This document shows, one piece after another, positions 1-64,000 of a stretch of DNA of 64,000 bases (position 1 is the stretch's first letter; every line of letters starts with the position of its first letter). The notes below the pieces were generated by a model. The model was not told where the DNA came from. It was given only the letters and a program-made list of their open reading frames with translations, and did not search any database. This DNA is from a bacterium (GTDB lineage: Bacteria; CAIWAD01). The stretch spans positions 1 to 64,000 of the forward strand of contig JAUXWS010000013.1 in the NCBI GenBank assembly GCA_030685015.1. Direction: 5' to 3'. A program made the position numbers and the translations under genes.

Positions 1-588
1 GCCCTGCCCGTGCACGATGACTCTGTTGAAGCGCATGGGCAGGGGCGCGGCCAGGGTGTCCCAGCTGCGGCCGCCGTCCATGCTGCGGGCCAGCAGTCCG
101 GCGTCGCCGCCCAGGAGGCCGGTGGCGCCCAGGAAGGAGAGGTCGCGCACCGTGCGCCGGTCGGGCAGGGCGGCCCGGCGGGCGCGGCCCTCGGCGACCA
201 GGTAGACGCGGCCGCTGTCCCCGGCGCAGGCCAGACGCCCCTCGACCAGGGCGGCACAGTGCAGGGGGAGGGCGTCGGGGGCCTCCAGGCGGCGAAAGAG
301 GGAGTCGTCCGCGCTCCAGGCGATCAGTCCGGAATCCCCCACGGCCCACAGGCGGCCCGGCGCCGCCACAAGGGCCGAGACGAAGAGGCCGGTGGGGAGG
401 GGGCGGCGCGCCAGGGGAATGAACTCCGGCCCGGCGGGGGTCGCGCTGTCCCCCTTGGCGGCGATGGCCTTGCCCGGCGCCGCGGCGGGTGGGTCGGCGG
501 CGGGCGCCCCGCCCGGGCCGCTCGCCAGCAACCAGAGAACAAGCAGTGGCAAGAGCCAGGATCGCCTGAGATGCCGGGCAGTGTTCAA
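1..588 (-). CDS. YCF48/BNR-repeat-like exported protein (C-terminus beyond window)
   Basis: A leftward frame open from 588 to the window edge gives at least 196 residues. It starts with TTG at 588, overlapping the stop of the preceding barrel gene (TTGA, 4 nt), so the two are probably translationally coupled. Residues about 11-22 are a hydrophobic signal or anchor segment, followed by an Ala/Pro-rich linker. The body contains repeated short G-D-S-G-type turns and an Asp-box (S-M-D-G-G-R-S-W, about residues 169-176), the signature of BNR/sialidase-type beta-propellers and of YCF48-like assembly factors. It is probably a periplasmic or surface propeller. The substrate is unknown because the C-terminus is missing. 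Confidence 0.6.
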   Translation of the reverse strand, partial: MNTARHLRRSWLLPLLVLWLLASGPGGAPAADPPAAAPGKAIAAKGDSATPAGPEFIPLARRPLPTGLFVSALVAAPGRLWAVGDSGLIAWSADDSLFRRLEAPDALPLHCAALVEGRLACAGDSGRVYLVAEGRARRAALPDRRTVRDLSFLGATGLLGGDAGLLARSMDGGRSWDTLAAPLPMRFNRVIVHGQG

Positions 589-1859
589 AAGGCATGTCCT
601 TGCGCGATGTGGACGTTGAAGCCGTGCGTGGGCGACCAACCCGCGTCGATGCGCCCGACCTCGACGAAGGGGGCGAAGAGGCGCAGTCCCAGGCCGGCGC
701 CGCCCGCGGCCAGCCGGCGGCCGTGGAATTGCTCCTCCCAGACCAGGCCGCCGTCCAGGAAGGCCACCCAACCCAGCCCGAAGTCGATGTGCTGGAAGTA
801 GACCTGCCTGGGCAGCAGCGGGGCGCGCAGTTCGAAGCTGCCGTGGCACAGGCTCCAGCCCGGCCACTGGCCGCCGGCGCCGCTGCGCACCCGGCCGCGC
901 CCGCCAAGATAGTGCTTCATGTACTCGGCGAGGCGTCCCTGCGCCAGGCCGGCGCTCAGGTTGAGGCCCACCGTGAGGCGAGGTCCCAGGGGCGCGAAGC
1001 GGCTGGCCGAGACCTGGACCAGCTGGCCCTGTGGCTGATTGTCCCCTCCCAGGCCGAGGCCCGTGGCCATGGCCCAGGCATGTCCGCCACGGCCGGGGCT
1101 GACGTGGAAATCCGTCGTGTTGCGGTCCAGGCTGAGACTGAGGCCGCCATAGGCGTCGACGCCCCGCGGATTGACCGTGACCTGCTCCCTCCCCGCGCGG
1201 CGGTCGTGCACCACGACCTCCTGCCGGAAAGGATGGAGGCCCAGCCGGGTGTGGCGGTCCAGACGCTGCTGCCAGCCCACCCTCAGCTCGCTGCCGACCC
1301 AGTCGTAGTCGCCCGCCGCCGACCGGGCCTGTCTCCGGTTGTGGTAGAGCGAGACCGCCGGCCGGCGGCCCATGAACCAGGGGTCCTGGAGGTAGACGCT
1401 GTAGGAGAAGCGCCGGCCCGCCTCGACCGCCAGGTCCAGGCGCCGTCCCATGCCGCCCAGGTTGCGGTTCATCAGGCCGCCGCCCCAGGTCCAGCCCAGG
1501 CCGTCCGTGGGCGAGAGGATGGGGTAGGCCAGCCAGCGGGGCCGCTCGTTGACGGCGAACACGATGTCCACCGCCTCCTCCGCGCTGTCCGGATTGACCG
1601 AGACGACCAGGCGGGCGAAGAGGTTGGTGTTCTTGACGGCGCGGGCATCGTCGGCCAGCAGCTCGTCGCTGTAGCCGAAGCCGGCTTTCAACTCCAGCTC
1701 CCGCAGGATGACGGTGCTGTCGGTGTGTTGCAGGCCCAGGCAGCGCACGTGGCGCACCCGCCACTCCGCCCAATCACCCGGCCGCGCCGCCACCTCGCCG
1801 ACGCCCTGGGAGCGGGCCTGGAGAGCGAGCGCCAGCAGGACCCACCACCATTGGCGCAT
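585..1859 (-). CDS. Omp85/BamA-like outer-membrane barrel protein with one POTRA-like domain
   Basis: A 424-residue protein with an N-terminal signal peptide (about residues 1-17). One POTRA-like domain follows (about 33-112, with pattern V-R-H-V-x-C-L-G-L and later N-T-N-L-F). The C-terminal 300 residues alternate aromatic and polar residues as in a transmembrane beta-barrel, ending in a terminal Phe as outer-membrane proteins do. It is much shorter than BamA, which has five POTRAs, so it looks like a small surface-antigen (D15) family member rather than the main assembly factor. It lies 2 nt after the purine nucleoside phosphorylase gene and overlaps the propeller gene downstream. Exact cargo or role is unknown. 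Confidence 0.7.
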   Translation of the reverse strand: MRQWWWVLLALALQARSQGVGEVAARPGDWAEWRVRHVRCLGLQHTDSTVILRELELKAGFGYSDELLADDARAVKNTNLFARLVVSVNPDSAEEAVDIVFAVNERPRWLAYPILSPTDGLGWTWGGGLMNRNLGGMGRRLDLAVEAGRRFSYSVYLQDPWFMGRRPAVSLYHNRRQARSAAGDYDWVGSELRVGWQQRLDRHTRLGLHPFRQEVVVHDRRAGREQVTVNPRGVDAYGGLSLSLDRNTTDFHVSPGRGGHAWAMATGLGLGGDNQPQGQLVQVSASRFAPLGPRLTVGLNLSAGLAQGRLAEYMKHYLGGRGRVRSGAGGQWPGWSLCHGSFELRAPLLPRQVYFQHIDFGLGWVAFLDGGLVWEEQFHGRRLAAGGAGLGLRLFAPFVEVGRIDAGWSPTHGFNVHIAQGHAF

Positions 1860-1861
1860 GG

Positions 1862-2674
1862 TCAGATCCTGGCCAGCAGGGCGGCGAGCAGGCGGGAGAA
1901 GCGTCCGCGGGCCAGCTCGGCCACCTCGGTGACCTCGGCGTGGTCGAGGGGACGCTGCCCCAGGCCCGCCGCGAAATTGGTCACACAGCTGATGGCGATC
2001 ACCGCCAGGCCCAGGTGGCGGGCGGCGATGGTCTCCGGAATCGTGCTCATGCCCACCACGTCGGCGCCCAGGCGGGCCAGCATCCGGATCTCGGCGGGAG
2101 TCTCGTAACTGGGCCCCAGCAAGCCGGCCATCACGCCCGTGGGGAGGGAGATGCCCAGCTCGCGCGCCGTCTCCCGGGCCGTGGCCAACAGCTCGCGGTC
2201 GTAGGGGGCGCTCATGTCGGGAAAGCGGGGTCCGGCCGCCAGGTCGTTGACGCCACGCAAGGGGTTGCGGAACATGAGGTTGATCTGGTCCTCGAGCAGG
2301 ACAAGGTCGCCGGGCGCGAGGCGGCGGTCGATGCCGCCCACGGCGTTGGTGGTGATCAGGCGCCGCACGCCCAGCTCCGCCAGCAGGCGCACGGGGAAGA
2401 CGACTTGATCCTGGCGGTAGCCCTCGTAGGCGTGGACCCGGCCCTTCAAGGCCAGCACGGGCGTGCCTTCCAGGCGTCCGGCGGCCAGGCGGCCGGCGTG
2501 CCCCGGCACGGTCGAGGGCGGGAAATGGGGGATGGCGGCCGTCTCCAGCTCCCGCACGTCCTCCAGATGGTCCACCAGGACGCCCAGGCCGCTGCCCAGC
2601 ACCACGGCGCGGGGTGGCAGCTCGCCCAGGTTCTCCCGCACGAAGGCGGCAGCGCGGCGGATCTCCTCGTTCAT
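1862..2674 (-). CDS. punA: purine nucleoside phosphorylase (trimeric PNP/MTAP family)
   Basis: A 270-residue cytosolic enzyme that phosphorolyses inosine and guanosine to the base plus (deoxy)ribose-1-phosphate. Family motifs are in order: phosphate loop G-S-G-L-G (27-31), H-A-Y-E-G-Y (81-86), T-N-A-V-G-G (109-114), G-P-S-Y-E-T-P-A-E (187-195), G-M-S-T-I-P-E (208-214) and T-N-F-A-A-G (232-237). A Glu in the 195 region and an Asn near 232 fit guanine/hypoxanthine specificity rather than methylthioadenosine. It sits 19 nt behind the nucleoside transporter in a salvage operon (cdd-udk-tdk-nupC-punA), which supports the assignment. Length is normal for the family. Confidence 0.93.
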   Translation of the reverse strand: MNEEIRRAAAFVRENLGELPPRAVVLGSGLGVLVDHLEDVRELETAAIPHFPPSTVPGHAGRLAAGRLEGTPVLALKGRVHAYEGYRQDQVVFPVRLLAELGVRRLITTNAVGGIDRRLAPGDLVLLEDQINLMFRNPLRGVNDLAAGPRFPDMSAPYDRELLATARETARELGISLPTGVMAGLLGPSYETPAEIRMLARLGADVVGMSTIPETIAARHLGLAVIAISCVTNFAAGLGQRPLDHAEVTEVAELARGRFSRLLAALLARI

Positions 2675-2693
2675 GGCCGGGCGTCCTTTCCCC

Positions 2694-3995
2694 TCATCCC
2701 AGCATCAGGCCGGCCACGCAGGCGGTCAGCCAGCTGGCGATGGCCCCCCCGAACATGGCGCGCAGGCCCAGCCGCGCCAGGTCCCCGCGCCGCTCGGGAG
2801 CCAGGGCGCTGATGCCGCCGATCTGGATCCCGATGGAGCTGAAGTTGGCGAAGCCGCACATGGCGTAGGTGGCGATCACCTCGGCCCGCGGACCGATCAC
2901 CCCGTCATGGATCAGCTCGGCCAGGGCGGCGAAGCCGACGAACTCGTTGACCGAGAGCTTGATGCCCAGCAGGTTGCCCACTTGGGCGGCGTCCTGCCAG
3001 GGCACGCCCATGAGAAAAGCGAGGGGGGCGAGCAGGGTGCCAAAGAAGGTGCGCAGGCTGCCGGGCAGGAAGCCGGCGTACTCGCCCGAGGGCAGCGCCG
3101 CCCCGCCCAGGAGGCGGCCGTCGATCCAACCGTCCAGCGCGCCCAGGATCCAGTCCGCCAGCGCGATGAGCGAGATGAAGGCGATGAGCATGGCGGCCAC
3201 GTTGGCGGCCAGCTTGAGTCCGTCCGTGGTGCCGCGCGCCGCGGCGTCCACCACATTGTCCCCGGTGTCGATGCGGGGCAGTTCGGCCTTGCCCATCGTC
3301 TGCGACAGCTCCGTCTCGGGCTCGAGGATCTTGCCCACGACCAGGGCGGCGGGGGCGCTGAGGACGGAGGCCACCACCAGATGTCCGGCGTTCACGCCCA
3401 TGGCGATGTAGCCCGCCAGCACGCCGCCGGCGATGGTGGCGAAGCCGCCCACCATCACGGTGAGCAGCTCCGAGCGCGTCATCCCGGCGAGGAAGGGCTT
3501 GATCAGCAGCGGCGCCTCCGTCTGCCCGACAAAGATGTTGGCCGTGCAGCTCAGCGTCTCCGATCCGCTCGTCCCCATCACGCGCTGCATGACGCGGGCC
3601 AGGCCCTTGATCACGATCTGCATCACGCCCAGGTGGTAGAGGATGGACATGAAAGCGGAGAAGAAGATGATGGTTGGCAGCACCTTGAAGGCGAACTGGA
3701 AGCCGAAGCCCGGCCAGAAGCCGCCCTCCGGGAAGAAATGGCGGGGATCGGCCAGGTTGCCGAAGAGGAAGGCGGCCCCCTTGTCCGAAAGGGCAAGGAA
3801 GGAGGCGACGCCGTCGGAGAACCAGCGGAAGGCGGCGCGTCCGGGCTCCCACCAGAGGAGCAGGCCGCCCAGGACCAGCTGCAGGGCCATGCCGCTGAGG
3901 ACCGGCTTGAGGCGCACGGCGCGTCGCCGGCTGGACATCAGCCAGGCGATGCCGAGCAGCGCCACCATGCCGACCAGGCTCATCAGACGTTCCAC
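2694..3995 (-). CDS. nupC: concentrative nucleoside transporter (CNT/NupC family)
   Basis: A 433-residue inner-membrane protein with many hydrophobic segments and the CNT signatures G-Q-T-E-A-P (region of residues about 152-157) and N-E-F-V-G-F-A-A-L (about 350-358). Members import nucleosides using a Na+ or H+ gradient. The start is GTG at 3995 with a GGGAGG ribosome site 8 nt upstream. Only a few bases separate it from the thymidine kinase stop. Its place between kinases/deaminase and the phosphorylase makes nucleoside import for salvage the clear role. Substrate range and coupling ion cannot be read from sequence. Confidence 0.93.
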   Translation of the reverse strand: MERLMSLVGMVALLGIAWLMSSRRRAVRLKPVLSGMALQLVLGGLLLWWEPGRAAFRWFSDGVASFLALSDKGAAFLFGNLADPRHFFPEGGFWPGFGFQFAFKVLPTIIFFSAFMSILYHLGVMQIVIKGLARVMQRVMGTSGSETLSCTANIFVGQTEAPLLIKPFLAGMTRSELLTVMVGGFATIAGGVLAGYIAMGVNAGHLVVASVLSAPAALVVGKILEPETELSQTMGKAELPRIDTGDNVVDAAARGTTDGLKLAANVAAMLIAFISLIALADWILGALDGWIDGRLLGGAALPSGEYAGFLPGSLRTFFGTLLAPLAFLMGVPWQDAAQVGNLLGIKLSVNEFVGFAALAELIHDGVIGPRAEVIATYAMCGFANFSSIGIQIGGISALAPERRGDLARLGLRAMFGGAIASWLTACVAGLMLG

Positions 3996-3997
3996 GA

Positions 3998-4618
3998 TCA
4001 GGCCTCCCGCTGGCGGTCCTTCTCCTGCTCCGGCTCCAGGTCGAAAAGGCGCAGCTGCTCCTCGTCAGGAACCTGGAAACACTGCCGGCAGCGCGCCTCG
4101 TAGAGGTCGGCGGCGCCCAGCAGCACCTGCTCCCGGCTCAGGGTCTTGCGCTGGGAGAAGTTGGCCGGGTTGCCGCACACGACGCAGATGGCGTGCTGCT
4201 TGGTGACGAACTCGGCCACGGCCATCAGCCGCGGCATGGGGCCGAAGGGCTCGCCCCGCCAGTCCTTGTCCAGCCCGGCCACCACCACGCGCCGTCCGGC
4301 GCGGGCCAGTTCCTCGCAGACGGGGACCAGCTCGGCGTCGAAGAACTGGGCCTCGTCCACCCCCACCACCTCGGCGTTGCCGGCCAGCTCGCTGATCTGG
4401 CGGGCGCGCGCCACCGCCAGGCTGGCGAGGCTCTGCTCGTTGTGGCTGACGATGTCGATCCGGCTGTAGCGCGTGTCCAGCGCCGGCTTGAAGATCTGCA
4501 CGCCCTTGCGGGCGATGCGGGCCAGCCGCAGGCGGCGGATCAACTCCTCCGTCTTGCCGCTGTACATGCTGCCGCAGATGACCTCGATCCAACCGCAGCC
4601 CGGTCTCATGAACTGCAT
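3998..4618 (-). CDS. tdk: thymidine kinase (type II)
   Basis: A 206-residue kinase that makes dTMP from thymidine. It carries the P-loop G-S-M-Y-S-G-K-T (16-23), the D-E-A-Q-F-F Walker-B region (about 88-93) and the C-x-x-C pairs of the zinc lasso (C-V-V-C-G and C-R-Q-C). I chose ATG 4618 over a longer upstream frame because a GAGG site lies 5-8 nt upstream and the residues before it are only the out-of-frame shadow of udk. A second ATG three codons downstream is also possible. It starts 7 nt after the udk stop. Confidence 0.95.
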   Translation of the reverse strand: MQFMRPGCGWIEVICGSMYSGKTEELIRRLRLARIARKGVQIFKPALDTRYSRIDIVSHNEQSLASLAVARARQISELAGNAEVVGVDEAQFFDAELVPVCEELARAGRRVVVAGLDKDWRGEPFGPMPRLMAVAEFVTKQHAICVVCGNPANFSQRKTLSREQVLLGAADLYEARCRQCFQVPDEEQLRLFDLEPEQEKDRQREA

Positions 4619-4625
4619 GGCGGCC

Positions 4626-5252
4626 TCACTCGCGCAGCAGGCTGGCGATCTTCGTCTGCAGCAGATCGATCGCCACCAGGTTCTGCCCCCCCTGGGGGAT
4701 GATGATGTCGGCGAAGCGCTTGGTGGGCTCCACAAACTGCAGGTGCATGGGCGCCACCACCGTCTCGTACTGCTCGATGACACCGTCCAGGGAGCGGCCG
4801 CGCTCCTTCACGTCGCGGCGCAGGCGGCGGATGAAGCGCACGTCGGCGTCGGCGTCCACGAAGACGCGGATGTCCATCTTGCGGCGCAGGAGCGGATCAT
4901 GGAGGACGAGGATGCCCTCGAGGATCACGCAGAGATGGTTCTCCATGTGGACGACCCGGTCCCGGCTGCGGGCGTGCTGGGCGTAGTCGTAGACGGGCAT
5001 GTCGATCCCCTCGCCACGCAGCAGCCGGCGCACGTGGTCCCCCAGGAGGGCGTGGTCGAAGGCGTCGGGATGGTCGTAATTGATGCGGGTCCGCTCCTCG
5101 AGCGGCAGGTCCCAGTTGTCGTTGTAGTAGCTGTCCTGCTCCAGGATGGCGACGCGCTCGCTGCCGATCCGCTCCACCAGGGTGCGGGCGACCAGCGTCT
5201 TGCCGGAGCCCGTGCCTCCGGCGATGCCGATGAGGATGGGACGACGCTTCAT
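4626..5252 (-). CDS. udk: uridine kinase
   Basis: A 208-residue enzyme that phosphorylates uridine and cytidine to UMP and CMP. The P-loop G-G-T-G-S-G-K-T is at about residues 11-18, followed by D-S-Y-Y-N (about 41-45), Y-D-H-P-D-A-F-D (about 59-66) and the lid R-R-L-R-R-D (about 145). Length is typical. ATG 5252 overlaps the cdd stop by 4 nt (ATGA). A longer frame upstream is an artefact of reading cdd out of frame. Confidence 0.95.
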   Translation of the reverse strand: MKRRPILIGIAGGTGSGKTLVARTLVERIGSERVAILEQDSYYNDNWDLPLEERTRINYDHPDAFDHALLGDHVRRLLRGEGIDMPVYDYAQHARSRDRVVHMENHLCVILEGILVLHDPLLRRKMDIRVFVDADADVRFIRRLRRDVKERGRSLDGVIEQYETVVAPMHLQFVEPTKRFADIIIPQGGQNLVAIDLLQTKIASLLRE

Positions 5253-5653
5253 GGCTGGGCCAGGAAGTGCTGGTCGAAGCTGTGGGGGTAGAGTTCGTCC
5301 AGCCCCAGCGTGAGGTGATCCGTGCGGTTGGCCATGAGCACAAGCAGGCCGGGGGCGTAGTCGGCCAGCACCTGGCGGCAGGCCCCGCAGGGCGGACAGA
5401 CGCGGGGCGCCTCCGCCACGATGGCGATGCGGCGGAAAGAGCGCGCCCCGGCCGCCAGCGCCGTGAAGAGGGCGATCCGCTCCGCGCAGCAGGTCAAGCC
5501 GTAGGAGCTGGACTCCACGTTGCAGCCCGTGTAGACGGCGCCGTCCGCGCACTCCAGCGCCGCTCCCACGGCGAACCCGCTGTAGGGGCAGCAGGCCTGC
5601 TCGCGGGCCACCCAGGCCTGTTGCAGCAGCATCTCGTCGGAAGGCCGGGCCAT
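5249..5653 (-). CDS. cdd: cytidine deaminase
   Basis: A 134-residue homotetrameric-type cytidine deaminase converting (deoxy)cytidine to (deoxy)uridine. Zinc-site motifs are clear: C-N-V-E-S-S-S-Y-G-L-T-C-C-A-E-R (about 44-59, containing the catalytic C-A-E) and C-P-P-C-G-A-C-R-Q (about 86-94). ATG 5653 follows a GGGAG site. It is the first gene of the leftward salvage operon, and a TACCTTG box lies 48 nt upstream (5701-5707). Confidence 0.96.
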   Translation of the reverse strand: MARPSDEMLLQQAWVAREQACCPYSGFAVGAALECADGAVYTGCNVESSSYGLTCCAERIALFTALAAGARSFRRIAIVAEAPRVCPPCGACRQVLADYAPGLLVLMANRTDHLTLGLDELYPHSFDQHFLAQP

Positions 5654-5700
5654 GGGTTGTCTCCCGCTTGGGCAGCCTGTGTCACAGCGAATCCGGCGGC

Positions 5701-5707
5701 CAAGGTA
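5701..5707 (-). promoter_or_regulatory. candidate -7 box (TACCTTG) of the cdd operon
   Basis: On the minus strand TACCTTG lies 47 nt before the cdd ATG and fits the TAnnTTG pattern seen before other genes here. No TTG is found at the usual 19-21 nt spacing upstream, so only one box is supported. Confidence 0.35.
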
Positions 5708-5739
5708 GCAAAGCCCGGCTCCCGCGGATCGGCGGCGGC

Positions 5740-6291
5740 TCAGGCCTGCTCGTCCTCGCGCAACACCTGGGCCTCGAAGACAAGCAAACGGCAGCCCTCC
5801 CCGCGCCAGGCGTCGGGCGGCAGGCCGGCCTTGACGGAGAGATGGGCCAGGGTCTCCTCGCGGGTCCAGCCCTGCCCGGTGGCCACCTGCGGCAGGTAGA
5901 CGGCCCGCCGGCCCCCCTGCTCGAGCACGATCCCGTGCCGCCCGACCTGGATCTCGTCCGGCCCGGCCACCGCGCGGGCCGGGCCCAGGAGGCTGATCTC
6001 GACGGCGCACTGGGGCCACTCCGCTGGCTTGAGGGCGGGGAAGCGGGGATCCTCGCAGGCGGCGGAGCGGGCCAACGACGGCAGCAGGCGCCACAAGGGC
6101 TGGTCCGCCTCCAGCTGTCCGATGCAGCCGCGCAGGTGGCCCGCCTTGTGCAGGCTGACAAAGGCCCCGGCCCGCTGCTCCAGTCCGGGGACGGGCTGAT
6201 CGGCGACCATGCGGCCCTCCAGCGCCTGCTCGATGCTGCGACGCGCCAGGCCAAGGGCGGCCCGGGCCGCCTCTCTCGTCAGGGGTGTCAT
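5740..6291 (-). CDS. AMMECR1 domain protein (AmmeMemoRadiSam protein A type)
   Basis: A 183-residue protein with the AMMECR1 hallmark L-R-G-C-I-G (about residues 53-58), the D-P-R-F-P stretch (about 81-85) and the downstream L-P-Q-V-A-T-G-Q-G-W-T segment. Family members often occur with a Memo-like protein and a radical SAM enzyme, but neither partner is seen nearby. The biochemical activity of the family is not established. ATG 6291 overlaps the stop of the aminotransferase gene (ATGA), so the two are probably coupled. Confidence 0.85.
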   Translation of the reverse strand: MTPLTREAARAALGLARRSIEQALEGRMVADQPVPGLEQRAGAFVSLHKAGHLRGCIGQLEADQPLWRLLPSLARSAACEDPRFPALKPAEWPQCAVEISLLGPARAVAGPDEIQVGRHGIVLEQGGRRAVYLPQVATGQGWTREETLAHLSVKAGLPPDAWRGEGCRLLVFEAQVLREDEQA

Positions 6292-7460
6292 GCCATGCCT
6301 CCATCAAGCAAGCGGTCCATCGTCGCGAGGGTCTCCTCCAGGTCCGCCATGGCATGGGCGGGGAAATGGGCCAGGCGCAGGCTGGTGCCGCGCCAGTCGC
6401 CATAGCCGCCGCCCACCACGATCCCCTCGCGCCGCAGGGCCTGTTCCAGGCCGGCCAGGGACCCGCCGTCACGCCGGGCCACGGCCGTCACGGTCAGGGA
6501 GCGGTCGACGGGATGGGGCACGGCCGGGCGGAGGACGGGATGACGATCCAGCCAGGCCACGCACCGGTCGCGCATGGCGCGGCAGCGCTCCTCCACCGGC
6601 GCCGCCCCCTCCTCCGCCAACCGCTCGGCCGCCGCGGAGAGGAGGGCCAGACCCAGCGAGTTGGGCGTGCAGGGCGTCTGGTGGCGGCGGGCGTTGTCCT
6701 CCAGGCGTGAGAAGGAGAACCAGGCGCCCGTGTCCCGGCCCTCCGCCTCCAGCTCCCGGGCGCGCTCCAGGGCCCGCGGACCCGCGGCGATGACGGCCAG
6801 GCCGGGCGGACAGCCGAAGGCCTTCTGCACGCTGAAGAACCAAAGGTCGGCCTTGGCCCAGGGAAGCCGCTGGGCCCCCGCGCTTGAGACGCAGTCCACC
6901 AGGCGCAGGGAGTCGGCCGCGGGCAGCAGATCCAGCGGAAGGGCGGTGCCGGCCGCCGTCTCGTTGTGGCAGAGCAGCCAGGCTTCCGCCTCGCGCCAGG
7001 CCGTGCTCCCAAACAGGTGGTCCACCCGGCGCCCGGGTCCGGCCGCCCGCCATCCCTCCAGGCTGCTGCCTGTTTCCAGCCGTGTCAGGGCCGCCTCACG
7101 CCCGATCAGGGCCGCCACCTGGGCGAAACGCTCGCCGAAGGCTCCGGCGACCAGGGCGGCGCAGCGGCGGCGCACCAGGTTGCGCAGGACCAGTTCCATG
7201 GCATAGGTGGCGGACGAGACATAGTAGAGCCGGAATTCGTCGGGCAAGGCCAGGCAGCGACGCAATCGGGCGTCCAGCTCCCTCATCAGGCCCGTGAACT
7301 CGGGGGAGCGGTGGTTCAGCCCGGCCAGGCCGGATGAGAGGAAGCGGGCCGCCGCCGCCGGGACCAGCGGCAGCAGCTGGGATGGTCCGGGCGCCAGGTT
7401 GATCCGGACCGGCCTGTCATCAGCGCTGGGCACGGGCCTCGCCGGGTCCCCAGCGGCCAT
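6288..7460 (-). CDS. class V aminotransferase, phosphoserine aminotransferase-like
   Basis: A 390-residue PLP enzyme of fold type I. The N-terminus has the SerC-like N-L-A-P-G-P-S-Q-L-L-P motif (about 20-30), the middle has C-H-N-E-T-A-A-G-T-A (about 164-173), and the Schiff-base lysine is in F-F-S-V-Q-K-A-F-G-C-P-P-G (about 209-221). Closest in layout to phosphoserine aminotransferases, but a true SerC role cannot be separated from other small class V aminotransferases by eye. ATG 7460 overlaps the 3' end of the nucleotidase by 41 nt; an in-frame GTG at 7433 is an alternative start. Confidence 0.75.
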   Translation of the reverse strand: MAAGDPARPVPSADDRPVRINLAPGPSQLLPLVPAAAARFLSSGLAGLNHRSPEFTGLMRELDARLRRCLALPDEFRLYYVSSATYAMELVLRNLVRRRCAALVAGAFGERFAQVAALIGREAALTRLETGSSLEGWRAAGPGRRVDHLFGSTAWREAEAWLLCHNETAAGTALPLDLLPAADSLRLVDCVSSAGAQRLPWAKADLWFFSVQKAFGCPPGLAVIAAGPRALERARELEAEGRDTGAWFSFSRLEDNARRHQTPCTPNSLGLALLSAAAERLAEEGAAPVEERCRAMRDRCVAWLDRHPVLRPAVPHPVDRSLTVTAVARRDGGSLAGLEQALRREGIVVGGGYGDWRGTSLRLAHFPAHAMADLEETLATMDRLLDGGMA

Positions 7461-8940
7461 CCAACACGGGCGTGATCACCCGCTCGTTCCGGGCCCGGGC
7501 CGTCAGCAGGTCGCGGTCCAGCTGACCCGTGCGCGTGACGGCGAGGAGGGAGTCGGCCGGTTGGCGCAGCTGGTCCCACACGTAGTCGCTCAGCGCCACC
7601 CGGTAGCGGCGCTGGTCCTCCAGGGGGCGGCCGCCCGCCAGGAAGCCATCCGGGCGCCCCTGCCCATCAGCGGAGACTCGCAGGCCGTCGAAGTGGAGAT
7701 GCTGGCCGCCCCGTTCGACTTGATCAAGGAAGATGCTCCGGATCCGCTCTCCGCTCAGGGGGACGACGAGGATCTCGTTGCCAAAGGGCGCGATCTCCCA
7801 GAGGTCGCGCCGGGAGACGGGGCCGGCCGGCAGATCCTTGCGGATGCCGCCACTGTTCCACAGCCCGATGTCGGCCTTGGTCCCCTGCCGGATGGCGGCG
7901 CAAAGCCAGTTCCCCAGGTTCGACTCGCCGCGGCTGTTGCGCCGCCAGGCTCCGTCCAGATCGGCCACCACTTCGCCCAACTGGGCATTGACCTCACGCT
8001 CCTGGGCGGCCACCAGCTCAGCCACATCCGAGGCCGGCTCGGCGGTGCCGGCCAGCACGGAAAGCAAACCGCCGCGGATGCGCACGATCCCTTTGCCCTT
8101 GACCACATCAAGGGTGTCCACGCCCAGGAAGCGGCCCTGATCGCCCGCCTGGACGATCCAGCTGTCGCCCACCCGGACCGGTTTCTCCAACACGGTGTGG
8201 CTGTGGGCGCCCACGATGAGATCAAAGCCGGGCACGGCCAGGGCCAGCAGGCTGTCCTCTTCGAAACCGCGGTGTGACAAGCAGATCCGCAGGTCGACAG
8301 CCGCCATCTTGCTCAACCAGCGACGCGCCACGGCGTGGGAGGAATCCACCTTGACGCCCACCACATGTCGCGGTTGGCAGAGCTGGTGGAGATGATCCGA
8401 GTTGAGTCCCAGGATCGCCACCTGCAAGCCGTTGCGGTTGATGATCAAGTCAGCCGGCAGGTAGGGCTGAAGCCGTCCCACCATCATGACGTTGGCCTGC
8501 AATACAGGGAAGGAGGCGCGATCCAGCGCCAGGCGCTGGGCCTCCATGCCGTGATCGAACTCATGGTTTCCCAGGACCATGGCATCGGGGGCCAGCAGGT
8601 TCAAGACTTCGATGCAGGCCAAACCCTGCGTCAGGCTGGAGATGGGTGTGCCGGTGAAGACGTCGCCACCATCCAGATAGATCGTGCGCCCATCATTCTC
8701 TTGACGATATTTCCGCACCAAGCCGGCCAGGACCGGCGCCCCGCCCAGCTCCACCACGGCGCCGTCCGCCTGCACCAAGGAGCGTGGGGCGAACCAGGCA
8801 TGTATATCATTGGTGTGCAATAGGATGATCTGGGTCTCGCGCGTGCCGCAGGAGAAGAGGAGGCCGAGGCACAATCCGGCCAACAGCAGTCGATGGGCCG
8901 ATCGAGCGGAATGCCGGATACCACTGATATTCTGAACCAC
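7420..8940 (-). CDS. 5'-nucleotidase/metallophosphoesterase lipoprotein
   Basis: A 506-residue protein. The signal peptide ends in a lipobox (L-L-F-S-C, Cys about residue 31), predicting a lipid-anchored periplasmic protein. The metallophosphatase motifs are H-T-N-D-I-H-A-W (about 41-48), D-G-G-D-V-F-T-G-T-P, G-N-H-E-F-D-H-G and G-A-H-S-H-T; a 5'-nucleotidase C-terminal domain follows (N-S-G-G-I-R). It likely dephosphorylates nucleotides or UDP-sugars outside the cytoplasm, feeding nucleosides to the CNT transporter encoded nearby (inference). Start is GTG 8940 with GAGG 8 nt upstream. Confidence 0.88.
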   Translation of the reverse strand: MVQNISGIRHSARSAHRLLLAGLCLGLLFSCGTRETQIILLHTNDIHAWFAPRSLVQADGAVVELGGAPVLAGLVRKYRQENDGRTIYLDGGDVFTGTPISSLTQGLACIEVLNLLAPDAMVLGNHEFDHGMEAQRLALDRASFPVLQANVMMVGRLQPYLPADLIINRNGLQVAILGLNSDHLHQLCQPRHVVGVKVDSSHAVARRWLSKMAAVDLRICLSHRGFEEDSLLALAVPGFDLIVGAHSHTVLEKPVRVGDSWIVQAGDQGRFLGVDTLDVVKGKGIVRIRGGLLSVLAGTAEPASDVAELVAAQEREVNAQLGEVVADLDGAWRRNSRGESNLGNWLCAAIRQGTKADIGLWNSGGIRKDLPAGPVSRRDLWEIAPFGNEILVVPLSGERIRSIFLDQVERGGQHLHFDGLRVSADGQGRPDGFLAGGRPLEDQRRYRVALSDYVWDQLRQPADSLLAVTRTGQLDRDLLTARARNERVITPVLDGRWGPGEARAQR

Positions 8941-9090
8941 TGCGGGGCCTCACAAATTTGCGATCCGATGGAACCTCGCCACGATCCGAAGGTATAAAAC
9001 GCCCTGACTTCGATGGAATCGGGGTCGTTGCTTCCGCCTCACCAACCTCCGACATGCCGCCCTGCGGCACTTACCTGTCCAGTGACAAGC

Positions 9091-9122
9091 AGCCGGACCG
9101 CTTCCGCGGAAGGGATCCGGCT
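9091..9122 (+). other. stem-loop in leader of lipoprotein gene
   Basis: The arms AGCCGGA (9091-9097) and TCCGGCT (9116-9122) pair perfectly and enclose a second CTTCC/GGAAG stem with a 2-nt GC loop. It ends 9 nt before the ribosome site of the gene at 9144. No T-run follows, so it is more likely an mRNA leader structure than a terminator. Confidence 0.4.
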
Positions 9123-9143
9123 GTCCAACCCGGAGGTTTCCCC

Positions 9144-10040
9144 ATGCAGTCCCGTCCGAATGATCACCGTGTCATGCCCATTGGCATGATCTTCCTCTGC
9201 AGTCTTATTCTTTTTCTGTCTACAGGTTGCCAGAAGGACCCCCTGAGCAGCGATGCGCGCCTTTCCCTGGCCCAGGATGGATCAGCCCAGTTTGGTGCGA
9301 ACCAGGCCGACCCCATCGGCTTCGGGTCGGACGAGGCGGTGGATCGCAGCCTCTTCTGCGTGATCTTCCCCATCTTCTGCCGTGACTGGTGTCGTCCCTT
9401 CCCCTGCAGGCCCCTGGATCCCTGCCTGGCCTGGGGCGGTCCGGACTTCGATCTGCGCCGCAGCCAAGTTCCCGCCTTCGCCCAGTGGCACAACGCCTGC
9501 ATGACCGCTTGGCGCACGGCGCCCCTCAACCCGAGGGAAATGGTGGATGCCATGGAAAGGGAGGCCGAAGGGCTGGGCTTGACCGGCTTGCTGGACAAGC
9601 GCAGCCGCGTCCAGGCGGAGATTCTCTTCAGCGAACTGATTGATGGCAGCTTCGATTCCGATCTCCTGCCCAAACACGAGGATGTGTTGGCGGACTGGCA
9701 CGAGCGGCCCCGGCCTGGGCCCTTCGCCGATGACCTAGTGCTTGAGCAACTGCTGATGGATCTGGGGAACGGCATCTCGCCCCGGGAGGTGGCGGACTGG
9801 CAGAACTACGCGGCTTCCAAGGAGGATGCCGAGCTGCGCGAGTATTGGGCGGCCACCTGCATGGCGGCCACGGTGGCTTGGTGGCACGATTTCGCCCTGG
9901 AGACCGGTGAGAACTGCGCCTGGGGAGTCTACGCCGACCTGACCGCCCTGCAGCGGACGTACAACTGGCGCATCATCGCCATCGCCTCGGCGGCCGGGGC
10001 GCTGAAGGACATGTTCGATTTCTTCCGGCCCAGCGACTGA
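9144..10040 (+). CDS. predicted lipoprotein of unknown function
   Basis: A 298-residue protein not assigned to a family. ATG 9144 is preceded by CGGAGG at 9131-9136; a longer upstream frame has no ribosome site. The N-terminus is a lipoprotein signal (hydrophobic M-I-F-L-C-S-L-I-L-F-L, then S-T-G-C). A Cys/Pro/Phe-rich patch follows at about residues 70-95 with seven cysteines, suggesting disulfides, and the C-terminal half is helical with many Trp. It stands alone between a leftward nucleotidase operon and the leftward LPS operon. Confidence 0.7.
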   Translation: MQSRPNDHRVMPIGMIFLCSLILFLSTGCQKDPLSSDARLSLAQDGSAQFGANQADPIGFGSDEAVDRSLFCVIFPIFCRDWCRPFPCRPLDPCLAWGGPDFDLRRSQVPAFAQWHNACMTAWRTAPLNPREMVDAMEREAEGLGLTGLLDKRSRVQAEILFSELIDGSFDSDLLPKHEDVLADWHERPRPGPFADDLVLEQLLMDLGNGISPREVADWQNYAASKEDAELREYWAATCMAATVAWWHDFALETGENCAWGVYADLTALQRTYNWRIIAIASAAGALKDMFDFFRPSD

Positions 10041-10077
10041 TCCTGCCGGCGGACGGGGCGGCAACGCTCCGTCCGCC

Positions 10078-11154
10078 TCATTCCATCGGTTGGGACGGAG
10101 GGCTGATCAGCGCGGCGAAAATCCGCTCCAGACGCCCGACCTCCCGCTCCACGTTGAAATGAAGGCGCACCTGGTCCAGGCCGGCGGCCGACAGGCCTTT
10201 GCGCTCGCCATCATCACGCAGCAGGTGGCCCAGGACCCGGGCCAGGGCCTCGACGTCATCCACGGGAACAAGCCGGGCCGCGCCGCTTTCACCCATCGCC
10301 TCGCGCACGCCCGGCAGATCACTGGAGACCACCGCCAGGCCGGCGGACCAGTAATCGAGCAGGACGTTGGGAAAGCCCTCGCTGCGCGAGGCAAGGATTC
10401 CAATGGAGGCCAGGGCCAGGACATGGGACACCGGACGGATGAAGCCGGTGAAGCGCACGCGGTCCCCTATTCCCAGCTCAATCGCCCGCCGGCGCAGCTC
10501 CGCCTCGATGGGTCCTTCGCCCACGAGGTCCAGCTGGAGCTCCTGCCCTTGCCCGTGCAGGATGGCCACGGCGCTCAGCAGGCTTTCCAGGCCCTTGCCG
10601 GTGGCCAGCCTCCCCAGGCAGACCAGGCGGCCTGGTTGACCGGGGAGTCTGTTCCGCAGAGGGCTCTCGACCGCGTTCCACGAGACGCAGACCTGGCCGG
10701 GCTGGATCCAGGCGAAGCGCTCCGTCAGCTCCCTGGCCATGGTGGCGGCGGGCGCCAGGACTCGGCTGACGATGGCCTGGTGCGTCCAGCGGCGGGCCAG
10801 CGTGTCGCGGAAGTCCGTGCCCGACCCGACCCGGTGCACCACGGGAACGCCGCACAGGCGGGAGGCGGCGCCGGCCGTGGACAGGTCACGTCCCGTGTTG
10901 CAGACGGTCAGTTGGATGGAGCGCCGCCGGATGAGACGGACGAAGCGCAGGATGAGGCGGGGCGACCAGGACGGGCCGAAGGAAAGCGGCCAGACCTCCA
11001 GGTCGGCCTCGCGGCAGGCGTCCAGGAAGGGGTCGCCGCGCCGGCCGGCGACCACCACCTCGTGGCCGCGGGCGGCCAACTGACGGGCGCTGCGCAGGCT
11101 CCAGCTCTTGACTCCGCCCCAGCGCCGGGTGCTGTTGACGTAGAGCAGCCTCAC
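10078..11154 (-). CDS. glycosyltransferase family 4 (GT-B)
   Basis: A 358-residue cytoplasmic GT-B glycosyltransferase. The N-terminus reads L-L-Y-V-N-S with a W-G-G-V-K loop; the C-terminal domain has the sugar-nucleotide signature S-R-S-E-G-F-P-N-V-L-L-D-Y-W (about 257-270), with the E-x-7-E-like spacing of GT4 enzymes. I start it at GTG 11154, which overlaps the stop of the heptosyltransferase (GTGA) and has GGGAAGGGG 4-12 nt upstream. An ATG 39 nt further upstream lies inside the preceding gene. It is the last gene of the ABC exporter/DUF6165/heptosyltransferase operon, so a role in LPS core or another surface glycan is likely. Acceptor unknown. Confidence 0.85.
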   Translation of the reverse strand: MRLLYVNSTRRWGGVKSWSLRSARQLAARGHEVVVAGRRGDPFLDACREADLEVWPLSFGPSWSPRLILRFVRLIRRRSIQLTVCNTGRDLSTAGAASRLCGVPVVHRVGSGTDFRDTLARRWTHQAIVSRVLAPAATMARELTERFAWIQPGQVCVSWNAVESPLRNRLPGQPGRLVCLGRLATGKGLESLLSAVAILHGQGQELQLDLVGEGPIEAELRRRAIELGIGDRVRFTGFIRPVSHVLALASIGILASRSEGFPNVLLDYWSAGLAVVSSDLPGVREAMGESGAARLVPVDDVEALARVLGHLLRDDGERKGLSAAGLDQVRLHFNVEREVGRLERIFAALISPPSQPME

Positions 11155-12242
11155 CGGCCCCTTCCCCGCTCGCTCTGGAAGAGGGGTGCGCAATCGCTCA
11201 GCAACCGCTCCACGACCCGCCAGACGGCGCCCACCGGCACAAGATCCAGGCGCTCCACCTCCTCGCAGGGGCCAAGGGTGGGAAGGGTGCGGCTGGTCGA
11301 GGCGGTGGCCACCCAGCGCTGGGTGGGGTCATGGGGTCGGGTCCAGGACTCCGGGTGCACCTGGCCGAAGACCGCCACCGAGGGGATGCCGGAAAGGGCC
11401 GCCAGGTGCTTGGGGCCGCCGTCGTTGCCGACGAAGAGGGCGCAGCGGGCCAGGATCTCCTTCAGCGCGGCGAAGCCCGGGAGGGGGTAGTCGTGGATGG
11501 CCGCGGGGCCCAGCCGCCGGGCCAGCTCCCGCGCCGCCTCCTCCTCGCCTGGACCATGGACCAGGAAGGGACGCAGGCCGCGACGCTCCAGGCGCCGGCC
11601 GATCTCGGCCAGATGCTCCGCCGGCCACACCTTGTAGGGCTGGCGGCTGACACCGAAGAGGGCCGCCACCGGCCAGCGGGCCGGCCCCCCCGGGCGGGCC
11701 GGCGGAAGGGAGGGCGCGCAGGGGAACCAGAGGCGGCAAAATAGCTCGGCGGCGCGGCGATCCTCCGGGCCCACGGGGAAATCCAGATCCAGATCCCGCT
11801 CATCCGGCGCGTGCGCGGCGTCCAGGAGGCGGGCCAGCAGCCGGAGCTTGTCCAGAGCGCTGTAATCCGCCCGGCGCCTTGTGTAGCGCACGGTGTAGGC
11901 GGGCACCCTCCACCAGCGGCCACCGAAACCCAGCCGCACCGGCGCCCCCGTCGCCACCGACAGGAAGGCCGTCTTGGGCAGCGCCTGACTGTCGATCACC
12001 CAGTCATAGCGGCATTGGCGCAGCAGCCGGGCCGTGTCCAGCAGATCAACCAGACCGGCGGCGGGCGGCAGGGTGAGGATCCCGTCGAGGTGGGGATTGT
12101 GTTCGAGCAGCGGCCGTCCGTTCTCCTCGCAGAGCAGCTCGATCCGGGCCTGGGGCAGGGCGCGCCGCAGGTGTCTCAGCAGCGGGGTCGTCATCAGGAT
12201 GTCGCCCAGGCGTCGCAGTTGGATGACCAACACGCGGATCAC
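11151..12242 (-). CDS. ADP-heptose:LPS heptosyltransferase-like (GT9)
   Basis: A 363-residue GT9 protein. It opens with V-L-V-I-Q-L-R-R-L-G-D-I-L-M-T-T-P (about 4-20), the typical phosphate-contacting N-terminus of WaaC/WaaF/WaaQ enzymes, and has the C-terminal F-V-G-N-D-G-G-P-K-H-L-A motif (about 267-278) for nucleotide-sugar binding. It would transfer heptose to lipid A core at the inner face of the inner membrane. ATG 12242 overlaps the DUF6165 stop (ATGA). The subtype (I, II or III) cannot be decided. Confidence 0.88.
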   Translation of the reverse strand: MIRVLVIQLRRLGDILMTTPLLRHLRRALPQARIELLCEENGRPLLEHNPHLDGILTLPPAAGLVDLLDTARLLRQCRYDWVIDSQALPKTAFLSVATGAPVRLGFGGRWWRVPAYTVRYTRRRADYSALDKLRLLARLLDAAHAPDERDLDLDFPVGPEDRRAAELFCRLWFPCAPSLPPARPGGPARWPVAALFGVSRQPYKVWPAEHLAEIGRRLERRGLRPFLVHGPGEEEAARELARRLGPAAIHDYPLPGFAALKEILARCALFVGNDGGPKHLAALSGIPSVAVFGQVHPESWTRPHDPTQRWVATASTSRTLPTLGPCEEVERLDLVPVGAVWRVVERLLSDCAPLFQSERGRGR

Positions 12243-12643
12243 GCGTCGCCGTCCTCCCCGCTTCGGGAATAGTCCACGTACTGCTTCTCCTCCACCAGCG
12301 TGGAGCCGAAGTGCTCGTTCAAGCGGCGCTTGAGGGCGGCCCGCCGGTCATTGGTGACATAGACGGCGCGGGCCAGCTCCACGAAGCGCGGCCCGAAATC
12401 CCGGCGGCCCTCCAGCACGCGCAGCTCGTCCTCGATCCGCCACAGCTCGCCGTTGACCTCGTCCAGCCCACCCTCCAGCTCCGGATGCCGCAGGCCGGCC
12501 GTGGCGGCCACCTTTTCCAGTTCGTCCAGCTCCCGCCGCACATTGCGCCGTTTGACCTCGTCGCCGAACTCGCGCAGCTTGATGCGCAGGATGGACATCT
12601 TGTCAAGCAGTTCGCCGACGGAGACAGGGGCCTGGACAATCAC
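12239..12643 (-). CDS. DUF6165 family protein
   Basis: A small 134-residue protein starting at GTG 12643, which overlaps the exporter stop (GTGA) and follows GGAGGAG. The sequence P-V-S-V-G-E-L-L-D-K-M-S-I-L-R-I-K (about 6-22), then N-V-R-R-E-L-D-E-L, matches what I recall of DUF6165, a helical family found in LPS and glycan gene clusters. No catalytic motif is visible. Strict translational coupling on both sides suggests a constant stoichiometry with the exporter and heptosyltransferase. Confidence 0.75.
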   Translation of the reverse strand: MIVQAPVSVGELLDKMSILRIKLREFGDEVKRRNVRRELDELEKVAATAGLRHPELEGGLDEVNGELWRIEDELRVLEGRRDFGPRFVELARAVYVTNDRRAALKRRLNEHFGSTLVEEKQYVDYSRSGEDGDA

Positions 12644-14520
12644 GACTCCTCCTGCGCGCTGAACTGGAGTTCGTAGAGCTTGCGGTATTCCTCGCTGGTC
12701 CGCAGCAGCTCCTCGTGCCGCCCGATGCCTTCGATGCGACCGTCCTTCAGGCAGACGATGCGGTCGGCCCGGATGATGGTCGAGAGACGGTGGGCGATGA
12801 CCAGGGCCGTGCGGTTGCTGATGGAGCGTTCGAGGGCCGACTGCACCAGCTGCTCGCTCTCCGAGTCCAGGGCGCTGGTCGCCTCGTCGAAGACGAGCAC
12901 CTCCGGCCGGCGCGACACGGCGCGGGCGATGGCCAGGCGCTGCCGCTGTCCGCCGGACAGGTTGCTGCCGCCTTCCTGGACCAGGGCGTCGAGACCGCCC
13001 ATCTCCCGCACGAAACCCTCGGCATTGGCCAGGGCAAGGGCCCGTGCCACCACGGCCGGGTCGGGGCAGGCCTCCGGGTAGCAGACGTTCTCGGCCACGC
13101 TGAGCTGGAAGAGCCAGGTGTCCTGCCCCACCACGCCGAAAAGACGGCGATAGGAGCCCAGCTCCAGCTCTCGGATGTCGCGCCCGTCCAGATAGATGCC
13201 CCCCGTCGTGGGGTCCACCAGCCGCAGCACCAAGTTGGCCAGGGTCGTCTTGCCGGAGCCGGAGGCGCCCACCAGGGCCACCAGCTCCCCCCGCCGCAGG
13301 GTCAGGCCGACCTCCTGCAAGGCCGCTTTCTCGCCATAGAGGAGGGAGACGCCGCGCAGCTCGATCCCCTCGCGCAGGCCCGCGACCGGGGCCGGGTTTG
13401 GCACGGTGGCCAGGCTTGAGCGCAGGTCGAAGACCTCCATGATGCGGTCGCCCGCGCCCGTGCCGCGCTGGAGGTCGTTCCAGGTCCGGGCGACGATCTT
13501 GAGCGGATGCAGCATGGCCAGAAGCGCGGCCAGAAAGGTGAGGAAGGCCGAGCCTGACAGGCCGTCCCCCGACAGGGCCTGCAGGCCACCGTACCACAAC
13601 ATGAAAACCGCGACGACAACGGAGGCGAACTCGCCGAAGGGCGTGGAGAGGCCGGCTACCCACTCCAGCTTGCGCGTGCGGCGGAAGTAGCTGGCCGTGG
13701 CCAGCTGGAAGCGCTGGATCTCCCGCTCCCGGGCGAAGAAGGCCTGCACCACGCGGAAGCCCTGCAGGTTCTCGGACAGGCTCTCCGACACGCGGGACAT
13801 GTGCTCCTGGGCCCGGCGGCTGTAGGTGCGCAGCTTGCGGCCGATGGCCTGGAAGCCCGCCACGGCCGGAGCAAGGACCAGGACGGAGACCAGGGTGAGC
13901 CGCCACTCCACGAAGAGGGCCAGGCCGAGGTAGACCAGACATTGCAGCAGGTTGGAGAGCAGGTCCGCCACCTTGGTGATGGTCAGGCTGCGCACCACCA
14001 TCACGTCGTTGATGAGGCGGCTGATCAATTCCCCCTGGCGGAAGCGCTGCACCACGTCGAGGGAGAGGCCCTGCAAGTGGGTGAAGAGGTGGTCGCGCAG
14101 GCGGCGGATCATGGTCTGCTCCACCTGCACGAAGAAGACGCGGTAGAGGTAGAGCGCGATGAACTTGAGGACGGCCAGCGCCAGGACGGTGCCGCAAAGC
14201 AGCAAGAGCACGGTGTGGCGGGCGTGGCGGGCCATGAAGTCGTCCAGCGCCCGTCCGGCCAGATCACGCAGCCCGGAGTCGGCCTGCCCGGCCTGCCACA
14301 GATCACGCCCCAAGAGCTTGATGGAAGGCGCCAGGTCCATCAGGCGCTCTGTCGGCGGGTCCGTGGCGGCGCCGCCGAACACGCCTTCGAAAAAGGGGTA
14401 GATGAGGCTGATGTTGACGCCGGCCAGGAGACTGGCGACCACCATCATGAGCAGACCCAGGGCCAGGTGCAGGCGCACCCCGCGCAGGTAGGGAATGAAC
14501 TGGCGGATGAGGCGAAGCAT
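12640..14520 (-). CDS. MsbA-like ABC exporter (fused membrane and ATPase domains)
   Basis: A 626-residue half-transporter: six transmembrane segments in residues about 15-330, then an ATPase with Walker A G-A-S-G-S-G-K-T-T (about 408-416), signature L-S-G-G-Q-R-Q-R (about 513-520), Walker B V-L-V-F-D-E-A-T-S-A-L-D and H-loop H-R-L-S-T-I. Its position heading an LPS-type operon suggests lipid A-core or glycolipid flipping. I start it at ATG 14520, where the hydrophobic domain begins; a longer frame adds an Arg/Pro-rich stretch without ribosome site. A TATATTG box ends only 4 nt before this ATG, so the transcript may be leaderless. Confidence 0.9.
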   Translation of the reverse strand: MLRLIRQFIPYLRGVRLHLALGLLMMVVASLLAGVNISLIYPFFEGVFGGAATDPPTERLMDLAPSIKLLGRDLWQAGQADSGLRDLAGRALDDFMARHARHTVLLLLCGTVLALAVLKFIALYLYRVFFVQVEQTMIRRLRDHLFTHLQGLSLDVVQRFRQGELISRLINDVMVVRSLTITKVADLLSNLLQCLVYLGLALFVEWRLTLVSVLVLAPAVAGFQAIGRKLRTYSRRAQEHMSRVSESLSENLQGFRVVQAFFAREREIQRFQLATASYFRRTRKLEWVAGLSTPFGEFASVVVAVFMLWYGGLQALSGDGLSGSAFLTFLAALLAMLHPLKIVARTWNDLQRGTGAGDRIMEVFDLRSSLATVPNPAPVAGLREGIELRGVSLLYGEKAALQEVGLTLRRGELVALVGASGSGKTTLANLVLRLVDPTTGGIYLDGRDIRELELGSYRRLFGVVGQDTWLFQLSVAENVCYPEACPDPAVVARALALANAEGFVREMGGLDALVQEGGSNLSGGQRQRLAIARAVSRRPEVLVFDEATSALDSESEQLVQSALERSISNRTALVIAHRLSTIIRADRIVCLKDGRIEGIGRHEELLRTSEEYRKLYELQFSAQEES

Positions 14521-14524
14521 GGTC

Positions 14525-14531
14525 CAATATA
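14525..14531 (-). promoter_or_regulatory. candidate -7 box (TATATTG) of the exporter operon
   Basis: TATATTG on the minus strand ends 4 nt before ATG 14520. No ribosome site lies in between, which would fit a leaderless mRNA. No TTG is present 19-21 nt upstream. Confidence 0.35.
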
Positions 14532-14643
14532 GGGGACGAGCGGCGGCGGCGATCCGTCCGGTCGCCGGCGGACCTCCCCCCGGGTCCGTGTCGCCCGGGA
14601 CGCATCCAGGCGGCCGGCGCCGGGCCGCCTGAGCCCACCTCCT

Positions 14644-14650
14644 TACTTTG
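14644..14650 (+). promoter_or_regulatory. candidate -7 box (TACTTTG) of the M16 peptidase gene
   Basis: TACTTTG lies 21 nt before ATG 14672 and just upstream of its GGGAGGA ribosome site. It fits TAnnTTG. No clear upstream TTG box is present in the very GC-rich sequence before it. Confidence 0.35.
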
Positions 14651-14671
14651 TCGCCACATCCGGGAGGATTC

Positions 14672-17600
14672 ATGGATCATTGCCGCTGTTCCCTTGCCGT
14701 CGCCGCGCTGCTCTTGCCGGCCACAGTCGTTCCGGCCGCCGCTTCCACCAGCGTCTCCTGGCTGGACCAGCTGGGCGCGGAGCCCCGCTCGGACGGATTC
14801 CGTTGCCTCCATCTCTACCTGGACAGCCGCGATCGGCCGGCCGGAGCCTGCCTGGAGCACGGCTCGGGCCTGCTCCTCGACCTGCTGCCCATGGAGACCG
14901 CCCCCCAGGCCTTCGTCTGGATCTCCACCCCGGTGACGACCGACCGCGGCGAGCCGCACACCCTGGAACATCTGCTGCTGGGCAAGGGGCGGCGTGGTCT
15001 GGCCGTGGCCAAGGCCGAGGAATTCCGCCTGAGTTCATCCAGCGCCTTCACGGGTCAGCTCGAAACCTGCTACCACTTCAGCACGGCTCTCAGCCCGGCC
15101 GACTTCCTGGTGGAGTTGGAGGACCGGCTCGACGCCTTGCTGCACCCGGACTTTAGCGACGAGGAGATCCGCCGCGAGGTCTGCCACGTGGGACCCAAGG
15201 CACGCGGTGCCATCCTCGAAGCGGACGAGAAGGGGACGGTCTACACCGAGATGCTGTCGAGCTGGGACCACCCCTGGAGTCGCGCCCAGCACCGCCTCAT
15301 GACCCACTGCTACGGCGCCGACCACCCGCTGGCCGTCAACCAGGGCGGCATCCCGGAGGCCATCCGGCGGCTGGAGCCCTCCCACATCCGCGCCTTCCAC
15401 CGGGACTCGCACTTCCTGGGCAACATGGGCCTGGTGCTGGTGCTGCCTCCCGGCGAGGTGGGCGACGATCTGCTGGCCCGCCTGGACGCCATGCTGGGAC
15501 GCCTGGAGCCGCAGGCCCCGGGCCTCCCACCACGCGGCCGCGCCATGCTGCCGACGCCGCCGGTGGCCGTCCCGCCACTGACGGAGGTGGTGGAGGTGCC
15601 CGGCGCCCGCGCCGACGAGCCGGCCCTGGTCCTCGCCGCCTGGACGCCGGCGCGGAAGCTGGATCGACCGGATGTCCTGGCCGCCCAGATCCTGCTCACG
15701 GTGGTGGCGCAGGGCGACGGCTCCGAACTGCACCGCGATCTGCTTGATCCAGTGGCAAGCCCGGATCCGCTGGGCGCCGCCTGGATCAGCGGCTGGATCA
15801 GCCGCGAGCCGGGCCAGCCCGTCTGGCTGGCCCTGGGCAGTGTGCCGCCTGCGCGCGTCACGGCGGAAGGCTTGGCCACGCTGCGCGGGCGCGTGCGGAC
15901 CAGCCTGGAGCGCATCGCCGGCTGGCGGGAGGGTGATCCGGCTCTGGCGGCGCTGAAGGAACGGGCCCTGGCCCAGCTGACCAGCCGCCGCCGCCAGGGG
16001 CGCAGCCTGCTGGACCACCCCCCCGGCTTCGGCCAGCGTGGCACCGGCTCGTTCTGGGCCGACCACCTGCGCGAGTTGCGCGAGCGGGGCGGTTTCCACC
16101 TGCGCCTTGACGAGGAGGGCGACCTGGCCGAGGTGGAGCGGCGGCTGAAGGATCCAGGCAATCCCTTCGCCCCCTGGTTGGAGCGGATGGGCCTGCTCGC
16201 CGCGGAGCCGCACCTGGTGGGGACGCGCAGCAATCCGGCGCTGCTGGCGGAGAAGGAGTCTTCGCGCGCCGCCCGCCTGGAGGCTTTTGCCGACTCCCTG
16301 GAGCGCGCCTACGGCACACGCGGCCGCCAGGAGGCTTTGCGCCGCTTCCAGGCCGACTATGACAAGATGACGGCCCAGTTGGAGGCCGAGCGCGCCGGCC
16401 TGCCCACGCCGGCGCTGCCGGAGCGCCTGCCCCTGGACAACGACCCGGAGATCGTCGTGGACACGCTGCGCCTGGCGGGCGGCATCCCGCTCTGCCACGG
16501 TGTCTTTGAGGGCATGCAGGGCGCGCGTTTCAGCCTGGCGGCGGACCTGGTCGGGATCGGGGCGGACAATCCCTGGGTGGCGGCCCTGCCGGCCCTGCTG
16601 ACTCAGGCCGGCGTGGATGGGGCCAAAGGCAAACTGGACTTCCGACAGGTGGAGGACGCCCTGCGCCGGGAGGTCTCCTGGGCGGGGGCCTGGCTGGACG
16701 CCGACCTGGAGGCGGGCCGCGGCGAGCTGGTGCTGGGCTGCGCCGGCGCCACGCCGCAGGAATGCGCCAAGGGCGCGCAGTGGCTGCAGCGCTTCCTCGA
16801 GGAGGCGGATTGGTCCGAGGCCAACCGGCCGCGCCTGCGGGAGATCGTGCGTCGCGAGCTGGCCAACATCCGCGAGACGCGCCAGGGCTCCGAGGAGAGC
16901 TGGGTGGAGGCGCCAGCGGCGGCCTGGCGCCAGCGCCACAACCCGGGCCTGCTGCGGGCGGGCTGCTTTCTCACGCAGGAGTTCGACCTGCTGCGCTGCG
17001 CCTGGCTGCTGGAGGACGGCTCCCCGGCGGTCATCGCCGCGTTGGAGGCCGTGGCCCGGTGGCCGGATTCCTGGACCGCCCCCGCCGCCGCCGATTCCTG
17101 CCGCGCCGCCCTGGCCCGTCTGCTGGATGTGCCGGCGTCGGACCGGCCCGCGGTCTGGGGCGGACACCCGACCCTGGGCGGTGGGAACGATGCCGGCGCC
17201 GCCATCACCCTGGGCGCCAGGGACTGCCAGACATTGGACCTCGCCCTGGGCGACCTGGCCGCCATGGCCGCCGAGCTGCCCGAGGACGGTCCCCTCTGGC
17301 CCGTCGTCTGCCGGGCCATGACGACCGGCCTGTCCGCGACCGCCGATCAGCGGCTGGATGGACTGCGGCAGCTGCGCTCCGACCTCCTGCGGCACGCCCC
17401 GGTCCGCGCCTGGTTCACGGGCGGCCGCCCGGCCTGGACGGACCTGATGCCGCCGGCCGCCGCGCTGGGCGGCCTCTTCCCCCAACTGCCCCTTGACCGG
17501 GCAAAGGCCGGGATCAAACGGGACGGACCGTCCGACCATCCCTGCCTGGGCCTGGTCCACCCCGGCTCCTCCAGCGGCGTGGTCATCATCAGCGCGCCGC

Positions 17601-18313
17601 TCACCCACCAACATGCCTGGGAGCGCGCGGGCCTGGTCGACTATCTGGCAGGCAACCTGCTGGGCGGCGGCGGCGACCAGGGCCTCTTCATGCAGACCTG
17701 GGCCGCCGGCCTGGCCTATTCCAATGGCATCCGCCCCCGGGAGCGCACGGGCCTCCTGCGCTACTACGCCGAACGCTGCCCGGACGCCGCCCAGACCCTG
17801 GGCTTCGTCGAGGACTGCGTGCACAAGGCCCCGCCCGTCGACCGGGCCCGGGCCGCGACCGCCCTGGTCGCCTCCTTCGGTGGATCCCGGGCGGCCCTGT
17901 CCTATGCGGAGCGCACCGGGCAGCGCGCCCTGGAGCTTCAGGTCGCACATGATCCCAGCCGGGGCGCCGTACCGCACGCGGCCGGACCAAGCCGCCTGGA
18001 GGAGCAGCGGGCCTTCCGCCAGGGCCTGCTGGACCTGCTGGCGGATCCGACCCTGGCCGACCAGCTGGAAGCGCGCAAGCTGCCCGTGCATGCCCTGGTC
18101 TTTCCCGGGTTGGGCGATCCCGCCTGGACTCCCGCGCCGGGCACCCAGTTCTTCCTAATCGGTCCGGAATCCCAGTTCGAGCTGATGGACCGCTACCTGG
18201 CGCGCCACGCCCCGGGCCAGAGCCTGCGCCGCCTGCGTCCCTGCCACTATTGGCTGACCGGAACGGAGCAGGCTCCGCCGACGCGATCGCCGGATGACGG
18301 GATCCGGCCATGA
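14672..18313 (+). CDS. M16-family zinc metallopeptidase (presequence protease-like)
   Basis: A 1213-residue secreted peptidase with an N-terminal signal (A-V-A-A-L-L-L-P-A, about 9-17). The inverted zinc motif H-T-L-E-H (about 90-94) matches HxxEH of the M16 family. The length, with four homologous lobes in one chain, is that of M16C (PreP/insulysin-like) enzymes, which enclose and degrade peptides. ATG 14672 is preceded by GGGAGGA; an upstream in-frame start would break the signal peptide. It overlaps rdgB by 4 nt. Substrate is unknown; the signal peptide puts it in the periplasm. Confidence 0.85.
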   Translation: MDHCRCSLAVAALLLPATVVPAAASTSVSWLDQLGAEPRSDGFRCLHLYLDSRDRPAGACLEHGSGLLLDLLPMETAPQAFVWISTPVTTDRGEPHTLEHLLLGKGRRGLAVAKAEEFRLSSSSAFTGQLETCYHFSTALSPADFLVELEDRLDALLHPDFSDEEIRREVCHVGPKARGAILEADEKGTVYTEMLSSWDHPWSRAQHRLMTHCYGADHPLAVNQGGIPEAIRRLEPSHIRAFHRDSHFLGNMGLVLVLPPGEVGDDLLARLDAMLGRLEPQAPGLPPRGRAMLPTPPVAVPPLTEVVEVPGARADEPALVLAAWTPARKLDRPDVLAAQILLTVVAQGDGSELHRDLLDPVASPDPLGAAWISGWISREPGQPVWLALGSVPPARVTAEGLATLRGRVRTSLERIAGWREGDPALAALKERALAQLTSRRRQGRSLLDHPPGFGQRGTGSFWADHLRELRERGGFHLRLDEEGDLAEVERRLKDPGNPFAPWLERMGLLAAEPHLVGTRSNPALLAEKESSRAARLEAFADSLERAYGTRGRQEALRRFQADYDKMTAQLEAERAGLPTPALPERLPLDNDPEIVVDTLRLAGGIPLCHGVFEGMQGARFSLAADLVGIGADNPWVAALPALLTQAGVDGAKGKLDFRQVEDALRREVSWAGAWLDADLEAGRGELVLGCAGATPQECAKGAQWLQRFLEEADWSEANRPRLREIVRRELANIRETRQGSEESWVEAPAAAWRQRHNPGLLRAGCFLTQEFDLLRCAWLLEDGSPAVIAALEAVARWPDSWTAPAAADSCRAALARLLDVPASDRPAVWGGHPTLGGGNDAGAAITLGARDCQTLDLALGDLAAMAAELPEDGPLWPVVCRAMTTGLSATADQRLDGLRQLRSDLLRHAPVRAWFTGGRPAWTDLMPPAAALGGLFPQLPLDRAKAGIKRDGPSDHPCLGLVHPGSSSGVVIISAPLTHQHAWERAGLVDYLAGNLLGGGGDQGLFMQTWAAGLAYSNGIRPRERTGLLRYYAERCPDAAQTLGFVEDCVHKAPPVDRARAATALVASFGGSRAALSYAERTGQRALELQVAHDPSRGAVPHAAGPSRLEEQRAFRQGLLDLLADPTLADQLEARKLPVHALVFPGLGDPAWTPAPGTQFFLIGPESQFELMDRYLARHAPGQSLRRLRPCHYWLTGTEQAPPTRSPDDGIRP

Positions 18314-18927
18314 GGGCGCGCGAAATCCGCCTCCTCGTCGCCACCGGCAACCTTCACAAGCTCGAGGAGCTGCACCACGCCCTCGAGGCCGCCTTCGGCC
18401 CTGTTGAGCTGAAATCGCTGCGCGACTTCCCGGAGCTGGCGGAGCCCGTCGAGGACGGCGCGACTCTGGCCGAGAACGCCCTCATCAAGGCGCGGGCGCT
18501 GCACGCGCACTGCGGCGGGCTCTGCGTCGCCGACGACACGGGCCTGCTGGTGGACGCCCTGGACGGGGCGCCCGGCGTCCACAGCGCGCGCTGGGCGGGA
18601 CCGGGCTGCAGCTACGCCGACAATGTCCGCCGCCTGTGCCGGCAGATCGGGCCGGTGCCGTCCGACCGGCGCCAGGCGCGCTTCGAGACGGTGCTGGCCG
18701 TGGTGGAACCCGACGGGGGCGAGACCCTGCTCCGCGGCGCCTGCCACGGGCTGATCCTCGATGCGCCGCGCGGCGAGGGCGGCTTCGGCTACGACCCGGT
18801 CTTCCTCGTGCCCGAGCTGGGCCGCACTTTCGCCGAGCTGAGCCTGGCGGAGAAGAACGCCCTCAGCCACCGCGGACGGGCCGTGGAGAAACTGGTCGCC
18901 TGGTTGCGCGAGGCGCGGGGCTGGTGA
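18310..18927 (+). CDS. rdgB: XTP/dITP pyrophosphatase (RdgB/HAM1)
   Basis: A 205-residue nucleotide house-cleaning enzyme that hydrolyses dITP and XTP to the monophosphates. Family motifs are V-A-T-G-N-x-H-K (about 10-17), E-N-A-L-I-K-A (about 56-62), A-D-D-T-G-L (about 75-80) and G-F-G-Y-D-P-V-F (about 158-165). ATG overlaps the peptidase stop (ATGA). It is convergent with the following leftward gene. Confidence 0.95.
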   Translation: MRAREIRLLVATGNLHKLEELHHALEAAFGPVELKSLRDFPELAEPVEDGATLAENALIKARALHAHCGGLCVADDTGLLVDALDGAPGVHSARWAGPGCSYADNVRRLCRQIGPVPSDRRQARFETVLAVVEPDGGETLLRGACHGLILDAPRGEGGFGYDPVFLVPELGRTFAELSLAEKNALSHRGRAVEKLVAWLREARGW

Positions 18928-18928
18928 G

Positions 18929-19660
18929 TCAGCGCGGCTCTTCGTGCAAGAGGCGCGTCCAGCGCCGCAGCACGAAGAGCGTGGCGTAAGCGGCAAGGCC
19001 GGCCAGCAGGGCCAGGTTCTGCCCGCGGCTGAGCTCCACCGGCCGCCCGGCGAAGACCTCCCGCAGCACCAGGAGCAGCACGAAGAGGCCGATGAGGGCG
19101 AAGAAGCCGGAGAACTCCCGCCGCGCCACGTTCCGCCAGGAGAAAGCCAGGTCCCAGGGCCGCCAGCGGCTGAAGCGGGGCAGGAAAGCCGGCGTCTCCT
19201 CCGCCCAGCGCCGGAACTCCTCGCCGTACTGGCCCTGGATGAAGCGCTCCTCGCACAGCATGATGCGCTCGTAGATGAGGCCGAAGCCGCCCATCATGAG
19301 GAGGGCCAGCCACCAATTGGCGGGGAGCAGGGCGAGGCCCAGCCACATCAGCCCGTTGCCCACGTAGAGCGGATGGCGCACGACGGAGTACCAGCCCACC
19401 GTGTTGAGGCGCTTGGCCACCTGGACACTGGTGTTGCGGCCGCTGGTGCCGTCCGGGGTGTGCCCCACCACATCGGCGCGGATGAGCTGGCCAACCAGCG
19501 AGACGGCCAGGCAGGCCCAGATCCAGGCGGCGGGGAGGGGCCGCGGACCGGGCGCCAGCCAGAGGGCGAGGATCATGAGGGCGAGGAGCAGTAGCGGCAC
19601 GTAGCTGCGCAGGCGGAAGAGGGTGTCCCCTTCGCGGCAGAGGCGGTCCTGCAGGTCCAC
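18929..19660 (-). CDS. isoprenylcysteine/phospholipid methyltransferase-like membrane protein
   Basis: A 243-residue protein with about five to six membrane segments and the motif V-V-R-H-P-L-Y-V-G-N (about 96-105), then E-E-R-F (about 144-147), which matches the SAM-binding C-terminal region of the ICMT/PEMT-type methyltransferases (R-H-P-x-Y and E-E-x-x-L). Starts with GTG 19660 after GGAGGG. An extra C-terminal hydrophobic hairpin beyond residue 185 is unusual for short family members. Substrate unknown. Confidence 0.75.
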   Translation of the reverse strand: MDLQDRLCREGDTLFRLRSYVPLLLLALMILALWLAPGPRPLPAAWIWACLAVSLVGQLIRADVVGHTPDGTSGRNTSVQVAKRLNTVGWYSVVRHPLYVGNGLMWLGLALLPANWWLALLMMGGFGLIYERIMLCEERFIQGQYGEEFRRWAEETPAFLPRFSRWRPWDLAFSWRNVARREFSGFFALIGLFVLLLVLREVFAGRPVELSRGQNLALLAGLAAYATLFVLRRWTRLLHEEPR

Positions 19661-19717
19661 ATTCCCTCCGGCAATGGTATGACGAAACAGACTTCCTGGC
19701 GGGCGGGGCGGTGGCGG

Positions 19718-20617
19718 TCAACCGAAGGCGCGCCCCGTGCGCACGGCCACCGCGCCGTCGCCCTCCAGCTCCTCGCCGGCATGGTAGGAGGAGCGCACCA
19801 GCGGGCCGGCCTGGATCATCTCCACGCCGATGGACTTGGCGAAGCGTCCATACTCCAGGAACTGGTCCGGATGGACGTAGCGCTCCACCTCCAGATGCCG
19901 CTTGGTCGGCTGCAGGTACTGGCCGATGGTGATGAAACGCGTGTCATGGGCCTTCAAGTCGCGGATGAGATCCAGCACCTCGTCGTCCGTCTCGCCCAGG
20001 CCCACCATGAAGCCGCTCTTGGTGTGGAAGCCGGCCGCCGCCGCGCGGCGGATCAGCTCCAGGCTCTGGGCGTAGTCGGCCTGGGGGCGCACCCGGCGGT
20101 AGAGGCGGGCGACCGTCTCGACGTTGTGGTTGAGCACGTCGGGCTGCTCCGCCAGCACCAGGCGCAGACAGGCGGCGTCGCCCTTGAAGTCGGGGATGAG
20201 CACCTCGATGGTGGCTTGGGGCAGGCGCCGCCGCACCTGGCGGATGGTGAGGGCAAAGAGGCCGGCCCCCTTGTCGGGCAGCTCGTCGCGGTCGACGCTG
20301 GTGATCACCACATGCTTGAGCTGCATCTGGGCGGCGGCCTCGGCCACGCGCCCGGCCTCGTCCCAGTCCACCGTGCCGGGCCGGCCTGTCTTCACGTTGC
20401 AGAAGCCGCAGCTGCGGGTGCAGGTGTCGCCCAGGATCATGAAGGTGGCCGTGCCCTGGTTCCAGCACTCGTGCATGTTGGGACAACGGGCCTCCTCGCA
20501 GACCGTGACCAGCTGTTTCTCGCGCAGCAGGTGGTTGAGCCGGGCCACCCCCTCGCCGGAGGGCAGGCGCACGCGCAGCCAGTCCGGCTTGCGCGGGCGG
20601 GCGGGAGCGTCGCTCAC
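19718..20617 (-). CDS. lipA: lipoyl synthase
   Basis: A 299-residue radical SAM enzyme that inserts two sulfurs into octanoyl groups on lipoyl domains. The auxiliary-cluster cysteines lie in C-E-E-A-R-C-P-N-M-x-E-C (about 40-51) and the radical SAM cluster in C-T-R-S-C-G-F-C (about 66-73). The C-terminal R-S-S-Y-H-A-G-E segment is the conserved serine ligand region. GTG 20617 follows GGGAGGG. No lipB is nearby. Confidence 0.96.
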   Translation of the reverse strand: MSDAPARPRKPDWLRVRLPSGEGVARLNHLLREKQLVTVCEEARCPNMHECWNQGTATFMILGDTCTRSCGFCNVKTGRPGTVDWDEAGRVAEAAAQMQLKHVVITSVDRDELPDKGAGLFALTIRQVRRRLPQATIEVLIPDFKGDAACLRLVLAEQPDVLNHNVETVARLYRRVRPQADYAQSLELIRRAAAAGFHTKSGFMVGLGETDDEVLDLIRDLKAHDTRFITIGQYLQPTKRHLEVERYVHPDQFLEYGRFAKSIGVEMIQAGPLVRSSYHAGEELEGDGAVAVRTGRAFG

Positions 20618-20646
20618 CAGTCCCTCCTTCCCTTTTCATGACGGGG

Positions 20647-20667
20647 AAAGCGGCCTCTCGGGGCCGC
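20647..20667 (-). terminator. hairpin terminator after tRNA-Lys
   Basis: On the minus strand the stem GCGGCC...GGCCGC is followed directly by TTT. It lies between the tRNA and lipA and could end the tRNA transcript. Confidence 0.45.
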
Positions 20668-20712
20668 AACGGGGTTGACAACCATGGACTTCAAGCCCAC
20701 AAGAGCCGTCCA

Positions 20713-20784
20713 TGAGGGTGGATGGGATCGAACCATCGACCTACGCCTTAAAAGGGCGCTGCTCTGCCACTGAGCTACACCCCC
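20713..20784 (-). tRNA. tRNA-Lys (anticodon UUU)
   Basis: Reading the minus strand, a full cloverleaf folds: acceptor GGGGGTG/CACCCTC (one G-U), D arm GCTC...GAGC, anticodon stem GCGCC/GGCGT with loop CTTTTAA giving anticodon TTT, and T arm GATGG/CCATC with loop TTCGATC. CCA is not encoded. A two-box promoter lies 35 nt upstream. Confidence 0.96.
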
Positions 20785-20819
20785 GACCGGCCCACGTCAT
20801 GACACGGCTCCGGCGCAGC

Positions 20820-20849
20820 CAAGATAGGGCGGGTGGCCTAGGAGTGCAA
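20820..20849 (-). promoter_or_regulatory. two-box promoter of tRNA-Lys (TTG-N20-TATCTTG)
   Basis: On the minus strand TTG (20849-20847) is followed after 20 nt by TATCTTG (20826-20820), 35 nt before the mature tRNA 5' end. The arrangement matches the -33/-7 spacing of Bacteroidota promoters (TTTG, then TAnnTTTG) rather than a classical -35/-10 pair. Confidence 0.55.
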
Positions 20850-20872
20850 TGCGGCGCCGGCGGGGAGCGGCC

Positions 20873-21688
20873 TCACTCGTCGACGGCCATCAGCTGCCCG
20901 CCCTCCTTGCGGATGGACTCCTCCGTGCGGCGGTTCATGACAAGAATGGTGATGCGGCGGTTCATGGGATCCTCGGGCCGGTCCGGCAGCAGCAGGGCGG
21001 TGGAGGCGAGACCCACCACACGCCCGATCTTGCGGGGGTCCAGGCCGCCGCGCAGCATCTCCCGCCGCGCCGTGTTGGCGCGGTCGGTGGACAGCTCCCA
21101 GTTGGTGTAAGTGGGTGAGCCATAGGGCAGGGCGTCCGTGTGGCCGCTGATGCTGATGCGGTTGGGCACGGTGGAGATGACCGTGGCCAACTCCCGCAGC
21201 AGCTCCTGGGCGCCCGGCTCCAGGGTGGAGCTGCCCAGGGCGAACATGAAGCGCGCCTCCTTGTCCATCACCTGGATGCGCACTCCCTCGGGGGTCATCG
21301 CCACGTCGATGCGATCCCTGAACTGTTTCATGGCCTCGCTGGTGTTGATGGCGTCCTTGATCTGCGCCTCCAGCTGTTCCAGCCGCTGTTGGTCCCGCAT
21401 GCCGCCCAGCCCTTCCTCGTCCGTCCCCCCCTCGCCGATGCCCGGCTCGGTGCCGGTGACGCCCTGGGAGCCTCCCAGGTCGACGGCATAGGGGTTGTTG
21501 AAGTAGCCCGAAATGGCCGCCTTCTCCTGGTCCGTGGCCTGGTTGAGGATCCAGAGCAGGAGGAAGAAGGCCATCATGGCGGTGGCGAAGTCGGCGAAGG
21601 CCACTTTCCAGGAGCCGCCGTGATGTCCGTGACCGGCGACGATGCGCTTGATGATGATGGGCTGTTCGGCCTGTTTCTGGTCCGCCAT
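20873..21688 (-). CDS. motB: flagellar motor stator protein MotB (OmpA-like domain)
   Basis: A 271-residue inner-membrane protein with one transmembrane helix (about 32-50) preceded by the MotB signature W-K-V-A-F-A-D-F-A-T-A-M-M-A-F, in which the proton-carrying Asp sits. The plug and linker follow, then an OmpA-type peptidoglycan-binding domain (G-H-T-D-A, about 183-187, and N-R-R-I-T). It anchors the stator to the wall. It starts 3 nt after motA. No other flagellar genes are in the window. Confidence 0.93.
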   Translation of the reverse strand: MADQKQAEQPIIIKRIVAGHGHHGGSWKVAFADFATAMMAFFLLLWILNQATDQEKAAISGYFNNPYAVDLGGSQGVTGTEPGIGEGGTDEEGLGGMRDQQRLEQLEAQIKDAINTSEAMKQFRDRIDVAMTPEGVRIQVMDKEARFMFALGSSTLEPGAQELLRELATVISTVPNRISISGHTDALPYGSPTYTNWELSTDRANTARREMLRGGLDPRKIGRVVGLASTALLLPDRPEDPMNRRITILVMNRRTEESIRKEGGQLMAVDE

Positions 21689-21691
21689 GGC

Positions 21692-22552
21692 CTATTCCTT
21701 CTTGCTGCCGCGCAGGAAGGCGCTCAACTCCTCGAAGCTGGGGCGGACGGCCGGGGGCACGGTCTTGCGCCCGAACTCCAGGGCGATCTGCGGCGCGTAG
21801 CCCTGGAGGCTGGCCATGAAGCAGGTCTTGATCGCCGTGTACCAGTCCGCCTCCTCCCGGGCCCGCCGCTCCAGGGAGTTGCTGAGCGGTCCGAACACGC
21901 CATAGGCGAAGAGGATGCCCATGAAGGTGCCGATGAGGGCGACGGCCACCTTGTGCCCGATCTCCTCGGCCTCGCCGCCCAGGGAGCCCATGGTGATGAC
22001 GATGCCCAGCACGGCGGCCACGATGCCGAAACCGGGGAGGGCGTCGGCCACGCGGCTCACCGCCTGGGCCGGCTGCTCGGCCTCGTGATGGTGCGTGCTC
22101 AGCTCCACGTCCATCAGGTTTTCCAGTTGGAAGGTGTTCATGCTGCCGCTCACGACCAGGCGCAGGTAGTCCTGGATGAACTCGATGGTGTGGTGGTTCT
22201 GGAGCAGCTTGGGATACTTGGAGAAGATCTCGCTGCTCTCGGGATTGCCGATGTCCTGCTCGATGGCCACGAGGCCCTGGCGGCGGATCTTGTTGAAGAC
22301 GTCGCCCATCATGGCGAAGAGCTGGAGGTAGTCGTCCTTGCCGTGGAGGTCTCCCTTGAGCAGGGAGGGTATGGAGCTGAGCACCCTCTTCAGGACGGAG
22401 AAGGGGTTGGCGATGATCATGGCGCCGAACGCGGCGCCGCCCAGGATGAGCAGCTCCACCGGCTGCCAGAGCACGCCGATGTGGCCGCCCTCGAGCACGA
22501 AGCCCGTGACGACGCAACCGAAAACCACCACCAGACCGATGATCAGGTTCAC
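21692..22552 (-). CDS. motA: flagellar motor stator protein MotA
   Basis: A 286-residue inner-membrane protein with four helices: two N-terminal (about 3-22 and 30-50) and two C-terminal (about 148-170 and 185-205), separated by a large cytoplasmic loop that contacts FliG. The motif G-G-x-x-F-G-A-M in helix 2 and the P-G-F-G-I-V-A-A-V-L-G segment in helix 3 are typical. The start is GTG 22552 with AGGAGG 6 nt upstream. Ion specificity is not decided here. A palindromic repeat occupies most of the upstream gap. Confidence 0.93.
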   Translation of the reverse strand: MNLIIGLVVVFGCVVTGFVLEGGHIGVLWQPVELLILGGAAFGAMIIANPFSVLKRVLSSIPSLLKGDLHGKDDYLQLFAMMGDVFNKIRRQGLVAIEQDIGNPESSEIFSKYPKLLQNHHTIEFIQDYLRLVVSGSMNTFQLENLMDVELSTHHHEAEQPAQAVSRVADALPGFGIVAAVLGIVITMGSLGGEAEEIGHKVAVALIGTFMGILFAYGVFGPLSNSLERRAREEADWYTAIKTCFMASLQGYAPQIALEFGRKTVPPAVRPSFEELSAFLRGSKKE

Positions 22553-22597
22553 GCCAAGCCTCCTGCACCCTCACTCTTGCCGGTACATCCAGTGCCA

Positions 22598-22762
22598 AGC
22601 AGCCTGTCGGACTTGGCCACTTGGCGGTCTACATCGCCCCAATCGGTCCGGATTTTCCGCAATTTTCTTGAACAGACCACCAGTATGCCCTGCGAAAATT
22701 CCGAAAAACCGGCCTCGATTGGGGCGCGAATCCCATCCAAGGCCCAAGCCCGACAGGCTGCT
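22598..22762 (-). repeat. 165-bp palindromic element, copy A
   Basis: The ends are a perfect 13-bp inverted repeat (AGCAGCCTGTCGG at 22598 and its complement ending at 22762), extended imperfectly inward through a TTGGCC-type stretch. Internal arms (GCCCCAATCG near 22637 and CGATTGGGGC near 22717) and an AATTTTC-type inner arm pair as well, so the whole unit can fold into one long hairpin with its apex near 22675-22690. It is less GC-rich than its surroundings. A homologous unit of 166 bp lies at 40095-40260. It fills the gap between the NYN-like gene and motA. Confidence 0.8.
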
Positions 22763-22795
22763 AGTTTCCCGAGTGCCGACATGCCGTCATGATCG

Positions 22796-23560
22796 TCAAG
22801 AAGGGCCCTGATCCTTAGCGCCGGAGCTTCTCCCCTTGCGGCGACCCGCCGGGGCGGCTCCGGCATCCGGGAACTGGCGGTTCAGCCAATCCTCATCCAC
22901 GTGGTCCAGGATGCGGGGATCGCCGGGCCGGGCCCCCATCAGGCGGGCGAAGCGCTCGTGTTCCTCATCGGACGGCGCTCCCGGCGAGCCGGCATCCTCC
23001 CTCGAAGCGGCTGCGGCAGTGTCCAGGCCGTCCTCCGCCTCATCGGACGGCAGCTCCAGCTGGCGTGCCCACCAGGCCAGCTCCTCCGGCCCCATCTCCT
23101 TGCCTCCCTTCACCACGCGCGGTTCACGGAATGTCCGGGGAGGAGCCTTGATCACGCCATGGCCGGCGGTTGCGTCAACCAGGCCCAGGCGGCGGGGCAG
23201 GAGGTCCGGATCCAGCTCGGCCATGCCCAGTTCGCGGGCCTGGCGGCGCAGCTCGGGATCGGCCGACACCAGGCAATAGCGGCAGGCTTCGCCGCGGCGC
23301 CGGGCATCCCGCTTCAGCCATGACGCGAAATCCTTCAGGGGCCCTGGCACCTGGACGAGGCGCAGGCCCGGCCCCGACTGACGGAAGGCCGGGTGCTGGG
23401 CAGGCAATCCGAAGAGGCAGAGTTCGACAGGGGCGGCCCCGGCCCCTGGCCGCTCCGCCAACGCGCCCCAGGCCTGACCGGGGCGGCTGGGTCGCAGGCG
23501 ACGCAGGAGGAGTTCCATGCCCTGTCCGTCAACCAGATAGCAGATGAGGAGGCTTTCCAT
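22796..23560 (-). CDS. NYN/PIN-like domain protein (YacP-like), tentative
   Basis: A 254-residue protein. The first ~130 residues resemble NYN-domain RNases: Y-L-V-D-G-Q-G (about 8-14) where family members have an acidic D-G motif, and C-L-V-S-A-D-P-E-L-R-R-Q-A-R (about 99-112) like the conserved S-D-x-E-L segment. The C-terminal half is acidic, Ala/Gly-rich and probably disordered, ending in a Lys/Arg-rich tail (G-R-R-K-G-R). I start at ATG 23560; a TTG nine codons upstream is in frame but has no better ribosome site. Function is inferred only from weak motif similarity. Confidence 0.5.
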   Translation of the reverse strand: MESLLICYLVDGQGMELLLRRLRPSRPGQAWGALAERPGAGAAPVELCLFGLPAQHPAFRQSGPGLRLVQVPGPLKDFASWLKRDARRRGEACRYCLVSADPELRRQARELGMAELDPDLLPRRLGLVDATAGHGVIKAPPRTFREPRVVKGGKEMGPEELAWWARQLELPSDEAEDGLDTAAAASREDAGSPGAPSDEEHERFARLMGARPGDPRILDHVDEDWLNRQFPDAGAAPAGRRKGRSSGAKDQGPS

Positions 23561-23587
23561 CACGCTGTCCGCCTCACTTATGCACAA

Positions 23588-23830
23588 ATCGCCAAGCTCC
23601 CGCCGTCATCTTGTCCACACAGGCCGAAAGGTGCGGACAAGGCAGCGATCTCGTTCTGTGTCAACAATTACAGTCAAACACAATTCTCATGAAAAGCACC
23701 CTGGGCCCTTGACATTTCCGCAACGCACATTTTATCCACACTTGAACGACCGTTCATGATAAAAGGATGCGACTTCCGGAAGTCAGTCGGCAATATACTC
23801 CACTCCGCCAGCCGCCCCCCGCGGATGCGT
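23588..23830. other. AT-richer intergenic region with two perfect palindromes
   Basis: No gene is seen between RNase Z and the NYN-like gene. The region holds a 14-bp perfect inverted repeat TGAACG-AC-CGTTCA (about 23743-23756) and GACTTCCGGAAGTC (about 23769-23782). Either could be a repressor operator or part of the RNase Z 3' end; neither is followed by a T-run. Confidence 0.4.
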
Positions 23831-24832
23831 TTAAACTCCATCGCGGACAGGAGCTTCCGGCGCGGTGGCCGCGACCATGTTGCGGGAATCCCCCACCACC
23901 GGGACCTCGCCCACCCGCAGTTGCAGATGCATGAAGTCCCGGGCGCAGATGACGGCCGGCCAGGCCGCCTCGGCGGCCTGGATGAGGGGGCGCAGGTCTC
24001 CCATGTAGCGCGTGCTGAAATGGGTGAGGGCCAGATGGCGGGCGGCCGCTTTGCGCGCCACCCCGGCGGCGTCGTCGGTGGTGGAGTGCTGGGTGCGACG
24101 GGCATGGTCGGCGTCGTCGGGCAGGAAAGTTGCCTCGTGGATGAGCAGATCCACGTCGCGGGCCAACGCAACAGCGTGCGGGCAAGGCGCCGTGTCCGAA
24201 CATAAGGCGAGGCTGAGGCCGGAACGGGGCGGACCCACCACCTCCGCGCTCCGGATCACCCGGCCGTCCGCCAGCACCAGATCCTCGCCGCGGGTGAGGC
24301 GGCCCCGCTCCGGGCCGAAGGGCACGCCCAGGCGGTCGGCCAGGTCGGCGTCGAAGCGGCCGGGGCGCGGCTTCTCCTCGATGCGGTAGCCCAGGGTGTA
24401 GAGCCGGTGCTTGAGGGGCGCGGCCACGAGGCGGTAGTCGCCGGTCTCCAGCACCGTCGTCGGCTCGCGCAGGCCGCCCCACTCCTCGATCCGCAAATCA
24501 TAGGAGAAATCAGTCTGGGACAGGCGCTTCATGAAGTCGATGTAGCGGACCAGCCCGGGCGGTCCGGCCAGATGCAGGGGCTCCTGGCGCCGGTTGAGCT
24601 GGAAGCTGGTGAGCAGGCCGATCAGGCCGTAGAAATGGTCCCCGTGGAGGTGGGTGATGAAAATGCGGTCGATGCGGCCGCGGCGGAAGCCGCTCACCTG
24701 GATTTGCCGCTGCGTGCCCTCACCCGCGTCGAAGAGCAGGCTCTCCTTCTCCATCATGACGACCAGGGAGCTGACATTGCGCCGGGGCGTGGGCGTGGCC
24801 GAGCTGGTGCCCAGAAAAATGAGGTCTATCAT
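23831..24832 (-). CDS. rnz: ribonuclease Z
   Basis: A 333-residue metallo-beta-lactamase-fold enzyme that removes 3' trailers from tRNA precursors. The zinc motif H-L-H-G-D-H (about 61-66) and the N-terminal F-L-G-T-S-S-A-T-P-T-P-x-R-N motif of RNase Z are present, with H-E-A-T-F (about 216-220) and H-S-T (about 234) further on. The tRNA here lacks an encoded CCA, consistent with a need for this enzyme. The start is ATG 24832. Confidence 0.95.
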   Translation of the reverse strand: MIDLIFLGTSSATPTPRRNVSSLVVMMEKESLLFDAGEGTQRQIQVSGFRRGRIDRIFITHLHGDHFYGLIGLLTSFQLNRRQEPLHLAGPPGLVRYIDFMKRLSQTDFSYDLRIEEWGGLREPTTVLETGDYRLVAAPLKHRLYTLGYRIEEKPRPGRFDADLADRLGVPFGPERGRLTRGEDLVLADGRVIRSAEVVGPPRSGLSLALCSDTAPCPHAVALARDVDLLIHEATFLPDDADHARRTQHSTTDDAAGVARKAAARHLALTHFSTRYMGDLRPLIQAAEAAWPAVICARDFMHLQLRVGEVPVVGDSRNMVAATAPEAPVRDGV

Positions 24833-25005
24833 CGGCGGGACGACAACGTTGCAGTGTGTGGAATATGATTCAACTTTCCATCTAGTTGCGCATGGATCAA
24901 GTGTGCCACCTCAGTATTTATGAATGATGATTGTGAATGTTTCACCAGTGTTGTTCCTCAATCGGTTCTCTTCCGCCCTTATGAGGATAACAAAGCCAAG
25001 GCGGC

Positions 25006-25035
25006 TTGTCCCGACGGGGGCGAAACGCTACTCTG
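25006..25035 (+). promoter_or_regulatory. two-box promoter of lat (TTG-N20-TACTCTG)
   Basis: TTG (25006-25008), 20 nt, then TACTCTG (25029-25035; one mismatch to TAnnTTG), 60 nt before ATG 25096. The rest of the 24833-25095 gap is AT-rich for this genome and holds no recognisable riboswitch. Confidence 0.45.
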
Positions 25036-25095
25036 GCTGTTAACCCCATGACGGGCTTACCATTTGGGATTCAAGATAGATGGAAGGAGGAGAAC

Positions 25096-26412
25096 ATGAG
25101 CCGCATCACCCCGAACAACGTGCATGCCGTCATCGGCCGGCACATGCTGGTGGACGCCCTGGAGCTGGTCGTCGACCTCGAGCGCAGCCACGGCAGTTGG
25201 ATCCATGACGCGCGCAGCGGCCGTGAGATCCTCGACATGACCAGTTTCTTCGCCTCCAATGCGGTGGGAATCAACCATCCCGCCATGATGGAGCCGGGCT
25301 TCATGGCGGAAATCGGCCGGGCGGCCATCAACAAGGTCACCAACAGCGATTTCTACACCCGCGAGATGGCGGAGACGGTCCAGGTCTTCGGCGAAGTGGG
25401 CATCCCCTCCTACCTGCCCTTCCTCTTCTTCATCGAGGGCGGCACCCTGGCGGTGGAGAACGCCCTCAAGACCGCCTTCGACTGGAAGCACCGCAAGAAC
25501 TTGGCGGCCGGCCGCACCATCGACGAGAACCGCCTGGCCATCCTTCATTTCAAGCACGCCTTCCATGGCCGCTCCGGCTACACGCTCTCCATGACCAACA
25601 CCCACGATCCGCGCAAATACATGTACTTTCCCCGCTTCGACTGGCCACGGGTGGATCCGCCCTACCTGCATTTCCCCGTGGACGCCGCCGAGACGGCCCG
25701 GGTGGCGGCCGCCGAGCAGGCCACCCTGGATCAGATCCGCGCCGCGGCGGCGCAGCGACCCCACGAGATCGCCGGCCTCATCATCGAAGGGATCATGGGC
25801 GAGGGCGGGGACCGGCATTTCCGCACGGAATTCTTCCAGGCTCTGCGCCGGCTCTGCGACGAGCTGGAGATCTTCTTCATCATCGACGAGGTGCAGAGCG
25901 GCATGGGGATGACGGGCGCCTTCTGGGCCCACCAGCACCACGGCATCAAGCCCGACGTCATCGCTTTCGGCAAGAAGGCGCAGGTCTGCGGCATCCTGGC
26001 CGGGCCACGGGTGGACGAGGTGGAGCGCAATGTCTTCCGCGAGCCCTCCCGCATCAACAGCACCTGGGGCGGCAACCTGGTGGACATGATCCGCTTCCGC
26101 CGCATCCTGGAGATCATGCGCGACGAGAACCTGGTGGAGAACGCCCGCATCATGGGCGATCGCCTGCTGGCCGGCCTGCATGAGATGGAGGCCCGCCACG
26201 ACCAGGTCCGCGACACGCGTGGCAAAGGCCTCATGTGCGCCCTGGACGTGGATCTCGCCCAGCGCCCGGCCATCAAGAAACGCTGCTACGAGCGCGGCAT
26301 GCTGGTCCTGCCTTGCGGCGAATGCAGCATCCGCATCCGGCCGCACCTGGCGGTGACGGCCGACGAGATCGACCGCTGCCTGGAGATCCTGGACGGGGCG
26401 CTGGCGGGCTGA
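25096..26412 (+). CDS. lat: L-lysine 6-transaminase
   Basis: A 438-residue class III PLP aminotransferase. The pattern T-S-F-F-A-S-N-A-V-G-I-N-H-P (about 45-58), E-G-G-T-L-A-V-E-N-A-L-K (about 115-126) and I-I-D-E-V-Q-S-G-M-G (about 261-270) with the PLP lysine in F-G-K-K-A-Q-V (about 296) is that of lysine epsilon-aminotransferases, which convert lysine and 2-oxoglutarate to alpha-aminoadipate semialdehyde and glutamate. ATG 25096 has AAGGAGG upstream. It is a single-gene transcript ended by a clear terminator. No dehydrogenase for the semialdehyde is adjacent, so the pathway (lysine breakdown or osmolyte formation) is open. Confidence 0.87.
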   Translation: MSRITPNNVHAVIGRHMLVDALELVVDLERSHGSWIHDARSGREILDMTSFFASNAVGINHPAMMEPGFMAEIGRAAINKVTNSDFYTREMAETVQVFGEVGIPSYLPFLFFIEGGTLAVENALKTAFDWKHRKNLAAGRTIDENRLAILHFKHAFHGRSGYTLSMTNTHDPRKYMYFPRFDWPRVDPPYLHFPVDAAETARVAAAEQATLDQIRAAAAQRPHEIAGLIIEGIMGEGGDRHFRTEFFQALRRLCDELEIFFIIDEVQSGMGMTGAFWAHQHHGIKPDVIAFGKKAQVCGILAGPRVDEVERNVFREPSRINSTWGGNLVDMIRFRRILEIMRDENLVENARIMGDRLLAGLHEMEARHDQVRDTRGKGLMCALDVDLAQRPAIKKRCYERGMLVLPCGECSIRIRPHLAVTADEIDRCLEILDGALAG

Positions 26413-26475
26413 GCGGGTCCAGCAGCGCGTGGGTCCTGGGCGGACCCACACGCCCATGAGTCTGACAAGAAGCGG

Positions 26476-26506
26476 GGAGGGGCGCGGGCAGGCGCCCCTC
26501 CTTTTA
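26476..26506 (+). terminator. rho-independent terminator of lat
   Basis: A 10-bp GC stem GGAGGGGCGC/GCGCCCCTCC with a 6-nt loop, followed by TTTTAT. It ends 12 nt before the nadE start. Confidence 0.85.
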
Positions 26507-26518
26507 TCACATTCCGCC

Positions 26519-27361
26519 ATGGAACACTTGTCCCTGGATCTGCCGGCCGTGCACGGCCATCTGGTGCGCTTTCTGCGCGAATCCGTCACCGGCGCCGGCT
26601 TCCGCCGCGCCGTGCTGGGCCTCTCCGGCGGGATCGACTCGGCCCTGGTCGCCGCCCTGGCCGTGGAGGCCCTGGGCGCGGAGCAGGTGCTGGGCTTGAT
26701 CCTCCCCTGGCGCACCTCCCAGCCCGCCTCCGTCGACGATGCCCGCCAGCTGGCCGAGCAGCTGGGCATGCCAGTCCGCCGGATCGACATCTCGCCCATG
26801 GTCGACGCCTTCAGCACGGCCCTGGCCGGGGCGGGAGCACCCATCGACCCGCCCGACGCCCGCCGGCTGGGCAACGTGATGGCCCGCTGCCGCATGGTCT
26901 GCCTGTTCGACGCGGCCATGGCCTGGCAGGCCCTCCCCCTGGGCACCTCCAACAAGAGCGAGCTGCTGCTGGGCTACGGCACCTGGCATGGCGACCTGGC
27001 CAGCGCCGTCAATCCCATCGGCGACCTCTACAAGCAGCAGGTCTTCGCCCTGGCCCGGCACCTGGGCCTGCCCGCGGCCATCATCGACAAGGCCCCCAGC
27101 GCCGACCTCGAGGAGGGGCAGACAGACGAGGGCGACCTGGGCTGGAGCTACGAGCTGATCGACCGCATCCTGGTGCGCGCCGTGGACCAGCGCCGCGACC
27201 GGGCCTCGCTGCTGGCAGAGGGCTTCGCCGGGAAGGACGTGGACGGCATCCTGGACCGCGTGGCCCGCAACCATTTCAAGCGCATGCCGCCCGTCATCGC
27301 CAAGGTGGGGCTGCGCGCCATCGGCGCGGATTGGCTCTACCAGCGGGACAGCCTGCGGTGA
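26519..27361 (+). CDS. nadE: NAD+ synthetase (short, ammonia-dependent type)
   Basis: A 280-residue enzyme that amidates nicotinate adenine dinucleotide to NAD+. The PP-loop L-S-G-G-I-D-S-A (about 37-44) is clear, with G-T-S-N-K-S-E-L-L-L-G-Y-G-T (about 142-155) and D-K-A-P-S-A-D-L (about 189-196). There is no N-terminal glutaminase domain, so ammonia is the expected donor. ATG 26519 lies 12 nt after the lat terminator and lacks a good ribosome site, which makes the exact start the least certain part. Confidence 0.9.
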   Translation: MEHLSLDLPAVHGHLVRFLRESVTGAGFRRAVLGLSGGIDSALVAALAVEALGAEQVLGLILPWRTSQPASVDDARQLAEQLGMPVRRIDISPMVDAFSTALAGAGAPIDPPDARRLGNVMARCRMVCLFDAAMAWQALPLGTSNKSELLLGYGTWHGDLASAVNPIGDLYKQQVFALARHLGLPAAIIDKAPSADLEEGQTDEGDLGWSYELIDRILVRAVDQRRDRASLLAEGFAGKDVDGILDRVARNHFKRMPPVIAKVGLRAIGADWLYQRDSLR

Positions 27362-28098
27362 GCGCCCCGGCGGGCCGCGCCGGACGGCTGGTCCTTGTGC
27401 CCACGCCCATCGGCAACCTGGGCGACATGACGCTGCGGGCGGTGGAGGTGCTACGCGCGGCCGACCACATCGCGGCGGAGGACACGCGCAGCTCGCGCCG
27501 CCTGCTGGATCACTTCGGCGTCGCCACGCCCATGAGCAGCTACCATGATTTCTCCACGGAGCGGGAACGTGGACGGCTGGTGGCCCGTTTGCGCGCGGGC
27601 GAGACGGTGGCCCTCATCAGCGACGCCGGCATGCCGGGCATCTCGGACCCGGCCTACCGCCTGGTCAACGCGGCGCTGGAGGCCGGCTGCGCGGTGAGCG
27701 CGCTGCCGGGGGCAAGCAGCATCCTGCCCGCCCTGGCGGCAAGCGGCCTGCCCACCGACCGCTTCCGCTACATCGGCTTCCTGCCGCGCAAGAAGGGGCG
27801 GCAGACCGCCTACGGGGAGTTGGTCGAGGCCGCCGAGACGACGGTCTTCCTCGAGGCGCCGCACCGCTTGGCGGACACGCTGGAGGCCCTGGCGGAGCGG
27901 ATCCCGGCGCGGCGCCTCTGCGTGGCGCGGGAGATCAGCAAGTTGCACGAGGAGTTCCTGCGCGGAACGGTGCGCGAACTCCAGGAGCATTTCGCGGCGG
28001 CGGGCATCCGGGGCGAGTTCGTGCTCGTGCTGGAGGGGACCCGGGCCGAGAGCCGGCGGCGTCGGCAGGACGGCGCAAGCAGCGAGGACGAGCTCTGA
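27358..28098 (+). CDS. rsmI: 16S rRNA (cytidine-2'-O)-methyltransferase RsmI
   Basis: A 246-residue SAM-dependent tetrapyrrole-methylase-fold enzyme that methylates the ribose of C1402 in 16S rRNA. Motifs: P-T-P-I-G-N-L-G-D-M-T-L-R-A (about 15-28), A-E-D-T-R-x-S (about 40-46), I-S-D-A-G-M-P-G-I-S-D-P (about 87-98) and G-F-L-P-R-K (about 139-144). The start is GTG 27358, overlapping nadE (GTGA). The C-terminus is charged and poorly conserved. Confidence 0.94.
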   Translation: MSAPAGRAGRLVLVPTPIGNLGDMTLRAVEVLRAADHIAAEDTRSSRRLLDHFGVATPMSSYHDFSTERERGRLVARLRAGETVALISDAGMPGISDPAYRLVNAALEAGCAVSALPGASSILPALAASGLPTDRFRYIGFLPRKKGRQTAYGELVEAAETTVFLEAPHRLADTLEALAERIPARRLCVAREISKLHEEFLRGTVRELQEHFAAAGIRGEFVLVLEGTRAESRRRRQDGASSEDEL

Positions 28099-28916
28099 TG
28101 TATCCCACCCTGTTCCAGATCGGCCACTTCCGGCTTTCCACCTACGGCTTCATGATGATGGTGGCCTTCCTGGCCGGCATCACCCTGGCCATCCGGCGGG
28201 GCCGCGCGCGGGGCATCGAGAAGACCTTCATCCAGGACCTGTCGGCCGTCATCCTGCTCGCGTCGCTGGCCGGCGCCCGCCTCCTTTACGTGGCCACCCA
28301 CCTGGACGAGTTCAGGGGCGACTGGCTGGCCGTGATCAACCCCTTCCAGCAGGACGGCAACTTCGGCATCGCCGGACTGGTCCTGCTGGGCGGCGTGCTG
28401 GCCGCCATCCCCGCCACCGTCTGGTACTCCCGCAGACGGGGCCAGCATGTGCTGGAGGTCGTCGACCTGCTCTCCCCCAGCCTGGCCCTGGGCATGGCCC
28501 TGGGCCGGGTGGGCTGCCTGCTCAACGGCTGCTGCTACGGCAAGGCCTGCGAGTGCGCCTGGGCCATCACCTATCCGTCGCACAGCCCCCTGCACAGCCT
28601 GGGAGCGGTGCATCCCACCCAGCTCTATCTCATCGTGGGCAACCTGGCCCTGATGACGATCCTGCTGCTGGCGGCCCGGCGCCGGTCCTTCCCGGGCCGG
28701 ATCTTCGCCCTCTTCCTGCTGCTCTACTCCCCCTTGCGTTTCACGGTGGAGTTCATGCGCGACCACGAGGCGGCCATGATCATCGGCCGCCTGGGCGGCT
28801 GGGATGTCACCACCAGCCAGTTGCTCACCCTGGGCATGTTCATCATGGGCGCCATGCTCTACGCCTGGTGGCGCCGCCTGGCCCAATCCATGCCAAGCGG
28901 AGAGGGTCCCCGATGA
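28098..28916 (+). CDS. lgt: prolipoprotein diacylglyceryl transferase-like protein
   Basis: A 272-residue inner-membrane protein with about seven helices. It shows the N-terminal Y-G-F-M-M-M segment and the Lgt signature region as G-R-V-G-C-L-L-N-G-C-C-Y-G (about 135-147), where the E. coli protein has G-R-I-G-N-F-I-N-G-E. The Cys-rich version belongs to a divergent Lgt branch, so enzyme activity is likely but not certain. A single-nucleotide TGATG overlap joins it to rsmI. It would supply the lipid for the lipoproteins predicted in this window. Confidence 0.82.
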   Translation: MYPTLFQIGHFRLSTYGFMMMVAFLAGITLAIRRGRARGIEKTFIQDLSAVILLASLAGARLLYVATHLDEFRGDWLAVINPFQQDGNFGIAGLVLLGGVLAAIPATVWYSRRRGQHVLEVVDLLSPSLALGMALGRVGCLLNGCCYGKACECAWAITYPSHSPLHSLGAVHPTQLYLIVGNLALMTILLLAARRRSFPGRIFALFLLLYSPLRFTVEFMRDHEAAMIIGRLGGWDVTTSQLLTLGMFIMGAMLYAWWRRLAQSMPSGEGPR

Positions 28917-29542
28917 AGGGTCTCCTGCTCAGTTTCGAGGGCCTGGACGGCTGCGGCAAGAGCACGCAGCTGCGCCTGGCGGCGGACTGGCTGCGCGCCC
29001 GTGGCGAGGATCCGGCCGTCTACCGCGAACCGGGCGGCTCCACCGTCTCGGAAGCCATCCGCGCCATCCTGCTCGACACCGCCCACACGGCCATGGCCGG
29101 CGAGACAGAGCTGCTCCTCTACACGGCGGCGCGCGTCCAGCTGCTGCGCGAACGAGTCCTGCCCGACCTGGCGGCCGGTCGCATCGTCCTCCTGGACCGC
29201 TTCGCCGACAGCACGACGGCCTACCAGGGCCACGGACGCGGCCTTCCGCTGGATCTGGTGGAGGACCTCAACGCCCAGGTGCGGCGCCTGGCCTGGCCCC
29301 GGCGCACCTGGTGGCTGGACCTGCCCGTGCGGACGGCCCTCGCCCGTTGTTCCGGCGAGGACCGCCTGGAACGCTCCGGCATGGAGTTCTTCACCCGGGT
29401 GGCGGAGGGCTACGCCGCCATCGCCGGCCTGGAACCCGACCGGGTGCGGCGCGTGGACGCCGCCGGCGCTCCCCCCGTCGTCTTCGCCCGCATCGAGCCC
29501 GACCTCGCCCGCCTGATCACAGGCAGAAAGGATCTCCCATGA
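28913..29542 (+). CDS. tmk: thymidylate kinase
   Basis: A 209-residue kinase converting dTMP to dTDP. The P-loop F-E-G-L-D-G-C-G-K-S-T-Q (about 8-19), R-E-P-G-G (about 38-42) and D-R-F-A-D-S-T-T-A-Y-Q-G (about 96-107) are diagnostic. The start is ATG 28913, overlapping lgt by ATGA. It is the middle gene of a tightly packed rightward operon. Confidence 0.96.
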   Translation: MKGLLLSFEGLDGCGKSTQLRLAADWLRARGEDPAVYREPGGSTVSEAIRAILLDTAHTAMAGETELLLYTAARVQLLRERVLPDLAAGRIVLLDRFADSTTAYQGHGRGLPLDLVEDLNAQVRRLAWPRRTWWLDLPVRTALARCSGEDRLERSGMEFFTRVAEGYAAIAGLEPDRVRRVDAAGAPPVVFARIEPDLARLITGRKDLP

Positions 29543-31209
29543 CACGCCGGCCCACCCTCATCCTCGTCCTGCTGGTCGCCCTGGCCACCTTGCCACTTCC
29601 GGCCGCGAACCGGGCGCCGGACCGGGACACCTACATGCGCCAGGTCCACGACAACCTGGTCCGCTTTGGCGAGGTCTACCGCAACCTGGCCTTCCGCTAC
29701 GTGGACCAGATCAACCCGGAGGCGGCGATGACGGCCGCCATCCGCGGCCTGATGGACGAGCTGGACCCCTACTCGGACTACTATCTGGAGGAAGCGGCGC
29801 AGGATCTGGACGACATGTCGCGCGGCCAATACGGCGGCATCGGGATGGAGGTGGGCCTGCGCGGCTCCGACAAGCGCGTCACCGTGATCAGCCCCTTCGA
29901 GGGCTCGCCCGCCTGGAAGGCCGGCCTCCTGCCGGGCGACGAGATCGTCACGGTGGACGGCGCGCCGGTCACGGGCAAGGCCCTGTCCGACGCCGTCCGC
30001 CTCATCAAGGGCGAGGTCGGCACCAGCGTCACCCTCGGCATCCGCCGCGCCGGCGCCAAGGAGGTGCAGGACTACACCCTGACCCGGCAGTTGATCGCCA
30101 TCCAGGACGTCAAGTTCGCCGAGATGACGGACCCCGCCACCGGCACGGGCTACATCCGGCTGGCGCGTTTCTCCGGCCAGGCGGGGGAGGATCTGGCGGC
30201 CGCCCTCGAGCAGCTCAAGGCCCAGGGCATGCGCCGCCTGGTGCTGGATCTGCGCGGCAACCCGGGCGGCCTCCTGCGCGAGGCGGCGGCCGTTGCCGAG
30301 CTCTTCCTTGAGCAGGGCCAGACCATTGTCGTCACCCGTGGGCGCAACCGCGAAGTGATCAAGGAAATCCAGAGCACGCGGGCGCCGGTCTTCCGCGGCG
30401 AGATGGCCGTGCTCATCGACGGCGGCAGCGCCAGCGCCAGCGAGATCGTGGCCGGCAGCCTGCAGGACCACGACCGCGCCGTCATCGTGGGAGAGCAGAG
30501 CTTCGGCAAGGGCCTCGTGCAAAGCGTGCTGGACCTGGACGACGAGGCCAAGGTCAAGTTGACCACCGCCCGCTATTACCTGCCCTCCGGCCGCCTCATC
30601 CAGCGCATCGACTACTTCGAGGACAACGAGGTGCTGGACCACCTGGCCGACTCCACCCTGGCCGACACCCTCTTCCAGACGCTGGGCGGCCGCCAGGTGA
30701 TCGGCGGGCGCGGCGTCAGCCCGGACGTGGAGGTCCAGGCGGAGCGCCAGCCCTGGGTCGTGCTGGAGTTGTGGCGGGGCGCCCATTTTGTCAACTATGT
30801 CGCAGATCGCACCGCCGCCGGTTACGCCTTCCCGCCCACCAGCGATGACCGCCTCCTGGACGATTTCCAGGCCTATCTCGACGAGCAGGAGTTCCAGTTC
30901 CAGCCGCGGGGCACGGTCCAGCTGGATGAACTGGACAAGATCCTGGCGGAGGATGAGGCAGGTGAGGCGGGCCGCCGGGCGCTGGCCGCCTTGCGCGCCG
31001 TGATGGCGGATAACCTGGCCCAGCAGTTCAAGGCCCATGGGGAGGCCATCTCCCGCATGCTGGATCTGGAGCTGGTCAGCCAGCGCGAGGGCCAGACGGC
31101 CCGCGCCCGGGAGGCCCTGCGCCACGACGAGGCCTACCGGCAGGCCATGGCGCTGCTGGCTTCATCGTCCGGCGAGTATGAGCGCGCCCTGGGCCTGCCG
31201 GGCAGATGA
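29539..31209 (+). CDS. S41 family C-terminal processing peptidase
   Basis: A 556-residue exported serine protease. It has a signal peptide (about 1-24), a PDZ domain (about 95-175; G-I-G-M-E-V, then L-L-P-G-D-E-I-V-T-V-D-G), then the tail-specific protease core with catalytic Ser in G-G-S-A-S-A-S-E-I-V-A-G (about 295-306) and Lys in G-E-Q-S-F-G-K-G-L-V-Q (about 317-327). The C-terminus is longer than in minimal CtpA and is helical. It trims C-termini of periplasmic or outer-membrane proteins. ATG overlaps tmk by 4 nt. Confidence 0.92.
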   Translation: MTRRPTLILVLLVALATLPLPAANRAPDRDTYMRQVHDNLVRFGEVYRNLAFRYVDQINPEAAMTAAIRGLMDELDPYSDYYLEEAAQDLDDMSRGQYGGIGMEVGLRGSDKRVTVISPFEGSPAWKAGLLPGDEIVTVDGAPVTGKALSDAVRLIKGEVGTSVTLGIRRAGAKEVQDYTLTRQLIAIQDVKFAEMTDPATGTGYIRLARFSGQAGEDLAAALEQLKAQGMRRLVLDLRGNPGGLLREAAAVAELFLEQGQTIVVTRGRNREVIKEIQSTRAPVFRGEMAVLIDGGSASASEIVAGSLQDHDRAVIVGEQSFGKGLVQSVLDLDDEAKVKLTTARYYLPSGRLIQRIDYFEDNEVLDHLADSTLADTLFQTLGGRQVIGGRGVSPDVEVQAERQPWVVLELWRGAHFVNYVADRTAAGYAFPPTSDDRLLDDFQAYLDEQEFQFQPRGTVQLDELDKILAEDEAGEAGRRALAALRAVMADNLAQQFKAHGEAISRMLDLELVSQREGQTARAREALRHDEAYRQAMALLASSSGEYERALGLPGR

Positions 31210-31991
31210 GGCCGGCGCCTCCCGACGACGACGGCGGCCCGATCGTCCTCCTGGACTTCGATGGAACGATCACGCGTGATCGCGCCGGGAATCCGATCGT
31301 CTTCCTGGACTTCGATGGCACCATCACGGTGGACGACACCCTGGTCCTCCTGCTGGATCGCTTCGGCCGGCGGCTGCCCGACGGCCGGGACTGGCGGGCG
31401 ATCGAATTCGACGACAGCCTGCCCGAGCGGGTGAAACTGCAGGCCGAGCTGGACCTGCTCGAGGTCGGGCTGGACGAGGCGCTGGCCTGGCTGGACGGAG
31501 CCAGCCGGCTGCGTCCCGGCTTCGCGGATTTCCTGGCCTGGGCGGGGCGCCACGGCCTGCAGCCCACCGTGCTCAGCGGCGGCCTCCTGCCCATCATCGA
31601 GCACGCCCTGGGACCCTTGCGCCGGGAACTGCACGCCATCCACGCCAACGACCTGCGCCTGGAGTCGGGCCGCTGGCTGGCCCTGCCTCCCGCCACGCCC
31701 CGCCTGCGCGGGTTGTGCAACCACTGCAAGACCTGGCACCTGCGCGAGGCCGCCGCGGCCCGGCGGCCGGTCATCTATATCGGCGACGGCAGCACGGACT
31801 TCTGTCCAGCGCGCGAGGCGGACCTCGTCTTCGCCCGCTCCTCCCTGGCCACACAGATGGAGGGCGAAGGGAGAAGCCATCTCCCCTTCGTTACCTTTGC
31901 CGACGTGATCCGGCGGCTGGAAGGGCTGACCCTCCGTCCGGAATCGTCCGGCCAGGCCCTGGGCCGGGCCAGGGGCCAGTCAGGCCGCTGA
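31206..31991 (+). CDS. HAD-superfamily phosphatase with tandemly duplicated motif I
   Basis: A 261-residue HAD hydrolase resembling MtnX/SerB-type (subfamily IB) phosphatases: motif I D-F-D-G-T-I-T, then L-S-G-G (about 119-122) and G-D-G-S-T-D-F-C (about 196-203). Motif I occurs twice: P-I-V-L-L-D-F-D-G-T-I-T (about 12-23) and P-I-V-F-L-D-F-D-G-T-I-T (about 30-41), from a direct 54-bp repeat. The second copy has normal spacing to the rest of the domain, so it is probably the catalytic one. ATG 31206 overlaps the protease stop (ATGA). Substrate unknown. Confidence 0.8.
   Translation: MRPAPPDDDGGPIVLLDFDGTITRDRAGNPIVFLDFDGTITVDDTLVLLLDRFGRRLPDGRDWRAIEFDDSLPERVKLQAELDLLEVGLDEALAWLDGASRLRPGFADFLAWAGRHGLQPTVLSGGLLPIIEHALGPLRRELHAIHANDLRLESGRWLALPPATPRLRGLCNHCKTWHLREAAAARRPVIYIGDGSTDFCPAREADLVFARSSLATQMEGEGRSHLPFVTFADVIRRLEGLTLRPESSGQALGRARGQSGR
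31239..31330 (+). repeat. 54-bp-period tandem duplication inside HAD gene
   Basis: The stretch beginning CCGATCGTC at 31239 recurs at 31293 with period 54 nt, so the frame is kept. About 33 bases match with three differences, two of them synonymous. It duplicates exactly the catalytic motif I region. Confidence 0.85.
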
Positions 31992-32028
31992 CCGGCGCCT
32001 CAGCCCACAGACAAGCGAGGTCCCCCCC

Positions 32029-33174
32029 ATGCGCTTCAACACCCGCGCCATTCATGCCGGCGAGCAGGTGGACGCCGCCAGCGGCGCCATCGGCATGCCC
32101 ATCGTGCAGAGCACGACCTTCGTGCAGGAGGACATCGGCCTCACCCGCGGCTATGACTACACGCGGGCCGGCAACCCCACCCGGGCCGCCCTCGAGGCCA
32201 ACCTGGCCTCGCTTGAAGGGGCGCGCCACGGCCATGTCTTCTCCTCCGGCCTGGCCGCGCTGCAGGGCCTCATGCACCTGCTGAAGCAGGGCGACCATCT
32301 GGTTTGCTCGGCCGGCGTCTATGGCGGGACCTGGCGCTTCCTGACCAAGGTGATGGCGCCCTGGGGCCTGCACTCGGACTTCGTGGATACGGCGGACCTG
32401 GACCAGGTGCGGGGCGCGCTGCGACCGGCGACGCGCCTCCTCTTCGTCGAGACGCCCACCAACCCCATGATGCGCCTGAGCGACATCCGCGCCCTGGCCG
32501 GCCTCTGTCAGGAACGCAAGATCCTGCTGGTGGTGGACAACACCTTCCTCTCACCCTACTTCCAGACGCCCCTTGAGCTGGGCGCCGACATCGTCCTGCA
32601 CTCCTGCACCAAGTACCTGGGCGGACACAGCGACATCCTGATGGGCGCCCTGCTCCACAGCCGCGACGACCTGCAGGAGGCCCTGGCCTTCGTGCAGAAG
32701 AGCGCGGGGGCCGTGCCCGGGCCCTTCGATTGCTTCCTCATGCTGCGCTCGACCAAGACCCTGGGCCTGCGCATGGAGCGGCATTTCGAGAACGCCCTGC
32801 GCGTCGCGCATTTCCTGGACGAGAACCCGGCCGTGCGCGCCGTCCATTACCCCGGCCTGGAGAGCCACCCGCAGTACGATCTGGCCCACCACCAGATGCG
32901 CGGCTTCGGCGGCATGCTTTCCTTTGAGTTGAAGGACTACGAGACCGCCCGCGCGGTGGCCCGCCACCTGCGTCTCTTCAAGCTGGCGGAGTCCCTGGGC
33001 GGCGTCGAGAGCCTGGTCAACCACCCGGCCGGCATGACCCATGCCTCCGTCCCCCGGGTGCAGCGCGAGGCCTACGGCCTGACCGACGCCCTGCTGCGCC
33101 TGTCGGTGGGCGTGGAGGACGTGGAGGATCTCATCGAGGACCTCTCCCTCGCCCTGGCCAGGGTGGGCGGCTGA
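32029..33174 (+). CDS. cystathionine gamma-synthase/beta-lyase-type PLP enzyme
   Basis: A 381-residue Cys/Met-metabolism PLP enzyme. Motifs include Y-D-Y-T-R-x-G-N-P-T-R (about 41-51), F-S-S-G-L-A-A-L (about 69-76), V-V-D-N-T-F-L-S-P (about 168-176) and the Schiff-base lysine in H-S-C-T-K-Y-L-G-G-H-S-D (about 193-204). By motif it could be MetB (cystathionine synthesis), MetC, or a gamma-lyase; reading alone does not decide. The start is ATG 32029 with GAGG upstream. It is followed by about 170 bp without genes. Confidence 0.85.
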   Translation: MRFNTRAIHAGEQVDAASGAIGMPIVQSTTFVQEDIGLTRGYDYTRAGNPTRAALEANLASLEGARHGHVFSSGLAALQGLMHLLKQGDHLVCSAGVYGGTWRFLTKVMAPWGLHSDFVDTADLDQVRGALRPATRLLFVETPTNPMMRLSDIRALAGLCQERKILLVVDNTFLSPYFQTPLELGADIVLHSCTKYLGGHSDILMGALLHSRDDLQEALAFVQKSAGAVPGPFDCFLMLRSTKTLGLRMERHFENALRVAHFLDENPAVRAVHYPGLESHPQYDLAHHQMRGFGGMLSFELKDYETARAVARHLRLFKLAESLGGVESLVNHPAGMTHASVPRVQREAYGLTDALLRLSVGVEDVEDLIEDLSLALARVGG

Positions 33175-33345
33175 GACCCCCTGGTCGACTTCGGGCGGTC
33201 ATGGGGAGGACGGGGCAGGGCCGGCGGCGGCCCCGAGCCCGGTGATGGGTGCGGGACCTGGAACGCTTTGGGCTGGTCCGTCGCCCGCGTGCCCCGCGTC
33301 CATCCATGCGAATCCGTGCCTGGGACACGTTGAAGGAGCGAGGGC

Positions 33346-34107
33346 ATGAGCGAAGCGACCTGGACCACCGCCATCACCAAGACGGCCGCCGGTGAACTGC
33401 GCGTGCGCGGCTACGCCATCACCGACCTGATCGCGCGGCTCAGCTTCGCGCAGACCGTCTTCCTCATCCTGAAGGGGGAGCTGCCCACGGCGGCGGAGGC
33501 CCGCATGATGGAGGGCCTGCTCGTCTCCTCCATCGACCACGGCATCACGCCCCCCTCCAACCTGGCGGCGCGCACGGTGCTGAGCGGCGGCAACAGCCTC
33601 AACGCCGCCGTGGCGGCGGGCATCCTCACCATCGGGGACAGCCACGGGGGCGCCATCGAACAATGCGCGCGCATCCTCCAGGAGGCGGTGGCGGCGGGGG
33701 AGGACGCTCCGACGCTGGCGGCGCGCTTCAAAGCGGCGGGCCGGCGCCTCCCCGGCTTCGGGCATCGCATCCACGCCCGCGACCCGCGTTCCAGCGCCCT
33801 GCTGGAGCTGGCCGACCAGTGCGGTTTCACCGGTCCGCACATCCGCCTGGCGACGGCCTTGATGGAGGAGCTGGAGCGCGGCACGGACAAGAAGCTGCCC
33901 CTCAACGTGGACGGCGCCATCGCCGCCGTCATCTCGGAGATGGGCTTCGACTGGCGCCTGGGCAAGGGCTTCTTCATCATCGCCCGCACCCCCGGCCTGG
34001 TCGCCCATGTCTTCGAGGAATGGACGACCCAGAAGCCCATGCGCAGGCTGGGCCCCCTGGGCGGTGAATACGCCGGGCCGGCGGATCGCGAGCTGCCCTC
34101 GTCCTGA
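33346..34107 (+). CDS. citryl-CoA lyase-like (short citrate synthase homologue)
   Basis: A 253-residue protein equal to the C-terminal, catalytic part of citrate synthase. It keeps the S-S-I-D-H-G-I-T-P-P-S segment (about 61-71) with the first active-site His and the L-P-G-F-G-H-R-I-H-x-x-D-P-R segment (about 139-152) with the second, but it lacks the large N-terminal domain. Stand-alone forms of this size are annotated as citryl-CoA lyase, which splits citryl-CoA to acetyl-CoA and oxaloacetate in some reverse TCA bacteria. No citryl-CoA synthetase is adjacent, so the function here is uncertain. ATG follows AAGGAG. Confidence 0.7.
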   Translation: MSEATWTTAITKTAAGELRVRGYAITDLIARLSFAQTVFLILKGELPTAAEARMMEGLLVSSIDHGITPPSNLAARTVLSGGNSLNAAVAAGILTIGDSHGGAIEQCARILQEAVAAGEDAPTLAARFKAAGRRLPGFGHRIHARDPRSSALLELADQCGFTGPHIRLATALMEELERGTDKKLPLNVDGAIAAVISEMGFDWRLGKGFFIIARTPGLVAHVFEEWTTQKPMRRLGPLGGEYAGPADRELPSS

Positions 34108-34186
34108 GGGCCGGACCTCCCTGGGCGGCGGGTCGACGGGGAAGGGCGGAGAGCATGGTGGATCAGAGTCGTGGCGAGGTCGGACG

Positions 34187-34804
34187 ATGTTGTTGAGGGC
34201 CCTCTTCCGCGGCGGCTTCATCGGCGGCCTGCTCGCCTTCCTCTGGACCGCCTTCTCCTGGTCCATCCTCGCCTGGCACCGTCCCACCGTCCTCCCCCTG
34301 GCCGACGAGGCGGCGGCGGCGGACTTCCTGCGGGTCCAGGCCCCGCGCTCCGGGGTCTACCTGCTGCCCAACCCGCACCATCCACCCGCCGGGCTCGAGC
34401 TTGATTCGTTGGTCGCCCACCTGGACCGCCAGGTGGCGGCCGCGGCCCAGGGACCGGTCTCCTTTCTCGCCGTGCGGGCCCAGGGCCAGAACCTGGCCCA
34501 TCCCGCCTTTTTCCTCAACACCCTGCTCATCCATGTGGCGGGCGCCATCCTGCTGACGCTGCTGGCCTGGCAGTTGCGGGGCGGGAGCTACTGGCGACGC
34601 TGGGGCGGTCTCATGCTGGCCGTGGCGGCGGGCGGGGTGGTCAACCAACTGCCCTACTGGAACTGGTGGCACGCCGGTCCGGCCTGGACCCTGACCAACT
34701 TGGCCGACCTGCTGGCCGGCTGGGGCCTGGCCGGGCTCTTCATCGCCTGGGCGGTCGGACCGGATCGGCGGCGGACGCACAGGCCCGGGGCGCCGACGGC
34801 CTGA
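34187..34804 (+). CDS. uncharacterised membrane protein
   Basis: A 205-residue protein with an N-terminal helix (G-G-F-I-G-G-L-L-A-F-L-W-T, about 8-20), a soluble stretch of about 85 residues, and three C-terminal helices (about 111-128, 142-152 and 172-188). The W-H after the first helix and Y-W-N-W-W-H (about 160-165) are striking. It resembles a family of unnamed inner-membrane proteins I cannot assign further. ATG 34187 has GAGG upstream. It converges on the envelope gene below. Confidence 0.65.
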   Translation: MLLRALFRGGFIGGLLAFLWTAFSWSILAWHRPTVLPLADEAAAADFLRVQAPRSGVYLLPNPHHPPAGLELDSLVAHLDRQVAAAAQGPVSFLAVRAQGQNLAHPAFFLNTLLIHVAGAILLTLLAWQLRGGSYWRRWGGLMLAVAAGGVVNQLPYWNWWHAGPAWTLTNLADLLAGWGLAGLFIAWAVGPDRRRTHRPGAPTA

Positions 34805-34813
34805 GGCTGGAGA

Positions 34814-34839
34814 CTGTCAGCCTGTCGGACCTGGCCGGC
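34814..34839. repeat. solo end resembling the 165-bp palindrome terminus
   Basis: The bases CAGCCTGTCGGACCTGGCC at about 34819-34837 match the end of copy A (22600-22618) in all but one position. There is no second arm, so it is either a remnant or a chance match. It lies exactly in the short gap between two convergent genes. Confidence 0.35.
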
Positions 34840-35973
34840 TCAGTCGGATTCCAGGCGCCAGCGCAGTCCCAGGCCGGCACGCAGCACCTCGAAATCCTTG
34901 ACGCGGGAGATGCCGCCCCAGGCCGCCTCGCTGTCCCGCCACTCGCGCTCCACCACCGGGATGAGGGTGAGGGAGGCGCCAAGGGCGAGGCGTCCGCGCA
35001 GGCTGAGCAGGATGCGGCGGTCGTGGCGGCCGTAGTGGAAGGGATCCTGCAGCTCGCCCAGGCGGCTCTGGTACCAGCGGTCGCGCAGGGTCAGCCCGGC
35101 GTCCAGGCCGGCCGCCCGCGTTCCCCAGCGGCCGCTCCAGCCCAATGAGAGGCTGTACTGGTCCTCCTGGTGGCTGCCGTCGCCGCCTTCGCTGTCCACG
35201 CCCAGATTCACCGTGCCCACGCCCTGGCTCCCCGTGTAGCCCACATTGTGGGTGTCGCTGAAGCGCCAACCCAGCCCGGCGCTGAGGCCGGCCGGCATGC
35301 GCCAGCCGAGGTCCAGACCCAGGGACCACGCCTCCCCGTCATACTCGGTGAACCAGGGATTGTAGGACTCCCGGTCCCAGGCCGCGCTGAGCGAGAGGCC
35401 CGGCTGGCGCAGCCAGGGTCCACGATCCGGGCCGCGGGCCTTGAGCACCAGCTCGATCTGGTCGCTGTCGAAGGTGGCGCCCCGTTCGGCGCCTGTGTCG
35501 CGGTCCAGGAAGCGGCGGATGTAGTAGTTGTCCAGGGTGCGCCAGTTCAGCTCCGTGCCCCAGCCAGGGCGGGGCTGCCAGGCGCCGCTCAGCCGGTGGC
35601 TGGCGTAGGTGTTGGCCGGGCTGCCCTCGTACTGTGTCCACTTGCCGTCCCAGCTCAGGCTGAGACGACCCTGGCCGGGGCGGCCGCCCGCCCATCTCTG
35701 CAGGGCGGCGAAGGGCCCCTGGCGGGAGCGCAGGCGCCACTGGAGAGCGAGGCCCAGGCGGTGGTCGACCCGCAGGGCGCCCGCCCCCTCCACATCCGGC
35801 TGGAAGGAGGGGTCCCGTTTCAACCGGCTGCGGTCGCTGTCCGACAGGCGCAGGATGTTGTCGTCGGCGACCAGGCGCTCCTCAAGGCTGATCGTCCAAT
35901 CCGGCGCATGCCAGGCGGCCATCGCCGGCAGGGCGATCGCCAGCAGGGCGATGAGATGCAGGACGCGCCGCAC
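34840..35973 (-). CDS. predicted outer-membrane beta-barrel of the pgs cluster
   Basis: A 377-residue protein not matched to a named family. It has a cleavable signal peptide (L-I-A-L-L-A-I-A-L-P-A-M-A, about 7-19) and then alternating hydrophobic/polar strands rich in W, Y and G up to the C-terminus (L-R-W-R-L), as in outer-membrane porins. It starts at GTG 35973, directly after the preceding stop. It is the last of five leftward genes beginning with pgsB, which suggests a role in moving poly-gamma-glutamate across, or fixing it to, the outer membrane. That role is inferred from context only. Confidence 0.65.
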   Translation of the reverse strand: MRRVLHLIALLAIALPAMAAWHAPDWTISLEERLVADDNILRLSDSDRSRLKRDPSFQPDVEGAGALRVDHRLGLALQWRLRSRQGPFAALQRWAGGRPGQGRLSLSWDGKWTQYEGSPANTYASHRLSGAWQPRPGWGTELNWRTLDNYYIRRFLDRDTGAERGATFDSDQIELVLKARGPDRGPWLRQPGLSLSAAWDRESYNPWFTEYDGEAWSLGLDLGWRMPAGLSAGLGWRFSDTHNVGYTGSQGVGTVNLGVDSEGGDGSHQEDQYSLSLGWSGRWGTRAAGLDAGLTLRDRWYQSRLGELQDPFHYGRHDRRILLSLRGRLALGASLTLIPVVEREWRDSEAAWGGISRVKDFEVLRAGLGLRWRLESD

Positions 35974-35974
35974 C

Positions 35975-36943
35975 TCAGCTCCCGCTGTGGCGCAGGGCTT
36001 CGCGGGGCATGAGGAAGCGCAGGTTCACCTCGCGCCCGCTGTCCTGGAACTTCACGGCATACTGGTGGCGGCCGGCCGGCACCTCGATGTAGATGACCTC
36101 GCCGCGGGCCGGCATGGTGTTGTCCTTGCCCACGTAGGTGGCCGCGGTGCTGCGCCGTCCGCGCAGGACCCAGGTGTTCTTCAGGAGGCCGTCCTCATGA
36201 ACTTTGAGCTGGTATTTCTGCTGGCCCGTCATCGTGGTGTTCCAGTCCAGCCGGCTGATCACCTTGACGACGGTGGGACCCGTCACATCCAGCTGCAACT
36301 CGGAGCCGGAGGCCAGCACCTGGTAGGTGGCGCGCTTGTCCTGGACGGCGATGTTGCGCGTGGCACCGCCGCCCCGGGGCAGCAGGTCCACCGTGCCGCC
36401 CTTGGGCATGGGCTGCAGGGCCTTGGATTGCAACCGGAGGAACACGTTCTCCGAGAGCAGGCCCTCCGTCTGGAAACTGATGTCGTGCGTGCCGTAGGGG
36501 ATGCGGATCTCCTCGGTGATCGAGGCGGAAAGACGCGGCCACTTGGCGGGGGTGGCGAACTCGGGCGCCTCCTTGGGCGGTTGCAGGTGGACCGTGCGGG
36601 AGCGGACCATGGGCAGGCGCAGGGTGCCGCCCGGTTGGCCGTCCAGATTCCAGGAGATCAGGTTCTCCTTGCCTTTGAGCTTGCTGCGCCAGGGGGCGCG
36701 TGCCACCACGCGGAGCACGGCCGGCCCGTTGACGGAGGCCTTCATCGCGCCGCCCTTGTCCAGTTGCCAGTAGACCCGCGCCTTGCCGTCCACATCCACC
36801 ATGGCGCGCTTGGCGCCCTTCACGGTGCGGACGTTGACCCAGGCCGCGCCGGCCATCCCCGCCACCAGCAGCAGCGCCAGCAGCGCCCAGGGCAGGCGGG
36901 CGGCCAGCCGCCGTCCCGCTCCGGCACCCGATCGGTTGATCAT
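35975..36943 (-). CDS. periplasmic protein of the pgs cluster, unknown family
   Basis: A 322-residue protein with a single N-terminal membrane segment (P-W-A-L-L-A-L-L-L-V-A-G-M, about 18-30) and a beta-rich periplasmic domain. Internal similarity is visible: several segments contain V-x-V-I-S/V-A-R-x-x-W followed by K-G-K/T-G-Q and a W/V-L-R-G-type strand, so the body may be two or three related beta-sandwich modules. ATG 36943 has GGAGGAG upstream. It lies between pgsW and the outer-membrane barrel gene, a position fitting a periplasmic link between the two membranes (inference). Confidence 0.6.
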   Translation of the reverse strand: MINRSGAGAGRRLAARLPWALLALLLVAGMAGAAWVNVRTVKGAKRAMVDVDGKARVYWQLDKGGAMKASVNGPAVLRVVARAPWRSKLKGKENLISWNLDGQPGGTLRLPMVRSRTVHLQPPKEAPEFATPAKWPRLSASITEEIRIPYGTHDISFQTEGLLSENVFLRLQSKALQPMPKGGTVDLLPRGGGATRNIAVQDKRATYQVLASGSELQLDVTGPTVVKVISRLDWNTTMTGQQKYQLKVHEDGLLKNTWVLRGRRSTAATYVGKDNTMPARGEVIYIEVPAGRHQYAVKFQDSGREVNLRFLMPREALRHSGS

Positions 36944-37036
36944 GTCTCCTCCTTCGTGCTCGCGCCCGCCCCACGCCTGGTCCGGACATGTCCTTCATGG
37001 CCGGCCCGTCTTCATCGGCCGGGGCGGCCCTGGTCA

Positions 37037-38173
37037 TCAGATGTGTTCGTCGGGTCCGGCCGGCATCTCCCCCAGACGCTGCATGCGCAGATCGAAGCGG
37101 ATCACCAGGAGCACCATCACCGCCATGATCGCCACGGCCAGACCCACCACGCGCAGGTCATAGCGCTCCTCGGCGAACATGCTGCCCTCGCCGGGAAGGG
37201 GCACGTGCCCGGGCCGCCAGGGAATGCCGTGCTTCTTCAGCATGGCGGCGAACTTCGACGGCACGTACTTGAAGTTGATGATCGAGACGCCGTTGTCCGA
37301 GAAGTGGTGCACCACGCCCTTGGCCGGATAACTGTCGTCCTGCAGATGTCGCGTGTAACCCAGCGGGATGACGTGCGCGTTGTCCGGGTGGCCCAGGCTG
37401 ACCACGCCGCCGCCGATGTTGATGTAGGCCCGGTAGCCGCGCAGGGACTCCCGCACCGCCTCCCGGTAGACCCGGATGCGTCCGTCCACCGCCTGCTCAA
37501 GCGATTCCGGATTGAGATAGCCCACGCCGTTGCGCTCGATGGCGGCCCGCACCAGGGCGCGCCCCTCGGGCGAAAGGCTGCGGCCGCGGTCGTCGGCGCC
37601 GCCGATGGAGGCGGCCACGCTGCGGAAGGTGATTTGTCCGTTGTCGACCAGCACCTTCTCCATGTCCAGCCAGGTGAAGTCGGGGTCATTGGCGCCGTAC
37701 CAGGAGCTGGAGACGCTGGTGATGATGACCGGTTCCAGCTCCAACACGCGGCAGGCGGCATAGGCGGCCAGGTTGAGCCCGGGGAAGGAGCCGGTCACCC
37801 CCAGGGCCACCTTGTCGCCGCGCTCGAGGCCCGCCTCCTTGAAGATCTGGACCATCATGGCGGCGGTGTTGGGATTGGTGGTGGCCAATTTGGCCTGGTG
37901 GTTGCCGTCCGTGGAGGTGATGGGCGTGTGCTTCTGGCCGATGAGCAGCGTGCGGTCCGGGTCGTTGACCTCGTCCACGAAGGCGGCGGCGGGGGCCTTG
38001 GCGTCCCGCAGGATGCCAATCCAGCTCTCCATCAGGCGGGCGGCGGCCAGTTTCTCCTCGTGATGGGGCCGCTTGACGGGGACACGGCTGCGCTCGGCCC
38101 AGTTGTAGAGCCCGTAGGCCATCAAGGCCAGGACGACCAGGGTCCAGATCGACTTGAGACTGGGCTTAAACAT
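37037..38173 (-). CDS. pgsW: poly-gamma-glutamate system protein PgsW
   Basis: A 378-residue protein with one N-terminal helix (about 10-24), a large extracytoplasmic domain, and one helix near the C-terminus (about 345-363). The sequence includes the distinctive G-V-T-G-S-F-P-G-L-N (about 126-135), S-S-S-W-Y-G-A-N-D-P (about 155-164) and I-N-I-G-G-G-V-V-S-L-G (about 249-259) stretches that I recognise from PgsW proteins, which accompany PgsB and PgsC in Gram-negatives. Its biochemical role is not known to me. Starts inside the pgsC 3' end (8-nt overlap). Confidence 0.8.
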   Translation of the reverse strand: MFKPSLKSIWTLVVLALMAYGLYNWAERSRVPVKRPHHEEKLAAARLMESWIGILRDAKAPAAAFVDEVNDPDRTLLIGQKHTPITSTDGNHQAKLATTNPNTAAMMVQIFKEAGLERGDKVALGVTGSFPGLNLAAYAACRVLELEPVIITSVSSSWYGANDPDFTWLDMEKVLVDNGQITFRSVAASIGGADDRGRSLSPEGRALVRAAIERNGVGYLNPESLEQAVDGRIRVYREAVRESLRGYRAYINIGGGVVSLGHPDNAHVIPLGYTRHLQDDSYPAKGVVHHFSDNGVSIINFKYVPSKFAAMLKKHGIPWRPGHVPLPGEGSMFAEERYDLRVVGLAVAIMAVMVLLVIRFDLRMQRLGEMPAGPDEHI

Positions 38174-38618
38174 GGAAGATTTCCCCCCCCGTCACGAGCA
38201 TGAGCAGCAGCCGCACGCAGGAGGCCACCAGCAGCAGGCAGAGCAGGGTCTTGACCACGCCCTGCTTGTCCATCCAGTTGGAGATGAGGCCGGGGATGAT
38301 GAAGCCCACCGCCTGCATCTGCAAATCCACGCCAAAAAGGTCGTAGAAGGTGGACTGCCGGGAGAAGTAGCCCAGCACGAAACCGATGAGGATGGAGAGG
38401 ACGAGGCGGCGCCGGCCGTAGATGAACATCACCAGGGAGAGGCCCCGGATGATGCCGAAGGTGGCGAAGCTGACAAGGAAGGTGCCCAACAGGCGCAGGG
38501 GATCGTGCATCTGCAGGGCCACGTAGCCGGGCACGACGATGCCGCCGGCCGAGACGCCGATCACCTCCTGGAAGATCATGCTGAGGATCACTCCCAGGCC
38601 GACGCTGATTTCGATCAT
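38166..38618 (-). CDS. pgsC: poly-gamma-glutamate synthase membrane subunit PgsC
   Basis: A 150-residue protein of four to five membrane helices, with the conserved opening G-L-x-L-S-x-x-x-x-E and G-G-I-V-V-P-G-Y (about 25-32) and the central R-R-x-x-L-S-I-L-I-G-F (about 70-80). It partners PgsB in the membrane-bound synthase. ATG 38618 overlaps pgsB (ATGA). Length is normal for PgsC/CapC. Confidence 0.9.
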   Translation of the reverse strand: MIEISVGLGVILSMIFQEVIGVSAGGIVVPGYVALQMHDPLRLLGTFLVSFATFGIIRGLSLVMFIYGRRRLVLSILIGFVLGYFSRQSTFYDLFGVDLQMQAVGFIIPGLISNWMDKQGVVKTLLCLLLVASCVRLLLMLVTGGEIFHV

Positions 38619-39781
38619 GCCGCACTCCTGTCGCGGAAGTAATGGGCCACCTCATGACCGCCGCCGTGGACGTTGCCGATCCCCATCACCGTCATGACGG
38701 GGAAGGGCAGGTTGATCACGGTGTTGAAGGTCAGCTCCGGATGGACCGTCCCCAGATTGACCACCTTCTCCTGGGGCAGGCCCATGCGGTAGCAGACGCC
38801 CAGCAGCTTGTCCGTCACCTCGCCGATGAGGATGAGGCGCTCCCAGGCCGTGTCCTGGTGCACCATCTCCACCAGCTGCTCGCTGCGCTCGAAGCGGTCC
38901 TTGCGGGTGTTGAGGATGAAGACGGTGGCGCCGGGGTTGTCCTGCACGCCCGTCACGCGCTGCCAGATGGCCAGCGTGCTCTCGGGGTCGTTGGCGGCCA
39001 GCGCGTTGACGAAGGTGACGTGGCGTCCCTCGTGCTCCAGGCAGTACTTCTTGAGGGCGCCGCAGTCCGGCGCCGCGCGGTACATGCCCTCCAGCGCCAC
39101 CTCCCGCCCGATCCCGACCTGGGCGGCGACAGCCAGGGCCAGGGCCACGTTCTCCTTGTGCTCGATGTAACTGAAGGGGCGCATGTCCTCGTCGCTCACG
39201 TCGTGGTCGACCACCTCGTGGAGGACGGTGCCGCGCTGGGCGGCCTCCCGCTTCATCAGGGCGAAGAGCTTGTGCTCGCAGGTGAAGGCCACCTTGCCCA
39301 CGGGCAGCGTGTTGCAGAGGCTGCGCGCCACGTTCTCCACGGTGGGGCCCATCTCCCGCAGGTGGTCGGGCCGGGCGTTGGTGATGACCCCGATGGTGGA
39401 GCGGACCATGCGGTGCTCGGCGATCCACTGGTACTCCGGCTGGACGGCCATGCATTCGATGACCAGGGCGCGGGGCCCACGACGGGCGGCATAGGCGACG
39501 ACGCGGGTCTGCTCGATGATGTTGGCCCCGCGCGGCCGGACGATGGGAATCTCGGAGCCGTCCTCAAGGATGACCTGCGGCGCGCTGCCCGTGGTCTTGG
39601 CGATGGTGGCCAGGCCCCCCGCCCGCAGGGCGCCGGCGACCAACCGCGTGACGCTCGACTTGCCGCGGGTTCCGTTGACGTGGATGCGAATGGGAATGGA
39701 GCGGAGGTGCCGCTGATGCCGCCTATACTCGAAAATGCCCAATGCGATGATCAACAAAAGCAGCAAAGCGATGATGGTCAT
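38615..39781 (-). CDS. pgsB: poly-gamma-glutamate synthase ligase subunit PgsB
   Basis: A 388-residue ATP-dependent amide ligase of the Mur-ligase/FPGS type that polymerises glutamate through gamma-amide bonds. After an N-terminal membrane anchor (M-T-I-I-A-L-L-L-L-L-I, residues 1-11) come the P-loop H-V-N-G-T-R-G-K-S-S-V-T (about 34-45), T-N-A-R-P-D-H-L (about 133-140) and N-A-L-A-A-N-D-P-E-S-T (about 263-273). I start at ATG 39781, where the anchor begins; a longer frame adds an unrelated Pro/Arg-rich stretch. It is the first gene of the pgs operon. Confidence 0.92.
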   Translation of the reverse strand: MTIIALLLLLIIALGIFEYRRHQRHLRSIPIRIHVNGTRGKSSVTRLVAGALRAGGLATIAKTTGSAPQVILEDGSEIPIVRPRGANIIEQTRVVAYAARRGPRALVIECMAVQPEYQWIAEHRMVRSTIGVITNARPDHLREMGPTVENVARSLCNTLPVGKVAFTCEHKLFALMKREAAQRGTVLHEVVDHDVSDEDMRPFSYIEHKENVALALAVAAQVGIGREVALEGMYRAAPDCGALKKYCLEHEGRHVTFVNALAANDPESTLAIWQRVTGVQDNPGATVFILNTRKDRFERSEQLVEMVHQDTAWERLILIGEVTDKLLGVCYRMGLPQEKVVNLGTVHPELTFNTVINLPFPVMTVMGIGNVHGGGHEVAHYFRDRSAA

Positions 39782-40094
39782 ACACGTTCCGGACTTGATC
39801 CCCCTGGCGCCTTCCGCCGGCCCAGGCCGTCTCCACGCCAGCCTGGCGCGGGGGGGATGGGGGGCGGAGCATGTGAGCAAAAGCGTTCCAGCAAGCACAA
39901 ATCAAGCCAGAACAGCTTGATGACACGGTGGACAATGTCGGAAAGATCGGCAGGCGAAGCATCAGGCCCCTGCGGGCAATTCCCCATGTCTATCAACCAG
40001 TTGACTGGAACAAGATCCTGATGCGTGAACGGCCCGTCCGCCGGAGGCGCCGACGGCCCCATGGATCCATGTCTGGAATTCTTGTCAGAGCGTC

Positions 40095-40260
40095 TGGCAG
40101 CCTGTCAGGCTTGGACCTTCGCTGGGATTCGCGCACATCTCGAGACCGGTCTTACGAAGATTTCGCGGCGCATACTGGTGGTATGTGCGAGAAAGCTGCG
40201 GAGCATCCAGGCCGATTGAGGCGATGAGGACCACGAGGTGTCCAAACCCGACAATCAGTG
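40095..40260 (+). repeat. 165-bp palindromic element, copy B
   Basis: Colinear with copy A (22598-22762, opposite strand) over its whole 166 bp; about three quarters of bases are identical by eye. The apex is a perfect CATAC-TGGTG-GTATG hairpin; the ends GGCAGCCTGTCAGG and CCGACAATCAGT are a decayed inverted repeat. Translating both copies gives a similar peptide, but differences over the shared frame fall 11/6/10 on codon positions 1/2/3, so there is no sign of selection on a protein. Confidence 0.78.
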
Positions 40261-40377
40261 GACAGAATCTCGTGGAAAGGTCGGGTGATGAAGCCACCAC
40301 ACCGGCCATCGCAAAGCCGCTGACCCGCTGGCGCAGGGGTGCTTGGTCAAGCGGCAGCAACGCGGCGTTGGCCCGCC
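40256..40377 (+). repeat. partial relative of the 54.5-kb repeat
   Basis: Begins at the right end of palindrome copy B and aligns with 54549-54668 (same strand), sharing GTGGAC-x-GA-x-TCTCGTG, GTCGG-x-TGATGA, GGCGCAG, GTCAAG and GCAACGCGGCG in the same order with only short gaps. The far inverted end seen at 54767 is missing here, so it looks truncated. Confidence 0.65.
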
Positions 40378-40393
40378 GGCTGCGGGAAAGCCA

Positions 40394-40423
40394 TTGTCGG
40401 ATTGACACTTGGCCTTATCTTTG
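40394..40423 (+). promoter_or_regulatory. two-box promoter (TTG-N19-TATCTTTG)
   Basis: TTG (40394-40396), 19 nt, TATCTTTG (40416-40423). The second box fits the full TAnnTTTG consensus known from Bacteroidota. It lies 86 nt before ATG 40510 and would drive the secreted protein, LegB-like and phosphopantetheinyl transferase genes. Confidence 0.55.
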
Positions 40424-40509
40424 CGTTGGTCTCAACTGGCGCCGGAACGCCGGCCCTCGCCACGGACCGGCCGACGGGCGCGGCGCGACAGAAAAGGATA
40501 TGGGATCTC

Positions 40510-42237
40510 ATGGCGGTCAAGATGTCAGGAGTGGTCCAAGGGGTCCATCGCGGCTTGCTGCTGCTCTTCCTCTTGGCCACAGCCGCTTTCGCCATGCCCG
40601 TTCCGGCCCCGCCCAGCCAACCTGTTCCCGTGGGATACCTGGCGGACCGCACGGGGCAGCGCGACGACGCCCTGCTCTGCTACCACGCCGACGCCGCCTA
40701 CTTCGTCAAGCTGCCCCATCCCCTCTTCGGCAACCAAGGCCTCCTCTACCAGCGGGTCACCCCCGGCGCCTCCGGCCACATGAACGCCTTCGAACTTCGT
40801 CTTTACAACAACTATCCAGGCTCGGTCCGCCATGTGGGCATCCTCAGCCTGACCGTCCACCGGCGCGTGGGCGGCCTGCCCGGACCCTTCGAGCAGATGG
40901 TCAGCCTGGACGCCGACACGGTGGGCAACACCATCCTCACCCTGCCGCTGGACACACCCTTCCCCTTCTCCCTGGGCGAGGAGTTCTATCTCGGCCTGGC
41001 CTTCCAGCCGGCCGCCTCCGTGGACACGGTGGCCTATGTCACGGCCTCCCTGGGCAGCTACAGCGGACACTCCTTCTTCCTCATGAGCAACCAGGTGATG
41101 TGGTGGGGGGATCAGCTGGGCACGCCCTTCGGCGACATGCATTACTGCGCCGACGTGTGGCTGGACAACACGCAGGCCCATCTGCACTTCCCCTGGACCC
41201 AGCTGGACCTGGGTCGCGGCCGGGCGGGACACCCCCTGGAGCTGGAGGTGCCGCTCATCAACCAGGGCACCGGTCCGCTCATCGTCAACCAGGCCAGTGT
41301 GGCCGGACCGGACTGGTCCTGCCGCTTGGTGGGTCCGGACAGCCTCATGCCGCCCGACACGCTGCTGCTCTGCCTCGCCTGGAACGCCCCCCAGGTGGAC
41401 ACCGTCTCCACCAGCCTGCTCACGCTGCAGAGCAACGCCGCCAACGAGGCCAACCGGCAGCTGACCTTGAACGCCGCCTCCAGCACGGCCGACCTGCTGC
41501 TGGCCGATTGGGACGAGTGGGACGTGGCCACGGCGCAGCTGGGGGCCGAGGGTCCGGCCACCGGCAACTGGAGCCTCTACCGCGGCCTGGGCCGCCCGGA
41601 ACCGTTCATGGGGCACAGCATGCCGGCCGGCGGCCTTGTCGTCCAGGACATCCTTTACCTGCGCGGCCTGTTCCTGAGGCAGGGCGACCAGTTGCGCCTG
41701 CGCTGGGCCCAGTACCAGCGCAACCGCAGCGCCATGGTGCAGCATGCGCTGGCTTGGCGGGATCCCCTCACCGCGCAGTGGCAGGTCCTGGCCGAGCCGG
41801 ATCTGGGCAGTCCGGATTGGCTCGGTCCGGAAGGGGAGTGGTTCACCGTGCCCTGGCACACCTGGACCGCCCCCAGCACGGGTCTGCATGATCTGGGTCT
41901 GCTCTATGGCGGGACCAACGCGGTGGACATGTGGTTCATCGACGACCTCGAGGTTGATCTGCTCGCCCCGATCCAGGCGCCGGAGCTGCGCATCCACGCC
42001 TTCTGCGGTCATGCCCTCCTTCTGTGGAATCCCGTGCTGGGGGCCGAGTACTACCGCATCGAGCGGGTGGACCGCACGCCCCATCAGGTGCTGGGCCACA
42101 CCGCGACCTGCGCCTGGACCCATCGCCACGCCCTGCGGCTGGGCCGCGCCCAGTACCGGGTGATCGCTGTGGGCCGGGACGAGGCGGGAGCGCCGCCGCC
42201 GCCCATGCCCGTCATGTGGGAAGCGGAGGATCCGTGA
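40510..42237 (+). CDS. large secreted protein of unknown function with C-terminal fibronectin-like module
   Basis: A 575-residue exported protein. I start at ATG 40510 because a signal peptide follows at once (G-L-L-L-L-F-L-L-A-T-A-A-F-A, about 16-29); a longer frame runs into repeat DNA. The body is beta-rich: a first domain with D-A-D-T-V-G-N-T-I-L-T-L-P-L (about 137-150), then an abnormal-spindle-like or choice-of-anchor type segment (L-I-N-Q-G-T-G-P-L-I-V-N, about 250-261) and a last module W-N-P-V-L-G-A-E-Y-Y-R-I-E-R (about 505-518) typical of fibronectin type III. It lacks a recognised sorting signal. Overlaps the next gene by 1 nt. Confidence 0.7.
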   Translation: MAVKMSGVVQGVHRGLLLLFLLATAAFAMPVPAPPSQPVPVGYLADRTGQRDDALLCYHADAAYFVKLPHPLFGNQGLLYQRVTPGASGHMNAFELRLYNNYPGSVRHVGILSLTVHRRVGGLPGPFEQMVSLDADTVGNTILTLPLDTPFPFSLGEEFYLGLAFQPAASVDTVAYVTASLGSYSGHSFFLMSNQVMWWGDQLGTPFGDMHYCADVWLDNTQAHLHFPWTQLDLGRGRAGHPLELEVPLINQGTGPLIVNQASVAGPDWSCRLVGPDSLMPPDTLLLCLAWNAPQVDTVSTSLLTLQSNAANEANRQLTLNAASSTADLLLADWDEWDVATAQLGAEGPATGNWSLYRGLGRPEPFMGHSMPAGGLVVQDILYLRGLFLRQGDQLRLRWAQYQRNRSAMVQHALAWRDPLTAQWQVLAEPDLGSPDWLGPEGEWFTVPWHTWTAPSTGLHDLGLLYGGTNAVDMWFIDDLEVDLLAPIQAPELRIHAFCGHALLLWNPVLGAEYYRIERVDRTPHQVLGHTATCAWTHRHALRLGRAQYRVIAVGRDEAGAPPPPMPVMWEAEDP

Positions 42238-43214
42238 TGACCTGTCAGGGCGGAACCGTGTTGGTGACCGGCGCCGGCGGATTCATCGGCCGCCACCTCT
42301 GCCGACGCCTGGTGAAGGAGGGCGCCCGTCTGCGCGTGCTGCTGCGCTACACCTCGCAGCCGGTGGCGAGCCAGCTGCCGGCCGACCTGCTGGAGCAGGC
42401 GGAGATCCACCGCGGCGACATCAGCGACCGCGCCCTCCTGCGCCGCGCCATGGAGGGCGCGGACATCGTCTTCCATCTGGCCGCGCTGGTGGGCATCCCC
42501 CATTCCTACGCCTGTCCGGCCGAGGTCTTCCGCGTGAACGCGGGCGGAACCCTGGCCCTGCTCGAGGCCGCCCGCGAGGCGGGACCGGGCCGCGTGGTGA
42601 TCACCTCCACCAGCGAGGTCTACGGCAGCGCCCGCCTCGTCCCCATGCCGGTGGACCATCCCCTGGCGGCCCAGTCGCCCTACGCCGCCTCGAAGATCGC
42701 CGCCGACCAGCTGGCCCTCTCCTACCACTGCTCCTTCGGGCTGCCCGTGGCCGTGCTGCGTCCCTTCAACACCTATGGTCCCGGCCAGAGCGGACGCGCC
42801 GTCATTCCGGCCATTCTCGGCCAGGCCCTGGCGGGTTCCACCATCCGGCTGGGCGAGACCGCCTCCACGCGGGATTTCAACTACGTGGCCGATACAGTGG
42901 AGGCCTTCCTCGCCGCCGGCCTCCGCCCCGCGGCCCTGGGCCGTGTCACCACCTATGGCAGTGGCCGGGAGACGTCGATCATGGACGTGGTGCGCCTGGC
43001 CGAGAAGCTGGTGGGACGGCCTTTGCAGGTGGAGTGCCGCGCGGAGCGGAAACGTCCGGCGGCCAGCGAGGTGGAGCGCCTCTGCTGCGATCCGGAACCC
43101 GCCCGCCGCGTGCTGGGCGTGACCGCCCGCGTTCCTCTCGAGGAGGGCCTGCGTCTCACGCTGGAATGGTTGCGCGAGCAGGGGCTGCGGCCGGGAGGCT
43201 CCTTTGACACCTGA
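42237..43214 (+). CDS. NAD-dependent sugar-nucleotide 4,6-dehydratase/epimerase, LegB-like SDR
   Basis: A 325-residue extended SDR. The Rossmann motif V-T-G-A-G-G-F-I-G (about 9-17) and catalytic Y-x-x-x-K in S-P-Y-A-A-S-K-I-A-A-D-Q (about 144-155) are clear. S-T-S-E-V-Y-G-S-A-R (about 123-132), R-P-F-N-T-Y-G-P-x-Q-S-x-R-A-V-I-P (about 174-190) and T-R-D-F-N-Y-V (about 212-218) closely follow LegB-type UDP-GlcNAc 4,6-dehydratases of legionaminic acid synthesis, but no other leg/neu genes are in view. ATG 42237 has GGAGG 7 nt upstream; an adjacent GTG is in frame. Confidence 0.8.
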   Translation: MTCQGGTVLVTGAGGFIGRHLCRRLVKEGARLRVLLRYTSQPVASQLPADLLEQAEIHRGDISDRALLRRAMEGADIVFHLAALVGIPHSYACPAEVFRVNAGGTLALLEAAREAGPGRVVITSTSEVYGSARLVPMPVDHPLAAQSPYAASKIAADQLALSYHCSFGLPVAVLRPFNTYGPGQSGRAVIPAILGQALAGSTIRLGETASTRDFNYVADTVEAFLAAGLRPAALGRVTTYGSGRETSIMDVVRLAEKLVGRPLQVECRAERKRPAASEVERLCCDPEPARRVLGVTARVPLEEGLRLTLEWLREQGLRPGGSFDT

Positions 43215-43620
43215 GCCCCCCCCTCCGCGCGACCGCTTGATCGGCGTCGGGTGCGACACGGAGGAGCGAAGCCGGCTGGAGGGCGTCCTGGCGCGCGACC
43301 CCGCCTTCCTGGGCCGCTGGTTCACGGCGAAGGAGCAAGAGGCGATCGCCCGCGCGGCGGACGGCCCGGGCCTGGCCCTCCGCCTCTTCTGCCTGAAGGA
43401 GGCGGCGGTCAAGGCCCTGTGGCGGCACATCCCCCTGGGCATCTCCCGCATCGAAGCTCTGCCGGCGCCGGAAGGCTACCGGCTGTGCGCGCTCGATCCA
43501 CGGACGGCCACCCTCCGCCTGGACGGCCACTGCCAGGCGGATGCCCGGCATGCCTGGGCCGAGGTGCTGGCCTTCCACTCCCCCGCCGCGGCGTCAGCCG
43601 GCGGGGAAACCCAGGCGTGA
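43204..43620 (+). CDS. 4'-phosphopantetheinyl transferase, AcpS-like
   Basis: A 138-residue protein. I-G-V-G-C-D-T-E-E (about 13-21) supplies the magnesium-binding Asp, and R-W-F-T-A-K-E and F-C-L-K-E-A-A-V-K-A (about 60-71) are the conserved F-x-x-K-E-A motif of phosphopantetheinyl transferases, which activate carrier proteins with coenzyme A. The TTG start at 43204 is supported by GGGAGG six bases upstream and overlaps the SDR stop by 11 nt. The C-terminal 27 nt overlap the convergent pgi gene. Which carrier protein it serves is not visible. Confidence 0.78.
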   Translation: MTPEPPPPRDRLIGVGCDTEERSRLEGVLARDPAFLGRWFTAKEQEAIARAADGPGLALRLFCLKEAAVKALWRHIPLGISRIEALPAPEGYRLCALDPRTATLRLDGHCQADARHAWAEVLAFHSPAAASAGGETQA

Positions 43621-44982
43621 GCTGCGCGCGGCACCGCCGGCCGTGAAGCCGGGGCGGCCCATGCGGCCATAGGTGAGCAGCTTGCCCGCCTCCACGCCCG
43701 GTTGGTCGAAGGTGTTGATGTCGAGCAGCTCGCCGTTGACGAAGGTCTCCAGCATGAAGAACTGGAAGAGCTGGCCCAGCCAGTAGGCGTCCAGCGAGGG
43801 CAGGCTGATCGTGCGGCTGCCGCGGCCCGCCTCGCGCAGGGCCTCGGCTGTGCTTTCCTGCTCCGCGTTGATCAGCTCCCCCAGGTCGTGCCCGCCCAGG
43901 TAGGCGATCTCCTCGTCCCCGGGGTAGACGGCGGGAATGGGGCTGGGGCCGGCGAACCGCTCCAGGCGCAGGAAGCTCACCAGTTTGTCGGCGGGCCCCT
44001 CCATGAAAAGCTGGAGGAGGCTGTGCTGGTCCGCCGCGCCCAGCGCGCCCAGCGGCGTGCTGCCGGCATGGACGAGGTGCCCCTGGCGGTCCGTCCGCTT
44101 GCCCAGCGACTCCCCCCACAACTGCACGTACCAATTGGCCACGTAGCGCAGTCGGCGCGAGTAGGGCATGATGACATGCACGGCGCCCAGGCGGCCGAAC
44201 CAGAGCCAGGCGGCGGCGGCGGCGGTCAAGAGCCGGTTGTCCGGCAGGGGCCGCGTCACGACATCAAGGGTGAGGGCCTCGGCGCCGGCGAGGAGGGCCT
44301 CCGTGTCCAGGCCCAGCATGGCGGCGGGAAAGAGGCCGACATTGGTGAGGAGGGAGAAGCGTCCGCCCGTGCGCGGCGGAATGTCGAGCACGGCCAGCCC
44401 CTCCCGGGCGGCGATGCGTTGGAGCAGACCCTGGCCGGCGTCGGTGGTGACGACCAGGTGCTCGCGCCAGGCGGCGCCCAGCCGCTGCTCCAGCCAGGCG
44501 CCGACCGCCATGAAATTGGCCGCCGTCTCCGCCGTGGTGCCGGACTTGCTCACGATGTTGACCAGGGTCCTGGCCGGTTCCAGGCAGGCCAGGGTCTCGC
44601 GCAGGGTATCGGGGTCGCTGTTGTCCAGGACATGGAAACGGGGCCGTCCGCCGCGCAGCTCGGGTCGATCATTCCACCAGCCGTGACAGAGAGCGGCCTG
44701 GATGGCAATGGTGCCCCAGGTGCTACCGCCAATTCCGATGAGCAGGAAATCCTCGAAGCGGCCGGCCAGGCGCTCGGCCAGAGCCCGGCCCTGCGCCGCC
44801 TCCGGTCGTCGGAAGGTATTGGCGAAGGTGCCCTCGCCGCTGTCCACCATGCGTCCCAGGAGCTGGCGGAAGTCCTCCAGGCGGGGCGCCAGCTTCGAAA
44901 ACTCCTCCCGCTGCAGGCCCCGTCCGCCCGGCAGGTTGTCCGCCAGCATCAGGTCCAGATCGATCCCCAGCAAGCCGCTCAT
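43594..44982 (-). CDS. pgi: glucose-6-phosphate isomerase
   Basis: A 462-residue glycolytic enzyme interconverting glucose-6-phosphate and fructose-6-phosphate. Motifs are L-I-G-I-G-G-S-T-W-G (about 81-90), S-K-S-G-T-T-A-E-T (about 145-153), G-G-R-F-S-L-L-T-N-V-G (about 206-216) and Q-L-W-G-E-S-L-G-K (about 289-297). Length fits the shorter bacterial Pgi type. It converges with and overlaps the phosphopantetheinyl transferase gene by 27 nt. Confidence 0.94.
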   Translation of the reverse strand: MSGLLGIDLDLMLADNLPGGRGLQREEFSKLAPRLEDFRQLLGRMVDSGEGTFANTFRRPEAAQGRALAERLAGRFEDFLLIGIGGSTWGTIAIQAALCHGWWNDRPELRGGRPRFHVLDNSDPDTLRETLACLEPARTLVNIVSKSGTTAETAANFMAVGAWLEQRLGAAWREHLVVTTDAGQGLLQRIAAREGLAVLDIPPRTGGRFSLLTNVGLFPAAMLGLDTEALLAGAEALTLDVVTRPLPDNRLLTAAAAAWLWFGRLGAVHVIMPYSRRLRYVANWYVQLWGESLGKRTDRQGHLVHAGSTPLGALGAADQHSLLQLFMEGPADKLVSFLRLERFAGPSPIPAVYPGDEEIAYLGGHDLGELINAEQESTAEALREAGRGSRTISLPSLDAYWLGQLFQFFMLETFVNGELLDINTFDQPGVEAGKLLTYGRMGRPGFTAGGAARSSRLGFPAG

Positions 44983-45010
44983 GCGAGTCCTCCCAATTCA
45001 TCCGCCGCCA

Positions 45011-45043
45011 AGAAAAAGCCACCCTGGGGGTTCAGGGTGGCTT
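45011..45043 (-). terminator. rho-independent terminator after DUF5679 gene
   Basis: On the minus strand the 11-bp stem AAGCCACCCTG/CAGGGTGGCTT is followed by a T-run. It lies between the small DUF5679 gene and pgi, so it would insulate pgi. Confidence 0.75.
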
Positions 45044-45111
45044 GTCGCACTTATCTCGTGCCGCAGTCCAAAGGTGCGGCGACGTGGGTCGTCATGATGA
45101 CACCCGAATGG

Positions 45112-45282
45112 TCAGATCTTCTTGGGCGTTTTCTCCTCGGCCGGCAGGATTTTGTACATGCCGGCGCCGCAGGCGCTGCAGTTGCCCTTCACGGCGTTGC
45201 GGCCGTTCTTCATGGCCAATTGGACCACATCCTTCATGTCACGATGAGCGCGGCAACGCATGCAATAGCCAGAGTGCGACAT
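45112..45282 (-). CDS. DUF5679 zinc-ribbon-like small protein
   Basis: A 56-residue protein. Y-C-M-R-C-R-A-H-R (about 6-14) and G-N-C-S-A-C-G-A-G-M (about 33-42) supply two C-x-x-C pairs around the conserved M-K-N-G-R-x-A-V-K-G core, as I recall for DUF5679. The family has no known function; a single zinc ribbon is likely. ATG 45282 has GGGAGGG 5 nt upstream; the longer frame has no ribosome site. It has its own two-box promoter and terminator, so it is an independent transcript. Confidence 0.85.
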   Translation of the reverse strand: MSHSGYCMRCRAHRDMKDVVQLAMKNGRNAVKGNCSACGAGMYKILPAEEKTPKKI

Positions 45283-45308
45283 AAGCCCTCCCTTGTTGAT
45301 CGCCGTCA

Positions 45309-45339
45309 CAAACTAGGGATTTCCTGCACAAATTCTCAA
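45309..45339 (-). promoter_or_regulatory. two-box promoter of DUF5679 gene (TTG-N21-TAGTTTG)
   Basis: On the minus strand TTG (45339-45337), 21 nt, TAGTTTG (45315-45309), then 26 nt to ATG 45282. The region is AT-rich for this genome. Confidence 0.55.
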
Positions 45340-45399
45340 AGCAAAAATCGCCTATTTGAAGCTGGCCAGACTGGGCGCGGTTTCCCCACCCGGCCCGCC

Positions 45400-47157
45400 T
45401 CAGGCCCCTGGGTTGTGGAAGCGCCGCTCCAGCTCGATCAGTTTCCGCTTCAGAAAGAAGACGACGATCAAGCCCAGGACCAGAAAGACCGAACCGACGT
45501 AGACGACCAGATGCCCGGGATCGTTGTTGACCGAGAGGATGGTCGTCTCCACGCCGCCCCGCTGCTGGCTGCGCCGGAAGCTCGATTGGAAGAACTTGTA
45601 GCCCCGGTGCACCAGGGTGTTGTTCATGGAGATCTCGATCTCGCGGCCCTGGATGCCCTGTTCGGGATCATCCAGCAGGACGAAGGAGGCGTAGCCGGCC
45701 GCCATCATGGAGCCGGGGTAGCGATCCTCGACGAAATCACGCAAGGTGAGGTTGAAGCCAAGGGCTACACGATTCTGCTCGAGCCCGACCAGCCAGGTGG
45801 CGCCATCCACCTGGATGGGCTTGCGCTGACCCAGGCGCAGCCATCTCTGCTCGACGACACCGTCCTTCTCCGTGCGCAGCCGGACGGCGGGCATCTCGCC
45901 CTTCACGCCCAGGTTCTCCATCTCCTCCTGACGCCAGGCCTTGCGCAGCACCTGGTCCACCGAGAGCTGGAAGCCCATCCAGGGAAGCACGAGAGGCGCC
46001 CCGCCCACGGCCACGGGCTGTTCCCGCACCCGACCTTCCTCCAGCCAGGCGACGCGGAGGCCGTCCCCGGTCAAGGCCAGCCGCACCAGCTTCTCCCCCA
46101 GATCGGTGTCGGAGAAGACCGGCTCCCAGTCCAGCCCGCCCAGCCGGGGCAAGGTGGGAGTGGCCCCAAGCAGGGCGTCGAAGCCCGGCATGTTGCGGAA
46201 GAAGAGGTAGCGGTCGCCCGCGCCGTCGCGCCGCAGGTGGAACTCGAGGGCCGGATTGGCGGCCGGGCCGGGCAGGTCCAGGAGGGCGCCCTGCTCGTTC
46301 ATGGAGAAATTGCGGTAGACACGGGCCAGCTGGAGGCTGAGCCCGCCCCCCAGGATGAGGGAATCCCCCACTGACGGCAACTGGACCGTGCGCCGGGCGC
46401 CGGACAGGGTGAAGGAAAGGGAGCCCGTGCTGGCCGTGCGCAGCGAGGCCTGCCAGGAGGCGAGGTCGGGGTACTCGAAGGCCTCGAAGCGCAGCAGGCC
46501 GTTGAAGTCGCGGCGGTTCTCCCCGGGGCGGCGCGGGAAGAGCCAGAGCTCTTCCTGGAACATGGCCGACTGGAAGCGGAGCTGCAGGCCCGGGTTGTCC
46601 ACCGGGCCGTCCTCCTTGATCTCCATGCGGGGCTGGGCGTCGGTGTAGAACCGGTCCACCGTGAAGGTGCCGCCCCCCGGCACCTCGTAGGACTTGTTCA
46701 TGAACTCCCGCGGCGGGCTGCTGCTCAGGGAAGTGGGGTGGATCAGGCGAGCCTGGTCCGGCTGCTGGGGATCGTAGACCGTGAGCACCATGTCCCGCAT
46801 GGTGATGAAGTCCGCGCTCTCCCCCTCGTCCATGGTCAGGGTCCCCTCGAAGCCATAGTGGCGGGTCATCCAGGCGCCGAGCAGGATGGCGAGGATCGAG
46901 CTGTGGATCATGATCACGCCGATGTGGCGCAAACGCCAGGGCCGCAGCTTCCAGGTGGCCAGACTGAGATTGAGGGCGAAGAGGGCCAGCAGGAAGTCGA
47001 ACCAACCTGTCCGATAGACGTAGGCCTGCACCAAGTGGGTGGAGGTGGAGGATTCCAGCTTGGTGGCGAAGGCCAGGATGACGGCGATGAGGAAGAGCAG
47101 GGTCACGCCCAGACCCAGTGAGGAAAGGACCTTGAGGATCCTTTTGATGATGGTCAT
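45400..47157 (-). CDS. resB: ResB-family cytochrome c maturation protein
   Basis: A 585-residue membrane protein with N-terminal helices (about 14-33, 48-65 and 77-94), a very large periplasmic domain (about 100-540) and a final helix (V-G-S-V-F-L-V-L-G-L-I-V-V-F-F-L, about 555-570). The layout and the I-M-I-H-S-S-I-L-A-I-L-L-G (about 80-92) segment match ResB/Ccs1, the haem-delivery partner of CcsA in cytochrome c maturation system II. No ccsA/resC is next to it. ATG 47157 lies behind AAAGGG; the upstream frame extension reads through the promoter region. Confidence 0.85.
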   Translation of the reverse strand: MTIIKRILKVLSSLGLGVTLLFLIAVILAFATKLESSTSTHLVQAYVYRTGWFDFLLALFALNLSLATWKLRPWRLRHIGVIMIHSSILAILLGAWMTRHYGFEGTLTMDEGESADFITMRDMVLTVYDPQQPDQARLIHPTSLSSSPPREFMNKSYEVPGGGTFTVDRFYTDAQPRMEIKEDGPVDNPGLQLRFQSAMFQEELWLFPRRPGENRRDFNGLLRFEAFEYPDLASWQASLRTASTGSLSFTLSGARRTVQLPSVGDSLILGGGLSLQLARVYRNFSMNEQGALLDLPGPAANPALEFHLRRDGAGDRYLFFRNMPGFDALLGATPTLPRLGGLDWEPVFSDTDLGEKLVRLALTGDGLRVAWLEEGRVREQPVAVGGAPLVLPWMGFQLSVDQVLRKAWRQEEMENLGVKGEMPAVRLRTEKDGVVEQRWLRLGQRKPIQVDGATWLVGLEQNRVALGFNLTLRDFVEDRYPGSMMAAGYASFVLLDDPEQGIQGREIEISMNNTLVHRGYKFFQSSFRRSQQRGGVETTILSVNNDPGHLVVYVGSVFLVLGLIVVFFLKRKLIELERRFHNPGA

Positions 47158-47231
47158 GCGACCCTTTCTTTCCATTTCACAACTTCCCGGCGCAATATCG
47201 CAATCCCGACGAGTGGAGTGCCCTATCTGGT

Positions 47232-47903
47232 TCAACGGGACAATGTCTCGGGGCTGACGCGGCGGGCGCTGATCAGGCGACGCCGCCAGTAACCTTCATC
47301 CAGGCCGGCGATCTCCACCCCCTTGGTCGTGCTGCTGTGGATGAAGAGTCCCCCTCCCTCGTAGATGCCCACATGGGAGATGCGGCGCCGGCTGCCAGTG
47401 TGGAAGAAGACGAGGTCCCCCGGCTGCAGCTCGGCGCGCGAGACGGGCATGCCCAGACGCGCCATCTCCGCCGAGGAGCGGGGCAGCTCGCGCCCCCAGG
47501 CGTCGCGGGCGGCCCGCCAGACGAGGCCGCTGCAATCCATGCCGCGGCGCGTGTTGCCTCCGTAGCGGTAGGGTACGCCCAGGTACTTGTGGGCCGCCTT
47601 CAGCACCTCCGGGCGGGGTTGGGCGTGGAGCCGGAAGGAGGGGAGACCGCCTCCCTTGCGCGCATCCCTCGGCTTGGCCTTCGCTTCCTGCCGGGAGAGT
47701 TTGCGTTCCTGGCGGGCGGAATCGGCGGGCGACTCCGCCGGCCGCGTCCCCTCCGGCCCGAAGCGGGGATGGCCGCGCAACCCGGAGCAGCCGCCGAGCA
47801 CGAGCAGGGAGGCCAGCAGCAGCAAGCCCGCCACAGCCGGGGCACGGCGCCACCGCGGGGGACGGGTTTGCCTACTTCCAGCTGCTGGCACGGAAGCGCT
47901 CAA
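47232..47903 (-). CDS. NlpC/P60 family cell-wall hydrolase, predicted lipoprotein
   Basis: A 223-residue protein. A lipoprotein signal (L-L-L-L-A-S-L-L-V-L-G-G-C, Cys about residue 39) is followed by a Lys/Arg-rich linker and a C-terminal NlpC/P60 domain with catalytic Cys in M-D-C-S-G-L-V (about 121-127), His in R-I-S-H-V-G-I-Y (about 173-180) and the later H-S-S segment. It would cut peptidoglycan stem peptides from the outer-membrane side. The start is uncertain: TTG 47903 lies within the carbonic anhydrase gene, and GTG 47891 is also possible. Confidence 0.85.
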   Translation of the reverse strand: MSASVPAAGSRQTRPPRWRRAPAVAGLLLLASLLVLGGCSGLRGHPRFGPEGTRPAESPADSARQERKLSRQEAKAKPRDARKGGGLPSFRLHAQPRPEVLKAAHKYLGVPYRYGGNTRRGMDCSGLVWRAARDAWGRELPRSSAEMARLGMPVSRAELQPGDLVFFHTGSRRRISHVGIYEGGGLFIHSSTTKGVEIAGLDEGYWRRRLISARRVSPETLSR

Positions 47904-48402
47904 CGTAGGCCTCGTAATGGGCGGCGCTCTGGTGCAGGGCGGCCACCTCCCCGGGCGTCAGCGACCGCTTGACCTTGGCCGGGCAGCCCGCCACCAGGGA
48001 GCGGGGGGGAATGATCATCCCCTCCAGCACGACCGAACCGGCCGCCACCAGGGACTCGGTCCCCACGATGGCGCCGTCCAGCACGGTGGCCTGCATGCCG
48101 ATCAGGACGCAGTCCTCGATCGTGCAGCCGTGCAGCATGGCCATGTGGCCGATCGTCACGTCGTGCCCGATGCGCAACGGGGCCGTTTCGTGGGTGACGT
48201 GGAGGACGGAGCCGTCCTGCACATTGCTGCGCTCGCCGATGCGGATGTAGTTGACGTCGCCCCGCACCACCGTGTTGAACCAGACACTGCTGCCGGCGCC
48301 GATCTCCACGTCGCCCAGGACCAGGGCGCCGTGCATGACCGCCACGTCGTCGGCCAGGCGCGGGGTCTTTCCCTCGAAGGGCAGCACATGTCCAAAGCGC
48401 AT
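47872..48402 (-). CDS. gamma-carbonic anhydrase-like hexapeptide-repeat protein
   Basis: A 176-residue left-handed beta-helix protein. The zinc-site pattern includes W-F-N-T-V-V-R-G-D (about 40-48), N-V-Q-D-G-S-V-L-H (about 60-68), H-D-V-T-I-G-H (about 79-85) and H-G-C (about 90-92), as in the YrdA/PaaY branch of gamma-carbonic anhydrases. Activity in this branch varies, so carbonic anhydrase activity is likely but unproven. ATG 48402 has AAAGGAG 6 nt upstream. Confidence 0.88.
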   Translation of the reverse strand: MRFGHVLPFEGKTPRLADDVAVMHGALVLGDVEIGAGSSVWFNTVVRGDVNYIRIGERSNVQDGSVLHVTHETAPLRIGHDVTIGHMAMLHGCTIEDCVLIGMQATVLDGAIVGTESLVAAGSVVLEGMIIPPRSLVAGCPAKVKRSLTPGEVAALHQSAAHYEAYVERFRASSWK

Positions 48403-48448
48403 GATGTCTCCTTTCAGTCTCCGCGCGGCGCCGGCCACTCCCATCGGA

Positions 48449-49648
48449 TCAGGCGGACCGGCGGGCGGCGGGCACGATGATGCGGAAGGTGATGCCCCGT
48501 CCCGGCCGGGTGTCGTGGACAAAGATGCGACCGCGGTGGTATTCCTCCACGATGCGGCGGGCCAGCGAGAGGCCCAGGCCCCAGCCGCGGCTCTTGGTCG
48601 TGAAGCCGGGGCGGAAGATCTCCTCCTTGATGGCGGGATCCACGCCTTTCCCCGTGTCGGAGACGTCGAGCACCACCCGCTGCCCCTGGCGGGCGCTTCT
48701 CGCCTCCAGGCGGATCTGGCCGCCGCCCAGGCTGAGCGAATCCAGGGAGTTCTTGACCAGATTCTCGATCACCCATTCGAAGAGGAAGGCGTTGAGGCGG
48801 GCCGGCGGCAGCCCCGGCTCGACGACGATCTCGAAGGAGATGTCGCGCCCACCACGGGGCAGGCGGCTGCCGAAGTAGTCCACCACCCGCTCCAGCAGCC
48901 GCGGCAGGTCGACAGCGGCCAGCTCCACCGCGGAGCCGATCTTGTTGAAGCGGGAGGCGATCTTCTCCAGGCGCGCCGTGTCCAGCTTCATCTGCTCGAG
49001 GGCCTCCCCCATCCCCGGATCGGCCTCCAGCACCTCGATCCAGCCCATCAGGCTGGAGATGGGCGTTCCCAGCTGATGGGCCGTCTCCCGCGCCATGCCC
49101 ACCCACACGCCGCTCTCCTCGGCCCGGCGGATCTGGTGGAAGCCCAGGTAGCCCAGCAAGCCCACCAGCAGGGAGGCGACCAGGGTGAAGACCGGAAAGA
49201 GCTGGACGCGCTCGACCAGCTTGGAGTCCCCGTAGTGGAAATAGTCGGTGATGGTGTCGTACTGGAAGGGGATGGGCTCGTGGACCAGGTCCATCTGCTG
49301 GACCAGGCGGCGGATCGTCTCGCGGTTGGCCTCGTTCTCCTCGTCCAATGCGGAATCCAGGTTCTTCCAGAACTTCGGGTTGCCGCGGGCATCCGTGTAG
49401 ACCAGTGGGAAATCGATGGTGCGGATGAAGTCCAGCACCGCCTCCGGGTAATGCGTGGCCAACAGGCCGTAGTGCTCCACCCGCACGGTGAGGTTGCGCC
49501 GCGCCTCCGCCCGCAGGTCCTCCACCAGGCTGCGTGCCATGAAGAGGATGACGATGGCGGTGGCCACGCCCACCAGCAGCAGGATGCCCTTGATCATGCC
49601 GCCAGCCCGGGCTCCGCCCAGCCGCAGGCGTGCTCGCAGCGGCTTCAC
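48449..49648 (-). CDS. membrane sensor histidine kinase without adjacent regulator
   Basis: A 399-residue kinase. Two membrane helices (about 18-38 and 149-168) flank a periplasmic domain of about 110 residues; then the H-box A-R-E-T-A-H-Q-L-G-T-P-I-S-S-L (about 185-199), N-box N-L-V-K-N-S-L (about 291-297), D-T-G-K-G-V (about 331-336) and G-W-G-L-G-L-S-L (about 357-364). The sensed signal is unknown. No response regulator gene is adjacent. GTG 49648 overlaps the methyltransferase stop (GTGA); ATG 49597 at the first helix is an alternative. Confidence 0.85.
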   Translation of the reverse strand: MKPLRARLRLGGARAGGMIKGILLLVGVATAIVILFMARSLVEDLRAEARRNLTVRVEHYGLLATHYPEAVLDFIRTIDFPLVYTDARGNPKFWKNLDSALDEENEANRETIRRLVQQMDLVHEPIPFQYDTITDYFHYGDSKLVERVQLFPVFTLVASLLVGLLGYLGFHQIRRAEESGVWVGMARETAHQLGTPISSLMGWIEVLEADPGMGEALEQMKLDTARLEKIASRFNKIGSAVELAAVDLPRLLERVVDYFGSRLPRGGRDISFEIVVEPGLPPARLNAFLFEWVIENLVKNSLDSLSLGGGQIRLEARSARQGQRVVLDVSDTGKGVDPAIKEEIFRPGFTTKSRGWGLGLSLARRIVEEYHRGRIFVHDTRPGRGITFRIIVPAARRSA

Positions 49649-50469
49649 GCGAGCGCCGCCGCTTTGCGGGCAAGCACCAGCAGGCAGCCGCCCTCCTGCC
49701 GCATCCCGCGCAGGTCCAGCTCATTGAGCAGGCGCACCGGCAGCAGCACGAGCAGCACCCAGGGCAGCACCAAAGGGAGGGTCCAGAGGCCAAGACCCAG
49801 CAGACGCATGGGAGCGCGCACGCCCAGCAGCCAGGCGAGGCCGCCGGCCCGCCCATAGGTGGAGCGCAGCCAGACCTCCTCCAGCCCGGCCTGGGCCAGC
49901 CGCTCCCGCATCATGGCCCTGGTGTAGCCCATGCGGGCATGCTCCCCGACCGTGGGCGTGCGCCGAAGCACCTCGTCCTCGTCCAGTCCATCCTCCATGG
50001 CAGGTGTGTGCAGAAGCAGCAGGCCGCCTTCATCCAATACGGCGGCGAAATTGCGGAAGACGCGCCGGTCGTCCTCGATATGCTCCACCACGTCCACGTT
50101 GAGCACCAACTGGACGGGAGACTCCAGGCGGAGGGCAAGCAGATCGCCCTCCTCGGCCCGTACGCCGCCCAGGCGGGTGTCGCGGCAGTAGTCCCGCAGC
50201 GCTTCCACGCAGGCCGGATTGAGATCGACGGACACCACCTCCGCCTGGGGAAAGGCCTGGCGCAGGGCGGGCACGTACTGACCGAAGCCGGTGCCGGCGT
50301 CCAGGATGCGCCGCGGGCGCAGGCCCTGCCCGGCCAGGGTCCGCAGGGCGCGGCGCACCTCCAGCTCCCGCAGGAAGAACTGGCGGGAGAGGAAAAAAAG
50401 AAGGCGCTTCATCCAGGCCCGGCGCAGGAAGAGACGCGCCAGCCGGCCCTTGACAGGGTCGTAATTCAT
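49645..50469 (-). CDS. class I SAM-dependent methyltransferase with C-terminal membrane segment
   Basis: A 274-residue protein. SAM-binding motif I I-L-D-A-G-T-G-F-G-Q-Y (about 54-64), V-V-S-V-D-L-N (about 77-83) and N-V-D-V-V-E-H-I-E-D-D (about 122-132) fit methyltransferases of the UbiG/type 11 group. A hydrophobic stretch (about 220-248) could bind it to the membrane. The substrate is not evident. ATG 50469 stands 5 nt behind a TATGTTG box with a TTG 20 nt further up, so its mRNA may be nearly leaderless. It is coupled to the histidine kinase. Confidence 0.78.
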   Translation of the reverse strand: MNYDPVKGRLARLFLRRAWMKRLLFFLSRQFFLRELEVRRALRTLAGQGLRPRRILDAGTGFGQYVPALRQAFPQAEVVSVDLNPACVEALRDYCRDTRLGGVRAEEGDLLALRLESPVQLVLNVDVVEHIEDDRRVFRNFAAVLDEGGLLLLHTPAMEDGLDEDEVLRRTPTVGEHARMGYTRAMMRERLAQAGLEEVWLRSTYGRAGGLAWLLGVRAPMRLLGLGLWTLPLVLPWVLLVLLPVRLLNELDLRGMRQEGGCLLVLARKAAALA

Positions 50470-50474
50470 GCGGC

Positions 50475-50504
50475 CAACATAGGGCCGGTCCTTGCCCCAT
50501 GCAA
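50475..50504 (-). promoter_or_regulatory. two-box promoter of methyltransferase/kinase pair (TTG-N20-TATGTTG)
   Basis: On the minus strand TTG (50504-50502), 20 nt, TATGTTG (50481-50475), then 5 nt to ATG 50469. The spacing leaves almost no leader. Confidence 0.5.
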
Positions 50505-50893
50505 GGCGCCCTCGCCGCCAGCGGGTGCCAGATCTTGCACATGGTGGGCAAGAGTCCAGCTTCACTTCAGGAGCTTTCCCTTGGCCAACAAGCATTTGCC
50601 TACTGGAACACTAATTGCTGGAGACCGGTCGCCCTGAACCTGCCCGACCTGCATTTCCAGGAATGCCGCCACCGGGCGACTCGAAGCTCCAGAATCCATC
50701 GCCCGCCTCGGCGGACGGTGATGGCATGGCTCAAACCTGGTCCCGGCGGTCCGTCCAGGCCTGTCCCGCACCCGACGCGGCCCAGGCGTGGCGCGCCAGA
50801 GTGGATGTCTCGGGGATGGCCTTCAGGCGATCCAGTGGCGTCAAGTGAAGTCCGGAACGCACGATCCCGCGCCGGACGGATGGCAGGGACCTG

Positions 50894-50927
50894 GAAGGCG
50901 GCCCGCGAGGGCCGCCTTCTTTTGTTT
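50894..50927 (+). terminator. strong rho-independent terminator without an upstream gene
   Basis: An 11-bp perfect stem GAAGGCGGCCC/GGGCCGCCTTC with loop GCGA, followed by TTTTGTTT. The T-run is only on the plus strand, yet no rightward gene ends before it. Confidence 0.8.
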
Positions 50928-51045
50928 CCTTCACCCGGGCGGCGGTCGCCCGTCCCTTCCTGCCGCGCCGGGACCCAGGCCGGGGAGCCATGGAGGTCCG
51001 GACCAGACGAGCTGTGACAACAGGACTGGACCAAGGGGGAGGATC

Positions 51046-51417
51046 ATGACGAGCGGACCGGAGACAAGCCAGCGCCCCTGGGGCCATTTCGAGGTGCTGC
51101 TGGATGCGGTTGACATGAAAGTCAAGCGCATCCTCGTGCAGCCCGGTCAACGCCTGTCCCTCCAGCGCCACCACCGGCGGCGCGAGCACTGGTTCGTGGC
51201 GGCGGGCCAGGGCGTGGTCGACCTGGACGGGCAGGCCCGGCAGGTGGCGGCGGGGGACTCGCTGGACATTCCCCTGGGCGCCTGGCACCGGGTGCGCAAC
51301 CCGGCCGCTGTGGATCTGGTGCTGATCGAGGTGCAGACCGGGGATTATTTCGGCGAGGACGACATCGAGCGTCGGGAGGATGACTACGGCCGCGTGCCCC
51401 CGGGCTCATGCAAATGA
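51046..51417 (+). CDS. cupin, mannose-6-phosphate isomerase type II-like domain
   Basis: A 123-residue single-domain cupin. R-P-W-G-H-F-E-V-L (about 10-18), then Q-R-H-H-R-R-R-E-H-W (about 39-48) and G-D-S-L-D-I-P-L-G-A-W-H-R (about 69-81) match the isomerase domain of bifunctional GDP-mannose pyrophosphorylase/phosphomannose isomerase, here without the pyrophosphorylase part. It could isomerise mannose-6-phosphate, or bind another sugar. ATG 51046 has a strong GGGGGAGG. Its stop codon lies inside the terminator stem. Confidence 0.82.
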   Translation: MTSGPETSQRPWGHFEVLLDAVDMKVKRILVQPGQRLSLQRHHRRREHWFVAAGQGVVDLDGQARQVAAGDSLDIPLGAWHRVRNPAAVDLVLIEVQTGDYFGEDDIERREDDYGRVPPGSCK

Positions 51418-51447
51418 CCGGCGCTCGTGCCGCCGGTCATTTGTTCG
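51411..51447 (+). terminator. rho-independent terminator overlapping cupin stop codon
   Basis: A 13-bp perfect stem CAAATGACCGGCG/CGCCGGTCATTTG with a 7-nt loop and trailing TT. The TGA stop is part of the first arm, so ribosomes finishing the gene would cover the hairpin. The following gap to 51674 contains no gene I can support. Confidence 0.7.
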
Positions 51448-51674
51448 ATGCTGTGTGTCTGCAGGCGATCCTCTAGCCCCCGGAGGACCGAGGGGCAGGG
51501 GAGCAAACCACGTGCCTGTCGCCGAAATCGCGTTCAACTCCTTCTAACAGCTTGCCCCTTCACGGTGGGGCTTCGCCATGTGTTCAGCATCCGACTGGCA
51601 ACCGCCCGATCCCGAACACCCGCGCCCATTCTGTCAAATGGACGGGCGCCCGGTTGGCCCGCCGCGTCCACCGC

Positions 51675-52172
51675 TCAGAGATCGTCCTTGCCGGTGAGCA
51701 ACTCTTCCATGTCGTCGGCCACCTGGCCCACCAGACCCACCAGCCGGCGCAGCACGGCGGCGTCCGGATCGGCCGGGATCCTGGCGCAGAAGAGGGCCAC
51801 GTCGCCCTGGGTGGATGCCTGGTATTCCCAGGCCCCCATGATCACGTCGTGGTTGGCGTGGAGGAGCAAGGTCATGACCATCGAGGAGGCCAGGGTGTCG
51901 CCCAGGCAGCCCGGCGAATAGATCTCCCTCACCTCCAGGCCTTCCAGGTTGCTTGTCCCGGAGCGGATGAAGACCAGCTGGGTGCGGCCATCCTCGAATT
52001 CGAGCAGGAGCCGGTACTCCCCGTCGGGGTCCAGCTCGTGGATGAGGCCGGCCTCGGCCAGCAGCGGACGCAGGCGGGCGTCGCCCAGGGGCGCCTCGTC
52101 CTGGGCCGCCAGCGGCGCCGTCAGGAGCAGGCAGACCGCCACCGTAAGCAGTCGGGCGATTTGTGCGTTCAT
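51675..52172 (-). CDS. secreted YbjN-like protein (tentative)
   Basis: A 165-residue protein with a signal peptide ending P-L-A-A-Q-D (about 17-22). The mature part (L-L-A-E-A-G-L, then Y-R-L-L-L-E-F, R-T-Q-L-V-F-I-R-S and helical C-terminus) has the alternating strand/helix layout of YbjN/type III chaperone-fold proteins. No catalytic residues are evident. ATG 52172 has GGAGG upstream. It is 38 nt downstream of the exporter gene, and the two could be co-transcribed. Confidence 0.55.
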   Translation of the reverse strand: MNAQIARLLTVAVCLLLTAPLAAQDEAPLGDARLRPLLAEAGLIHELDPDGEYRLLLEFEDGRTQLVFIRSGTSNLEGLEVREIYSPGCLGDTLASSMVMTLLLHANHDVIMGAWEYQASTQGDVALFCARIPADPDAAVLRRLVGLVGQVADDMEELLTGKDDL

Positions 52173-52209
52173 GGTTTCCTCCGTGTCGTGTTTGCCATTT
52201 CGGCCCTGG

Positions 52210-52977
52210 TCAACCAACCAGGTCCCAGACCAGCTTGAGCAGGGTGGCCGTCACCACCAGTCGAAAGACAGTCCTCACCAGTCCCACATGCCGGCGCATG
52301 ACCAGGCGGGAGCCCAGGCGGGCGCCCAGGAACTGACCGGTGCCCATCACCAGGCCCGGCACCAGCAGCACATGGCCGCCCAGGGCGAAAGCGCCCAGCG
52401 CCGTGACGTTGGAGGTGAAGTTGACCACCTTGGTCGTGGCCGTGGCGCTTTTCAGGTTCATGCCCAGCACGCCCACCAGCAGCGCGGTCCAGAAGGTGCC
52501 CGTCCCGGGTCCGAAAAACCCGTCATAGAAACCGATGCCCAGACCGGACGCCATGAAGAAGGGCAGGGGCCGCAGGCGGGGCCGGCCCTCCGCCTCGCCC
52601 AGGTTGGGCCGGAGGAAGGTCCAGCCCAGGATGAGGACGAGCAGCAGCGGGATGAGCCAGCGCAGGAAACCCGGATCGAGGGCCTGGACGGCGGTGGTGC
52701 CCAGGACGGCTCCAATGAAAGTGAAGGCGACGCCGGGCAGCAGGTTGCGAAAGCGCACGAGGCCGCCGTGGCGGTAATGGATGGCGGCGCTGAAGCTGCC
52801 GAAGCTGGACTGCAGCTTGTTGGTGCCCAGGGCGAAGTGGGGCGGCAAACCAGCGGCGAGGAGGGCGGGCAGCGTGATCAGGCCGCCGCCGCCGGCGATG
52901 GAATCCACGAAGCCGGCGAGCAGGGCGGCCAGCCACAAGAGCAGAAGGACGCCCGCACCCGGCATGACCTCCATCAT
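52210..52977 (-). CDS. TSUP/TauE-SafE family membrane transporter
   Basis: A 255-residue inner-membrane protein with about eight helices and the family pattern G-F-V-D-S-I-A-G-G-G-G-L-I-T-L-P (about 22-37) near the N-terminus and its weaker repeat G-F-Y-D-G-F-F-G-P-G-T-G (about 143-154) in the second half. The family exports sulfite, organosulfonates or related anions. Substrate cannot be assigned here. ATG 52977 is one of three close in-frame ATGs (52977, 52974, 52965). Confidence 0.85.
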   Translation of the reverse strand: MMEVMPGAGVLLLLWLAALLAGFVDSIAGGGGLITLPALLAAGLPPHFALGTNKLQSSFGSFSAAIHYRHGGLVRFRNLLPGVAFTFIGAVLGTTAVQALDPGFLRWLIPLLLVLILGWTFLRPNLGEAEGRPRLRPLPFFMASGLGIGFYDGFFGPGTGTFWTALLVGVLGMNLKSATATTKVVNFTSNVTALGAFALGGHVLLVPGLVMGTGQFLGARLGSRLVMRRHVGLVRTVFRLVVTATLLKLVWDLVG

Positions 52978-53055
52978 GACGCGACCGTTGAGTGGGATCG
53001 TTGACGCATGCCCCCGCCGCTCTGTCTGCGCGGCCGGCCATCGCCGGCCTGGCCC

Positions 53056-53062
53056 CAAGGTA
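53056..53062 (-). promoter_or_regulatory. candidate -7 box (TACCTTG) of the TSUP transporter gene
   Basis: TACCTTG on the minus strand, 78 nt before ATG 52977. No TTG at the expected distance. It shares a divergent control region with the rightward gene at 53151. Confidence 0.3.
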
Positions 53063-53116
53063 GGATACGCGCCGCCGCCCGTGACGCTTGGTCGACAATC
53101 CGGCGACGCCATCCCC

Positions 53117-53123
53117 TAACTTG
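53117..53123 (+). promoter_or_regulatory. candidate -7 box (TAACTTG) of the 53151 gene
   Basis: TAACTTG lies 27 nt before ATG 53151 and fits TAnnTTG. The nearest upstream TTG is 26 nt away, outside the usual spacing. Confidence 0.35.
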
Positions 53124-53150
53124 CGCCGTCACACAAATCCTGGGAGTGCC

Positions 53151-54092
53151 ATGACCGCCACCACCACGCCCCGCCTTCGGGGCCGTTTCTTCAACGGCCT
53201 GCTCTGGGCCCTGGCCCTGCTCATCATGTTCAGCGCCATCGTCTACCAGCGCCGCACCGGCCCCACCTATCCACGCCGCGGCGAGATCGTGGTGGCGGGC
53301 GAAAGCCACCGCTACCGGCTGGTGCGCAGCCAGGAGACCACGCGCGAGGCGCGGGTGCTGCTGCCGGCGGCCGGCGGGCGAATCTCGGGCACGCTCTACT
53401 GGAAGCGCTTCAAGCGGGAGGAACCCTGGCGGCCGGTGGATCTCTGCCCGGCGGCGGACCTCCTGCCCGGGCTGGGCGGCCGCGAGCAGGAGGAGCTGGC
53501 CGATCGCCTGGTGGCCCTCCTCCCCATGCAGCCCCCCGCCGGCAAGCTGGAGTACTTCATCGAGCTGACGACCCCGCACGGCCTGATCCGCATTCCGGAG
53601 GACCACGAGGAGGCCATCGTCATCCGCTACAAGGACCCGGTGCCCGGCCACGTCCTGTGGCCACACGTCGTGCTCATGTTCTTCGCCGTGCTGGTGGGGA
53701 TGCGGGCCGGACTCTCCGCCCTGGCCGACCCCGGCCGCATGCGGCGGCAGGCCTGGGTGGCGCTGGGGGGCATGTCCCTGGGCGGCATGGTGCTGGGGCC
53801 GCTTGTGCAGAAGTTCGCCTTCGGGCACTACTGGACGGGCTTCCCCCTCGGCCGGGACCTCACCGACAACAAGATGCTCGTCATGTGGCTGGCCTGGATC
53901 CTGGCCTGCAGCATCATCGGCTTGCGAGCGCGGCCGCGGGAGATCCTCAACCGCCTCATCGTGGTGCTGGCCGCCGTGGTGATGACCGGCGCCTACCTCA
54001 TCCCCCACAGCATGCGCGGCAGCGAGCTGGATTACTCAAAACTGGAGCAGGGCGTCGACCCGCGCCGGGCGATCGGCACCAGCGACCACTGA
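53151..54092 (+). CDS. uncharacterised membrane protein with periplasmic domain
   Basis: A 313-residue protein: one N-terminal helix (about 14-30), a soluble domain of about 140 residues with R-G-E-I-V-V-A-G-E and Y-W-K-R-F-K segments, then four helices (about 184-202, 213-231, 256-271 and 279-297). I recognise no family. ATG 53151 follows a GGGAG site. It joins the next gene by a TGATG overlap, so the two proteins are likely partners. Genes of this layout seem familiar from Bacteroidota-related genomes, but I cannot name them. Confidence 0.65.
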   Translation: MTATTTPRLRGRFFNGLLWALALLIMFSAIVYQRRTGPTYPRRGEIVVAGESHRYRLVRSQETTREARVLLPAAGGRISGTLYWKRFKREEPWRPVDLCPAADLLPGLGGREQEELADRLVALLPMQPPAGKLEYFIELTTPHGLIRIPEDHEEAIVIRYKDPVPGHVLWPHVVLMFFAVLVGMRAGLSALADPGRMRRQAWVALGGMSLGGMVLGPLVQKFAFGHYWTGFPLGRDLTDNKMLVMWLAWILACSIIGLRARPREILNRLIVVLAAVVMTGAYLIPHSMRGSELDYSKLEQGVDPRRAIGTSDH

Positions 54093-54541
54093 TGGATGTC
54101 GTCCACCTGCACCTGGTCCTCGTCCACCTGCCCGTGATCGGACTGCCCCTGGCGCTGGGCGTCTGGACCCTGGCCACCCGGCGGGGCGAGCGCTTCTGGC
54201 AGACCGGCGGAGCCTGGTTGTGGCTGTTCTGCGCCGCGGCGGCGGCCGGCGCCTATCTCAGCGGTGGCGCCGCCTTCGAGCGGCTGCGCGCGGCGGCGGG
54301 GGAGGCGGGCTGGGAGGCGCAGGCGCTGGCCGAGACCCATGGACTGACCGGGCGGGCCGCCCTGCTCGCCACCGTCCTGTCCGCCCTGGCCCTGCTGCAG
54401 ATACCGCTCCAGCGGCGCCAGGGGCAGGATCCGGGCCGCGCCCTCCACCTCCTGGCGCTGATCCTGGGTCTGGCCGCCTGCGCCCTCCTCTTCCTGACCG
54501 CTTGGCAGGGCGGACTCGCGGGGCATCCCGAACTGCGCTGA
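54092..54541 (+). CDS. DUF2231-like four-helix membrane protein
   Basis: A 149-residue protein with four hydrophobic helices (about 8-28, 39-58, 87-105 and 117-137). The N-terminal H-L-H-L-V-L-V-H-L-P-V-I-G-L-P motif, and H-G in the middle, resemble DUF2231 proteins, whose conserved His residues may bind haem or metal. ATG overlaps the preceding stop by one base (TGATG). No function is known. Confidence 0.6.
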   Translation: MDVVHLHLVLVHLPVIGLPLALGVWTLATRRGERFWQTGGAWLWLFCAAAAAGAYLSGGAAFERLRAAAGEAGWEAQALAETHGLTGRAALLATVLSALALLQIPLQRRQGQDPGRALHLLALILGLAACALLFLTAWQGGLAGHPELR

Positions 54542-54546
54542 GACAG

Positions 54547-54767
54547 CTGGTGGACCGATTCTCGTGAGATGTCGGATGATGACGGGCACAGGCCGTCCAG
54601 CGCAAGGCGTCCGCGCCGCCGGCGCAGTGGGGCTGCGTCAAGGCGCGGCAACGCGGCGATGGGCGGTCTGGGCGCTTCCCGTAGGGTTTGCGAGCTTTCC
54701 ATTGTTCCGTCTCCCATGCATTGTGCAGCAAACAGCAGCCGGCAGATCACGGGAATCGGTCCACTAG
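54547..54767 (+). repeat. 221-bp inverted-repeat-bounded element
   Basis: The ends, CTGGTGGACCGATTCTCGTG (54547-54566) and the complement of the stretch ending at 54767 (ATCGGTCCACTAG), form an imperfect 24-bp inverted repeat with about four differences. The left 120 bp align with 40256-40377. The inside has no open frame of note. It fills the gap between convergent genes. Confidence 0.7.
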
Positions 54768-54792
54768 GCCGGAGTGGCGCCCGGGCAGGATC

Positions 54793-55788
54793 TCACTGGC
54801 GACGGTGGAGCCGCCAGGCGAAACGCGCCACCTTGGTGAGACGCGGGTGGTAGAGGCACAGGTGGCGGCTGATCTCGACCTCGCGCCCGCCGAAGCGGCG
54901 CTTGAACTCGGCCGGCCCGTAGGATTCGCCCACCCGGCCCGCCCCGCCGAAGTCGAAGAGGCGGATGCCCCGCTCGCGCAGGTCCTCCAGGATGCAGTCC
55001 ACCAGCCAGCTGCCGACCTGGCTGTCCCCCCAGCCGGCGGCCGTTCCCGTGTACCAGTCGATGGCCCGTCCCCCGTGGAGGAGTTCCACCCGCGCGTTGA
55101 CCGGGGGGCCGCCGGGCAGGCCGGCCAGGTAGATGCGGCACATGCCGGCGGGCACCAGCTCGTGATACACCGCCTTGAGCAGGGGCCAGGGCAGGGGCGG
55201 CGCCGCCACCCGACGGCTGGTCTCGAGCAGCAGGGCGTGGACACCGCGCAGCTCCTCCGGCCCGCGGGCCAGCCGCCAGGCGAAGCCGTGCGAGCGGCCG
55301 GCGCGGATGTTGCGCCGGAGGCCGCGGCTGTAAGCCCCGCGCAGGATGTCCATGGGGGCTTCCAGATCCACCAGGAAGTTGCGGTGCCGGTCCGTGCGCA
55401 GGCCGAGGCCGGCCATCAGGTCGTCCTGTTCCCGTCCCTCCACGTACTGCTCGAAATAGAGGCAGTGCCGGGGCAGGAGGCGATCCAGCTCGCGCATCAA
55501 CTCGCGGCGGCTGTCCATGTCAAGGGCGAGCAGGCCGGCGGGGGCGAAGGCCTTCCAGCCGATGAGGGGAACGGGAAAGAGGCGGTCAAGCAGGACGATG
55601 GCCAGCCCGGCCAACCGGCCGTCGCGCCGGACCTGCACCAGACGGCAGGGGAGGCCCGACAACTGGAGGGCGCGGAAGAACTCCGGGGTGTGATACACGG
55701 AGGCCACCGGCGCTTCTTCGAGCAGGGCGCGCCAGTCGGATTCGTCCGGCAAGGCGAGGGTGCGGCTGTGGCTGACCCCTTCCCCCAT
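54793..55788 (-). CDS. GNAT/FemAB-type acyltransferase-like protein
   Basis: A 331-residue protein with the paired acetyltransferase-like domains of the FemAB/BioF2-like group: N-terminal S-V-Y-H-T-P-E-F-F-R-A-L (about 30-41), central R-G-L-R-R-N-I-R-A-G (about 154-163) and C-terminal W-Y-T-G-T-A-A (about 244-250), D-F-G-G-A-G (about 284-289) and F-K-R-R-F-G (about 300-305). Such enzymes attach amino-acyl or acyl groups to cell-envelope or exopolysaccharide substrates. I start at ATG 55788, which has AGGAGG 6 nt upstream; an upstream GTG has none. Substrate unknown. Confidence 0.72.
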   Translation of the reverse strand: MGEGVSHSRTLALPDESDWRALLEEAPVASVYHTPEFFRALQLSGLPCRLVQVRRDGRLAGLAIVLLDRLFPVPLIGWKAFAPAGLLALDMDSRRELMRELDRLLPRHCLYFEQYVEGREQDDLMAGLGLRTDRHRNFLVDLEAPMDILRGAYSRGLRRNIRAGRSHGFAWRLARGPEELRGVHALLLETSRRVAAPPLPWPLLKAVYHELVPAGMCRIYLAGLPGGPPVNARVELLHGGRAIDWYTGTAAGWGDSQVGSWLVDCILEDLRERGIRLFDFGGAGRVGESYGPAEFKRRFGGREVEISRHLCLYHPRLTKVARFAWRLHRRQ

Positions 55789-55868
55789 GCCGATCCTCCT
55801 GTCACACACTGCGGGCGGAGGGAAGGTGGCAATTGGCCCTGATTCCTACTTTCGGCGCGGAGGCATGC

Positions 55869-56426
55869 ATGGAACAACGCGCCCTGTCGATCCCCGAAGT
55901 CCGGCTCATCCAGCCCCGCGTCCACGGCGACGGGCGGGGTTTCTTCGTCGAGGTCTGGCAACAGGAGCGCTACGCGGCCGCCGGCCTGCCCGGCCCTTTC
56001 GTGCAGCTCAACCACAGCCACAGCCGGCGGGGCACCCTGCGCGGCCTCCATTTCCAATGGCGGCGGCCGCAGGGCAAGCTGGTGCGCGTCTGCGCCGGGG
56101 AGGTCTTCGACGTGGCCGTGGACCTGCGCCCCGGCTCGCCCACTTTCGGCGGCTGGACCGGGACCAGGCTGACCGCCGCCCGGCAGGAGCAGCTCTGGAT
56201 TCCGCCGGGCTTCGCCCACGGTTTCTGCGTGCTGAGCGAGTCGGCCGACTTCGAGTACTTCTGCACGGAGCCCTACCTGGCCGAGGCCGACGCCACCCTG
56301 CGTTGGAACGATCCCGAGGTCGGCGTGGCCTGGCCGCTGGCCGATCCGCTTCTCTCCGAGCGGGATCGGCAGGCGCCCACCCTGGCCGAGTTGCGCGCCC
56401 GGCTGGCAGCGGAGTGGGGCGGTTGA
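55869..56426 (+). CDS. rfbC: dTDP-4-dehydrorhamnose 3,5-epimerase
   Basis: A 185-residue cupin-fold enzyme of dTDP-L-rhamnose synthesis. Motifs are D-G-R-G-F-F-V-E-V-W (about 21-30), N-H-S-x-S-R-R-G-T-L-R-G-L-H-F-Q (about 48-63) with the catalytic His, and F-A-H-G-F-C-V-L (about 118-125). The other rhamnose genes (rfbA, rfbB, rfbD) are not in the window. ATG 55869 has GGAGG 6 nt upstream. Confidence 0.92.
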   Translation: MEQRALSIPEVRLIQPRVHGDGRGFFVEVWQQERYAAAGLPGPFVQLNHSHSRRGTLRGLHFQWRRPQGKLVRVCAGEVFDVAVDLRPGSPTFGGWTGTRLTAARQEQLWIPPGFAHGFCVLSESADFEYFCTEPYLAEADATLRWNDPEVGVAWPLADPLLSERDRQAPTLAELRARLAAEWGG

Positions 56427-56452
56427 CCATCCGCCCCGCCAATGGCATGTTG
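56423..56452 (+). promoter_or_regulatory. two-box promoter before the TPP riboswitch (TTG-N20-CATGTTG)
   Basis: TTG (56423-56425), 20 nt, CATGTTG (56446-56452; first base differs from TAnnTTG). It lies about 35 nt before the aptamer, where a start site would be expected. Confidence 0.4.
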
Positions 56453-56484
56453 GACCCGTCCCTGATTCTTTCCCAGTCGAACGT

Positions 56485-56556
56485 TGTAGGGGTGCCGTAA
56501 CTGGCTGAGAGCATACCCTCCGAACCTGATCCGGATAATGCCGGCGCAGGGAACAG
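56485..56556 (+). promoter_or_regulatory. TPP riboswitch aptamer (THI element)
   Basis: The conserved bases are all present in order: GGGGTGCC, CTGAGAG, ATACCC, GAACCTGAT, GGATAATGCC and GCAGGGAA. CCTTCC (56564-56569), shortly after the aptamer, can pair with GGAAGG (56609-56614), which overlaps the ribosome site of the TonB receptor, suggesting control of translation start. TPP binding would lower expression of the receptor. Confidence 0.95.
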
Positions 56557-56617
56557 CGGAATTCCTTCCCCAGCCCGTCCCGTTACCGCGCCCTTTCTCG
56601 CCCAAGGAGGAAGGTCC

Positions 56618-59176
56618 ATGTCTCTTGGTCGTCTCCTGACCCGCCCGGCCGCGCGCGCGGCCGGACTGCTGCTGCTTGCCGCCTCCACCGCCGGCGCCGC
56701 CCTGCTCCAGGGCGAGGTGCTGGACGAGCGGGGCCTGCCCCTGGAGGGCGTCCACGTCCAGGTGGTGGGCTGGCGCGCCGGCGCCGCCACCGACGCCCGC
56801 GGTCGTTTCACCCTCAAGCTGCCCGACGACGAGACCCGGCGCCTGCGGGTCACGCACCTGGGCTATGCCTCGCTGGAACTGGACGCGGCCGCCGGTGCAC
56901 CGCTCGCCCTGCGCCTGGCGCCCAGCCTGCTCGAGGGCCGCCCCGTCACGGTGACGGCCACCCGCGCCGGGGAGGGCACCCTGCCCGTCACGCACACCAA
57001 CCTGGGTCGCGCCGACCTGGAGCTGGCCCACCACGGCCAGGATCTCAGCCGCCTGCTGGACGGAACGCCCTCCCTCACCACCATGAGCTACTCCGGCACG
57101 GCCATCGGCTACAACGAGATCCGCTTGCGCGGGTTCGACCAGAAGCGGATCGAGGTGCTGGTCAACGGCGTGCCCATCAACGACCCCGAGGACCACTACG
57201 TCTACTGGGTGGACCTGCCCGACCTGGGGCGCAGCCTGCGCGACGCCCAGATCCAGCGCGGCACGGGCACGGGCCTCTTCGGGGGCAGCAACTTCGGCGG
57301 CAGCATCAATCTCCTGACTGATCTGGCGGACGAGCCCGGACTTCGCCTGGAGACGGCGCGGGGCAGTTTCGACACCTGGCGTCACAGCCTGGGCTGGTCC
57401 AGCGGCCTGGTGGATGGCACCTGGCAGATGGAGGCCCGCTGGAGCCAGGTGGCCACGGCCGGTTGGCGCGACGCCACGGCCGTGGAGACCTGGGGCGCTT
57501 TCTTCTCCGCCCGCCGCTTCCTGCCGGGCGGCGCCCTGCGCCTGACCCACTACACCGGCCACGAGCTGACCCACACGGCATGGGACGGCGTGGACCTCGC
57601 CACGCTGCGCGGCCTGCACGGCCGGGCGCGGGACCGCACCCAGAACAACGACGCGGCCTACGCCAACAGCATCGATGATTTCCGCCAGCCGCACAGCGAG
57701 GCGCAGCTTCTCTTCACGCTGCCCGACGGGTCGGAGCTGGACGCCACCTTGTATCACGTGGACGGCAGCGGCTTCTACGAGACCTACAAGACCGGGCGCG
57801 ACCCCGGCGACTATGGCCTGCCCGTGCCGGACGAGGGCGTGGTGGATGTGGTCAACCGCCGCTGGATCGACAAGCGCCAGAGCGGCCTGACCGCCGTCAA
57901 CCGGCGCGCGGCCTGGGGCGGCACCCTGACCCTGGGCCTGAACGGCTACACCTACGACGCCGAGCATTTCGGCCGCGTCATCTGGGCCAGCCCCCTGCCG
58001 GCCGGCCAGTCCCCCCAGGGCCGCTACTACACGCATCAGAGCGCCAAGGAGAAGGCGGGGCTGGTGGCGGGGCTGGTCCTGCCCGTGGGAAGTGACCTCT
58101 CCCTGTCGGCCTCCCTCTCCGCCCAGCACACGCGCTATGCCCTCCGCCAGCGCGCCGACGGGGCCTTCCAGGGATCCCTGCTCAACCGCTTCGAGGACAC
58201 GCGTTTCTTCGTCAATCCCGCCCTCGGTCTGGGCTGGCAGCTGAGCGAGGGTCTGCGCCTGAGCGCCGGCCTCTCCGCCGCCGCCCGCGAACCCAGCCGC
58301 AACGAGTACTGGAACGCCTGGGAGGGTCCTGACGACCTGGGCCGGCGCCCGCTCTTCGCCCGCGCCGACACCATGGCCGACGGCAGCCTGCGCTGGCACG
58401 ACCCCCTGGTCAAGCCGGAGCGCATGCTGGACGTGGAGGTGGGCGGCGAATGGCGGGGGCGGCGACACCAGCTGGCCCTGAACTTCTACTGGCTGGAGAT
58501 GCGCGACGAGATCGTCGCTTACGGCGGCATGGACGAGGAGAGCCCCGTGCGCGGCAACGCCCCGCGCAGCCATCATGCCGGCCTCGAGCTGGAGGGCCGC
58601 CTGCGCCCGGGCCGCGCCCTCGAATCCGGCGGCAACCTCACGCTCAGCCGCGGCCGCATCGACGAGCTGGTCCTGCACGAGACACGTTATGGAGCCGACT
58701 GGTCCAGCGAGGTGGTGCGGCGCGACATGGCGGGCAACCCCGCCGCCCTCAGCCCGGCCATCCTGGCCAACGCCTGGCTGGAGTGGCGGCCCCTGGCCGG
58801 CCTGGTCCTGAGGCCGCGCCTGCAACACGTGGGACGCCAGTACCTGGACACCTCCGGCGACGACGAGTTCAGCGCCCTTCATCCGGATCTGATCGATCCG
58901 CGCTATCTCGACGGGGCCGGCAGGCTGCGCCACTCCAAGACGCTGCCCTCCCGCACGACGATGGGCCTGGACGCCCGCTTCGCCCTGGCGCCCTGGACCG
59001 GCCTCGACCTGGCCCTCACCCTCCAGGTGGAGAACCTGCTGGATCGCGACCACGAGACGGCGGGCTACTGGAATGACTGGGTGGACAGCAACGGCGACGG
59101 CCTCTACGAACCCCAGCCCTGCCTCTACCCCGCAGCCGGGCGCAACTGGCTGCTGGGCGTGCGCCTGGGCATCTGA
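56618..59176 (+). CDS. TonB-dependent outer-membrane receptor under TPP control
   Basis: An 852-residue receptor. Signal peptide (about 10-30), a carboxypeptidase-like N-terminal module (G-E-V-L-D-E-R-G-L-P-L-E-G-V, about 33-46), plug domain (about 108-225; N-E-I-R-L-R-G-F-D-Q-K-R and G-T-G-L-F-G-G-S-N-F-G-G) and a 22-strand-type barrel ending in N-W-L-L-G-V-R-L-G-I. It takes up a ligand across the outer membrane with TonB energy. The TPP riboswitch directly upstream predicts thiamine, a phosphate ester or a pyrimidine/thiazole precursor as ligand. ATG 56618 has AAGGAGG. Confidence 0.93.
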   Translation: MSLGRLLTRPAARAAGLLLLAASTAGAALLQGEVLDERGLPLEGVHVQVVGWRAGAATDARGRFTLKLPDDETRRLRVTHLGYASLELDAAAGAPLALRLAPSLLEGRPVTVTATRAGEGTLPVTHTNLGRADLELAHHGQDLSRLLDGTPSLTTMSYSGTAIGYNEIRLRGFDQKRIEVLVNGVPINDPEDHYVYWVDLPDLGRSLRDAQIQRGTGTGLFGGSNFGGSINLLTDLADEPGLRLETARGSFDTWRHSLGWSSGLVDGTWQMEARWSQVATAGWRDATAVETWGAFFSARRFLPGGALRLTHYTGHELTHTAWDGVDLATLRGLHGRARDRTQNNDAAYANSIDDFRQPHSEAQLLFTLPDGSELDATLYHVDGSGFYETYKTGRDPGDYGLPVPDEGVVDVVNRRWIDKRQSGLTAVNRRAAWGGTLTLGLNGYTYDAEHFGRVIWASPLPAGQSPQGRYYTHQSAKEKAGLVAGLVLPVGSDLSLSASLSAQHTRYALRQRADGAFQGSLLNRFEDTRFFVNPALGLGWQLSEGLRLSAGLSAAAREPSRNEYWNAWEGPDDLGRRPLFARADTMADGSLRWHDPLVKPERMLDVEVGGEWRGRRHQLALNFYWLEMRDEIVAYGGMDEESPVRGNAPRSHHAGLELEGRLRPGRALESGGNLTLSRGRIDELVLHETRYGADWSSEVVRRDMAGNPAALSPAILANAWLEWRPLAGLVLRPRLQHVGRQYLDTSGDDEFSALHPDLIDPRYLDGAGRLRHSKTLPSRTTMGLDARFALAPWTGLDLALTLQVENLLDRDHETAGYWNDWVDSNGDGLYEPQPCLYPAAGRNWLLGVRLGI

Positions 59177-59245
59177 CCGCGCGGGACAGCGGCAGGAGCC
59201 GTCCGTGTCCCCCCGGACGGCCGGCACACCGTCGCTGGCCCCGTC

Positions 59246-59288
59246 AAAAAGCGCAGGCGGCCCAGACTGGGATGTCTGAACCGCCTGC
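59246..59288 (-). terminator. rho-independent terminator of the response-regulator gene
   Basis: On the minus strand, stem GCAGGCGG/CCGCCTGC with an inner CAGAC/GTCTG pair, then GC and TTTTT. It lies 26 nt past the stop of the gene at 59315. Confidence 0.75.
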
Positions 59289-59314
59289 AAACACACAGCA
59301 AAAAGAGGGGTCGT

Positions 59315-60292
59315 TCACAAGGAATGGGAGAGTCCCTGTCCGGCCAGGGCCCGATCCACCGTGCGGATCAGCTCCTCCATTCCGAAAGGCTTGGGCAGGA
59401 AGGCCACCGCGCCCTGCTTCAAGGCCTGGTCCTCCTGCCAGATTCCCGTGTAGCCGGTGGTGAGGATGACGGGGATCTTCAGATGCCGCTTATGCAGCAC
59501 CTTCAGCAAGCCCATCCCGTTCAACCTCGGCATCTGGATGTCGCTGAGAATCAACTGGAACCGTTCCCGTTCCAGGCGATTCAGCCCGCTCATCCCGTCG
59601 GGGGCTTGGCAGACGACGTAACCGCAGCTGGCCAGCATGTCGGCGACGATCTCGCCCAACTCGCGGTTGTCCTCCAGCAGGAGGATCTTGGTCAGCTGCC
59701 GGCCGATGCTGCGCGCCTGCGGATGCACCAGGTTGACGAAGCTGTTGAGGGTTTCCTGGGGAAAGACCCGATCCAGCGTCGGCAAGCTGTCCAGCTCCGC
59801 GGCCGCTTCCTGCCCAAAGAACACTTCCGCCAACTCCAGCAACTGGTCCAGACGCGGCTCCACCGCGCCCTCCCGCCACGTGTAGTGCAGGAAGTTGACC
59901 GAATATAGCAAGGCGAAGCTGTGGAGGAAACCGTCGGCCGGTTCGAAGCGGATGGTGGCGGTGGCCGGCCCCGCCTGATAATCCAGGACCGTCTCGCCGC
60001 CTCCCAGCCGACGCATCAGGGTGGAGGCCAGCGCCGCGCCGAAGAGGGCGAGATCGGAGATGGTGCCAGTGGAGTCATGTTGCAGTTGAAGGGTGGCGTG
60101 ACAGGCCTCCACCTCGTCGGCCAGCCCGGACAGGGCCGGAGAAGGGAGATCCCCGGTCCAGCGCAATCCGCGGAAATGGGTCAGCGCCGAAGCGACGAAA
60201 GCTGGATCGGGCTTCAGGCCGGCCTGGAAGGTCAGCTCGAGGCCGTTGCAGCCGATGCCGTCCGGCGGCAGGCCGCGGATGGCTTCAAACAT
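59315..60292 (-). CDS. response regulator with unusual N-terminal domain and C-terminal receiver
   Basis: A 325-residue protein. Residues about 201-320 form a receiver domain: K-I-L-L-L-E-D-N (about 201-208), phosphorylated Asp in L-I-L-S-D-I-Q-M-P (about 247-255), and Lys in F-L-P-K-P-F-G (about 298-304). The first 195 residues are an unrecognised domain with few charged motifs. The order (effector first, receiver last) is the reverse of most regulators. No kinase is adjacent, and no DNA-binding domain is seen, so the output is unknown. Confidence 0.8.
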   Translation of the reverse strand: MFEAIRGLPPDGIGCNGLELTFQAGLKPDPAFVASALTHFRGLRWTGDLPSPALSGLADEVEACHATLQLQHDSTGTISDLALFGAALASTLMRRLGGGETVLDYQAGPATATIRFEPADGFLHSFALLYSVNFLHYTWREGAVEPRLDQLLELAEVFFGQEAAAELDSLPTLDRVFPQETLNSFVNLVHPQARSIGRQLTKILLLEDNRELGEIVADMLASCGYVVCQAPDGMSGLNRLERERFQLILSDIQMPRLNGMGLLKVLHKRHLKIPVILTTGYTGIWQEDQALKQGAVAFLPKPFGMEELIRTVDRALAGQGLSHSL

Positions 60293-60401
60293 GGAGGAAT
60301 GTCCTTTTCACCTGGAGCTGATCGACCAGTGGCGGCCCGAACTTAAGCCCGGCAGGCGGCGTGGGTTCCCCCTTGGCCGGCAGACCGGCCAAGTCCTTGA
60401 T

Positions 60402-60431
60402 TTGCGGCATGATGGCCCATCCTCTACTTTG
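60402..60431 (+). promoter_or_regulatory. two-box promoter of upp (TTG-N20-TACTTTG)
   Basis: TTG (60402-60404), 20 nt, TACTTTG (60425-60431), then 23 nt to ATG 60455. Confidence 0.55.
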
Positions 60432-60454
60432 GATCGACAACGCGAGGCTTTTCC

Positions 60455-61093
60455 ATGTATGCCTTCTCGAACCTCCGGGTGGTGGATCACCCCCTGGCCC
60501 AGCACTACCTGTCCCTGCTGCGTGACCGGGGCACGCCACCGGAACAATTCGCCAAGTGCGTCGAGCAGCTGGCCGCCCTCCTCGTGCCCGAGGTGACGAG
60601 GGATCTGGAGACCCGCGAGCACGCCGTCGCCACGCCGCTGGAGGACTGCCTGACCCGGCGCCTGGCCCACCCCATCGTGCTGGTGCCCATCCTGCGGGCC
60701 GGCCTGGGCATGGTGCCGGGCTTCAAACAGCTCGTGCCCGACGCCATGGTCGCCCATCTGGGCCTGTATCGCGACGAGGTCAGCCTGGAGCCGGTCGTCT
60801 ACTACAAAAAGCTGCCCCAGGACCTGCGCGGCCGCGACCTGATCGTGCTGGATCCCATGCTGGCCACGGGCGGCACGGCCAGCGCCGCCCTCAGCTATTT
60901 GAAGGAGAGGCGGCCCCGCAGCATCCGCATGGCGGGCCTGCTGGCGGCGCCGGAGGGTGTGGGGCACCTGCTGCGCACACACCCCGACGTGCCCCTCGTC
61001 GTGGTCGCCCTCGATCGCGAACTCAACGGGCGCGGCTACATCCTGCCCGGCCTGGGAGACGCGGGGGACCGCATGTTCGGGACGGAATTCTGA
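60455..61093 (+). CDS. upp: uracil phosphoribosyltransferase
   Basis: A 212-residue salvage enzyme joining uracil and PRPP to UMP. V-P-I-L-R-A-G-L-G-M-V (about 72-82) and the PRPP motif V-L-D-P-M-L-A-T-G-G-T-A (about 130-141), then G-L-G-D-A-G-D-R-M-F-G-T-E at the C-terminus, are diagnostic. It is a single gene with its own two-box promoter; the other salvage genes lie at the left end of the window. Confidence 0.96.
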   Translation: MYAFSNLRVVDHPLAQHYLSLLRDRGTPPEQFAKCVEQLAALLVPEVTRDLETREHAVATPLEDCLTRRLAHPIVLVPILRAGLGMVPGFKQLVPDAMVAHLGLYRDEVSLEPVVYYKKLPQDLRGRDLIVLDPMLATGGTASAALSYLKERRPRSIRMAGLLAAPEGVGHLLRTHPDVPLVVVALDRELNGRGYILPGLGDAGDRMFGTEF

Positions 61094-61187
61094 CGCACTC
61101 CCGGGTACAGCCATGGACAAGCTCAGGTGGTGAGGAATGGAGCCCGCCAGTGAACGGTGCGTCGGACCGTTGAGCCGGGGGAGGGCC

Positions 61188-62249
61188 ATGCATTCCACCG
61201 CAGACTGCGCCAACGGCATGGCCAATAAGATTGGCCTGTTCCCAGCCGCCGCCCTCATCGGGCTGGTTCTGCTCCTGGCCAGGCCCGCCGCCGGAGCCTG
61301 CGCGCCCGACACCTTCGCTGTCTCACGCATCAACCGCGCCATTGAGGCCTGCATTGTCCAGGACTGGTCGACCGCCCTGCTCGACCTCAACCGCCTGGTG
61401 CGCGAGGAGGGCTGGCATCCCGCCCCCTGGTTCTACCGCGCCACCGTCTTCAGTTATCGCATGACGGACGAGGAGAGCTTCCGCTGGGAGGGCGCTTTCC
61501 TGGCCGATCTGGACTCCGCCCAGGCCCGCATCGAGCGGCTGCGCTCCCGCGGCGACCTCCGCGTCCCCGCCCACAGCCTGCGCTACCTGGAGGGCAGCGT
61601 GGCGGCCTGGCGGGCCTACCATGCCGGCCGGCGCGAGGAGTGGACCACCGCCCTCCAACAGGGCCTGCGCGCCTCCCGCCTCTGGGAGCACCTGCTGGCG
61701 GACTGCCCGGGCTGGGCCGACCTCGAGCTGGGCATCGGCAACCTGCGCTTCTGGACCAGCGTCAAGTTGCGGCGTCTCAACTGGCTCCCCTTCCTCAAGG
61801 ACCGCCGCCAGGAGGGTCTGGCCATGGTGGAGCACGCCCGCCGCGCCGGCCGCTTCAGCCCCTGGCTGCCGGCGGCCAACCTCTGCTGGATCTACCTCGA
61901 GCTGGGGCGGCCGGACAGCACCATCTCCATCTGCCGGCAGGCCCTGGACCGCTTCCCCGACAGCCGCCTCTTCCTCTTCCCCTGGGCCGAGGCCCTGGAG
62001 GCGGCGGGCCGGCCGGCGGAGGCGGACCAGGTCTACCGTCGGCTGCTGGGCAGCCTGCGGGCGGACAGCTGGCCGCAGCGGGTCAACCAGGTGATCGTGC
62101 TGGAGAAGCGAAGCGCGCTGGCCATGGGCCAAGGCGACCGCGACTCGGCGCGCCGGCTGGCCAGGGAAGCGCTGGCCCTGCCGCTGGATCGTAGCGAGCA
62201 GAAGCGTCTCGCCGAGCGTCTGGCCCGGTTGCGCCGCCGCGCGGGCTGA
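61188..62249 (+). CDS. exported TPR-like protein of unknown function
   Basis: A 353-residue protein with a signal peptide (about 10-35; A-A-L-I-G-L-V-L-L-L-A) and then an all-helical body with tetratricopeptide-like spacing (for example A-x-x-W-I-Y-L-E-L-G-R-P-D-S, about 237-250, and A-L-E-A-A-G-R-P-A-E-A-D-Q-V-Y-R-R-L-L, about 269-287). It probably is a periplasmic scaffold or binding protein. ATG 61188 is placed by GGGGGAGG just upstream. Confidence 0.65.
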   Translation: MHSTADCANGMANKIGLFPAAALIGLVLLLARPAAGACAPDTFAVSRINRAIEACIVQDWSTALLDLNRLVREEGWHPAPWFYRATVFSYRMTDEESFRWEGAFLADLDSAQARIERLRSRGDLRVPAHSLRYLEGSVAAWRAYHAGRREEWTTALQQGLRASRLWEHLLADCPGWADLELGIGNLRFWTSVKLRRLNWLPFLKDRRQEGLAMVEHARRAGRFSPWLPAANLCWIYLELGRPDSTISICRQALDRFPDSRLFLFPWAEALEAAGRPAEADQVYRRLLGSLRADSWPQRVNQVIVLEKRSALAMGQGDRDSARRLAREALALPLDRSEQKRLAERLARLRRRAG

Positions 62250-62350
62250 TTCCCGGACCCAATTCAGTTCAGCACCTGAACTGTCGATAAGGGTTCCCAT
62301 CGGGATGCGGGGGCATCCCTGACATCGGCAACCCAACATGGAACAGCGCA

Positions 62351-62908
62351 ATGAGCCTGGACAAGCCCGCACCGACCGGCCGCTTCGTGACCTTCCCCAC
62401 CGACGAGATCATCGTCACCAAGACGGACACCCGTGGACGCATCACCTATGCCAACGCCCTCTTCGTGGAGGTGTCGGGCTACGCCCCGCAGGACCTGCTT
62501 GGAGCGGCGCACAGCATTGTGAGGCACCCGGCCATGCCCCGCTGCGTCTTCAAGCTTCTTTGGGAGACGGTCCAGGCAGGCGAGGAGTTCTTCGGCTACG
62601 TGCTCAACATGAACCGACAAGGGGACGGCTACTGGGTGTTGGCCCACGTGACGCCCAGTTATGACGCCGCCGGCGCCTGTGTCGGTTACCACTCCAATCG
62701 GCGCTCACCCCACGCCGACGGGGTGGAGGCCGCCACCCGGCTCTACCGCGACCTCCTGGCGGAGGAGAAAGGGCACAGCAACCCCACGGCCGGCCTGGCG
62801 GCGGGCATGGCGCTCCTGGAAAGAACCATGGCCCAGCGCGGCCAGGACTACGGACAGTTCGCCTTCTCCCTGTCGAAGCAGACAAGCCTGGACAACCTCC
62901 ACCCCTAA
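62351..62908 (+). CDS. stand-alone PAS domain protein (Aer-type)
   Basis: A 185-residue cytosolic protein. Residues about 14-125 are a PAS domain close to the aerotaxis receptor type: [14 protein letters not shown] (about 22-35), V-S-G-Y (about 41-44), H-x-I-V-R-H-P-A-M-P (about 53-62) and W-V-L-A-H-V-T-P (about 95-102). Aer-type PAS domains commonly bind FAD. It lacks a signalling domain, which the next gene supplies; the two are 16 nt apart. Confidence 0.85.
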
Positions 62909-62924
62909 GCCGGAACCCTCACCC

Positions 62925-63839
62925 ATGGACACGATCCTTCTCGACAGACAGCTGGAAGCCCAAATCGGGCCGGTCATCACCATCTGCGATCGGGCCGCCA
63001 CCGGTGATTTGGAGGCCCGCATCGACACCGTCGAGCTGGACGAGCGGCTGGCGCCCCTCGGGCTGGCCATCAACCGGCTCCTCGACGTCCTGGACGCTTA
63101 TGTGCGAGAGTCCTCGGCCATGATGGCCTCGTGCAGCCGGGACCGCTACCATCGACCCATCCTGTTGCGGGGCCTGCGCGGCAGCTTCCTGCGGGGCGCC
63201 ACCACCATCAACGCCGCCGGCCGGCAGATGCGAGAGAACAAGGCGCAGATCGACATGGTCGCGGAGCTTGCCAGGGAGAACACGGACAACATCATGACCG
63301 TGGCCACGGCCGTGGAGGAGCTGGGCGTCACCACCGCCGCCATTTCGGACCAGACCGGCAACGCTGCGCGCATCGCCCGCGAGACGGCCCATTCCAGCAG
63401 CGAGACGGCCCGATCGGTCGAGCCGCTCACCCAGGCGGTGGGTCGGGTCAACAAGATCGTCAATCTGATCAGCCGGGTGGCTTCCCAGACGAACCTGCTG
63501 GCGCTCAACGCAACCATCGAAGCGGCGCGGGCCGGCCACCATGGCAAGGGCTTCGCCGTGGTCGCCAACGAGGTGAAGGAGCTGTCCCGCAGCACGGCCG
63601 AGGCCACCCAGGAGATCCGGCGGGAGGTGGGCCAGATGCAGACGATGATGGATGAGGTGGTGCGTCACATCGTAGGAATCCACGCCTCGCTCACTCGCGT
63701 GGAACAGAGCACGGGGGAGATTGCCCACGCGGTGGAGGAGCAGGTCAAGGCCACGCACGAGATCAGCAGCAGCATCTCCGTCGTGTCGCGCAACACCGGC
63801 ATGGTTTCGGAGCGCATCGCCGGCCGCGTGGCGCCGTAG
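62925..63839 (+). CDS. soluble methyl-accepting chemotaxis protein
   Basis: A 304-residue cytoplasmic chemoreceptor. Residues about 1-85 contain a short HAMP-like or helical segment; the rest is the MCP signalling domain with the tip motif I[22 protein letters not shown] (about 181-203) and G-F-A-V-V-A-N-E-V. No membrane helix is present. The N-terminal start is ATG 62925. Together with the PAS protein it forms a two-gene receptor, in the manner of CetA/CetB energy taxis pairs. Confidence 0.87.
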
Positions 63840-63853
63840 CCGCCGACGCGGGC

Positions 63854-63874
63854 GATGGCGGGGTCCCCGCCATC
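63854..63874. terminator. perfect hairpin between convergent genes
   Basis: GATGGCGGGG and its exact complement around a central TC form a short strong hairpin between the chemoreceptor stop and the stop of the leftward gene. No T-run is seen on either strand, so its role as a terminator is only possible. Confidence 0.4.
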
Positions 63875-64000
63875 ACTCCACGATGAGCTTGCCCGTCGCC
63901 TCCACCGTGGCGGCCCGTTGCCGCCGCACCACATACTGGCCCTGCCCGTCGATGAGGCTGTAGGTGAACTCGGGCAGGCGCAGGGCCAGCCGGTATAGGT
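63873..64000 (-). CDS. C-terminal end of an unidentified protein (cut by window)
   Basis: A leftward frame is open from the right edge to a TGA at 63873, giving 42 residues ending T-G-K-L-I-V-E, with L-R-L-P-E-F-T-Y-S-L-I-D-G-Q-G-Q-Y. The pattern is beta-rich, but too little is in view to name a family. Confidence 0.45.
   Translation of the reverse strand, partial: LYRLALRLPEFTYSLIDGQGQYVVRRQRAATVEATGKLIVE

Follow-up and report, generated by a model that had tools for sequence, protein, structure and literature searches.

The locus raises the question of what two similar palindromic units between the genes of the window, by which we mean the whole stretch of 64,000 nucleotides that was analysed, represent: the original prediction left the choice between a dispersed mobile element and a structured RNA family. 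The units themselves are real, but the edges first assigned to them overran by 2-3 bp into the flanks; with borders set by the ends found in relatives, copy A occupies 22600-22760 and copy B 40098-40258, 161 bp each. The two lie in opposite orientation and are 78% identical over 160 bp, in keeping with the three quarters identity first noted, and the perfect outer 13-bp inverted repeat of copy A was confirmed by reading. Its terminal arms (22598-22616 and 22744-22762, 19 nt) are 95% complementary, and as RNA (plus strand, 22598-22762) copy A folds at -80.8 kcal/mol with a z of -7.7, which none of 200 shuffles equalled. The long hairpin that had been expected of both units is strong in copy A but weak in copy B, where the full-length minus strand gives a z of -1.1 and the inner part gives -1.3 on the plus strand and +0.3 on the minus strand; the apex hairpin of copy B, CATAC..GTATG, is intact. 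The features are listed below, with scores from the models R1 and R2.

22596-22599, no strand: 4-bp flank of copy A, CAAG, a degenerate version of the CTAG-type target (read letters and flank statistics)
22600-22760, minus strand: copy A element; the better-folding, "forward" strand is the minus strand (R1 133.7 bits minus, 64.6 plus; R2 85.1 minus, 44.1 plus)
22600-22616, plus strand: terminal inverted repeat (TIR) of copy A, one end, CAGCCTGTCGGACTTGG; the motif is also found at the ends of IS1182 elements
22635-22667, no strand: inner arm 1 of the copy A hairpin (33 nt), 79% complementary to 22694-22726
22694-22726, no strand: inner arm 2 of the copy A hairpin, pairing with 22635-22667
22744-22760, minus strand: TIR of copy A, other end, CAGCCTGTCGGGCTTGG (inverted-repeat and TIR pattern search)
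22761-22764, no strand: 4-bp flank of copy A, CTAG (read letters and flank statistics)
34818-34876, no strand: possible but doubtful solo-end remnant, a short hairpin with one good TIR (R1 14.2 bits, E 0.03)
40094-40097, no strand: flank of copy B, CTGG; the opposite flank, 40259-40262, is TGGA
40098-40258, plus strand: copy B, older, decayed and opposite to copy A; forward is the plus strand (R1 79.6 bits plus, 15.9 minus; R2 44.4 bits)

Copy A begins 47 bp upstream of the start of motA (21692-22552, minus strand), with window positions 22553-22599 between them, and motB lies at 20873-21688 on the same strand; from this position directly upstream of motA, the element may alter the expression of motility genes. 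Copy B lies upstream of pgsB (38615-39898, minus strand, TIGR04012). Neither copy, nor the element at any of 12 further loci, matched an Rfam family; that search of the window and the 12 loci found only tRNAs and a TPP riboswitch (window 56478-56569, plus strand, 73 bits).

The element is not confined to these two copies. A blastn search with copy A, in which split matches and reverse-strand palindrome matches were merged, gave about 40 places in its own genome (3.61 Mb, 105 contigs), and the expectation of a dispersed element with many copies was thereby borne out. About 20 of these places are 93-98% identical to copy A, which suggests that the family amplified recently in this genome; the remainder are 69-91% identical or are fragments. 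The TIR pattern, with up to three mismatches, matched the genome 85 times against once for the reversed pattern, and 29 TIR pairs could be formed; most of them have a common spacing, and a second group is longer by about 21 bp. A subfamily of about 182 bp, further diverged from copy A and of ambiguous orientation, is present on five contigs (C49, C50, C51, C73 and C80). Some elements adjoin the end of another element with one CTAG common to both (L005, L006, L154 and L293), giving tandem arrays and the palindrome CCGACAGGCTGCTAGCAGCCTGTCGG, and two (L019 on C36 and L090 on C104) are interrupted by another repeat that ends in GAGCYTATCCGTRAATA.

Across the genus 44 distinct copies were read. 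One same-genus genome, G002, contains elements of its own, many of which carry the variant end GAGTCTGTCGG, whereas the other, G001, gave two weak matches and G003 none. Contig ends in G002 that fall about 50 bp inside an element were considered as possible IS ends; we rejected this and read them as assembly breaks. A genome from the window's class (G004) carries elements with another end variant.

Comparison with the two same-genus genomes indicates that the elements are insertions. In G001 and G002 alike, the neighbours that flank copy A and copy B here have neither copy between them. At the site of copy A, the region to the left and part of the next gene are conserved, and the gap is element-free and shorter by 140 and 173 bp, respectively; at the site of copy B it is shorter by 250 bp in G001 and by 161 bp in G002, although in both genomes the intergenic DNA is too diverged for a base-exact placing of the empty site. 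Three Extensimonas species compared with each other provided six insertions with clean empty counterparts. These empty sites align at the junction free of gaps once one flanking 4-mer is removed, which means that insertion adds the element plus 4 bp, and the target-site duplication that a mobile element would be expected to leave was in this sense found at all six. The filled sites have CTAG on both sides in five of six cases (CTGG and CGGG in the remaining one), whereas the empty 4-mers are CTAG once, CCAG twice, and CGAG, ACAG and CTGG once each. Since the empty 4-mers are often not CTAG though the filled sites are, the duplication either does not always simply copy the target or has decayed since: CTAG targets may be lost quickly, or the element may bring its own CTAG along. 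More widely, both flanks are CTAG in 69 of 123 elements from other taxa and in 12 of 42 from the genus, and the left flank equals the right in 74 of 123 and 14 of 42. Where the flanks are not CTAG, left and right agree no more often than after permutation (5 of 54 identical, p 0.81; 2 of 30 in the window's own genus, p 0.82).

The ends point to the mover. They consist of CAGCCTGTCGGRCTT with a 4-bp CTAG-type flank, and so do those of ISAzo1-type IS1182 elements, nine of which were read at both ends. Searching viral contigs for the end motif gave 14 stretches, and one of them (L231) holds a pair of TIRs 1.5 kb apart with CTAG on both sides and an ORF of 454 aa inside, which encodes an IS1182-family transposase (NF033551, 363 bits against a cut-off of 270; Pfam DDE_Tnp_1, DDE_Tnp_1_6 and DUF772). 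The same arrangement of TIR pair and CTAG around an IS1182 transposase is found in Pseudomonas aestuarii (L241) and Extensimonas perlucida (L242), and IS1182 copies with an element-type end and one end at a contig border are found at L243 and in G004 (L246/L299). The TIR variant of G002's elements also ends an IS1182 fragment in G004. Among plasmids, 1004 records hold a related transposase (E up to 1e-40), and seven were taken for end reading; six copies (L351-L354, L356 and L357), including ISAzo1 of Aromatoleum aromaticum with CAGCGTGTCGGACT, have element-type ends and CTAG on both sides, and the seventh has one such end only. An unbiased inverted-repeat search recovered identical ends on the plasmid copies.

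These insertion sequences resemble the elements of their own genome over about 15 bp and no further, and models R1 and R2 match none of the IS loci searched. Judged from these sequence comparisons, the interior is not an internal-deletion product of IS1182, and only the terminal 15 bp or so are common to both. A transposase with matching ends, for which the original prediction proposed to look, is present in other genomes and on plasmids, but a transposase search found none with such ends in the draft genome of the window. That genome has one good IS1182 copy (C43), which is 27% identical to the query and at whose ends no matching inverted repeats were seen, plus a weak partial match. Seven of the 12 genomes searched for the transposase matched at all, four of these had a copy beside the right end, and several element-rich genomes had no IS1182 or distant relatives only. 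Draft assemblies lose repeats, so this absence is weak evidence. A 1.7-kb split copy on contig C28 was considered as an autonomous parent and rejected, as it is an element interrupted by an insertion sequence (L031, G000 C28:14400-16750) with a 467-aa ORF, a 5-bp duplication, TTGAA, and ends that we take to be IS1380-like. We conclude that the element is a MITE, non-autonomous and very probably moved in trans by an IS1182 transposase.

The family extends well beyond the genus. Two 11-bp ends lying 125-155 bp apart were found in at least 119 stretches of the genome collection (loci L108-L226), mainly from Beta- and Gammaproteobacteria and deltaproteobacterial groups; the interior and the length of about 160 bp recur in Beta- and Gammaproteobacteria, in deltaproteobacterial lineages and in the window's own phylum. 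Of the 79 representatives from other taxa, 66 measure 159-161 bp, within the 147-177 bp to which the search pattern itself was limited. With up to one mismatch and on both strands, the end motif occurs 222 times in Endozoicomonas sp. ISHI1, 161 times in Extensimonas perlucida and 145 times in Marinobacterium profundum, against 0-3 occurrences per strand for the reversed control. Of the 14 genomes searched, 13 matched, and TIR counts imply up to about 110 elements per genome.

Similarity of ends and similarity of interior can be told apart with R2, a model built from 51 elements, none of which comes from the window's phylum. Six elements that have only the ends in common (L147, L169, L175, L184, L209 and L221) score 31-36 bits on the better strand and 25-33 bits on the other; as both strands score at this baseline, we do not count Planctomycetota and Lentisphaerae, whose records are among these TIR-only ones, as holders of the family. 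Copy A scores 85.1 bits on the forward strand and 44.1 bits on the other, and by these sequence scores it is kin to the wide family through its interior. Two elements of G004 (L297 and L298), which had no part in the model, reach 100-107 bits. Copy B, at 44.4 bits, is not far above the TIR-only baseline, and the other copies of the genus range from 25 to 81 bits, with two (L042 and L050) unmatched at E 0.01; the kinship of copy B and of the lower-scoring genus copies rests mainly on their likeness to copy A. A contig from a Verrucomicrobiales MAG (L194) gives 98 bits, but L194 is itself part of model R1 and may be mis-binned. When copy A, or the element of L115 or L128, served as DNA query against collections of plasmids, phages and E. 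coli, a single copy came up in all, on a plasmid (L358), and R2 scores it at 120 bits; we regard the short matches to phages, at E 0.5, as chance hits.

The fold was studied on 100 representatives at 93% identity, drawn from 187 extracted places of which 168 are distinct, and 74 of them entered alignment A2. Left out were nine of the 21 representatives from the window's own genus, because they belong to the 182-bp class, are ambiguous in orientation or align poorly. Among the 79 others 17 were left out, four for falling under the similarity cut and 13 for length or alignment; of these 17, eight scored 97-116 bits with R1, six are TIR-only elements, and three (L120:2048, L156:2276 and L178:4909) are without R1 score or match. 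Orientation was assigned by similarity to L115, a rule that set L113 the wrong way. Alignment A3 retains 51 of the 62 non-genus rows of A2, the other 11 having been dropped as misaligned, near-duplicate or doubtful. RNAalifold on the 74 aligned elements gave 51 pairs, 43 of which have at least one double change, and the compensatory changes anticipated for a structured element are thus present. Paired cells amount to 91.7%, against 71.9% in shuffles (0 of 500) and at most 46.7% for slid structures, and double-change cells to 755 against 242 in shuffles, in a test that favours the structure because it was derived from the same alignment. The same internal fold recurs in distantly related bacteria, and the fold itself therefore probably matters, though the covariation could partly arise from palindrome-correcting mutation.

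This last point leads to the first alternative, that the hairpin is not selected at all and that we are dealing with an ordinary IS1182 MITE whose interior drifts. Long palindromes are known to get corrected by template switching at replication forks, and arms that correct each other in this way would covary in every helix, as all arm helices of the element do. After correction, however, neither strand is more perfect than the other, yet among the 100 representatives the forward strand is the better folder of the two in 92 (19 of 21 from the genus, 73 of 79 from elsewhere), counts that are not independent trials because the representatives are related. The forward strand also has the lower z in 75 of 100, with a mean of -9.6 against -8.0; it is rich in G (31% G, 24% C), for which the shuffles allow. 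At consensus pairs G-U outnumbers A-C (333 to 75 cells, a ratio inflated by the program that picked the pairs, which allows G-U), G-A outnumbers U-C (85 to 33) and G-G outnumbers C-C (67 to 15). Further points against drift are the largely unpaired AGCGA/GCAG motif, nearly invariant in 51 aligned elements, and the narrow length range noted above. We therefore think it improbable that the hairpin is unselected. The strand-specific fold suggests selection on a defined single strand, and we lean towards selection as RNA first, with no fixed cis role. The genes around the elements have no bias in orientation (19 ++, 22 --, 18 +- and 12 -+, from naive ORFs), which speaks against a simple cis role as a terminator; a count of elements inside a long ORF (31 of 89) was set aside, as it depends on naive ORF calls in GC-rich DNA.

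A second alternative is that the likeness to IS1182 ends is coincidental and that the element is moved by something else, such as a REP-associated tyrosine transposase that acts on hairpins. Its palindromic form and the many genomes that have no matching IS1182 would fit such a mover; against it stand the end of about 15 bp and the CTAG flank common to nine IS1182 elements, together with the clean empty sites with their 4-bp gain, and we regard it as very improbable. That the copies are chromosomal structured RNA genes (a host sRNA or cis-regulator) and not a transposon is scarcely credible, given how many elements a genome can hold, that the orthologous sites in G001 and G002 are empty, that the flanks are of CTAG type and the ends those of IS1182, and that some elements directly abut the end of another, even though strong covariation and strand asymmetry are what an RNA gene family would show.

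In our view it is thus highly likely that the two units belong to a large MITE family of about 161 bp, moved by IS1182, whose hairpin is selected as a single strand, and that, as part of this same reading, copy A is a young insertion and copy B an old, decayed one. An IS1182 transposase of the ISAzo1 kind would bind the common ends of about 15 bp and move the short element in trans, duplicating 4 bp at a CTAG-like target. The interior is a long hairpin whose motifs, length and base pairing are conserved across distant bacteria. It would be selected in single-stranded form, most probably as RNA made from the forward strand and, with lower probability, as single-stranded DNA in replication or transposition. 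A hairpin selected in this way would help the element to spread or to be tolerated. Of the two alternatives that the original prediction named, mobile element and structured RNA family, both gain support, with the structure predicted and its action as RNA inferred. We also offer, tentatively, a bolder version that may well prove wrong: the element could be an ancient gene-less lineage of its own that borrows any ISAzo1-type IS1182 transposase through its 15-bp end, has crossed phyla, and has a strand-specific core (the AGCGA/GCAG internal loop) acting as RNA or single-stranded DNA. If this were the case, the element would be a satellite-like structured parasite of an insertion-sequence family, and its CTAG flank would possibly be carried in rather than copied from the target.

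That MITEs are moved by IS1182 is already known, by the available part of the account of MITEPye1 from Paracoccus yeei (PMC11578231). MITEPye1 is the closest published case by description: it has 159 bp, no ORF, 18-bp IS1182-like ends (those of ISPye18) and 4-bp direct repeats, and it is intergenic and forms a long stem-loop, but it is given for one species with 1-3 copies per chromosome, and that part of the account reports no interior family, covariation or strand asymmetry (PMC11578231). ISAzo1 and related IS1182 share the terminal 15 bp or so and CTAG-type flanks with the element, but are about 1.5-1.6 kb long, encode a transposase and have no interior similarity to it. The available parts of the sources point to three further systems. 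YPAL or RU-2 of Yersinia is likewise palindromic, about 167-168 bp long and present in many intergenic copies (PMC2759123; PMC2267715); RU-2 differs in being enterobacterial and in its terminal sequence at the start (PMC2759123), and the parts available name no IS1182 parent (PMC2759123; PMC2267715). Chunjie of Geobacter uraniireducens, likened here by description, is a high-copy deltaproteobacterial MITE but differs in its length of 178-235 bp (PMC10969869), and the R-family of P. fluorescens, also likened by description, comprises MITE-like intergenic Pseudomonas repeats of 50-352 bp (PMC2718517). In general, as far as the available part of one source goes, MITEs often have less than 20 bp in common with their IS (PMC3852290). 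In the open-access literature the end sequence was found only in papers with unrelated titles, and we found no element design there with conserved interior, length and a covarying strand-specific fold across distant bacteria.

Bacterial MITEs are mostly viewed as local, short-lived remnants of one IS. Here one design, comprising length, ends, covarying fold and strand preference, recurs at high copy number in distant bacteria, and a likely helper can be named. It can thereby be tested whether selection acts on the hairpins of bacterial repeats at the level of RNA, of single-stranded DNA or at no level, and the covariance model can now be used to annotate many intergenic repeats that have so far gone without annotation.

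What the first reader, a model, noticed from the sequence alone, without database searches (positions are those of the whole stretch)
34840..39781. Gram-negative poly-gamma-glutamate module with two unassigned envelope genes
PgsB, PgsC and PgsW are recognisable, and no PgsA-like or PgdS-like gene follows. Instead a periplasmic beta-rich protein with a membrane anchor and a predicted outer-membrane barrel continue the same strand, with 1-nt spacing between those two. A diderm must carry the polymer, or a product of the ligase, across two membranes; these two proteins are candidates for the periplasmic and outer-membrane steps. That coupling is inferred from order and topology; neither protein matches a family I can name.
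Basis: partly seen in the sequence, partly recalled or inferred. Interest (0 to 1): 0.68.

Follow-up and report, generated by a model that had tools for sequence, protein, structure and literature searches.

The report
Two new polyglutamate export protein candidates
In several phyla of bacteria with two membranes, the genes that make the polymer poly-gamma-glutamate are followed by two unnamed genes, for a periplasmic beta-protein and an outer-membrane barrel, which are probably the missing route that carries this polymer out through the outer membrane.

Summary
On the minus strand, PgsB, PgsC and PgsW are followed by two unnamed genes. ORF322 is exported and consists of a duplicated beta-sandwich domain. 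ORF377 is predicted to be a 14-stranded outer-membrane barrel. One correction: the "membrane anchor" of ORF322 looks like a signal peptide.

All five genomes of the home phylum have ORF322, and the barrel follows wherever the contig reaches. In Calditrichota the pair is in 37 of 39 genomes: 35 show an unbroken pgsW-322-377 chain, two are broken by contig ends, and the two without the pair show only the other, GGT-type PgsW. In Latescibacterota the barrel and PgsB co-occur (25 both, 1 and 1 alone, 53 neither; Fisher 2e-18). Six further Bacteroidota loci and the WOR-3 loci agree. The two proteins are fused in at least three lineages. Neither belongs to a Pfam or NCBIfam family, and I found no paper on PgsW.

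Most likely PgsBC makes poly-gamma-glutamate, PgsW and ORF322 receive it in the periplasm, and ORF377 passes it through the outer membrane. Membership in the module is close to certain; the export role is inferred. Four PgsBCW genomes lack the pair.

The parts
38615..39781 (-). pgsB: poly-gamma-glutamate ligase (388 aa)
   Evidence: TIGR04012 equivalog, 422.8 bits against a cut-off of 222.7
38166..38618 (-). pgsC: membrane partner of the ligase (150 aa)
   Evidence: TIGR04011, 119.3 bits against 96.45; Pfam Caps_synth_CapC 5.5e-32
37037..38173 (-). pgsW: poly-gamma-glutamate system protein (378 aa); soluble domain between an N-terminal hydrophobic stretch and a strong C-terminal TM segment
   Evidence: TIGR04332, 283.4 bits against 100; hydropathy
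35975..36943 (-). ORF322: exported periplasmic protein with two duplicated beta-sandwich domains (about residues 43-182 and 188-314); candidate periplasmic polymer-handling protein
   Evidence: AF2 pLDDT 85; internal duplication by hhalign 98.6%, E 5.8e-16, 10 shuffles all at or below 0.3%; follows pgsW across phyla
34840..35973 (-). ORF377: 14-stranded outer-membrane beta-barrel with signal peptide (GTG start); candidate outer-membrane conduit
   Evidence: AF2 pLDDT 88, pTM 0.83; Foldseek to CymA, OmpG and the PgaA barrel; always next to ORF322 except at contig breaks in Calditrichota

Best explanation
The five genes form one trans-envelope module for poly-gamma-glutamate in diderm bacteria. 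Shown: the genes, their conserved order, co-occurrence and repeated fusion, and (as predictions) the duplicated beta-sandwich fold of ORF322 and the barrel fold of ORF377. Inferred: PgsB and PgsC polymerise glutamate at the inner membrane and extrude it; PgsW, with a soluble domain held by membrane segments, takes the place of PgsA; ORF322, a soluble two-domain protein shaped like tandem carbohydrate-binding modules, binds or guides the polyanion across the periplasm and docks on the barrel; ORF377, whose inward-facing strand residues carry a net positive charge and three invariant arginines, lets the chain out through the outer membrane. In WOR-3, Latescibacterota and one further lineage the periplasmic domain is part of the same chain as the barrel, which fits direct docking.
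For: (1) Order pgsB-pgsC-pgsW-322-377 in the home phylum. (2) The same order in Calditrichota: 35 of 39 genomes with an unbroken W-322-377 chain, 2 broken by contig ends, and the 2 lacking the pair show only one TIGR04332 hit, of GGT-type length. (3) Latescibacterota, where the trait is patchy: barrel and PgsB together in 25, barrel alone in 1 (PgsW adjacent), PgsB alone in 1, neither in 53; Fisher 1.8e-18; barrel 2.5-3.2 kb downstream of PgsB in all 17 genomes with both on one contig. (4) Six Bacteroidota loci found by searching ORF322 alone all have PgsW upstream (five also show PgsC) and the barrel downstream. (5) Fusion of an ORF322-like domain to the barrel in WOR-3, an 11-member Latescibacterota clade and G022; profile comparison of fused and separate forms 98.8% and 98.3%. 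(6) Predicted folds; Foldseek matches include the PgaA barrel and BcsC for ORF377 and BcsB, low in the list, for ORF322; one barrel homologue touches the EpsL polymer-export family at 2e-4. (7) Inward-facing strand charge net 0 to +19, positive in 11 of 12 homologues, with invariant R103, R153 and R346 inward. (8) The pair sits with the synthase locus and not with the separate GGT-permease-PgsW2 locus, which favours export over uptake.
Against: No experiment shows that these organisms make or secrete poly-gamma-glutamate. The charge argument rests on strand parity, not on measured pore geometry, has no control set of other barrels, and gives net 0 in one homologue. The best PDB matches of the barrel are mostly uptake porins (CymA, OmpG, chitoporin). 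Four genomes with PgsBCW lack the pair: the one labelled Eubacteriales may need no outer-membrane step, but those labelled Mailhella and Deltaproteobacteria, and probably the KSB1 one, do. One flavobacterial lineage has ORF322 followed by a lipoprotein and a barrel with no detectable homology to ORF377 (hhalign 0.2%).
Confidence: 0.7

Rival explanations
1. The pair attaches or displays the polymer rather than conducting it: ORF322 holds poly-gamma-glutamate and ORF377 is an outer-membrane anchor or assembly platform, the diderm counterpart of CapD-type anchoring. The chain crosses the outer membrane by another pore.
For: ORF322 resembles tandem polymer-binding modules; fusion of binding domain and barrel would suit an anchor.
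Against: No other candidate outer-membrane pore gene is part of the conserved locus; the inward strand face of the barrel is polar with net positive charge, as expected of a conduit.
Confidence: 0.15
2. The pair takes up or recycles gamma-glutamyl oligomers: ORF377 is an uptake porin and ORF322 a periplasmic binding protein, feeding the GGT, DctM-type permease and AstE/AspA-type enzymes found in the same genomes.
For: The barrel resembles uptake porins such as CymA; a GGT-PgsW2-permease-AstE locus exists in the genome and in relatives.
Against: The pair is linked to the synthase genes and was never seen with the GGT locus; the Calditrichota genomes G025 and G058, which show only a GGT-type PgsW, lack the pair.
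Confidence: 0.08
3. The two genes are envelope proteins of unrelated function that hitch-hike in the operon.
For: Neither matches a family with a polymer-linked function above cut-off.
Against: Order, co-occurrence (Fisher 1.8e-18) and fusions are conserved across phyla, which hitch-hiking does not explain.
Confidence: 0.03
4. The product is a gamma-linked polyamide or short oligomer other than plain poly-gamma-glutamate, handled by the same route.
For: PgsB is a Mur-ligase relative, and I know of no relative of this clade with a proven product; PgsA is absent from the locus.
Against: PgsB and PgsC score well above the equivalog cut-offs of poly-gamma-glutamate synthase.
Confidence: 0.15

Closest known systems
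PgsBCA / CapBCA poly-gamma-glutamate synthase of Bacillus
   Same: PgsB (TIGR04012) and PgsC (TIGR04011) are members above cut-off.
   Different: No PgsA/CapA, CapD/PgdS or PgsE in the locus; PgsW and two envelope genes instead. A CapA-domain protein exists elsewhere in the genome.
PGA capsule model of CapsuleFinder (PMC5542703)
   Same: CapB and CapC are mandatory there and present here.
   Different: The model, built on the monoderm Bacillus anthracis, lists CapA, CapE and CapD as the other components and no outer-membrane one, although the paper says diderms need at least one more protein to cross the outer membrane.
Synthase-dependent polysaccharide export: BcsB-BcsC (cellulose), PgaA (PNAG)
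   Same: Works-like: inner-membrane synthase, periplasmic beta-domains and an outer-membrane barrel; PgaA, BcsC and BcsB appear among the Foldseek matches.
   Different: No TPR region or glycosyltransferase recognised in the locus; 14 strands; the polymer is a polyamide; no sequence relation.
CymA / OmpG 14-stranded porins
   Same: Barrel size and fold (TM by query about 0.45-0.5).
   Different: 8-12% identity, uptake function, not linked to a polymer synthase.
EpsL, XrtB/PEP-CTERM-associated outer-membrane protein (TIGR03014)
   Same: One homologue of ORF377 matches weakly (2e-4); both are barrels in polymer loci.
   Different: The window protein itself does not match; the loci are otherwise unlike.

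Membership tests
PgsBC poly-gamma-glutamate synthase | PgsB equivalog (TIGR04012) | tested here: met
   422.8 bits against a cut-off of 222.7
PgsBC poly-gamma-glutamate synthase | adjacent PgsC equivalog (TIGR04011) | tested here: met
   119.3 bits against a cut-off of 96.45; 4-nt overlap with pgsB
PgsBCA (monoderm type) | PgsA/CapA (PF09587) in the operon | tested here: not met
   None in the locus; one unlinked CapA-domain protein elsewhere in the genome, an exported multidomain one
PgsBC poly-gamma-glutamate synthase | polymer actually made | not testable with these tools
   needs cells or purified enzyme
PgsW system protein (TIGR04332) | score above cut-off | tested here: met
   283.4 bits against 100
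OPX/Wza capsule exporters | helical outer-membrane pore with polysaccharide-export domain | tested here: not met
   14-stranded beta-barrel, no such Pfam hit
PgaA / BcsC synthase-dependent exporters | periplasmic TPR repeats followed by a barrel | tested here: not met
   No TPR hits; periplasmic part is a beta-sandwich
PgaA / BcsC synthase-dependent exporters | outer-membrane barrel next to an inner-membrane polymer synthase | tested here: met
CymA/OmpG-type porins | sequence homology | tested here: not met
   No PDB porin found by profile; fold similarity only

The most novel reading that the evidence does not exclude
This is a complete, previously undescribed trans-envelope secretion machine for a gamma-linked polyamide, with PgsW in place of PgsA, a tandem beta-sandwich periplasmic carrier and a dedicated 14-stranded export barrel. 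It is a near-universal part of the envelope in the Calditrichota (37 of 39 genomes), so that poly-gamma-glutamate would be a core surface polymer there and not an optional capsule.
Probability: 0.45. Interest if true: 0.82.

Novelty: new variant of a known kind. Interest (0 to 1): 0.72.

Why it matters
Poly-gamma-glutamate systems have been predicted in most bacterial phyla, many of them diderm (PMC5542703), but the known parts come from monoderm Bacillus and stop at the inner membrane. How a diderm gets a long polyanion across the periplasm and the outer membrane has had no candidate genes that I could find in the held library. Two protein families with this order, co-occurrence and fusion record make the question directly testable and give a marker for finding true poly-gamma-glutamate producers among uncultured diderms.

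Tried and rejected
Pfam, NCBIfam and PDB profile searches of both orphans gave only chance-level matches. PgsW as a profile found no solved relative. The idea that ORF322 is membrane-anchored was set aside for a signal peptide, by inspection of homologues. The idea that PGA_cap/PgsA is wholly absent was rejected: an unlinked CapA-domain protein exists. The reading of the GGT-PgsW2-permease-AstE locus as the same system was rejected, because it was never seen with the pair. The flavobacterial barrel was tested as a homologue of ORF377 and failed. Paper searches for PgsW returned nothing relevant, and a term search of the Caldithrix abyssi genome paper found no mention of a capsule or of gamma-glutamyl polymer. 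Low-GC and high-GC loci were read with a simple ORF and codon-position caller, not a trained gene finder, so gene starts in relatives are approximate.
Full report
WHAT IS THERE. The five genes are on the minus strand as described: PgsB 38615-39781, PgsC 38166-38618, PgsW 37037-38173, ORF322 35975-36943 and ORF377 34840-35973. PgsB overlaps PgsC by 4 nt and PgsC overlaps PgsW by 8 nt; 93 nt separate PgsW from ORF322 and 1 nt separates ORF322 from ORF377. PgsB, PgsC and PgsW pass the curated NCBIfam cut-offs. ORF322 and ORF377 match no Pfam or NCBIfam family, alone or through their homologues. The neighbours on both sides are on the other strand, so these five form a self-contained run. The window genome is a 3.6 Mb draft, G+C 69% in the window, in a phylum with only five genomes in the held set.

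HOME PHYLUM. ORF322 is found once in each of the five genomes. In G003 and G004 the order is pgsB-pgsC-pgsW-322-377. In G002 the contig ends inside the ORF322 homologue, after pgsBCW. In G001, a different family, the contig begins inside the ORF322 homologue, which is followed by the barrel homologue. Identities to the window protein fall to 28-29% for both proteins in G001, so the order has outlasted much sequence change.

OTHER PHYLA. A scan of 84,980 species genomes with a PgsW profile gave 31 loci. Downstream of pgsW the ORF322 and ORF377 families recur in MAGs labelled Latescibacterota, Fibrobacter and Gemmatimonas (all three placed in one phylum by the search tool), a marine MAG (L025, placed with Calditrichota), and, with the differences given below, in Flavobacteriia and WOR-3. 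Searching the 22 genomes behind these loci with an ORF322 profile added loci in Calditrichota-, Melioribacteraceae- and KSB1-labelled MAGs and in G022, showing the same order as far as their contigs reach.

COUNTS. In the phylum of G023 (Calditrichota, 39 genomes) ORF322 and the barrel are each in 37 genomes, and 35 genomes show pgsW-322-377 unbroken. Two more are split by contig ends (G041, G056), and in G024 the barrel runs off the contig. Three ORF322 copies are not preceded by PgsW: one at a contig split and two extra copies in G043 and G031. The two genomes without the pair (G025, G058) show one TIGR04332 protein each, of the length typical of the GGT-linked kind. In the phylum of G006 (80 genomes) the distribution is patchy, which makes the better test. 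Leaving out one marginal hit (G085, 7e-4), the barrel is in 26 genomes and PgsB above its cut-off in 26; 25 have both, 53 neither (Fisher p 1.8e-18, not corrected for shared ancestry). Wherever both lie on one contig (17 of 25) the barrel starts 2.5-3.2 kb after PgsB. In an even sample of 297 Bacteroidota-phylum genomes ORF322 is in 7, and all six new loci show pgsW-322-377, five of them with pgsC visible upstream.

FUSIONS. In WOR-3 a single 535-654 aa protein directly after pgsW carries the ORF322-like domains followed by the barrel; profile comparison with the separate proteins gives 98.8% and 98.3%. In G022 a separate ORF322 homologue is followed by a second copy fused to the barrel. In an 11-member Latescibacterota clade, and in two more loci there, the barrel has an extra N-terminal beta-domain that matches the ORF322 profile, often weakly (E 6e-3 to 1e-7), after a separate ORF322 gene. 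A barrel tree places these in at least three separate lineages. Repeated fusion of neighbours is strong evidence that the two proteins work together.

STRUCTURE. ORF322: pLDDT 85, two beta-sandwich domains after a low-confidence, hydrophobic N-terminus. The two halves are a duplication (hhalign 98.6%, E 5.8e-16; ten column shuffles gave at most 0.3%), each with a GP--(V/L)-V--R motif and a P-G-H motif. Foldseek lists tandem carbohydrate-binding modules first and, lower, the periplasmic cellulose-synthase subunit BcsB; whole-chain TM-scores are only 0.2-0.3, so this supports a fold class, not a relationship. ORF377: pLDDT 88, pTM 0.83, 14 strands; best PDB matches are CymA, OmpG, other porins and the PgaA barrel. 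From strand parity the inward face has net charge 0 to +19, positive in 11 of 12 homologues, with invariant inward R103, R153 and R346 and further conserved loop residues (N39, D265, H313, R316, K359). This suits an anionic chain but was not compared with a control set.

MECHANISM. Best reading: PgsBC makes the polymer and passes it outward; PgsW, a membrane-held protein, stands where PgsA stands in Bacillus; ORF322 receives the chain in the periplasm; ORF377 is the outer-membrane exit. Shown: membership of the pair in the module, and predicted folds. Inferred: direction, substrate and order of steps. Against uptake: the pair was never seen with the GGT locus and is missing where only GGT-type PgsW is found. 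The rivals are anchoring (0.15), another gamma-linked product (0.15), uptake (0.08) and unrelated function (0.03); the other-product rival overlaps with the best explanation, since the route would be the same.

EXCEPTIONS. The genomes of L040 (KSB1-labelled), L041 (Mailhella), L042 (Deltaproteobacteria) and L044 (Eubacteriales) have pgsBCW without the pair; G019 (L042) has only weak matches in large proteins elsewhere. Eubacteriales are mostly monoderm and would not need it. The others must have another route, or PgsB there does something else; three of the four PgsB proteins (L040, L041, L044) are also the most divergent. Four Flavobacteriia have ORF322 but a non-homologous barrel plus a lipoprotein in the place of ORF377.

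COMPARISON. The synthase part is known. The outer part is not in CapsuleFinder's poly-gamma-glutamate model (PMC5542703), which has no outer-membrane component although the authors state that diderms need one. Francisella CapBCA (PMC4688374) has CapA, and its role in capsule formation is disputed. Fusobacterium nucleatum is cited as the first Gram-negative producer (reference in PMC4928254). No paper in the held library uses the name PgsW for this protein; subscription journals and preprints were not searched, so a report there cannot be excluded.

Noticed in passing
L018:10060-15391 (G000:C73), L019, L020, L021; also L043, L046-L049: A second locus conserved in the family and in Calditrichota: gamma-glutamyltranspeptidase, a PgsW paralogue (TIGR04332), a DctM-like permease and an AstE/AspA-like enzyme. 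It looks like a gamma-glutamyl polymer breakdown or remodelling locus in which a PgsW relative serves without PgsB and PgsC.
   Followed up: partly
L056:421-3372 (G000:C28, about 36212-37096): An exported multidomain protein of 983 aa with a PGA_cap (CapA/PgsA) domain, unlinked to pgsBCW; the domain is present in all five genomes of the phylum.
   Followed up: partly
L044:3069-8493: In a MAG labelled Eubacteriales a permease-like gene and a second gene that by eye resembles the AstE-like one lie directly before pgsB-pgsC-pgsW, which would join the two kinds of PgsW locus in one place.
   Followed up: no
L028:12026-13559, L029, L030, L031: In four Flavobacteriia the ORF322 homologue is followed by a lipoprotein and a barrel with no detectable homology to ORF377: a possible replacement of the outer-membrane part.
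   Followed up: partly
window 31206-31340: The N-terminus of a HAD-like phosphatase gene carries a near-repeat (VLLDFDGTITRDRAGNP then VFLDFDGTITVDDT), as if the start of the gene had been duplicated; the G003 homologue (L014:2426-3097) has one copy.
   Followed up: no
window 40339-42234: A divergently transcribed 632-residue exported protein without a Pfam match, next to pgsB; a gene of similar size lies in the same place in L014 and L016.
   Followed up: no
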